Of a DNA stretch of 29,907 nucleotides, positions 1 to 29,907 are shown piece by piece. The DNA is taken from the IMG/VR virus record IMGVR_UViG_3300019093_000043, positions 1 through 29,907 of that record. One strand, given 5' to 3'. Each line of letters starts with the position of its first letter. The stretch's first letter is position 1. Origin of the DNA: a virus. The notes beneath the pieces are model-generated. The model saw only the letters and a list, made by a program, of their open reading frames with translations. It did no database searches and had not been told where the DNA came from. Made by a program: the position numbers and the translations under genes.

Positions 1-724
1 CACGTTTTAATAGGTCAGTACTGAGTTCATTGACTTGGTTTTTATCATACTTGTCGTACTTGGTTGTGACTTCGCTCATACCAACAGGCATACGAGATCC
101 TTTAGCTGTATTAGCACCTGGTTCATTTTTTACGTAATCGTTACTGTTTCCAGTGAAATTGGTAGGTTTACCTGCTCTTTTATCCATGCCATGCTGTATT
201 CTAGTACCTTGATTTGCATAATCAGTTGTGGCATTATGATTTTTATCATGGTAATTCTTGTTCATCATGGCGTCTGATTTGTTTACCGCTCGTTGCATCA
301 ACTGAGGACTTAGTTCATCTAGTTGTTCTTCTTCAAACTGTGACTTCTTGGGACGACCACGGCCGCGCTTTTCGCCCGTGCTGTTGACGGTTTCTGCGTC
401 GTCGGCGCGGTCGCCACCATAACGCTTGCTGGCGTGATGTCGAACACCAGTCTTGGTATATTCTTTTTCACCAGTGTGTGTGGGTTCTCTGGTGCCTGGT
501 TTGGTAGTGCGGAATTCTGCGCCTAGGTTTGACCAATCGCTGGCTTCAGCAAATTGCTTTGCAAGACGTGCTTCAACTCGAGCAACTCCTGCTAATACAC
601 TACCACGAGCCTCTACACTTTCATTAATGGTCTTGGCTGGTGCTGATTCAACAGGTGCCTGTTTTGGTGTCAAGGCATCTAGTTTGCCAAGGATGTTATA
701 AATGTTGTCGTGTTGGTTGCTCAT
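1..724 (-). CDS. Partial AT-hook protein, C-terminus outside window
   Basis: Open from an ATG at 724 with no stop before the left edge, giving 241 residues of an incomplete protein. It follows the preceding gene's stop by 2 nt, and a GAGG ribosome-binding site lies within that gene's last codons, so the two are co-transcribed. The sequence is hydrophilic and low in complexity. Around residues 137-144 it has an AT-hook core (RGRGRPKK), a minor-groove DNA-binding motif. Just after it comes QLDELSPQLMQRA, and near the window edge a second related motif, QVNELSTDLLKR. Similar (D/N)ELS segments recur, as far as I recall, in proteins of aquatic T4-like phages. Function is not known. A DNA-contacting role in the head is possible given the packaging-gene neighbours, but that is inference. 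Confidence 0.75.
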   Translation of the reverse strand, partial: MSNQHDNIYNILGKLDALTPKQAPVESAPAKTINESVEARGSVLAGVARVEARLAKQFAEASDWSNLGAEFRTTKPGTREPTHTGEKEYTKTGVRHHASKRYGGDRADDAETVNSTGEKRGRGRPKKSQFEEEQLDELSPQLMQRAVNKSDAMMNKNYHDKNHNATTDYANQGTRIQHGMDKRAGKPTNFTGNSNDYVKNEPGANTAKGSRMPVGMSEVTTKYDKYDKNQVNELSTDLLKR

Positions 725-726
725 GA

Positions 727-1293
727 TTATTTTCCTCTTGGTGTGGTGTTAGGTTTCAACACACTCTTTGTATTTTGCGGTATGTCGTTTGTGGTCTTAC
801 CCGTTGCTTCACTCTTGGCTGCAAACTCATAGGTGCGAGCTGATAATTCTTTCATCATGCTCGATACGCGGCCTTGGCCTGCAATGTCACCCTGTGCTGG
901 TGTTTTCAATTCTGGTTCTGCAAGTACAGCACCTTGATTGTTGATACGCTCTTGTACCATGTCTTCTTGTTCCAGTTGATCTTTGGTATAAACATGTAAA
1001 CAGACCGGATCAATCTGTCCACGTGTGGCAATGATCTGTGTCATTTGTGCAGTGGTGGTCGGATAAGCAACTGTGACTTCCAACAGGTAACACTCGCAAG
1101 GTCCAAACTTTGGAAACTCTCTGTGCTCTTGGATTGGTAGACGCTTGGGTGTGCTGATGTTTTCAACTTGGTAAGTGTCCAAGGCACTACGGATACGATC
1201 CAGAACTTCGCCTTTGGGCTCTACACCTGCTATTTTTACACGAAACTCATATGTCTTGTTGAGTTCGGCAATATAGGTCTGAAATGATTGCAT
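727..1293 (-). CDS. Conserved T4-like phage protein of unknown function
   Basis: 188 aa, starting at an ATG preceded by AGGATTATCAT, with a TAAATA late-promoter box 21 nt upstream, so expression is probably late. Residues 14-105 look like a compact alpha/beta domain (KTYEFRVKIAG at the start, then PIQEHREFPKFGP and a beta-rich LEVTVAYP segment). The last 80 residues are polar and probably disordered. I recognise the pattern as one seen in aquatic T4-like phages, without a known role. The short N-terminal MQSFQTYIAEL resembles leaders on several proteins of these phages. It lies between probable gp16 and the AT-hook protein, suggesting a virion or packaging role, which is inference only. Confidence 0.75.
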   Translation of the reverse strand: MQSFQTYIAELNKTYEFRVKIAGVEPKGEVLDRIRSALDTYQVENISTPKRLPIQEHREFPKFGPCECYLLEVTVAYPTTTAQMTQIIATRGQIDPVCLHVYTKDQLEQEDMVQERINNQGAVLAEPELKTPAQGDIAGQGRVSSMMKELSARTYEFAAKSEATGKTTNDIPQNTKSVLKPNTTPRGK

Positions 1294-1313
1294 ATGATAA
1301 TCCTAATATATTC

Positions 1314-1321
1314 TATTTATT
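1314..1321 (-). promoter_or_regulatory. T4-type late promoter (AATAAATA)
   Basis: Minus-strand AATAAATA, 7 of 8 to the T4 late consensus TATAAATA. The predicted start six bases on gives a 15-nt leader carrying AGGA before the ATG at 1293. It overlaps the stop codon of the upstream gene. Confidence 0.65.
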
Positions 1322-1824
1322 CATTTTTGTTTGTTTTGGTCTACAGGGCGGTTCAATATCTGCTGTAGTAGTGCATTTCGGTCCAAAACAATACCTTTTC
1401 CTTCAACTGGTGCTTCCTCACCTTTGGCAGTGGCCTGTTCCCGTTGAAAGTCCAATCGTTGTTTGCTTAGTTGTAGCTGAATCATCTTCAGCTTCTTGTC
1501 CATTTTTGCTGTCTTGGCGGTGATGGCGTGACCCAACAACACGCCTGCTGTTTGCAGTATAGTTCCAGCAAAGCGGCTGTCCACATTCATACCCAAGTCA
1601 ATCAGGTCCCGATAACTGCTCTGTGCCATTTCGGCCAAGGCATCCAGCTCTTGATCTCCAGCATCTAAGTCTCTGACCATGGGCAAGGCCGCATCAATCT
1701 TGTCTATGGCCTGATTGACCTGTTCAATCACTTCTTGATTTTCTTCTATGGTGGCCTGTGCTTCGGCCATCTCTTCTGGCGAGTATTCAGGCAAGTCAAA
1801 CAAGGCTTCTAATTTCTTGGTCAT
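1321..1824 (-). CDS. 16: Probable small terminase subunit (gp16-like)
   Basis: 167 aa, close to the 164 aa of T4 gp16. The small terminase forms a ring that regulates the large terminase (gp17) during DNA packaging. The protein is almost wholly helical. It has an acidic N-terminal helix, then DLIDLGMNVDSRFAGTILQT followed by a lysine-rich amphipathic helix (residues about 108-125). Near the end, GIVLDRNALLQQIL matches in position and pattern the C-terminal segment of T4-like gp16 proteins. This assignment rests on layout and pattern, not clear identity; a helical scaffold-type protein is the alternative. Unlike in T4, gene 17 does not follow. The gene starts 8 nt after the gp4 stop, without a good Shine-Dalgarno. 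Confidence 0.6.
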   Translation of the reverse strand: MTKKLEALFDLPEYSPEEMAEAQATIEENQEVIEQVNQAIDKIDAALPMVRDLDAGDQELDALAEMAQSSYRDLIDLGMNVDSRFAGTILQTAGVLLGHAITAKTAKMDKKLKMIQLQLSKQRLDFQREQATAKGEEAPVEGKGIVLDRNALLQQILNRPVDQNKQK

Positions 1825-1829
1825 GTAGA

Positions 1830-1837
1830 TATTTACC
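1830..1837 (-). promoter_or_regulatory. Possible late promoter (GGTAAATA) abutting the gp16 start
   Basis: Minus-strand GGTAAATA, exactly 5 nt before the ATG at 1824. It also contains the TAA stop of gp4, so the match may be partly accidental. If used with T4 spacing, transcription would begin at the A of the start codon. Confidence 0.4.
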
Positions 1838-2264
1838 GGCCGCCGTTGGCAAAAATATCCTTTTCTGTGACCACTCTAAAGGTCATGCCTTGTGCTTTGC
1901 ACCAGGCTCTGGCCGCTTCCCACTTGCACATGTTGAGTATGGCGGCTGCTTGATCTCTTGTGCTTCGGGCCGACTCCATGGTAGTCTGCTGGCTGGGTTT
2001 GATCTCTACTACTTCGGCGTGTTGTGCACCTGACTTATCCACGTAAATGATCAAGAAATCAGGCACATATATGGTCATTTTGTTGGTAAAAGGATTGCGA
2101 TAGTTGATGTGAATACTTTCGCTGGCCCATTGCAGTATTGCAGGGTTTAGATCACAAAAACGCATAAAAGTATTTTCCCAGCCCGAGCGATAGTGCGGAG
2201 TTTTCTTACCTATGTATTTGTCAGCATTTATGACCTGATAAAACCCGTTGGCATACTTGCTCAT
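1833..2264 (-). CDS. 4: Head completion protein gp4 (TnsA-like nuclease fold)
   Basis: 143 aa, near the 150 aa of T4 gp4, which acts on the packaged head before tail joining. The family pattern is clear: NADKYIGKKTPHYRSGWENT at the N-terminus, W..ESI.I.Y.NP in the middle, then YVPDFLI....G....VVEIKPS at residues about 66-90. The E(41)...PD...E.K series is the PD-(D/E)XK layout of TnsA-like endonuclease N-terminal domains. The start ATG overlaps the upstream stop (ATGA), so translation is coupled to the 126-aa protein. In T4, gene 4 lies with genes 2 and 53; here it sits downstream of 19. Confidence 0.88.
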   Translation of the reverse strand: MSKYANGFYQVINADKYIGKKTPHYRSGWENTFMRFCDLNPAILQWASESIHINYRNPFTNKMTIYVPDFLIIYVDKSGAQHAEVVEIKPSQQTTMESARSTRDQAAAILNMCKWEAARAWCKAQGMTFRVVTEKDIFANGGR

Positions 2265-2641
2265 GGTAAGATGGTTCTTGTCACATAAGGATTGGTCACA
2301 GGAGTAATAGATACTCCCAGTAGGCTACTGCCCACTCTGTTCAAATTCAAGAACAGTGCAAGATATTCATTGAGGTCACCGGGTGGAAGTTGTGCAAATT
2401 CTTGCAGTCTAATCATGGGATCAACTTCTTGACTTAGACTGGTGTAGATCACTGCGGCTGCCAAGGCCTGTGCAGATTCCACATTGTCAGTTACCCGTTC
2501 AAAGAAACTGACAATGGCATCATTGGCATCAGGACTGATGTTGTAGTCAGCAGTAAAGAAGTTGTTGAAGAACTGTCCAGTTGTGCTGTAGTTGTTGATT
2601 AGGTAACTGGGTGATTGTAGATTGTTTGGGTAGTTGTCCAT
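2261..2641 (-). CDS. Small conserved T4-like virion protein, function unknown
   Basis: 126 aa. The helical middle (DANDAIVSFFERVT, then ALAAAVIYTSLSQEVDPM) and the LNEYLALFLNLNRVGSSLLG segment near residues 91-110 form a signature I recognise from aquatic T4-like phages, where it has no assigned role. It starts 2 nt after the stop of the tail-tube-fold gene and its stop overlaps the gp4 start by 4 nt, so all three are translated as one unit. A head-tail or tail-completion role fits the context but is not shown. No Shine-Dalgarno is evident, so it probably depends on coupling. Confidence 0.8.
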   Translation of the reverse strand: MDNYPNNLQSPSYLINNYSTTGQFFNNFFTADYNISPDANDAIVSFFERVTDNVESAQALAAAVIYTSLSQEVDPMIRLQEFAQLPPGDLNEYLALFLNLNRVGSSLLGVSITPVTNPYVTRTILP

Positions 2642-2643
2642 AA

Positions 2644-4059
2644 TTAACCAAATGCTGTGTCTTGATTTGATGCATCTTCTGCTTGTGTGTCGTTGGCTGC
2701 TGTCATGACATAAGGATCATTGTAAGTTTCTGTTTTTGTCACCACTGTTCCGTCAGCATTATCAAGTGGCAGTGCCGGACGATCTGAGAATGGGGCAGTG
2801 GCTTCTGCCGCCGATGCCACACTGGCACCATTGCTCACAATGCCATTGCTGGGCGTTTTGTTATTGAAATTTTTATAGATTTTGTCTGTTACCTTGATGC
2901 CCGGCACACCTGACAAGTTGCTGTTGTTTATGCCAAGACCTTGATCACTCAACGAGTACTCTTGCGAACCTTGTGCTATTCTACGTGCTGTGGGCACACT
3001 CATGTTGCTGTTTGGATTGGGTTTAAGTATGGCGCCAACTAATACCGCGGTAGCAATACCAGTTACTTCTGATTTGGCAATCTTACCAAAGTTGGCATTC
3101 TTGTTATTATTGTACGACTTCCAGGCTTTGACTGCGGCCTGCCCAAAGTTCCCACTTTGAATATCATCAAATACCTGTTCACCTGTTTCAAGAATACCAC
3201 CGGCGCCAAGTATGCCTCTGGCACCAAACGGACGATTACGAGCATGATAGTTGCCATTGGTCTTGGCCAAGCCGCCCGACAGAATTGGGCTTTGACTTTT
3301 ATCATAGTGTAGGTCAGCAAATCCGGGCACAGTGTTTTGCGAAGTTGTTCCAAAGTAGTATTTTATACTTTCGTAACTGACTGTCATGCTATGCTCTAAT
3401 GTATTGTTTTCACCTGTACGATGTTCACCGTGTTGAAATGAAGTTATAACAGGATTGATCAAAACATATTCTGTAAATTTGCCTGAGTGCAAACTGTATA
3501 TTCTAATAGCGTTGAGTATATGTTGTTTGTTGCCAGAATTTCTAATTGTATAACCCCAATTATTGGTTTGACGTTTGTTGGCATACTTGTGCTCCATAGT
3601 ATACTCTGGTGCCAGTGCATCGCTGTTGCCAACATAGTCTGCGTCTCTGTAATAATAGGTATAGTAGTCTTTCCACATTCCCAACACTGCATCGGCATTG
3701 TCATCGTGAAACGAAATGTTCACTGGGTCGTATTTGATTTTGTTTTGAACAATGTTGGGACGATTGTATGCGTTCATGATCTTGTTTTCAACGCTGAACT
3801 TGGGCAATGCTACACTCTTGACCAGCATGCCTGCGGTCAGTTTAGCATCATTGGTATTGGGTGCCTGGTAAGTAGGATCAAAGTCAAATTTGACGTGAAA
3901 CAAGTATGCATACTTAGGAGCATATTGATAGTTGGCATCAACAAACAATCTACTGGCATGATCATAGTTATGTATCTTACTGCTGGGATCACTGACTCCG
4001 CCTGCAGGTGTTGCGGCCGGCACAGGATTTCTGTAAAGATTGTAAATTGGATTGCTCAT
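2644..4059 (-). CDS. Tail-tube-fold protein with long C-terminal extension; candidate tail tube initiator
   Basis: 471 aa. Residues 45-240 resemble the gp19/gp54 tail-tube fold: YLFHVKFDFDP opening strand, then VKSVALPKF.VENK, NIVQNKIKYDPVNISFHDD, and a late block (EYVLINPVITSFQHG...LEHSMTVSYESIKY) typical of this fold's last strands. Residues 280-345 are glycine-rich and then helical (GILGAGGILETGEQVFDDIQ), a tail I associate with T4-like tube-initiator proteins. The rest is polar and probably disordered. It is a second tube-like gene right after gp19, so a tube-initiator or baseplate-cap role (gp54 or gp48 type) is my inference. A CATAAATA box lies only 5 nt before the ATG. Confidence 0.65.
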   Translation of the reverse strand: MSNPIYNLYRNPVPAATPAGGVSDPSSKIHNYDHASRLFVDANYQYAPKYAYLFHVKFDFDPTYQAPNTNDAKLTAGMLVKSVALPKFSVENKIMNAYNRPNIVQNKIKYDPVNISFHDDNADAVLGMWKDYYTYYYRDADYVGNSDALAPEYTMEHKYANKRQTNNWGYTIRNSGNKQHILNAIRIYSLHSGKFTEYVLINPVITSFQHGEHRTGENNTLEHSMTVSYESIKYYFGTTSQNTVPGFADLHYDKSQSPILSGGLAKTNGNYHARNRPFGARGILGAGGILETGEQVFDDIQSGNFGQAAVKAWKSYNNNKNANFGKIAKSEVTGIATAVLVGAILKPNPNSNMSVPTARRIAQGSQEYSLSDQGLGINNSNLSGVPGIKVTDKIYKNFNNKTPSNGIVSNGASVASAAEATAPFSDRPALPLDNADGTVVTKTETYNDPYVMTAANDTQAEDASNQDTAFG

Positions 4060-4064
4060 ACAGA

Positions 4065-4072
4065 TATTTATG
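4065..4072 (-). promoter_or_regulatory. T4-type late promoter (CATAAATA) directly before ATG
   Basis: Minus-strand CATAAATA, 7 of 8 to consensus, followed by TCTGT and the ATG at 4059. With T4 late spacing the transcript would start on the A of ATG. It lies immediately downstream of the gene 19 terminator, so the unit from 4059 leftward is independently transcribed. Confidence 0.65.
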
Positions 4073-4076
4073 CCAT

Positions 4077-4100
4077 AAAAAAGCCCGGCGTAAACCGGGC
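4077..4100 (-). terminator. Rho-independent terminator after gene 19
   Basis: Minus strand reads GCCCGG, loop TTTACG, CCGGGC, then TTTTTT: a 6-bp all-GC stem with a six-T run, 20 nt past the gp19 stop. It should end the highly expressed tube transcript and separates it from the promoter at 4065-4072. Confidence 0.88.
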
Positions 4101-4120
4101 CTGTTTTAGTCTAGTACTGC

Positions 4121-4753
4121 TTAACGACCACCAGTTACGTTGGTAATAATAGAACCAATAGTGCGTTGTACTGCAACACCAATACCAGTACCAACTGGAG
4201 TTTGCAGTGCATTATCGTAACGAATAGTCAATGCAATTTGAGCTGGATCGTTTGAGTTATAGTTCAAATCACCGTAGTCAACCTGGCTGATAAAACAACC
4301 ATACATTTCCCAAGTCTCAAGAGTGTTGGGAGTATTGGCGCCGTTGCCGCCGTCGAGTACTTCATAACGCAACAAGAATTTGTAGTCTGCACCTGATGCG
4401 GCACTGGTTTGTTCTGCAAAGTCAAATTGCTTTTGAATCTGTTCGCCAACCAAACGTGCAACGTTGCCGCCGGCATCGTCACGTAAGTTGACTGTGGTTT
4501 CTGTCCATTCTGGTTTGCCCAGCAAATAAACTTTGCTGTTGTACATATCTAATGTGATTGGGTTGAAGTTTACGCTAGGACGTTTGATATCCATAACTTG
4601 TTTGGTCATTTCAACCACATCTGAGCTGACACCAAAGTTTTCAAAGCTGGCTCTGAAACGATACTTTAATTTTGGCATCAACATACCTTGGCTGGTCGCT
4701 GATTGATCACTTGCCAACGGTATTGTGAATCTTGATAATGATGAAACTGCCAT
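4121..4753 (-). CDS. 19: Tail tube protein gp19
   Basis: 210 aa, somewhat longer than T4 gp19 (163 aa) but typical of aquatic T4-like phages. It is the repeating subunit of the inner tail tube through which DNA passes. Seen in order: a PKLKYRFRASFENFG opening strand, DVVEMTKQVMDIKRPSVNF (the usual tube-protein loop after strand one), YLLGKPEWTETTVNLRDD, then LETWEMYGCFISQVDYGDLN and a closing IALTIRYDNA strand. These are the standard landmarks of the gp19 family. It lies directly after gp18, as in T4. It has its own late box, a strong AGGAG ribosome-binding site and its own terminator, which suits a major structural protein. Confidence 0.95.
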   Translation of the reverse strand: MAVSSLSRFTIPLASDQSATSQGMLMPKLKYRFRASFENFGVSSDVVEMTKQVMDIKRPSVNFNPITLDMYNSKVYLLGKPEWTETTVNLRDDAGGNVARLVGEQIQKQFDFAEQTSAASGADYKFLLRYEVLDGGNGANTPNTLETWEMYGCFISQVDYGDLNYNSNDPAQIALTIRYDNALQTPVGTGIGVAVQRTIGSIITNVTGGR

Positions 4754-4772
4754 TTTGTTCTCCTGTTACTAC

Positions 4773-4780
4773 TATTTACT
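4773..4780 (-). promoter_or_regulatory. T4-type late promoter of gene 19 (AGTAAATA)
   Basis: Minus-strand AGTAAATA with the invariant TAAATA core. The predicted leader starts about 14 nt before the ATG at 4753 and carries AGGAG. Confidence 0.6.
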
Positions 4781-4791
4781 CTTTATTCCAA

Positions 4792-4822
4792 ATAATGATT
4801 GAGCTCTGAGCTCAATCATTAT
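4792..4822. repeat. Perfect 15+1+15 inverted repeat between genes 18 and 19
   Basis: Arms of 15 nt match exactly around a single central T (arm ends in GAGCTC). In minus-strand RNA this gives a very stable hairpin 9 nt past the gp18 stop. There is no clean T-run after it (ATTATTTGG), so it may be a weak or bidirectional terminator, a 3' stabiliser, or a processing site. Confidence 0.8.
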
Positions 4823-4831
4823 ATTAGCCTA

Positions 4832-7800
4832 TTATACGCCCTTGGCAATGTCACCTGGGTTCTTCAAACGAATTGGAATGTAAATAAACTCAACATCCTT
4901 CATCGGTTCAATTGCAATATCAACATACAACTCATTACGTGCAATACGCTCTGGAGTGTTGTTTGACCCATCGCAAACCACTAGATAGTCGTATAAACCG
5001 CGTTTTGCCACTAAATCATTCATGGCACCTTCGATTATGCTCTTCAACTGATCACGTGTGATCTTGTCATTTGGTTCAAACAAGAAGCCGTTGCCAACGT
5101 TGGCAAGGATTGTACGAATGTAGTTGACCAAACGTGCCACGTTGATACGATCCAATGCACTTGTGGTTGGGTTACGTGTTTTCTGTCCAAATGCTGTCAA
5201 TCCAATACCAGTCAACACTGTGATTGGGTTGATGTTGATTGGGTACATTACATCACGTAGACCTTGGTTGACCCCGGTTTCAACAAATGTATTTGTTGTG
5301 CCTGCGGCACTTAGATAACCAATCTTTGTAGCATTGTCAATTAGGCCACGACGTGTACCTGCTGGTGCAAACCATTGATAGCTCACATTGTCACTACGGA
5401 TAAATGTACGCAACATCATGTGGCTTGGTGGAACAACAATAGCATTGCCTTGCACGTCTGTTGTTTGTGCGGCTGGATAGAACACACCCAGATATGGGTC
5501 TGCTGTTGTTATACCATCACCGTAAACACCACTAACACCATTGCTCCAGTTTGTCAACTGTACACCATTGGCCGGCAATGTCATTGGTGTATCGCCAATG
5601 ATGAACGCTGTGTTTTTACGATCATTGTTCAATGCAACCATGTCGCTGATCAGTTCAGGATATCCTGGTGCGGCAATCAGGCTGAATGCAAAACGCTCTT
5701 CGCGAATTTCTGTGCTGGCACTGATGGCTGCCTTCATGGCTTTCACAATCATACGGCGCTGCGCCAAGTGACCCATGTATGGGCTACCGTTATCCTTGTT
5801 GCCACTGGCTGTTACCCAAGATGCGGCAATGGCAGGCAACTGACTTAATGCGGCCTCATCGGGATAGTTGGTGGCTGTAAATTTCTTGCTTACATATTGT
5901 TTGACATTGAATCCACCACGGCGTGTGTTAAACAACAATGTACCACGTGGATATAGTCTTGCATCTGGACAATCTAGATCGACATAGTTGCTGGACAACA
6001 TGGTTGTTGTGCTGGGCAATGTGCCAGTGATGGGATCTGTTGTGCCTGTTGTGTCCCAACGTGCATCAGCAAACACAATACCGTTTTGATTTATACTGTC
6101 GGTGTTGTCGATAGCGATCCATTTGCCAATGGCAGCATCATTGTAACGATACATCTTGGGGAAGTTTTCTAGGTCGCCTGTGTCAATCCACAAATCTCCC
6201 GGCACCAGTGCGCTGCCGTCGCTACGATCACCATCTGCTGGCTCAACAGCCGACAAGATAGGACCTGCTGGGTCAGTGTTGGCCAAATTGTAACCACGTG
6301 CATCAATGCCGCCGAGCAGGTAACCCTTCCATGATGTGCCAGAGTTGACCAAAATATCAACTGCCAGAGGATCACCGTAGTACCATAATGTACCATCAGC
6401 AGGTGCTTGGTATGGGGTAATTGTACTGTATGTGTATGTCAATGGACGGAAACCACTTAGTACCAGTTCGTCAGTGTTGGCGTAGTTGACACGAACACCT
6501 GTTGTACTGCTGGTGAAACCAGCTGTGGCCAATGCTGTTCCAGCACCAACGTTTGACAAATAAATTGTTCCGCCTGCGCGGTGAATAATAGTAATAGCAC
6601 CACTGCTTTCAATTTGAGCGTAAACATTGGGAATATTTTGTGCCAGAATTGCTGCCACAAATGCTGCCCTGGTAGTTCCGCCGACTGCAAATTGAACCGA
6701 ATCAGTGGCTGGCGAACCAGGTTCAGTCCAACGTAGTACAATTTGATGACCACTGTTGAACACTGGTGTGGTCAATGGTGTGGTACCGGTGATTGATACC
6801 TGTCCGCTGACTGCACGACGATATGCTTTGGAAGTTGGAGTACCATCATCAAAAATATTGTATTCAACAAACAGTGAACCAATTGCAATACTTGAGCCGC
6901 CGGCACTGGGATCAAGGCCATAAAGTGCCGATTCTTCGTTGGCATAAAAAGGTGCCGCAACACTGGTAAATAGATCGTTTGTGCTGTTGTAAATTTTAAA
7001 TCCTAGATTAGCACCGTTGCCTTTGGCAGTGGTTTTTAACCAGACACTGCCAGTTGGGCGTGGTTGAGTATCTGTGGCTCTCCAGCTAGGCACTTCTACA
7101 TATGTGCCAAAATTCAACTTTGGACCACCGTACAATTTATCAGATATTTCAGTATCAACAATGCCTACAGCAGTACAAATGTTGGTGTCAGAAACTACAG
7201 CATCTGATGTGATGCTCAGCAGACCATCAGCAACAGAACCGTTGCTGGCACTTGCACTGGTGATATAAAATCCCAGTCTATTGTCTGCAGAAGCATACGC
7301 TGTTACGCCATCGATGTTGGCAGCATTGATAAAGCTGACTATGTTGGTAAGAGTAGTACCTTCAATCGTCACTTCGGTGTTGTTGATTTTAACTTTATTA
7401 CTAACACCAGTTAGAGTTGGATTTTGTATACCACCAACACCTGCTGACCAAGAACTTTCCCAATCAGTAGAACCAACTTCAACCCAGTTATTTTCTGAGT
7501 TTTTGTAATAAATGTGATTTACTGTTCCGTAGGTAACATCAGACTGCACTACCACTGCGTAGTCGCCGATGGCTCCCACACTTTCCAAAGGAGTGTATGT
7601 TGGGCCACCAGTGGTTTCTGTTGTTAGGCTAGTAATAACAATAGGTGTTTTTGTGGTAAAATAACCTGCCGAGTCGGCAATGCCTTCTGTCCATTCGTTG
7701 ATACCAAATGCTGTATTGTTTAGATCAAGCCAATAAATTCCATTGGCAACCTTGCCTTTGGGTCTCACTGATGTTGCATCAAGTTGTGCTAGGTCGATGT

Positions 7801-8131
7801 CTGCACGAATAGCAAATGCACCATTACCTAGACCCAAAGAACTATAAGCTGCCATCAATCCATATTCGTTGCGTTCGTCACCGTGTAGTGCAGTGCCGGC
7901 AGCACTCTGTTTAAATACTGGGTAACCTAGACCTGCAACCAGTTCACGCTGACTAGTGAACCTTTGTAGTTTGCCTGCTGTGGCCTTGGTAGTTCCGTTG
8001 GTAGCTGTGCCATTGGCTGTTTTGTCTTGTGCTGTAGCTAAAATGACCAAAGGAATTGTACCGACTGCGCCTGGTACATATTGACTTTCGTCTGTAACTG
8101 TTAATTGTAATCCTGGGGATACTAGTGCCAT
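4832..8131 (-). CDS. 18: Tail sheath protein gp18 (enlarged)
   Basis: The start is set at ATG 8131 (MALVSPGLQLTVTD), preceded by AAAAGGAATAATACC; an in-frame TTG 18 nt further up has no support. The product is 1099 aa against 659 in T4. The conserved sheath core is clear at residues 785-1099 (GHLAQRRMIVKAMKAAI; SYQWFAPAGTRRGLIDNAT; INPITVLTGIGLTAFGQKT; RINVARLVNYIR; VEFIYIPIRLKNPGDI). The sheath contracts around gp19 on host contact. The large middle (about 110-690) holds surface modules, including two similar segments at about 240-325 and 440-540 that resemble the flagellin IN-type fold, and two PTGSVW/DGTLW segments. It has its own late promoter and is followed by an inverted repeat. Confidence 0.95.
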   Translation of the reverse strand: MALVSPGLQLTVTDESQYVPGAVGTIPLVILATAQDKTANGTATNGTTKATAGKLQRFTSQRELVAGLGYPVFKQSAAGTALHGDERNEYGLMAAYSSLGLGNGAFAIRADIDLAQLDATSVRPKGKVANGIYWLDLNNTAFGINEWTEGIADSAGYFTTKTPIVITSLTTETTGGPTYTPLESVGAIGDYAVVVQSDVTYGTVNHIYYKNSENNWVEVGSTDWESSWSAGVGGIQNPTLTGVSNKVKINNTEVTIEGTTLTNIVSFINAANIDGVTAYASADNRLGFYITSASASNGSVADGLLSITSDAVVSDTNICTAVGIVDTEISDKLYGGPKLNFGTYVEVPSWRATDTQPRPTGSVWLKTTAKGNGANLGFKIYNSTNDLFTSVAAPFYANEESALYGLDPSAGGSSIAIGSLFVEYNIFDDGTPTSKAYRRAVSGQVSITGTTPLTTPVFNSGHQIVLRWTEPGSPATDSVQFAVGGTTRAAFVAAILAQNIPNVYAQIESSGAITIIHRAGGTIYLSNVGAGTALATAGFTSSTTGVRVNYANTDELVLSGFRPLTYTYSTITPYQAPADGTLWYYGDPLAVDILVNSGTSWKGYLLGGIDARGYNLANTDPAGPILSAVEPADGDRSDGSALVPGDLWIDTGDLENFPKMYRYNDAAIGKWIAIDNTDSINQNGIVFADARWDTTGTTDPITGTLPSTTTMLSSNYVDLDCPDARLYPRGTLLFNTRRGGFNVKQYVSKKFTATNYPDEAALSQLPAIAASWVTASGNKDNGSPYMGHLAQRRMIVKAMKAAISASTEIREERFAFSLIAAPGYPELISDMVALNNDRKNTAFIIGDTPMTLPANGVQLTNWSNGVSGVYGDGITTADPYLGVFYPAAQTTDVQGNAIVVPPSHMMLRTFIRSDNVSYQWFAPAGTRRGLIDNATKIGYLSAAGTTNTFVETGVNQGLRDVMYPININPITVLTGIGLTAFGQKTRNPTTSALDRINVARLVNYIRTILANVGNGFLFEPNDKITRDQLKSIIEGAMNDLVAKRGLYDYLVVCDGSNNTPERIARNELYVDIAIEPMKDVEFIYIPIRLKNPGDIAKGV

Positions 8132-8162
8132 GGTATTATTCCTTTTCAATACATGTTATTGA

Positions 8163-8170
8163 TATTTACC
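8163..8170 (-). promoter_or_regulatory. T4-type late promoter of gene 18 (GGTAAATA)
   Basis: Minus-strand GGTAAATA, TAAATA core. The predicted leader is about 26 nt with AAAGGA before the ATG at 8131. Confidence 0.6.
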
Positions 8171-8193
8171 AATAGCATATAATTTTGTCCTGT

Positions 8194-8223
8194 TTGACTG
8201 CCCTTAATTAAGGATCGTAGTAT
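8194..8223 (+). promoter_or_regulatory. Possible sigma70 promoter overlapping a late promoter
   Basis: TTGACT, 18-nt spacer, TAGTAT (4 of 6). The -10 overlaps the late TATAAATA box, so the gene at 8233 may be expressed both early and late. The spacer contains the palindrome CCTTAATTAAGG (8202-8213). The -10 is weak, hence low confidence. Confidence 0.35.
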
Positions 8224-8228
8224 AAATA
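8221..8228 (+). promoter_or_regulatory. Exact T4 late promoter TATAAATA
   Basis: Plus-strand TATAAATA, identical to the T4 late consensus, only 4 nt before the ATG at 8233. With T4 spacing the RNA would start inside the start codon. Confidence 0.75.
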
Positions 8229-8232
8229 CTGT

Positions 8233-8577
8233 ATGACTAGACCCTTATGTTCGTGTAGAGACCGCCCTGTGGCCATCAATCGCTATGTTGGAGAGCGTGT
8301 GTATTACCGGAAACTATGTGATCAATGCCTGCGAAAAGGTCGTAAACTAAAACCGCAGGCGCCCAGTTGGGCCAGATCAGGATATAGCAAGAAAGAAAAG
8401 TGTGAACGCTGTAACTTCAAGTTCAAGTTACTGAGTCAGAATCGTGTGTTTTATGTGGATGGTAATCTAAACAACAATGACTGGACCAACTTGAAAACAG
8501 TTTGCTTGAACTGTCAAGAGGAAGTGACCAAAAGCAAACTGCCGTGGCGACCTAGTCCACTTGTACCAGATTTTTAA
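8233..8577 (+). CDS. Four-CxxC zinc protein, HNH-like fold lacking catalytic histidines
   Basis: 114 aa. Four cysteine pairs (C6/C8, C29/C32, C57/C60, C91/C94) suggest two zinc sites. The second half reads YVDGNLNNNDWTNLKTVCLN, which is the frame of an HNH nuclease (HH.DGN..NN...NL..LC..CH). However, the HH pair is F73-Y74 here and the H after the last CxxC is Q95. It therefore looks like an HNH/zinc-ribbon fold without nuclease activity, perhaps a nucleic-acid-binding protein. Related small CxC/CxxC proteins occur in T4-like phages. It is alone on the plus strand, and its last 26 nt overlap the end of gp1 on the other strand. Confidence 0.75.
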   Translation: MTRPLCSCRDRPVAINRYVGERVYYRKLCDQCLRKGRKLKPQAPSWARSGYSKKEKCERCNFKFKLLSQNRVFYVDGNLNNNDWTNLKTVCLNCQEEVTKSKLPWRPSPLVPDF

Positions 8578-9172
8578 GTGCCGAGTACAGATTCTCAACA
8601 GATCTATTGTTGTCAATCACTACATCAAACTGTGTGCCAACCCAGGCTGTTTCACTAGCGTGAATCTTGTTATCACGTAACCATTGTTGTGCTTTGGTAT
8701 CACCTCGATTGGCCTTGGCAGCCAACTCGTACCAGTGTGGCATGACGCCACGCTGTACCCACACAATGGTGCCACCGGCTTCTTTGATCGATTTGATTTC
8801 ATTGGGAAAGCGTACATCACTGATGACTGTGTTGCCTGTGCGACTACGCAGGCGATTTTCAAGTGCGGCAATCCAGATATTGTCGTGGAATCCGTGTCGA
8901 CAAACTTCTGTGCCCCAGTATTGTAGTACCCAGCGCGGAGTCAGTGTGGGCATATCCAGTCGTTGAGCCCACCAAGGATCTATCTGTTCACGCCAGTGAC
9001 GTGCTTCGGGTGTAAGTCCTTCTAACAGTTCTCTATCCCAGCCAAACACCGCGGCCACTGCATCTTTGAGTGCGCCTGCAAAGCTATCACGTCTAAAGCC
9101 ATGAAAGCCCACCAAGTAGTTTGCGGCTGTGTCTTTGCCGCTGCCAATGAAACCTGAAATACCTATGATCAT
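8552..9172 (-). CDS. 1: Deoxynucleoside monophosphate kinase (gp1)
   Basis: 206 aa from the ATG at 9172. T4 gp1 phosphorylates dGMP, dTMP and hydroxymethyl-dCMP to diphosphates in phage nucleotide synthesis. The P-loop GFIGSGKDT is at residues 7-15, followed by AANYLV and a substrate-side segment with SFAGALKDAV and VFGWDRELLEG. NTVISDVRFPNE, in the middle, is the family's conserved DVRFPNE motif. An upstream in-frame ATG at 9196 is rejected because it falls in the -10 of a sigma70 promoter. The gene has its own promoter (-10 at 9195-9200), consistent with early expression as in T4. The start codon directly follows a hairpin and T-run. Confidence 0.92.
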   Translation of the reverse strand: MIIGISGFIGSGKDTAANYLVGFHGFRRDSFAGALKDAVAAVFGWDRELLEGLTPEARHWREQIDPWWAQRLDMPTLTPRWVLQYWGTEVCRHGFHDNIWIAALENRLRSRTGNTVISDVRFPNEIKSIKEAGGTIVWVQRGVMPHWYELAAKANRGDTKAQQWLRDNKIHASETAWVGTQFDVVIDNNRSVENLYSALKNLVQVD

Positions 9173-9199
9173 AAAAAATGCCCCGTATAGGAGCATTTT
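9173..9199 (-). terminator. Hairpin with T-run immediately before gp1
   Basis: Minus-strand RNA: AAAAUGCUCC, loop UAUAC, GGGGCAUUUU, with a T-run ending at 9173. The 10-bp stem has one G-U pair. It should stop transcripts coming from gp13 and the 135-aa gene. The gp1 promoter's -10 is the 5' arm, so gp1 transcripts start in the loop and escape it. Confidence 0.78.
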
Positions 9200-9223
9200 A
9201 TATTAAAGTGTAACAAAAGTCAA
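9195..9223 (-). promoter_or_regulatory. sigma70 promoter of gp1
   Basis: TTGACT at 9218-9223, 17-nt spacer, TAAAAT at 9195-9200 (5 of 6 for each box). The predicted start near 9188 gives a leader of about 16 nt with GGGG before the ATG at 9172. The -35 contains the upstream gene's TGA stop. Confidence 0.65.
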
Positions 9224-9627
9224 ACGCCGTATTGGTTCTTTTTGGGTTTGGCAATAGGACTGGTTTTATGTGTGGTAGGTATTTCTTGACTGCGTTTGTT
9301 GGACCATTTTTGCGACTGACCAGCTCCAACCTGCAGGGCAGCCGCATTTACTATTTCTTGTTCTACATCAGTATATGTGCTCAACAATGGATCTCCGCCG
9401 ATCCAGTTATCTGCTGCCATTTTTGTAGGGTAAGTGGGTGCTCCTGCCAGTGCAATGCCCATACGATAGTTTAGATATGCACTGCCTGTGCTTTGATTTA
9501 AGTTAGGAAAAGTTTGTGCATTGGGAATGGCAGCTTTGGCTTCGTCACTGATTGTCTGCATATCGCCACGAGCGTGTGTGCCTTGTCCTGTGGTTGTACC
9601 TTCTACAATTACTTCATTAATTTTCAT
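9220..9627 (-). CDS. Conserved T4-like phage protein, unknown function
   Basis: 135 aa, starting at ATG 9627 (MKINEVIVEG), 7 nt past the gp13 stop; a longer form from 9663 would lie inside gp13 and lacks support. The conserved part is residues about 45-90 (YLNYRMGIALAGAP, then PLLSTYTDVEQEIVNAAALQ). It resembles a motif block (YR.G.A.A..., Y...E.EII..A) that I recall from several uncharacterised proteins of aquatic T4-like phages. The lysine- and proline-rich C-terminus is probably disordered. It is co-transcribed with gp13 and ends 21 nt before a terminator. No function can be assigned. Confidence 0.75.
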   Translation of the reverse strand: MKINEVIVEGTTTGQGTHARGDMQTISDEAKAAIPNAQTFPNLNQSTGSAYLNYRMGIALAGAPTYPTKMAADNWIGGDPLLSTYTDVEQEIVNAAALQVGAGQSQKWSNKRSQEIPTTHKTSPIAKPKKNQYGV

Positions 9628-9634
9628 ACTGTAC

Positions 9635-10546
9635 TTATCCGATGACCCAAGTGTAGGGTTCACTGCCGTCGATAAAGTCTTTGAGCTGTTGCTCGAGTGC
9701 TTCCATTTCGGCCTGTGCTTCGCTTTTTAGTGCGGCACCGTTGAGTGTGGTTCCTCCTTGTGGGCCAGTGATGGTTGCAAATTTTTCACGTGCTTCGCCT
9801 ACGATGCGTTTGGCAAAACTGTAGGCATATTCTTGTAACCACGGAAATGTTCTATAGTCATTGAACAACATACTGTCAGGCTTGTAGTTGTAGATCCATA
9901 GTAGCACACCTTCGACTACGTTTTCTGTGGTGTTGGGACCTTGACTGGGCAGTTTACGCACAATGGTCAACTTCTTGGTCACAGGATTGAATGTGTAGTT
10001 CATATGCCCACCAAACATACGCATTGTGAGTTCTTGGTATTGGCTGAACAGTTCGTAGTTTACCAAACCGCCCACACGGCCTGCCACCAACATATAAGTG
10101 TTCAAATAACCCGATGCAAATGGTTCAAACTGACTGGCAGTTGTGCCTGTGACTGATCCAATACCACGGCGGAAGATCTGACGTACTGCCATGACTTCTT
10201 TGGGCAATATGTACTCTTGTGTTTCGGGCTTCAGGTCCAGGGACGCATAAGATTCTTCTTGACTGTTTTGTGCTCGTTGACGATACTTGATGATGGCCTG
10301 ATTGATGGCCAGCTCATAGTGTTCTTTGTCTAACTCTACGTCAACGATCTGATCGCCTAGACGCAGACGAATATAGTCTGTGATTTCTTTGCGTTTGAGG
10401 TTGTCTGCTGTGAGTTGACTGTCATCGTAAGCAATCTTTCCGTGTCCGGATCCAGTCACTGGGTCATAAAGACTGCCAGTGATTAGACTACCTTTTGCGG
10501 TAAGATTCGCTTCTTGTGTTACTGTGCCTGTGAAAGGTTCGGACAT
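9635..10546 (-). CDS. 13: Neck protein gp13
   Basis: 303 aa, against 309 for T4 gp13, which with gp14 forms the neck that closes the filled head and accepts the tail. Family landmarks: ITDYIRLRLGDQIVDVELD at about 55-75, then INQAIIKYRQRA, an LPKEVMAVRQIFRRG strand, YELFSQYQELTMRMFGGHM, FNPVTKKLTIVRKLP, WIYNYKPDSMLFNDYRTFPW, and a helical end with AREKFATITGPQGGTTLNG and the terminal WVIG. The match to aquatic T4-like gp13 proteins is strong. Its ribosome-binding site (AAGAGA) is part of a hairpin with an internal late promoter, so it should be translated only from late RNA. gp14 does not follow here. Confidence 0.88.
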   Translation of the reverse strand: MSEPFTGTVTQEANLTAKGSLITGSLYDPVTGSGHGKIAYDDSQLTADNLKRKEITDYIRLRLGDQIVDVELDKEHYELAINQAIIKYRQRAQNSQEESYASLDLKPETQEYILPKEVMAVRQIFRRGIGSVTGTTASQFEPFASGYLNTYMLVAGRVGGLVNYELFSQYQELTMRMFGGHMNYTFNPVTKKLTIVRKLPSQGPNTTENVVEGVLLWIYNYKPDSMLFNDYRTFPWLQEYAYSFAKRIVGEAREKFATITGPQGGTTLNGAALKSEAQAEMEALEQQLKDFIDGSEPYTWVIG

Positions 10547-10552
10547 ACATAT

Positions 10553-10589
10553 TCTCTTGGTTCAATATATTTATTGAACTTTCAAGAGA
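10553..10589 (-). promoter_or_regulatory. RBS-sequestering hairpin at gp13 start
   Basis: In minus-strand RNA UCUCUUG pairs with CAAGAGA (7 bp, containing the gp13 Shine-Dalgarno), and inside it GUUCAAUA pairs with UAUUGAAC (8 bp), with an AAA bulge and an AAUA loop. RNA from upstream hides the site; RNA started at the internal late promoter lacks the 5' arm. Confidence 0.75.
10568..10575 (-). promoter_or_regulatory. T4-type late promoter of gp13 (AATAAATA) inside the hairpin
   Basis: Minus-strand AATAAATA, 7 of 8 to consensus. The predicted start at about 10562 gives a 16-nt leader with AAGAGA exposed. Confidence 0.72.
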
Positions 10590-11737
10590 ACAGTGTCAGT
10601 GCCAATACGGCCATTCAGCTTGGTTTCTGTTGCACGTACATCATCCAGGAACTTGCGTAACTGCACTTTGCCCGATTTGGCAAACTCTTTGAGCTTTTCC
10701 TCAGGTTTACGCAGAGTCTTGGCCACACTCTTGTCTGTGTCAAAGCCCGTGATGTTGGTACCTTTGATACCTAGCGTTTGATATCCTGCGGCCACATACT
10801 TGCCCAGTTTACGGGTCTTAATGTTGTAGATCCAAAGCTCTGCGGCTCCGATGATGTCTGCAGGATTGATGCTGACAATCTTGAGTGCGGCATCAGTTTT
10901 GGCGTACTTGAGTTTGGCAACCAATTTCTCTTTGCTGGGTGCTTTCTTGACACGGGCTTTCTTTGTGGCTTTTTTAACGCCACGATATTGCTCAACTGCG
11001 GCCAGCAAATTATCAATCCAGGAGATCATGCGTTTGAAGTCTGCGGCTTTGAAATTGCTGTAGCCTTCCCGTAATTGTGCATCTTCCCGGCCTTGTGCGG
11101 CCTGTAATTCTTCTCGGCGTTTGCTGTACAAGGCTTCGTACTTGCTGAGTTGGCCTTGCACCACATTGTTGGCAACCAAGAAGTCATACAACTTGGTAGA
11201 GTTGGCAATGCCTTGGCTAACATCATCAAACACACCTTCGAGCTCACCAATTAACTCACTGGTACGTTCGTTTAGTCGATCTTGAATGGTAGGCACGTAG
11301 GCTTTGGGACGGTCTGATGTAACTGCTTCAACTGTTTCGGGCTCGCTTTGTGCAAGAACTTCTGCAATCTGCTCACGCATAAATTGCATTTGGCGTTCAC
11401 GCATTGGCATACCAGCACGATGTGCCATAACCAGACTGCAGGCAGTCATTGACAACAAACGATCGGGACTGCGGATAAAATCGCTGACCTGTTGTTTGGG
11501 GTATCCGTTGTTCTGCATCCACTCCACTATGTATTTTTTAGTGTCTTTTTGATTGTAGTGATAATTGTAGTAATAAAAGCTCTTACGCAGGTGATGATCA
11601 AATTCCGTTTGATCCATTGCTTCAGCGGTCGCACTGTCCCATTGTGGCTCAGGGCCAGTGTACTTTTCGTCAGCAAAAGCCATACGTGTTGCACGTGGTG
11701 CTTTGGTCTTGATTTTGATGCCGGCTACTATTGCCAT
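10571..11737 (-). CDS. Uncharacterised, probably early-expressed phage protein
   Basis: 388 aa, from ATG 11737 (MAIVAGIKIK) with a strong GGAG ribosome-binding site; a longer form from 11794 is rejected because it would start within the promoter. The N-terminal third contains a tyrosine/histidine-rich segment (KSFYYYNYHYNQKDTKKYI) and EWMQNNGYPKQQV. The middle is helical and charged. Residues 260-290 form a basic patch (KKATKKARVKKAPSKEK), then a C-terminal domain with AAELWIYNIKTRKLGKYVA. I do not recognise a function. The basic patch could bind nucleic acid. A perfect-consensus sigma70 promoter lies 22 nt above, which points away from a purely structural role, although gp13 follows directly. 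Confidence 0.75.
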   Translation of the reverse strand: MAIVAGIKIKTKAPRATRMAFADEKYTGPEPQWDSATAEAMDQTEFDHHLRKSFYYYNYHYNQKDTKKYIVEWMQNNGYPKQQVSDFIRSPDRLLSMTACSLVMAHRAGMPMRERQMQFMREQIAEVLAQSEPETVEAVTSDRPKAYVPTIQDRLNERTSELIGELEGVFDDVSQGIANSTKLYDFLVANNVVQGQLSKYEALYSKRREELQAAQGREDAQLREGYSNFKAADFKRMISWIDNLLAAVEQYRGVKKATKKARVKKAPSKEKLVAKLKYAKTDAALKIVSINPADIIGAAELWIYNIKTRKLGKYVAAGYQTLGIKGTNITGFDTDKSVAKTLRKPEEKLKEFAKSGKVQLRKFLDDVRATETKLNGRIGTDTVLLKVQ

Positions 11738-11765
11738 ATCTGCTCCTGCAATGTGTAAAAACTGT

Positions 11766-11794
11766 ATTATACGCGATTTTGGCGTTATTGTCAA
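11766..11794 (-). promoter_or_regulatory. Perfect consensus sigma70 promoter
   Basis: TTGACA at 11789-11794, 17-nt spacer, TATAAT at 11766-11771: full match in both boxes at optimal spacing. It is directed at the 388-aa gene, with a leader of about 22 nt carrying GCAGGAG. The -35 starts right after the upstream gene's stop. Confidence 0.88.
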
Positions 11795-12061
11795 TTAGTA
11801 CATAAGTTTGGCCATTATGATCCACTGCTCAAAGTGCTTTACGCACTCATCAAACTGGGCCTGTAATTCTGTATACTTATGTGTTACACGCCGGCGCCTG
11901 CGGCATTCTACCATTTCTTTGTCCATTTCGGCCCAGATTCGGCGACAGTTTTCGTAAAACTTCCAGAGACTGCCTTTGGCCTGCATATCTTGCACAGCCT
12001 GTAACATAGACATGGCACACTGGTCAAGTCGGTCTTTGTTGGCCTGATGTTGCTGTTGCAT
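11795..12061 (-). CDS. Small conserved phage protein, probably early
   Basis: 88 aa, no recognised domain. It is helical and charged, with a conserved-looking centre (GSLWKFYENCRRIWAEMDKE), the basic run RRRRR, and HFEQWIIMAKL near the end. Similar small proteins occur, as I recall, in aquatic T4-like phages without known function. A strong sigma70 promoter lies so close that transcription should begin at or next to the ATG (TATAAT, 6 nt, ATG), so the mRNA may be leaderless. Alternatively translation begins at Met17 or Met19 within a short leader. The next gene's sigma70 promoter begins directly after its stop. Confidence 0.7.
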   Translation of the reverse strand: MQQQHQANKDRLDQCAMSMLQAVQDMQAKGSLWKFYENCRRIWAEMDKEMVECRRRRRVTHKYTELQAQFDECVKHFEQWIIMAKLMY

Positions 12062-12067
12062 ACACCA

Positions 12068-12096
12068 ATTATACGATAAAATGGATTAACAGTCAA
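12068..12096 (-). promoter_or_regulatory. Strong sigma70 promoter of the 88-aa gene
   Basis: TTGACT at 12091-12096, 17-nt spacer, TATAAT at 12068-12073 (11 of 12 consensus bases). It diverges from the plus-strand late promoter 4 nt away. Confidence 0.82.
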
Positions 12097-12099
12097 GCC

Positions 12100-12107
12100 C
12101 ATAAATA
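12100..12107 (+). promoter_or_regulatory. T4-type late promoter (CATAAATA) of the plus-strand neck/tail operon
   Basis: CATAAATA, 7 of 8. The predicted start at 12113 gives a 14-nt leader carrying GAGGAT before the ATG at 12127. It drives the operon through gene 15 and the Nudix gene. Confidence 0.7.
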
Positions 12108-12126
12108 CTGCATTGAGGATTAAAAG

Positions 12127-13311
12127 ATGCCACGGTTGAGCCTTTGGAAAGACGGAACCCACAGTAACGATTACAAGTTTTTCGACAGACGTATTTCGGA
12201 AATGTTCACTGTTGGCGGCACTGGAATCCTGATCCACAAATACTTAGGTGTAGAAGGCGCGGACCTTGCAGATGCTACTCCAGCTAAACCTGCCTACGAT
12301 GCTGTCAGTGAACTAAACATACAAGACCTGTTGTTTTTGGAAAATCGTGATCGCAAGTACGACACTAGTGTGTATGTGGGCCGCGGTATCTATCAAGTAC
12401 AGGACAACAGTTTTGACCTGAGTCAATTTGGCCTGTTTATTCAAACTGGTACCTTGTTCATGGTGTTCCATATCAATGACATGGTGCAGTTGATTGGTCG
12501 TAAATTGATCAATGGAGATGTACTAGAACTGCAACACCTGATGGATTATAACAGCCTTGACGAAAGTGTGCCTGTTGCCTTAAAACGTTTCTTTGTGGTC
12601 AGCGATGCACAATTTGCATCAGAAGGCTTTAGTCCCACGTGGTGGCCGCACCTATGGCGTGTCAAGCTAAATCCAATGACTGCCAGCCAAGAATACAAAG
12701 ATATTCTTGCTGGTATCAGCAGCGATCCCTTGGATCCCAATGCCGCACCTATCGGTGATTATCTAAGCACCTTAAACAAATACCTAAACATCAACGATGC
12801 TGTGATTACACAGGCTGAACTTGATGTTCCCAAATCTGGTTATGATACCAGTATGTTGTATACCAAGGCAGTCATGCCCGATGGTAGACCAGCAGATCCA
12901 CCTGGCACCAATACTGTTGATGGCGGTGGACTCACTGCAGATGATGTAACAAACACTTCCGACCAACAGGCAATTACCAGTACCGCCAAAGTCAGCGGTT
13001 ACATGTCAGGCGATGGCACAGCACCCAATGGTGCCACAGTGGGCAACGGTATTGTATTTCCAACCACGGCCAGTGTCGGCGACTATTTCCTACGCCTAGA
13101 CTACTTGCCAAATCGTTTGTTTAGATACGACGGCACACGCTGGAACAAAATTGAAGATGTTGCCCGCACCAGTCTGACCCCAGGTGCCAGTAATCAAACA
13201 CAGTTGGGCTCATTTATCAACAATGATAAAACCTGGACTGATGCCAGTGGGCAAACAAGAACAGAACGCACCAGCCTGAGCAAGGCATTGAAACCCAAGG
13301 CAGATAATTAA
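12127..13311 (+). CDS. Conserved T4-like neck/tail virion protein
   Basis: 394 aa. The first 210 residues are strongly patterned: FFDRRISEMFTVGGTGILIH, NIQDLLFLENRDRKYD, SQFGLFIQTGTLFM, VPVALKRFFVVSDAQFASEG, then WWPHLWRVKLNP. I recognise this block from aquatic T4-like phages, where the gene stands in the neck/tail cluster near gene 15, but it is not T4 gp14 by sequence. Residues 330-394 form a separate module (NRLFRYDGTRWNKIEDVART and a N..LGSFINND segment) that recurs in virion proteins of these phages. The stop overlaps the gp15 start (TAATGG), so the two are coupled. Head-tail joining or tail completion is likely, by context. Confidence 0.75.
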   Translation: MPRLSLWKDGTHSNDYKFFDRRISEMFTVGGTGILIHKYLGVEGADLADATPAKPAYDAVSELNIQDLLFLENRDRKYDTSVYVGRGIYQVQDNSFDLSQFGLFIQTGTLFMVFHINDMVQLIGRKLINGDVLELQHLMDYNSLDESVPVALKRFFVVSDAQFASEGFSPTWWPHLWRVKLNPMTASQEYKDILAGISSDPLDPNAAPIGDYLSTLNKYLNINDAVITQAELDVPKSGYDTSMLYTKAVMPDGRPADPPGTNTVDGGGLTADDVTNTSDQQAITSTAKVSGYMSGDGTAPNGATVGNGIVFPTTASVGDYFLRLDYLPNRLFRYDGTRWNKIEDVARTSLTPGASNQTQLGSFINNDKTWTDASGQTRTERTSLSKALKPKADN

Positions 13312-13844
13312 TGGCACAAGAATTTTTTTATGACGGTCAAATAAGACGTTTCATAACACAGTTTATGAGAATGGTCAGCAATCTACAGGTTGAGTTTGGA
13401 AAAACCAATCAAGGTGCTCAAGCACTACAACGTGTACCTGTGTACTACGGCGACAGTTCAAGACAGGTGGCCAGTATTCTCAAAAACAACAGTGAGAATA
13501 TGCTGAGTGCTGTTCCTGCCATGGCAGTATACGTTAATGCTTTGCAGTACGATCGTGAACGTGTGCAAGATCCGTTTTTTGTCAGCAAGGTACGCATCAG
13601 AGAACGCTTGTATGATCCTGTAACAGGTGCATATCTGCACGAACAAGGTGATTTGGTCAGTGTGGATCGCCCCATGCCTGTGCCGTATAGACTAACACTA
13701 AAATTAGATGTATGGACCAGCAACACCGAACAAAAACTACAACTACTAGAACAATTAATGGTCCTGTTTAACCCTGCGTTGGGAAATACAGAGCTCGGAC
13801 AACTATGTGGACTGGGCCAGTTTGACTGCGGTATTTTTGACTGA
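13311..13844 (+). CDS. 15: Tail sheath stabiliser gp15, N-terminal part (frame-broken)
   Basis: 177 aa. gp15 caps the tail at its head end, binding the last sheath and tube rings (272 aa in T4). Residues 1-157 match the family: FFYDGQIRRFITQFMRMVSN, VPVYYGDSSRQVASILKNNS, then VSVDRPMPVPYRLTLKLDVW and QKLQLLEQLMVLFNPAL. After NPAL the frame stops making sense and ends 20 codons later. The natural continuation lies in the next frame (see 13807). The 177 aa product would thus lack the second half of the fold. The start is fixed by the overlap with the preceding stop. Confidence 0.88.
   Translation: MAQEFFYDGQIRRFITQFMRMVSNLQVEFGKTNQGAQALQRVPVYYGDSSRQVASILKNNSENMLSAVPAMAVYVNALQYDRERVQDPFFVSKVRIRERLYDPVTGAYLHEQGDLVSVDRPMPVPYRLTLKLDVWTSNTEQKLQLLEQLMVLFNPALGNTELGQLCGLGQFDCGIFD
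13779..13789 (+). other. Frame junction in gene 15 at zero-frame G GGA AAT
   Basis: Zero frame reads TTG GGA AAT; skipping one G gives TTG GAA ATA CAG, and the protein reads NPALEIQSSDNYVDWASL, as expected for intact gp15. GGGAAAT also has the X XXY YYZ form of a -1 slippery site, but -1 leads to a stop after about 12 codons. Confidence 0.75.
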
Positions 13845-14688
13845 TGTTAACTGGAGTAGTCGAACTGTTCCTGTGGGCACAGAAGAACCCATTGACATTG
13901 CTACACTGACGTTTGAAATTCCCATATGGATATCAGCTCCTGTGGCGGTTAAACAATTTGGAGTTATCAAGAAGATCATTGCCAGTGTTTATGACAGTGA
14001 AGGTAATTTGAGTTTGGACATATTGGATGAAGGCAACTTGATAAGTCGTCTATACTTTACTCCATTGAATTATGGCCTATTATATGTGGGCAATGAACTT
14101 ACATTGTTGAAGCCCGAGGAGGTTGATGATCGACGTGGTGGTAAACTTGGCACAGACGATTCTTGGCCTGCGTTGATTGACGTATATGGCGGAAACTTTA
14201 AAAACGGTATCAGTCAAATTAGACTGACCACACCGGCAGGATATGAAGTTGTTGGCACCGCGGCACTGCACCCAACAGACAAAACCAAATTATTATACAC
14301 TCCATTTGCTGACACGCTGCCAGCCAATACCCTGGATCCTGTGAATGCCATCATCGATCCCGAATCAGTTGCTGTGGATGCGGACCTATTGACCCCAGCA
14401 GAAGGCACACGCTATCTGATCTTAAACGACATTGGTAGCTACAACAACACAGCGGCTGCGGCAGTGTGGCTCAGTGCTGGTGGCGACAATTTTGTTGCTC
14501 GTGCCAACGACATTATTAAATACACAGCAGGTGGATGGACAGTGGAGTTTGATAGTCTATCTAACACAAATTCAATTCAATATGTGACAAACTTGAACAC
14601 GCACGTTCAGTATCGCTGGCACAACAGCGAGTGGACCAAGAGTGTTGAGGGAGTTTATCGAGAGGGGTTATGGAGCCTGGTTTTATAA
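13807..14688 (+). CDS. 15: gp15, C-terminal part in the +1 frame
   Basis: Read from a GTG at 13807, but the homology begins earlier in this frame (about 13783), so this is probably the second half of one gene, not a separate one. DVNWSSRTVPVGTEEPIDIA and TLTFEIPIWISAPVAVKQFG are the closing strands of the gp15 domain. The remaining residues form C-terminal modules: YFTPLNYGLLYVGNELTLL, and a final W-rich segment with VQYRWHNSEWTKSVEG that recalls modules in other virion proteins here. Joined across the break, the protein would be about 458 aa. No Shine-Dalgarno is evident before 13807. The end overlaps the Nudix start by 19 nt. Confidence 0.8.
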   Translation: MDWASLTAVFLTDVNWSSRTVPVGTEEPIDIATLTFEIPIWISAPVAVKQFGVIKKIIASVYDSEGNLSLDILDEGNLISRLYFTPLNYGLLYVGNELTLLKPEEVDDRRGGKLGTDDSWPALIDVYGGNFKNGISQIRLTTPAGYEVVGTAALHPTDKTKLLYTPFADTLPANTLDPVNAIIDPESVAVDADLLTPAEGTRYLILNDIGSYNNTAAAAVWLSAGGDNFVARANDIIKYTAGGWTVEFDSLSNTNSIQYVTNLNTHVQYRWHNSEWTKSVEGVYREGLWSLVL

Positions 14689-15131
14689 AAAATTTAGAAG
14701 GGTGCGGAGCCTTGGTCTACTGCACTCGTACACGAAGATACTTGTTTCTGCTACGTAATGGTGCTAAACACTCGGGTTCTTGGGGCCTGGTTGGTGGCAA
14801 AATTGAGTCAGGTGAAACTGTGGCTGCGGCTCTTGTACGCGAGATTCGAGAAGAAATGGGCGGCTCTATTGTTGATCTCAAACTTATTCCTATTGAGAAA
14901 TTTACCGCAGACAATCAAAGTTTTATCTATCACACATTCTTGATCACCGTTGATGAAGAATTTGCACCAGTGTTAAACAATGAGCATCGTGGTTATTGCT
15001 GGGTACCATTGGAAGATCACCCCAAGCCATTGCATCCTGGGGTATGGCGTACTTTTAATTTTAAGAGTGTGATAAAGAAATTAAAAACTGTTGAACAATT
15101 TAAAGATCAGCTTCAAGTACAAAATCTCTAA
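14670..15131 (+). CDS. Nudix hydrolase
   Basis: 153 aa. The Nudix box is complete at residues 43-64: G43 K-I-E-S-G E49, then R57 E58 I R60 E61 E62 M G64. The last three glutamates bind the metal. Nudix enzymes split nucleoside diphosphates linked to another group (oxidised dNTPs, ADP-ribose, Ap4A, capped RNA); the substrate here cannot be told. Residues 110-125 (HRGYCWVPLEDHPKPLHPGV) resemble the C-terminal part of small MutT-like enzymes. The ATG lies inside the end of gene 15 with a GAGAGGGG ribosome-binding site, so it is translated late with a virion operon, which is unusual. Its end overlaps the opposite-strand gene by 32 nt. Confidence 0.92.
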   Translation: MEPGFIKNLEGCGALVYCTRTRRYLFLLRNGAKHSGSWGLVGGKIESGETVAAALVREIREEMGGSIVDLKLIPIEKFTADNQSFIYHTFLITVDEEFAPVLNNEHRGYCWVPLEDHPKPLHPGVWRTFNFKSVIKKLKTVEQFKDQLQVQNL

Positions 15132-15837
15132 AATTGATAGTGCGTAGATTGGTTTGATACTTCCATGATTCAGGCAGTCTAAATTCTCGAGTGGGCATTA
15201 CTCTAACAAAGTCAACTGTTGGATAGGTATTCATGACCAGTAGCATGGTCTGTTCCCAGAATTCTTCAGGAATGTTTGTGTCTGCTGTGTAATAACCCAC
15301 AGTATTGGAATAGATATTGTAATGTCCGTTACCGTAATCATTTCCATCAAATCCCAACAAAAATACTTTTTTGTGGCCATCAAAACAGGCCATGTACGCG
15401 GCCAAGGCACCCGAGTTCCAATGAGGATCTTGTGGTATTAAATAAAACTTTTGTGGGTATTGAACAATGCCTTCGCCGTTGGCGTAGACAATATGATCAT
15501 CACAGTATCCAGATTGGGCAATCTCTTGAACAATTTCTTCGCCCACAGCAACTACAAAATCTGATTCATAGTCTCTGTAGGATGCATTGCACCCATAGGT
15601 CTGTAGTCTATTGCTGCCATATGGTCCAGCTCTATGGGTTTTTACGTAGGATAAATTAAAATCTAGTCTACTGTAACCATTGCCAATGACCAGAGCCTGG
15701 TTTGATATTTGTAAATTGGTAACTTGATTACGCACAAACTCATTGGTTGCGTTCCAACGGCCACCTTGATACACCAACTGTGTGGTAACATCTTCTCCGG
15801 TGTAGTTTGCTCTAAATAACGGGTTAATTAACTGCAT
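15100..15837 (-). CDS. MptE/DUF115-like or glycosyltransferase-like Rossmann protein
   Basis: 245 aa. Residues 48-60 (ALVIGNGYSRLDF) look like a nucleotide-binding turn. Then come QTYGCNASYRDYESDFVVAV and, near residue 140, SGALAAYMACFDGHKKVFLL with GFDGND. This order (G.G.S, cysteine/asparagine core, D..V, SG..A...A, V.L.GFD) is the layout of the MptE-like DUF115 and sialyltransferase-like families, and I recall such genes in aquatic T4-like phages. The true reaction is unknown; modifying a sugar on the particle or host surface is possible. A late promoter box at 15869-15876 and a strong GGAG support late expression. It lies tail to tail with the Nudix gene. Confidence 0.6.
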   Translation of the reverse strand: MQLINPLFRANYTGEDVTTQLVYQGGRWNATNEFVRNQVTNLQISNQALVIGNGYSRLDFNLSYVKTHRAGPYGSNRLQTYGCNASYRDYESDFVVAVGEEIVQEIAQSGYCDDHIVYANGEGIVQYPQKFYLIPQDPHWNSGALAAYMACFDGHKKVFLLGFDGNDYGNGHYNIYSNTVGYYTADTNIPEEFWEQTMLLVMNTYPTVDFVRVMPTREFRLPESWKYQTNLRTINFRDFVLEADL

Positions 15838-15868
15838 TAAAATCTCCTGCGACCAATTCTATGTACTG

Positions 15869-15876
15869 TATTTATT
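15869..15876 (-). promoter_or_regulatory. T4-type late promoter (AATAAATA)
   Basis: Minus-strand AATAAATA, 7 of 8, 32 nt above the ATG at 15837; the leader carries GCAGGAG. Confidence 0.62.
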
Positions 15877-15910
15877 GATTTACACCATTAAGTGGTTTAC
15901 TTAAATCGAT

Positions 15911-16453
15911 TTAAACAGATTTAGATTCTGTTGGTTTCCAAAATGCCCCATTTTCCTCCCACATATACGACTGAGTATCGTCGTCGGGGTATGGTATAGG
16001 TGGTACCCAATTATTAGAAACAACATTATATATCCAGCTGTTGTATGGTTGTGGGAGAACAAATATATCAAGATCTGACCTATATATTCCACCTACATAA
16101 GCATACATCCTTCTAAATTCTCCAGTTGAACTGGTCTGTTTCCATGTGGTTTGATTGCCAAACAAAGACTGTAAGAATTCTATTCCTATCTGTTCTGAAT
16201 CAGGATATGTTGCTTCACCAATGACATTGTCATCAACAGCAACAATCTGCATTACTATGTTATTAAAATCCAACTGTGCAAAATAAGCCATATTTTTAAC
16301 CTTTTTCTTCCATTTGTTTAATGGGCAACAAGCATCGTCTATCCGTGCTTTGAGAAACATAAAACATCCACACTCTCGACACCTACCGGTGATGTTTTCG
16401 TATGATGGACATTCTTTACAAACTGCAATTCTTTCATCGTACAATTTTACCAT
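15911..16453 (-). CDS. Fusion of a cysteine-rich zinc domain and a phage tail-associated domain
   Basis: 180 aa from the ATG at 16453, which overlaps the fibre gene's stop by 7 nt. Residues 1-50 are a small zinc domain (C12..C15, C25..C28.C30, C42 C43; GRCRECGCFMFLKARIDD). Residues 55-180 (MAYFAQLDFNNIVMQIVAVD; then FGNQTTWKQTS, QPYNSWI, VPPIPYPDDD) form a second domain that is usually, as I recall, a protein of its own near tail-fibre genes in marine phages. An internal ATG at 16291 with AAAGG upstream could still start it separately. The role may be in fibre assembly or the particle; unproven. The late transcript comes from the fibre operon. Confidence 0.72.
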   Translation of the reverse strand: MVKLYDERIAVCKECPSYENITGRCRECGCFMFLKARIDDACCPLNKWKKKVKNMAYFAQLDFNNIVMQIVAVDDNVIGEATYPDSEQIGIEFLQSLFGNQTTWKQTSSTGEFRRMYAYVGGIYRSDLDIFVLPQPYNSWIYNVVSNNWVPPIPYPDDDTQSYMWEENGAFWKPTESKSV

Positions 16454-19400
16454 GTGATAGAACCAGCGCCGCGCCACACATAAGTTTTTGTGCCGCCTGA
16501 ATCTGAATAACTTGGTGATCCTGTGGTAGACGTAGCATCTGGATAAGAAGAAGAATAACTGACAACAACTGCCCCAGTGGCACCAGCGCCGCCATTGCCT
16601 CCAGAACACCCACTGCCGGTTCCGCCGCCGCAACATTTACCGCCTTGTCCGCCGCCACCGCCGGCTCCGTACCCACTGCCGGTTCCGCCCGCTACTGAAC
16701 ATCCGCCAGAGCCAGCAGTGCCACCACCACCGTTGTATGGCGAAGCACCTCCGGCACCTCCGGGATTGGGGGTGTCAGATCGACAGGCGCCGCCGTTTGT
16801 TCCTGTTCCTGACCCGCCAGCGTTTCCGTTGGGTGAGCCAGCACTACCTGCACTGCCGCCTGGATTGGGGTTGGTGGCTCCGCCTCCAGCACCTCCGCCC
16901 CCAGCAGTTTGCCCAAATCCAGTGGTGGCAGATCCGGCGCTGCCGGCACCACCGTTGGCGTCACATCCTGTTCCGGGGCTGGTGCTTCCGCCGCCTCCAC
17001 CGCCAACGCCAAATGAGTAAGTTCCACCACCTATAGTAATAGCTTGAGTGCTTGCAACATAACCGCCGCTACCACCGCCGCCACCACCGGAACCAGCCCA
17101 ACCTCCAGTAGCTCCAGAACCCCCACCACCACCTCCACCTAATAAGTAGTAGTTAATAGTCCAGCTGTTATAAGGAGTTGTTATGCTGTTGGAAGCCGAA
17201 GATGAAGATCCATTGCCCAAAGCGTTGGTAGCATACACAGTAAATGTATAAGCGGTTGCTTGCGATAGTCCTGTAATGGTAATAGTGCCTGATCCAGATT
17301 GGCTAACCGAACCGGTTGCTCCCCCAGGGCTTGCAACTGCTGTATAGCCTGTGATTGCTGTACCTCCGTTGCTTGCAGGTGCAGTAAATGTAACTGTGGC
17401 TGTATTGTATGCTGTTGCTGTGGCCGTGCCAATGGTGGGTGCACCAGGGGCGGACCACGTCGTGACTGCGGCACTAGAGCCGCTGGCAGCGCCTGTGCCC
17501 ACAGAGTTGGTTGCTGTCACTGTGTAGGTATAAGCGGTGTTGTTGGTGCCGCCGGTGGCCAAAATTGGCGATGACGCTCCAGAAAATGTACTGCCACCAG
17601 AGCTACGTGTGACTGTGTAACTGGTAATTGATGAACCAACACCGCCAACGTTTGCCGGGGCAGTGAAGGCCACGGATTGGGTACCAGCACCTGTATTGGT
17701 TGCACTGACACTGGTAGGTGCTCCAGGCACTGTCCACATGGTGATTCCGTTTGACGCCGAAGAACTTGCACTGTTGCCTGCGGTATTGGTAGCATATACT
17801 GTGAATGAATATGCAGTTCCTGAAGTAAGACCATTGACGGTGATGGTACCCGAACCTGATTGTGCCACAGTGCCGGTGATGCCGCCCACATTGGACACTG
17901 CGGTGTAACTGGTGATGCCTTGAGTGCTGGTGCCGGCTCCGGTATCTGTTGGTGCGGTATAAGTTACTGTTGCTGTTGTGCCGCTTGTGGTAGTAGCAGT
18001 ACCGATTGTGGGTGCGCCAGGCACATTAAAATAAACAACTATTTCCCATTTAGAACTTGTAGCAGAGTATGCTTCGATTGCGTTTAATGTTGTATTGAAA
18101 CGAATGTATCCATTTGATGGAGAATTTGGTCTTTGTGCTGTGGTACCACTTGGTAATGCAAAATAACCAGTCGAAGCGTTTGATTGATCGCTGACTGCAG
18201 ACGGAGTTGATGCACCGCCACCTGAACTGTAACTGGTTCCATTGGCCCAGAATATGCCGTTTGTAGTTATAACATTTGCAAATGTAGCACTAGTTCCTGC
18301 TGTGTTGGCAGCGATATTTCCGCCCACATTTAAATTGCCAGCAATGCCTGCACCACCGGCCACCACTAGTGCGCCTGTTGTGGTGCTGGTACTGGTGGTG
18401 GTTGCCACTACTACCAAGTTACTGTTGGTGTTGGTGCCAATCTTGGAATTGGCATAGGTTTCAAAAGCACCAAGATTTGCATTGGTTGAGATATTGGCGT
18501 TGTATAAGGTACCGATGTTGGCATTGGCATAAGTCTGGAACGCACCTAGGTTGGCATTGGTTGAGATATTGGCGTTGTATAGGGTACCAATGTTGGCATT
18601 GGCGTACAACTTAAAAGCGTCAATGGTGGTATCAGAACCTGTACCCGAACTGTATGAGTTACCATTGTTCCAGAATATGCCATTGGTAATGGTCAAATTG
18701 CCAATGGTCACATTGCCGCCACTGGTAGATGCATTGCTGGCCGTAGAAAATGATATTGTTGATAAATTACCACCAGTGGTATTTGCAACTGTTATTGTTC
18801 CACTGGGACTCACAATGGTGGCCACTGGATTGGGGTTGGCCACCGTTGGCTGAGGAATAAACGCAAAAGCACCTGTGGTGGTATCAGTTTTGATAGTGGC
18901 GCCACCCAGGTCAATGGTATTGCCACTTAGATACAAACTTCTAAATCTTAGAGTGGGTGTGCCAATGTCATAGGCAATATTGGCCGCCGGAACAATGTTG
19001 CCCGAGATGTACATGTCTCCGCCAATGCCGGCGCCACCACGAACCACTAGAGCGCCTGTGGTGGTGCTGGTACTTGCGGTGCCCGAGTCGGCCACAATGT
19101 TGCCTTGTATGACTTCGGTTGTTGTGACAACTTCTTGATTGACTGTGATCAAGTTGGCCACGGTTAGATTGCCGCCCACATACAAATTGCCTGTGGTTGA
19201 TACGCTTGCGGCTGCCAGTGTACCAACGGTTAGATTGGCATAGTTGCTGACTACGATGTTGGAATCTGTGGCACCAGTGTTGGCAGTAAATGCTGTGACA
19301 AATGTGTTGCCTGATTCACTCCAGTACAGGGCCACATTTGAAACCAGGCCGTTGGCACGATTGTACAAAAAACCCATGTCCACATTGGCCTGGCTAGACC

Positions 19401-19482
19401 CAGCATTGATGACCGTGATGGGATCTTTGAACGCTGTTATAGAGGTGTTCAGTTGCGAGAGTCTTGGCCGAGTTAATGACAT
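16447..19482 (-). CDS. Tail fibre/adhesin with three fibronectin III domains and a glycine-rich tip
   Basis: 1011 aa. The N-terminus (PRLSQLNTSITAFKDPITVI) is the virion-attachment segment seen on fibres of T4-like aquatic phages. Residues 80-480 are fibre repeats, including the module STSTTTGALVVRGGAGIGG (about 138 and 370) and a 25-residue tandem repeat (ANIGTLYNANISTNANLGAF). Three fibronectin III-like domains follow at about 486, 582 and 681, each opening with PGAPT. Residues 777-950 are glycine-rich with scattered cysteines, then a common closing domain (SGGTKTYVWRGAGSITW). Glycine-rich tips bind the receptor in T4-like gp38 adhesins, so this is the likely host-range determinant. It has its own late box and sits after a strong terminator. 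Confidence 0.85.
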   Translation of the reverse strand: MSLTRPRLSQLNTSITAFKDPITVINAGSSQANVDMGFLYNRANGLVSNVALYWSESGNTFVTAFTANTGATDSNIVVSNYANLTVGTLAAASVSTTGNLYVGGNLTVANLITVNQEVVTTTEVIQGNIVADSGTASTSTTTGALVVRGGAGIGGDMYISGNIVPAANIAYDIGTPTLRFRSLYLSGNTIDLGGATIKTDTTTGAFAFIPQPTVANPNPVATIVSPSGTITVANTTGGNLSTISFSTASNASTSGGNVTIGNLTITNGIFWNNGNSYSSGTGSDTTIDAFKLYANANIGTLYNANISTNANLGAFQTYANANIGTLYNANISTNANLGAFETYANSKIGTNTNSNLVVVATTTSTSTTTGALVVAGGAGIAGNLNVGGNIAANTAGTSATFANVITTNGIFWANGTSYSSGGGASTPSAVSDQSNASTGYFALPSGTTAQRPNSPSNGYIRFNTTLNAIEAYSATSSKWEIVVYFNVPGAPTIGTATTTSGTTATVTYTAPTDTGAGTSTQGITSYTAVSNVGGITGTVAQSGSGTITVNGLTSGTAYSFTVYATNTAGNSASSSASNGITMWTVPGAPTSVSATNTGAGTQSVAFTAPANVGGVGSSITSYTVTRSSGGSTFSGASSPILATGGTNNTAYTYTVTATNSVGTGAASGSSAAVTTWSAPGAPTIGTATATAYNTATVTFTAPASNGGTAITGYTAVASPGGATGSVSQSGSGTITITGLSQATAYTFTVYATNALGNGSSSSASNSITTPYNSWTINYYLLGGGGGGGSGATGGWAGSGGGGGGSGGYVASTQAITIGGGTYSFGVGGGGGGSTSPGTGCDANGGAGSAGSATTGFGQTAGGGGAGGGATNPNPGGSAGSAGSPNGNAGGSGTGTNGGACRSDTPNPGGAGGASPYNGGGGTAGSGGCSVAGGTGSGYGAGGGGGQGGKCCGGGTGSGCSGGNGGAGATGAVVVSYSSSYPDATSTTGSPSYSDSGGTKTYVWRGAGSITW
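18433..18612 (-). repeat. 75-nt (25-residue) tandem repeat in the fibre gene
   Basis: A 75-nt unit encoding YANANIGTLYNANISTNANL plus GAF(Q/E)T. Copies begin at 18481 and 18556 (plus coordinates), nearly identical over about 50 nt, with a decayed third copy next to them. Confidence 0.8.
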
Positions 19483-19503
19483 TCTAATTCCATAGATTAG
19501 TAA

Positions 19504-19511
19504 TATTTAGC
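19504..19511 (-). promoter_or_regulatory. Late promoter of the adhesin gene (GCTAAATA)
   Basis: Minus-strand GCTAAATA with the TAAATA core, 21 nt above the ATG at 19482, directly following the terminator at 19514-19544. Confidence 0.55.
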
Positions 19512-19513
19512 CA

Positions 19514-19544
19514 AAAATAAAGGACCCGTGGGGTCCTTTATTTT
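19514..19544 (-). terminator. Strong bidirectional terminator between fibre genes
   Basis: A 14-bp perfect stem (arm AAAATAAAGGACCC) with a 3-nt loop. The stem's own A/T ends supply a T-run on either strand. It lies 12 nt past the stop of the 476-aa gene. Confidence 0.92.
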
Positions 19545-19556
19545 GAGTGGGCAATG

Positions 19557-20987
19557 TTAGACTCTGCCCACAACCACTTCAATTATGGCTTTGTTTTGTC
19601 CAGTGACTTCTTCCAAGGCCTTGCCAATTACCTGTCCAGGTTGTGGATGATTATTGGTTTTGGCAAAACCAAAACCGGCACTTACCATCAAGTCACCTTT
19701 GGCCACTGGTCCAACCACTTGACAAGGCACACGCCCTTGCAGGGCCACAGGTACCACGTTTGGTCCTTGTAGGGCACCATTCATCAAGTGAGCTGGATTG
19801 CTAGACACCACACCAGCAACTCTTGTTGTTTCAGGTGCGCTGATGGTAACTTCTTTGTCACCACCAAACTCTACCACTGTACCTGCAGGATAAGGACGAT
19901 CTGCTAGATAGTTCTCTGCCAAGTCAGCGTATTGTGCTTGGGTGGATTTACCATAAAATATGTTCCACCAACTTGTTGTTGATCCAAGATTCTGACTTAC
20001 ATTGGATGTTGGTATGATCCAACCGCCTGTGAACACATTGCCGCTGATGCCCACACCACCTGCGACCACTAGGGCACCTGTTGTGGCTGTAGTACTTGCT
20101 GTACCACTTGCGGCAACAATGTTACCTGAACTGATGTGTACACCACCGTTGTAAACTGCACCAGCAATACCAGCTCCGCCTACAACTACCAGAGCACCTG
20201 TTGTGGTACTGGTACTGGCTTGACTAGATGCCGCAATAATATTACCAGTAGACACTGCCAATGCACCGCCTGTGGGTGCTGAAATTGTTGTACCGCCCAA
20301 GTCAATGGTGGTACCTGACAAGTACAAATCTTTCCATCTTAGGCTTGGACTACCTAAGTTATATGTGACGTTGGCAGTTGGTAGCACGTTGCCGGTGACC
20401 GTGATGTTGCCCGTGGCAACTATGGCATTACCAGCTGAACCACCAATGTACAGGTTACCAGCAACGCTGGCGCCGCCTGTTACTTGTAGCGCACCAGTGG
20501 TTGAGCTTGTGGCTTGTGTGTTTGGTAGTATACTGATGTTGCCGCCACTGGCCCACATGACCTGCACACTGGATCCTGTTGATCCTGAATAGAATCTAAG
20601 TACGTCATCGCCTGCACCAGCACTGGCCTCGGCTGATATGAATGCAAAGCCGTCAACAGATTTGACTCCACCTAGACTTGACCAGGCTGACCCTGCTCCA
20701 AAACCTTCGTAACTGCTGATTGAGCTGTTGTAACGAATCATGCCTAGCACACCGCCTGCTGGGCGTTGAGCTGTGTTACCAGATGCAATTTGAGTGTATG
20801 CTGTGCTGGTAGATGCTATGTTGCCGCTGGCAGTGATGTTGCCTGATGTGTTAACGTTGCTGGCAAAAATAGAGCCTAAAGGATAGGTCACGTTACCCAA
20901 ATAAACGTTAGCAGTAGTCGAAACAACTGTTAGATTACCATCTAAGCGTAGTGCTCCGTATCCTGTATTAATTCTCTGTAATGCCAT
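19557..20987 (-). CDS. Tail fibre protein with ADLAE-type C-terminal domain
   Basis: 476 aa, ATG 20987 preceded by AAGGA. The N-terminal two thirds are fibre repeats, with three copies of the TTGALVV.GG.(G/S)(I/V)(A/S)G module and TYNLGSPSLRWKDLYLSGT. From residue about 350 comes a globular domain: QAQYADLAENYLADRPYPAG, TVVEFGGDKEVTIS, RVAGVVSSNPAHLMNGAL, VALQGRVPCQVVGPVAKGDL and an end in IIEVVVGRV. The same type of domain closes many marine phage fibres. The ADLAE motif also occurs in the Peptidase_G2 (self-cleaving chaperone) family, but I cannot confirm catalytic residues. Distal fibre part or trimerisation end is likely. Read from the upstream late transcript. Confidence 0.82.
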   Translation of the reverse strand: MALQRINTGYGALRLDGNLTVVSTTANVYLGNVTYPLGSIFASNVNTSGNITASGNIASTSTAYTQIASGNTAQRPAGGVLGMIRYNSSISSYEGFGAGSAWSSLGGVKSVDGFAFISAEASAGAGDDVLRFYSGSTGSSVQVMWASGGNISILPNTQATSSTTGALQVTGGASVAGNLYIGGSAGNAIVATGNITVTGNVLPTANVTYNLGSPSLRWKDLYLSGTTIDLGGTTISAPTGGALAVSTGNIIAASSQASTSTTTGALVVVGGAGIAGAVYNGGVHISSGNIVAASGTASTTATTGALVVAGGVGISGNVFTGGWIIPTSNVSQNLGSTTSWWNIFYGKSTQAQYADLAENYLADRPYPAGTVVEFGGDKEVTISAPETTRVAGVVSSNPAHLMNGALQGPNVVPVALQGRVPCQVVGPVAKGDLMVSAGFGFAKTNNHPQPGQVIGKALEEVTGQNKAIIEVVVGRV

Positions 20988-21009
20988 GGTAGCGTATCCT
21001 TGTTAGTTA

Positions 21010-23592
21010 TTATGATTGGTTTTCTGACCAACGTAGTACTGCTCGTGCATATACTCGAACGTTGTTGTTCAATGGTGTTATCAGCACACTCAAGGTGTCC
21101 GGACCGTCTGGGTACGTGTTGAATCCACCAAACATGCTGTTGTTGAGTTCTTTGAGGTTTTTAAGATCGTATTGGATCACCGAATAATTCAAACCAGCTG
21201 TTGTGGTAACACCGCTGTAGTTGACTGCACTTTGACGTGTGGCTGGCGCGGCAATGATACCACGGAACACCACTTCACCACCTGTGGTCAGTGTAGACGA
21301 ATCGTCATACTGTGACAAACTTGCTCCACCAACTGCTTGCCAAACTGGTGTAGTATTGGTCAATGTACCATTCAAAACAATTTGCACTTCGCAGGCGTCA
21401 CTAGCCACAACGTCCAGGGCCATGGGCCATAACTGCATGTGGTTGGTCAAGTCACGCACACCGTAAGCACCTTGTATGCCTGAGTCCACTGTGGGCGCCA
21501 AACGAATATTCAACACAGTGTATGGTGTGAACTGATCAATTTGGTTCAATGCTCCTGTGGCAGCAAATGTGTAGCCGCGATCATCATCAAATCTGCCGTC
21601 CATGATCACTGAAGTGCCCCAGTGGAACAAGGATGGTGCCGATGTGGGTGCTGTGTTGCCGTTGCGTGATTCATAACGCACTGGCAAGTTGCCTGAACGG
21701 AAGTAGGATTCTATCTTGTTGTTGCCGTGAACAAATCTGTGCAAGTATTTGACTTCACCGTTTTCGTCTTTGACGCCAAAACGTATGGTACCAGCGCCGT
21801 ACCAGGCATAGTCAACATAGTACATGAGAATCTTGTTGACATCTATTAAGAAGCCCTGATCGCCTGTGCCATCGCCCTTGTCTATGTTGAATCCTGACTG
21901 AGGAATACGTGCATCAACTGTGAGGCTGAGTGTGACCCCGCTAATTGTGGTAACGCTGGCATCAGCACGATAAGCCGGAGCAATAACCATGCTGGTGTTG
22001 CTGGCAATGCTTAGAACACGATAGCTCTGTCCCTTGATCACAACGTAATTGTCTGCGGTTATTTCTGTTGAGAAACTGGTGCCGGCACCTGTAACCGTTT
22101 GGCTGCCGTTGTTCAACGTCACTGTGCCAGTGAGCTGACGTGTACTGCTACGACGAACTGCCCATAAGGTGTTACCGTCAAACTCCCAGAATGCACCGTT
22201 TTGGTCATCAAATGCGCCTGCGCGGTTGGCAATGTTGCTGGTGGCCTGGTTGGGATTGTTGAACGCAACAGCAAAAGAAATTTGTAGACCTTTACCCGAC
22301 TGATAACGGAAATATTTACGACTCTGACGTATAATTGAACTGTTGGGCTGTGTGTCATTTGGGGTCATTGTCATGCCGCCATCATAGGCTTTGGCATAAG
22401 CAATACCATTGGGTCTCACATACACATTGCCTGTGGTGGTATATGTAGTGGCCAAGGTAGATGTAATGGTTGTGCATTCGAATGCTCTAGCATTCGAAAC
22501 TGTGGCAATGGTCCAAGCACCATTCATGGCTGTGTTGGCAAAGTTCACAATACTGACTGTGTTGTTGACTCGCAGACCGTGATCTGTTTGATTGATGACC
22601 TGTACTGTGGTGTTGCCAAATCCTTTTACCGCGGTGTAAGGAATGTTTGCCCCGGTGAAGAACGCACCAGGATATATGATAACGCCGTTTTGCAAGATCG
22701 ATCCTGATGAAACTGTGCTGGCACCGTAGTATCTGAAGGTGGTTGCATTCACGTTGCTGACCAGGAAGTCACCGTTGGCATTGGCACTGGATGTGCCCAC
22801 AATTTGAATAGGTTGACCTTCTGTGAGTCCGTGTGCTGTGCCAGTCACTGTGGTCACCCAGTTGGTACCGTTGCCTGACATGACGCTGATGGCTGCAGTC
22901 AGTGGTGCGTCGGTGTTTTTACCGTAACTGGCAAACCAGTTGCCAATTTGTGCCATGGTCTGCCACTTGGTGCTTTGTGGACCATATTCAAAGTCTGTGT
23001 CGATCATGGACTGTGGTTGACTCACACGCAGTTTGCCCACTGGGTCAATCAAGAAGTCACGGAAGCTGACCAAGGGAGCCGGTTCGCTGTCGGTGATGAT
23101 CAATAATTTGTCACTGCTGGCATAACTACTGGTGTTGACAGGAATGTTCGACAACCTGGTCACATAGTTTTGATCGGTAAATGTCAATGATGTTGAACCA
23201 CTGGCTGTGGCCGGGACGTCCAAGTAAATGGTTGTTGTTCCATTGGTATAATCAACAACATTACCATTTGAGGGCATACCTGTGCCTGTGACACGCCAAC
23301 CTTGTTGTACGCCGGTGCTGTTGTAGTTCAACAAGGCAAAGTTAGGAGCACTGAATACTAGAGCTGTGCTGCCTGCTGTGGTGGTTCCTGTCACCGTGAC
23401 CGTACGCTGAATGTTTGAGAATACCACGGAGTTGAATGTGGTATCGTTAAATGAGTATATAGTTGTTTTGCTTGGAACGTGAATGATCAGATAAATTTGT
23501 TCAGGTGTGGCTTTATCAGGCAGTGTGACCGCTGTATTGCCGCTGGTACCTGTTGTAAAAATATATCCTGCTGTGTACGTTTTCTTTGCCAT
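21010..23592 (-). CDS. Large virion structural protein (baseplate/tail associated)
   Basis: 860 aa. The landmark PLVSFRDFLIDPVGKLRVSQ, followed by DTDFEYGPQSTKWQTMAQIG at about 195, identifies a large conserved virion protein of aquatic T4-like phages. After it come beta modules of the HGL..G..I.I.G type (TGTAHGLTEGQPIQIVGTSS and TDHGLRVNNTVSIVNF). A jelly-roll-like middle (RKYFRYQSGKGLQISFAVAF, GAFWEFDGNTLWAVRRSS) and GYTFAATGALNQIDQFTPYT complete it. No T4 gene corresponds clearly by sequence. A baseplate-attached adhesin or fibre-connecting protein is the best guess from context. It has a TAAATA box 18 nt above the ATG and an AAGGA site. Confidence 0.75.
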   Translation of the reverse strand: MAKKTYTAGYIFTTGTSGNTAVTLPDKATPEQIYLIIHVPSKTTIYSFNDTTFNSVVFSNIQRTVTVTGTTTAGSTALVFSAPNFALLNYNSTGVQQGWRVTGTGMPSNGNVVDYTNGTTTIYLDVPATASGSTSLTFTDQNYVTRLSNIPVNTSSYASSDKLLIITDSEPAPLVSFRDFLIDPVGKLRVSQPQSMIDTDFEYGPQSTKWQTMAQIGNWFASYGKNTDAPLTAAISVMSGNGTNWVTTVTGTAHGLTEGQPIQIVGTSSANANGDFLVSNVNATTFRYYGASTVSSGSILQNGVIIYPGAFFTGANIPYTAVKGFGNTTVQVINQTDHGLRVNNTVSIVNFANTAMNGAWTIATVSNARAFECTTITSTLATTYTTTGNVYVRPNGIAYAKAYDGGMTMTPNDTQPNSSIIRQSRKYFRYQSGKGLQISFAVAFNNPNQATSNIANRAGAFDDQNGAFWEFDGNTLWAVRRSSTRQLTGTVTLNNGSQTVTGAGTSFSTEITADNYVVIKGQSYRVLSIASNTSMVIAPAYRADASVTTISGVTLSLTVDARIPQSGFNIDKGDGTGDQGFLIDVNKILMYYVDYAWYGAGTIRFGVKDENGEVKYLHRFVHGNNKIESYFRSGNLPVRYESRNGNTAPTSAPSLFHWGTSVIMDGRFDDDRGYTFAATGALNQIDQFTPYTVLNIRLAPTVDSGIQGAYGVRDLTNHMQLWPMALDVVASDACEVQIVLNGTLTNTTPVWQAVGGASLSQYDDSSTLTTGGEVVFRGIIAAPATRQSAVNYSGVTTTAGLNYSVIQYDLKNLKELNNSMFGGFNTYPDGPDTLSVLITPLNNNVRVYARAVLRWSENQS

Positions 23593-23610
23593 TTTGTTAA
23601 TCCTTTGTTG

Positions 23611-23618
23611 TATTTACC
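23611..23618 (-). promoter_or_regulatory. T4-type late promoter (GGTAAATA)
   Basis: Minus-strand GGTAAATA. The predicted start at 23605 gives a leader AAGGATTAACAAA directly before the ATG at 23592. Confidence 0.62.
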
Positions 23619-23623
23619 GTTGT

Positions 23624-24685
23624 TTATAATCCACCTAACACAATAGCATATTTAATTGCTGTGTCGGTAACTGTACTTGCTGCCAAACTGGAAACTGGTT
23701 TCCATTTACCTTCCGATGCATTGTAGGCCAAAAACTGGCCATCAGTTGGTGAAGATGTAAAATTGATATCTACTAGTGTGCCCAGAGCCTGAGCGCCGGT
23801 GCCAGCCAAGATCTTGACTTCAATTGTGCTGCCTGTAGGGGGTGCTTCAGTGAATTGAAGCGCATTGCCGGCCAGAGTATATGTGGCTTTGGGTTGGAAT
23901 ACACCATTCCACCATACAGCAATTTGATCAATGTCTGCTGGAGTTTTACTTAGGCCAAATGGACCAGTTGTGCCATTGGCTGTGATAACATCAGTGGTCC
24001 ATCCGTTGCCAGCAGTGGATGCAAGGGTACTGACCAATAGTCCACCTTGATAAATGTTGCCGCCCACATACAGGTTACCTGTGGTCACAACTACGTTGGC
24101 CGTAGTTGTTGCCAGTTTGTTTGTGGCAACCAACAGTGTTGAGCTTGCCGATCCAGGATCGCCGGACACTGTCATATCCCACTGGAATACAGAACTGTCA
24201 GCATTGTGTTTGATTTCCATGATACCAGCACCGGCATCAGCCTTGATTAATCCGTATATGTTCCAAGATTTGTCAGTGGCCAATGTGTTTACGCTTTTTA
24301 CTTTGATACCGTCTATGGCTGATCGGTAACCAAAATTGTAATAATTTGCTTCTACGTTGGGTGTTTGACCGCTTAGGATACGTACCTGTATGACATCTTT
24401 GCTGGTAGAATCTCCAGCAAAGCCTTGGCCACCGGTGATGGTGAACTCTATAGTTTCACCGTAACCCGAGGCACTGGTCGCTGTAAACGTTCCAAATTTG
24501 TACCATGTTGATGAGCCCAAATTAATTGGCAACTGCATCAAGTATTTTTCAACAGCAATGGTATTGGTACTACCAGAGCTGGTGGATATCAAGTTACCTG
24601 ATGTGGTAATATCGCCGGTGACGGCGTCAATCGACATCGCACCTACTGTAAGTCCGTTGTGGACTATAAAATTCTTATTTGCCAT
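23624..24685 (-). CDS. Tail fibre-type protein
   Basis: 353 aa. The N-terminus (NFIVHNGLTVGAMSIDAVTG) is a common fibre opening. Residues 55-125 form a beta domain (WYKFGTFTATS, YGETIEFTITGGQGF, DVIQVRILSGQTPNVEANYY) of the kind found at fibre ends. TGNLYVGGNIYQGG is a repeat shared with the neighbours. Near residue 265, WWNGVFQPKATYTLAGNALQ FTEAPPTGSTIEVKIL matches a module (SINGILQLP...LQFTEAPAIDDVVDVRIL) in the large fibre gene upstream. It is read from the same transcript as that gene, 30 nt on. Probably a short fibre segment or fibre-connecting subunit. Confidence 0.78.
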   Translation of the reverse strand: MANKNFIVHNGLTVGAMSIDAVTGDITTSGNLISTSSGSTNTIAVEKYLMQLPINLGSSTWYKFGTFTATSASGYGETIEFTITGGQGFAGDSTSKDVIQVRILSGQTPNVEANYYNFGYRSAIDGIKVKSVNTLATDKSWNIYGLIKADAGAGIMEIKHNADSSVFQWDMTVSGDPGSASSTLLVATNKLATTTANVVVTTGNLYVGGNIYQGGLLVSTLASTAGNGWTTDVITANGTTGPFGLSKTPADIDQIAVWWNGVFQPKATYTLAGNALQFTEAPPTGSTIEVKILAGTGAQALGTLVDINFTSSPTDGQFLAYNASEGKWKPVSSLAASTVTDTAIKYAIVLGGL

Positions 24686-24715
24686 AGTTCCATGTCTCCC
24701 TGTTGGCTATTTCTA

Positions 24716-27700
24716 TTATAACTTCATTAATGTTGCATGCACCTTTGCATTTACATCGCCTGCTAACGCTGTGGCATTGATGTTCACATCATTGCCCGAA
24801 ATATTTGCTGTAAATGATCCCAGTGCAGACGCTCCTGTAAAGGTCACAGCATAAACTTCAACGGATGGGGTTGTACCGTTGTGAACAACCATGACTTCTG
24901 TAGATTGGAATTCTGAGTTGTCTGATTTGGTCAACTGTATAAAGTACTTGCCGCTACGATATACTGTCTTGTTAAATGATGCAATCATTCCGGTTGTTGT
25001 ATCGAGTACGCTGTATCCCGAACTGTCGTCCAGGAACAAAGAACTACCCAGTGACAAACTAGATCCAATGGTTGCTGAATTGTTCACATTCAGTGTTGGT
25101 ACATTGGCAAATGTGGTTGCATACAATGATGTAAAAGCACCAGTGCTGGCAATGTTACCACCAATTGGAATACCGTCAAATGATGTTCCTGCAATACTTA
25201 CACCTGTCAATGCACCACCTTGAATGTTGATGTTGCTGGCAAACAAGTAGTCAATTCTATTGTTGACACTGCCAATGTTGGCGCTGGTTTGCGGTATAAA
25301 GTCACCAAGCACGTTGATGTGCCATTGATCAACGCTGCCGGTACTTACATTACCAGTTGAGAACTTTATATTTCCGTTGTCAAGGATAATGGTGTTGTAG
25401 CCATTGGGGCTGGTCAACTGATCGATTGATGTTGTGGTTGTCAAAATTCTAACATCAACTACGTCATCAATGGCTGGTGCTTCAGTAAACTGTAGGGTTA
25501 ATCCGCTGTTGATGATAGAGTAAGCCACAGCTGGCAACTGCAAAATACCGTTGATACTTACAATGGTACTGTTTGTTGTTGCCGACGATGGTAATGTAAA
25601 GTCTGTGTTTATACCATCCACGTTGCCGGCTGGGTTTCCGCTGGCCAAAGCAAATTGAGTGCTACTGATAATGGTCAGTACTGTACTTGGTGCAATCCAT
25701 TGTACACTATTGTAATATTCAATTTGGTTGGTGGTGTTGTTGTAACGCAACATACCAGCAATGTCTGTGAATCCTTGTCCACTTGGACGATCACCAGTTG
25801 CACCAACTGGTAGCAAGATTGAGTCTGTGCTGTTGATTGTTAGTTTGGCACCTTGTGTGGCATTTGCTGTGGTAACGTTGCCGCCAACAATGACCTGATC
25901 ATATATGGTATCTGCTATTGCATAGATCAGGCTGTTTTCATTCTTACCACGTACAGCAAAGTCTGTGCTTGCAGATTTGTTGCTGTTGATCACGATGTTG
26001 CTGGCCGAGTTGATGTTACCACCAATTACCAAGTTGCCACCAAGATTCAAGTTGCCGCTGATGCCAGCGCCGCCGCTGATGACCAAGGCTCCAGTGGTTG
26101 TATTATTGCTACCTATTCCACTGTTGGCCACAATGTTACCAGCTACTTTTAAGTTACCAGTACCGCTGAGGCTTGCTATTTCTGTGGTGGCACCATACCA
26201 TTTGAATTTGAACGAGTCGTTGTTTTCAGGAATGCTAGACCACAATGTGGCCGAGTCAACACCCATGGCGTAATCAGTTACACTACCTGACAGTGAAGGA
26301 TACAGAACCACTTTGGTACCAGCACTACGAGTAGTAAATGCAGGTGCACCTGTACCTACCGCTGCCCAGTCAATTCTATTGCTGGTGGCACCGTTTAGGA
26401 ATAGTTGGCTTTGTCCACTGACTGCGCTGCCTGCCGCTGTTGAAACGATAGTGCCTCCAGCGTTCACGTTGCCGGCAATACCAGCACCGCCCACAACTAC
26501 TAGAGCACCTGTGGTGGTACTTGTGCTGGTGGTTGTGGCTCCAGCAACAATGTTGCCATTGGCAGTGATTGGTCCAGCAACAACAATGTTGGCCGAACTA
26601 ATGTTGCCTGCATACAATGTTCCTGCAACATTGCCGTTGGTGGCATTTATCACTGTTGAAGTGAGATTGTTTGCATTGGCATTGGTAAACACTGCTGTAG
26701 CAGGTGTTACAGCACCAATTGGAATGTTGTTGATACCACTACCAGCCAATGTACCAGCATTTAGCCAAATTCCGCCAGTGGTTGGTGCATTGATACTAGT
26801 GGTAGTCTTGAGGTTGGTGACATAAGCATTGGCTGCATAACTTGTACCAATAGACATGTTATCCATACTACCAATGCTTATTGGATTGATTGTGACTGTG
26901 CCCGGAGCGTCTGTTGGAACCAAATATACGTTGGCTGTGGCATTTATAACTGTAAATTTACCGCTGGCAGGTGTTGTACCACCAATTGGAGTGTTGTTTA
27001 CAGAGCCACCTGTGATGACAGCGTTGGCAGTTGAGAAGTTTTTAATGTTGCCAGTTGTGGCATATATGTTTGCAACTGAGTCAATGTAACCGCCAGTGAT
27101 CACAGCATTGGCAGAACTTAGATTACCAAACTGAGCTGTGTTGGCATACACATTGGCCATTGATGATATGTAACCACCACTAAACACAGCATTGGCAGAA
27201 CTTAGATTACCAAACTGAGCTGTGTTGGCATACACATTGGCCATTGATGATATGTAACCACCACTTAGTACAGCATTACCAGTTGAGAAATTACCAACAA
27301 ATAGTGTGCCGGTAATGTTAGCATTAGTTACATTCAAATTGCCAACATACCACGAATCAACATTACCAGTTGTAGCCGTAATGTTGGTCATGGCTGATAT
27401 GTAACCACCACTTATAACAGCATTGCCCGATGACAAGTTGCTTGCAACTAGTGTAGTAATATTACCATTAGTGGAATTCAAATTGCCAGCATACCAGCTA
27501 TCAACATTACCAGTAGTGGCTGTGATATTGCTCATTGCACTGATATATCCACCACTGAGTACAGCATTGCCTGAACTAAAGTTATCGGCTACCAGTGTGG
27601 TGATATTACCTGCTGTGGCATTGATGTTGGCCACTGAGTTGATATAGCCACCAGTTATGACCGCATTGGCCGAACTGAAGTTATCGGCTACCAGTGTGGT

Positions 27701-29907
27701 GATATTACCTGCTGTGGCGTTGATGTTGGCCACTGCGTTGATGTAACCGCCAGTTATAACTGCATTGGCTGTGCTCAAGTTACCAAACTGAGCAGTACCT
27801 GCATATACATTTGCAACACTCTGAATATACCCGCCAGTTATGACTGCGTTGCCAGTTGATAAGTTATCAGCCACCAGTGTGGTGATGTTGCCTGCTGTGG
27901 CATTGATGTTGGACACTGAGTTGATGTAGCCACCAGTTATGACCGCGTTAGCTGTACTCAAGTTATTAAACTGAGCTGTGGTAGCATACACATTGCTCAT
28001 GGCCGATATATAGCCACCACTTATGACTGCGTTTCCTGTTGATAAGTTTACAAATTGAGCAGTGTCAGCATATATGTTTGCAACTGAGTTGATATAGCCG
28101 CCTGTAATGACTGCATTGCCTGTACTCAAGTTATCAAACTGAGCTGTGTTGGCATACACATTGGCCACTGAGTTGATGTACCCACCTGTGATCAGCACAT
28201 TGGCTGTACTCAAATTACCAAACTGAGCAGTACCTGCATACACATTGGCCACTGAGTTGATGTAGCCACCAGTTATGACTGCATTTCCGGTCAACAAGTT
28301 GGCAGTATATGTTGTTGTGGCATTTATATCATCAGCAAACAACAAACGACTAGCAATGTTTGATAGGATACCAATGTTGCCACCTGAGGCAAATATGTTG
28401 CCCACATACAAGTTACCAATGATAGAGCCGCCACCATATACTTGGAAGGCGCCGGTGTTGGCTGCTGTGCTCTGTGTGGTGTTGGCCACAATCAAGTTGC
28501 CTGATTTGATTGTACCATAGGTACCTGTGATCACATTTCCAGTTTCTGATGTGACCTTGGCAAAGTATTCAAAGTTGCCTGTGGCATTGACGCGACCAAA
28601 GAAGCCTGCTTGATCAGCACCATCGTAATAGTGTGCGCGAATACCAACATCATTGCTGGTTGTGGTTCCCAGACCAACTCCGTTGGCACCAGTGTTCAAT
28701 TCAAGTATTGGATCTAGTAAGCTGACAACTGTGCTGTTGATGTAGGTCAACGTACCGGCTACTGATAAATTTCCACCAATGTAAGCATTCTGTGCAATGT
28801 TCAAATTGCCACCTATGCCCACACCTCCTGTGACCACCAGTGCGCCGTCAGCAGTGCCATTAGAGGCTTGTGAGCTGGTTATTGTGGTCAAACCGCTGGC
28901 AGTCAGTGTAGTAAATGCGCCGGTGGCTGCTGTGTTGGCACCAATGGCAAAGTTGTCTGCATAACCGCCAGTGATATATGCATTACCAGTTGATAAATTG
29001 GTAGCATACAGAGTAGAAATGACTACGTCATTTGGCAGGCCAATAGCAAATGCATTGGCACTGACACTGGTTTCAATTTCGTTGGCTGTGCCATTGATGG
29101 TAAGGATGGTGCTGGCATTGACTACTCCAGTACCAGTGTCGGCTGCCAGATCAAAGCCTGTGGCGGCCGAATTGGTTGTTATACTGGTCACACGACCTTT
29201 GGCGTCAACCACAACTGTTGGGATCGAGCTGGCGCTACCGTATATGCCAGGAGTGACTGAGGTATTGGCCAGTAGCAGTCCTAAGTTTTGACCACTGGAT
29301 ATGTTGGCTGTGATTTCTACAGTATTTGCAATACTGGTAGAGATGAATGCTTCGCCATTGGCATACTGATAGTTGTCGGATTTAAAATATGTGGATGCAA
29401 CTAGGTTAGCATTGATGGTTGTAAGATTACCTGTGCCACCTTTGACATTGCCCAAGAACCAACTTGCCTGTGCGTTTGCAGTAGCAATAATGTTGGCGGT
29501 CAACAGGTAATCAACACCACTGATGTTGCCGCTGGCGCCTGTGGTCACAATGTTGGCTGTATATAAAGTGTTGGTAACAATGGCGTTGCCACCTACACCC
29601 AAATTGCCGGTGGTATTGGCTGTTGTAAAGCTAGCAGGACCTGCAACATTGGCACCTATGGCAAAGTTGTCTGCATATCCGCCCGAGATACGTGCATTGG
29701 CAGTTGAGAAATTATTGATGTTGCCAGTAGTAATATTGGCTGTGGTGGCATTTAATACACCTGCATACCAAGAATCGACATTACCTGTGGTGGCTGTGAT
29801 GTTGGCCAACCCACTTAGATATCCACCAGTTATGACAACATTGCCAGTGCTCAAGTTAGTAAATTGGGCTGTAGTGGCATACACATTTGTAACACTTTGT
29901 ATATAGC
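24716..29907 (-). CDS. Very large tail fibre protein, N-terminus outside window
   Basis: At least 1729 residues; the frame stays open to the right edge and already reads repeat sequence there (YIQSVTNVYATTAQF), so the true start lies outside the window. A GTG at 29884 is an arbitrary place within the repeats. In order: repeats; a domain at about 375-470 (VVSLLDPILELNTGANGVGL, DVGIRAHYYDGADQAGFFGR); a run of 13 GGYI repeats (about 530-960); TSTTTGALVV.GGAGI modules; an NG..Q-type module at about 1420-1485; and a C-terminal beta domain (YRSGKYFIQLTKSDNSEF to HATLMKL). Such long, threonine- and asparagine-rich repeat proteins form trimeric fibre shafts. It is presumably the major long fibre. Confidence 0.85.
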   Translation of the reverse strand, partial: YIQSVTNVYATTAQFTNLSTGNVVITGGYLSGLANITATTGNVDSWYAGVLNATTANITTGNINNFSTANARISGGYADNFAIGANVAGPASFTTANTTGNLGVGGNAIVTNTLYTANIVTTGASGNISGVDYLLTANIIATANAQASWFLGNVKGGTGNLTTINANLVASTYFKSDNYQYANGEAFISTSIANTVEITANISSGQNLGLLLANTSVTPGIYGSASSIPTVVVDAKGRVTSITTNSAATGFDLAADTGTGVVNASTILTINGTANEIETSVSANAFAIGLPNDVVISTLYATNLSTGNAYITGGYADNFAIGANTAATGAFTTLTASGLTTITSSQASNGTADGALVVTGGVGIGGNLNIAQNAYIGGNLSVAGTLTYINSTVVSLLDPILELNTGANGVGLGTTTSNDVGIRAHYYDGADQAGFFGRVNATGNFEYFAKVTSETGNVITGTYGTIKSGNLIVANTTQSTAANTGAFQVYGGGSIIGNLYVGNIFASGGNIGILSNIASRLLFADDINATTTYTANLLTGNAVITGGYINSVANVYAGTAQFGNLSTANVLITGGYINSVANVYANTAQFDNLSTGNAVITGGYINSVANIYADTAQFVNLSTGNAVISGGYISAMSNVYATTAQFNNLSTANAVITGGYINSVSNINATAGNITTLVADNLSTGNAVITGGYIQSVANVYAGTAQFGNLSTANAVITGGYINAVANINATAGNITTLVADNFSSANAVITGGYINSVANINATAGNITTLVADNFSSGNAVLSGGYISAMSNITATTGNVDSWYAGNLNSTNGNITTLVASNLSSGNAVISGGYISAMTNITATTGNVDSWYVGNLNVTNANITGTLFVGNFSTGNAVLSGGYISSMANVYANTAQFGNLSSANAVFSGGYISSMANVYANTAQFGNLSSANAVITGGYIDSVANIYATTGNIKNFSTANAVITGGSVNNTPIGGTTPASGKFTVINATANVYLVPTDAPGTVTINPISIGSMDNMSIGTSYAANAYVTNLKTTTSINAPTTGGIWLNAGTLAGSGINNIPIGAVTPATAVFTNANANNLTSTVINATNGNVAGTLYAGNISSANIVVAGPITANGNIVAGATTTSTSTTTGALVVVGGAGIAGNVNAGGTIVSTAAGSAVSGQSQLFLNGATSNRIDWAAVGTGAPAFTTRSAGTKVVLYPSLSGSVTDYAMGVDSATLWSSIPENNDSFKFKWYGATTEIASLSGTGNLKVAGNIVANSGIGSNNTTTGALVISGGAGISGNLNLGGNLVIGGNINSASNIVINSNKSASTDFAVRGKNENSLIYAIADTIYDQVIVGGNVTTANATQGAKLTINSTDSILLPVGATGDRPSGQGFTDIAGMLRYNNTTNQIEYYNSVQWIAPSTVLTIISSTQFALASGNPAGNVDGINTDFTLPSSATTNSTIVSINGILQLPAVAYSIINSGLTLQFTEAPAIDDVVDVRILTTTTSIDQLTSPNGYNTIILDNGNIKFSTGNVSTGSVDQWHINVLGDFIPQTSANIGSVNNRIDYLFASNINIQGGALTGVSIAGTSFDGIPIGGNIASTGAFTSLYATTFANVPTLNVNNSATIGSSLSLGSSLFLDDSSGYSVLDTTTGMIASFNKTVYRSGKYFIQLTKSDNSEFQSTEVMVVHNGTTPSVEVYAVTFTGASALGSFTANISGNDVNINATALAGDVNAKVHATLMKL
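27011..28290 (-). repeat. Array of 13 GGYI repeats in the long fibre
   Basis: Units run from one GGYI to the next, mostly 28 residues (84 nt; for example GGYINSVANVYAGTAQFGN plus LSTANAVIT), with 33-residue and 48/49-residue variants where INATAGNITTLVA or VDSWY segments are inserted. A fourteenth, decayed copy (GGSVNN) ends the array. Confidence 0.88.
27101..27268 (-). repeat. Near-perfect 84-nt tandem duplication
   Basis: 27101-27184 and 27185-27268 are identical over about 81 nt, far closer than other units of the array, so this duplication is recent. Confidence 0.88.

Follow-up and report, generated by a model that had tools for sequence, protein, structure and literature searches.

A T4-type late-gene translation switch probably controls the neck gene gp13 of a jumbo myovirus

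The neck gene gp13 of a jumbo myovirus is probably under a late-gene translation switch of the kind known from T4 gene e and I-TevI. The DNA analysed here, referred to below as the window, is a stretch of 29,907 nucleotides of the IMG/VR virus record IMGVR_UViG_3300019093_000043; its features are listed in Table 1. According to the proposed mechanism, early RNA reading into gp13 would come from host-type sigma70 promoters that precede the 88-aa and 388-aa genes, and in this read-through RNA the Shine-Dalgarno (SD) sequence would be trapped in a hairpin, so that little neck protein would be made early. Late in infection, a gp55-type polymerase would initiate at about 10562, within the hairpin; the late RNA would be without the 5' arm, leaving the SD free and allowing gp13 to be translated. 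We observed the hairpin, its lock on the SD, the position of the promoter, an open SD in the late form, covariation between the arms and an association with the direction of the upstream gene; what we infer is that early RNA reads through, that late RNA begins at 10562, and how strongly translation is affected. This mechanism, put forward in a first-pass annotation of the window, is the best supported among the explanations considered.

Table 1. Features of the gp13 region in the window (all on the minus strand)
Feature	Position	Strand	Sequence or remark
Hairpin	10552-10590	-	5' arm 10590-10583 and 10579-10572, loop 10571-10568, 3' arm 10567-10552
Hairpin 5' arm, outer part	10590-10583	-	TTCTCTTG
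Hairpin bulge	10582-10580	-	AAA, between outer and inner 5' arm
Hairpin 5' arm, inner part	10579-10572	-	GTTCAATA
Hairpin loop	10571-10568	-	AATA
Hairpin 3' arm, inner part	10567-10560	-	TATTGAAC
Hairpin 3' arm, outer part	10559-10552	-	CAAGAGAA
gp13 SD	10553-10558	-	AAGAGA; in 3' arm, every base paired in read-through RNA
T4-type late promoter box	10568-10575	-	AATAAATA; assigned by sequence
Predicted late transcription start (+1)	10562	-	T4 spacing rule
gp13 neck gene	9635-10546	-	303 aa; ATG at 10546; PHROG 211, head-tail adaptor Ad2, T4 gp13 equivalent
Upstream co-oriented gene	10571-11737	-	388 aa; PHROG 11903 (no assigned function)
ORF between the two early-type promoters	11795-12061	-	88 aa; no family match
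sigma70-type promoter	11766-11794	-	TTGACA-17-TATAAT, 12/12; about 58 nt 5' of the 388-aa ATG
Second sigma70-type promoter	12068-12096	-	11/12, 17-bp spacer; upstream of the 88-aa ORF

The first-pass annotation had placed a minus-strand hairpin hiding the gp13 SD at 10544-10589; the locus was right and the span was off by a few bases. The hairpin is two-part, its stem being lengthened by two further pairs to 10592/10550, and ACA/UGU pairing (10596-94 with 10549-47) reaches as far as the gp13 start codon. The 91-nt minus-strand fold from 10610 to 10520 has an energy of -27.1 kcal/mol compared with -14.3 +/- 2.7 for its shuffles (z -4.74), and none of the 200 dinucleotide shuffles was as stable. 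In a 259-nt read-through RNA from the window, the hairpin is retained in both the minimum free energy (MFE) and the centroid structures.

The late promoter lies inside the hairpin, as the annotation had it, with half of the box in the inner 5' stem and half in the loop. The T4 late box, TATAAATA, occupies positions -13 to -6 relative to +1 (PMC1524935), and this spacing rule yields the same predicted start as had been proposed before. RNA beginning at 10562 is without the 5' arm, cannot form the hairpin and does not refold; it has less structure than its own shuffles (z +1.68). In the model, the probability of an unpaired SD rises from 0.00 in the read-through RNA to 0.97 in the late-start RNA, and folding of the two forms thus bears out the earlier claim that RNA started late loses the 5' arm and has its SD free. 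Among the eight genes in the window with an upstream TAAATA box, fold z is lowest by a wide margin at gp13 (-6.6), and gp13 alone has its SD locked to bases 5' of +1.

The two upstream sigma70 promoters named in the annotation are real. Both are directed at gp13, with no convincing terminator between them and that gene, and a terminator scan of the window returned chance-level sites only. Following gp13 are a 147-aa ORF and then a deoxynucleoside monophosphate (dNMP) kinase gene. Within the 40 bp from 12068 to 12107, the minus-strand early-type promoter abuts a plus-strand late box (12100-12107, preceding a gene at 12127-13311), which may make this short region a point of divergence for early and late transcription.

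A DNA similarity search against phage records gave no match for the window, and relatives were therefore sought by protein. Homologues of gp13 were found by protein searches in IMG/VR contigs and named jumbo phages, giving 222 loci with an assignable gp13 start, which were reduced to 88 representatives with no pair >85% identical over positions -45 to -1. TAAATA is present just upstream of gp13 in nearly all relatives. Across the 88 representatives, the SD has a median unpaired probability of 0.04 in the read-through form versus 0.59 in the late-start form. Taken alone, SD pairing is too permissive a score (mean for shuffles 0.50), and the argument therefore rests on fold z, covariation and gene-direction controls.

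At 30 of 57 loci, a sigma70-type site scoring at least 10/12 is found no more than about 110 nt 5' of where the upstream ORF starts, mostly at about -58 and with differing spacer sequences, and most of the window's clade has a second such site near -1550 to -1590 from gp13. A gp55-like late sigma factor (phrog_12791, phrog_234) is found in nine of ten long relatives; the window itself is a 29.9-kb fragment. The paper on phage CBB describes ATAAATA late promoters before structural genes together with a gp55-like sigma factor, and does not mention the hairpin (PMC5259590).

The arm sequences are wholly different between subgroups (GTTCAATAAATA..TTGAAC, GGTGTCCTGGTAAATA..AGGACACC, ACTCCGTTGTATAGTTATAAATACTATATAACGGAGT and CCCCTAAATATG..CATGTTTAGGGG). 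In a set of 10 sequences, 84% of the alignment cells pair, compared with 27-59% in slid registers, and both sides have changed in 6 of 15 pairs, a number reached by one of 500 shuffles. In a set of 27 sequences, 91% of cells pair versus 34-51% in slid registers, and there are 19 double-change cells (0 of 500 shuffles), carried by two pairs only. The first-pass annotation had staked its hypothesis on the arms being kept complementary in related phages; they are, with compensatory changes, in both sets. RNAalifold gave weak consensus folds for the window's subgroup and a Mimasvirus-type subgroup, because bulges shift the alignment, and this result was counted neither for nor against the hairpin.

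The SD is paired in the MFE structure of 70 of 87 relatives, and in 65 of these 70 it pairs exclusively with bases 5' of the predicted +1. Relative to the TAAATA box, the arm is upstream in 59, on the box in one, and between the box and +1 in five. As read from these sequences, arm position is governed by the transcription start, without a fixed relation to the promoter box. Four relatives (L077, L135, L141 and L058) have a different lock, in which codons immediately past the ATG pair with a stretch from the promoter box onwards and the SD and start region are looped out. An arm set by +1 and a start-codon lock are expected of a translation switch and unexpected of a promoter palindrome. They bear also on whether this stable stem between two genes might be a message processing or stability element, an RNase III-type stem at the boundary of early and late messages. 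We consider that very improbable, since what the relatives conserve is the stem's placement relative to the SD and the promoter start, and the hiding of the start codon instead in a few relatives is not needed for a processing signal.

In the window, the hairpin 5' arm is made up of the final codons of the 388-aa gene (VLLKVQ-stop, with the stop at 10573-10571), and hardly any spacing separates the stop codon from gp13. In the window's subgroup, silencing in the early phase may leak or depend on coupling, because the 5' arm is translated and a ribosome terminating at the 388-aa stop, at the top of the stem, could open the SD. One might go further and take coupling to be the hairpin's function, gp13 translation from the long RNA being made to depend on ribosomes of the 388-aa gene that terminate inside the stem-loop. 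A coding 5' arm with a stop codon at the stem top, seen in the window and its nearest relatives, is as this reading predicts. However, about 40-57 nt separate the end of the upstream gene from gp13 in most other subgroups, and the hairpin is retained there even though its arm is untranslated; coupling also leaves unexplained the late promoter's place inside the hairpin and the position of nearly all SD partners 5' of +1. We therefore regard it as unlikely. The earlier remark that the end of the 388-aa gene is under double constraint holds likewise for the window's subgroup only, the arm following the upstream stop codon in most relatives.

Natural controls for the translation switch were obtained by sorting the loci according to which way the long ORF preceding gp13 points; 79 representatives were testable for fold z, a hairpin being called significant at z < -2. 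The median z is -4.09 where the upstream gene is co-oriented (n = 71) and -0.10 where it is opposite (n = 8; Mann-Whitney p = 1.3e-6, uncorrected for phylogeny). Significant hairpins were found at 57 of the 71 co-oriented loci versus one of the eight opposite ones, and values of z < -3 at 49 of 71 versus none of eight. Opposite orientation represents five changes on the gp13 tree, and two of the loci concerned, L026 and L041, are nested in hairpin-bearing clades and have a dNMP kinase gene upstream that points away from gp13. For orientation, a phylogenetic sign test has only 4-5 independent pairs and cannot reach 0.05; thus, the orientation evidence is strong but not phylogenetically conclusive. 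The significant hairpin is missing from 14 of the 71 co-oriented loci, some of which are explained. At L231, a strong GGCCGCCA/TGGCGGCC-TTTTT terminator separates the late box from the upstream gene, and Vibrio phage 2.275.O has its nearest annotated gene on the other strand. L156, whose upstream ORF ends 249 nt away, is an exception without a clean explanation.

Other late-promoter genes on the same contigs (n = 69) have a median z of -0.28, with 9% below -2 and 1% below -3. In three long relatives (G003, G004 and G009), gp13 is one of two to four strongly locked late-promoter genes per genome, and most of the remaining late-promoter genes are without a lock. The lock is thus selective and not inherent in late promoters. 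The idea that late promoters are generally palindromic was rejected on the basis of the 69 control genes and of the scans of the three long relatives and the window. A narrower form, in which the inverted repeat at gp13 is a protein-binding or promoter feature of the DNA and not an RNA element, would account for the late box lying within a dyad, and a small dyad also surrounds the gp18 promoter at 8168. Such a palindrome is missing from other late promoters, its arm varies in position relative to TAAATA while remaining constant relative to +1 and the SD, and it is lost where no read-through RNA is expected; of all the explanations we considered, this one is the least credible.

In the window, the hairpin is followed by AAGAGAATATGTATG and not by the T-run that, together with a G+C stem, marks an intrinsic terminator. 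A T-run does stand behind the hairpin in about 15 of 87 representatives, including GAP32, CBB, Munch, XaC1 and 121Q, and in these five phages the promoter, a possible terminator and the lock on the ribosome-binding site (RBS) overlap. Such T-runs would suit an attenuator, that is, a hairpin that chiefly stops early transcription and holds the late promoter inside it for a restart. The window and most relatives are without a T-run, which makes this account improbable for the hairpin as a whole, and attenuation is probably an added function in some lineages.

It is possible, and we suggest it tentatively, that the RBS-lock hairpin is a general insulator in T4-type jumbo phages and that in some of them it has fused with other elements. 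Selection would then build the lock where a late gene trails an early operon, and the lock would be dropped once the upstream gene is reversed or a terminator intervenes; in GAP32, CBB, Munch and XaC1, the late promoter, terminator and RBS lock would form one element of about 50 bases.

For comparison, T4 e, 49 and I-TevII were fetched and folded likewise, and their anatomy is as at gp13; T4 gene 13, folded likewise, is without either a late box or a hairpin of this sort. As in T4 gene e, the late box is inside the 5' arm, the SD is in the 3' arm and co-oriented early genes lie upstream, but gene e encodes lysozyme, whereas the protected gene here encodes a neck or connector protein and belongs to a jumbo-phage lineage. 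T4 soc is a structural gene, as is gp13; its product is a dispensable decoration protein. Unlike soc and gene 49, gp13 specifies a connector, and there is no sequence relation to either. With both it shares the arrangement of a late product at the end of an early or middle transcript with the RBS in a helix (PMC3014915). The switch has been reviewed for T4 e, soc, 49 and I-TevI, which confirms e, soc and 49 as the precedents cited in the first-pass annotation, and for gene e the long transcripts give about 100-fold lower synthesis (PMC3014915). A second review adds I-TevII/III, segB and Aeh1 mobE to the list (PMC2988022). In these and in I-TevI, promoter placement likewise leaves the late RNA without the 5' arm (PMC2988022), but they are mobile elements inside early genes, whereas gp13 is a core virion gene.

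The mechanism having already been reviewed for T4 genes, the gp13 hairpin is a further case of a known switch. What is new is that the gene encodes a connector, that it belongs to this group of phages and that the switch is so deeply conserved; new too are the variant with a start-codon lock and the version with a T-run. Our literature search found no report of such a hairpin at gene 13 or any neck gene, in agreement with the annotation's statement that no neck-gene case was known. A textbook phage switch, described for lysis, decoration and homing genes of T4 and its close kin, would thereby extend to a virion connector gene and to a large jumbo-phage group with both environmental and named members. 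The loss of the lock where the upstream gene is reversed is a natural experiment that shows the purpose of the hairpin, and the predictions are testable in phages that can be grown, namely GAP32, CBB, Munch and 121Q.

Several other locks and dyads were seen in the relatives. At L287:13400-13452 and L276:16555-16611, divergent late-gene pairs have between them a palindrome in which each strand carries a late box (CCTATAAATATAGTATATCAATTATATTTATAGG), and the SD region of each gene thereby lies in a dyad; fold z falls as low as -9.3. In two distant relatives, a second late gene (L276:1860, minus strand, and L288:9847, plus strand; starts MSQTTRQTNLLVEQDW and MAITTRQTGLLVAEDW) has an SD lock enclosing the late box. 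SD-lock candidates followed by a T-run (CCCTAAATATG...CATAGGGGATTTTTTT) are present at L268:9916 and L257:8687 (both minus strand) in the Mimasvirus-like genome G009. At L213:7136 (minus strand), in a relative of Agrobacterium phage Atu_ph07, a hairpin (CTCCTTTGGCTAAATA...ATAAGGAGA) resembling that of T4 gene e contains the late box and SD of an endolysin-like gene. In the window at 8131-8175 (minus strand), the tail sheath gene has its late promoter in a small dyad (CTATTGGTAAATATCAATAA) with the SD outside, and a weak SD lock is present at the tail sheath gene of several relatives. Finally, at 19509-19545 and 4070-4110 of the window (minus strand), late promoters stand right behind strong terminator-like hairpins (AAAGGACCCCACGGGTCCTTTATTTTT and GCCCGGTTTACGCCGGGCTTTTTT), which may represent an alternative means of insulating late genes.
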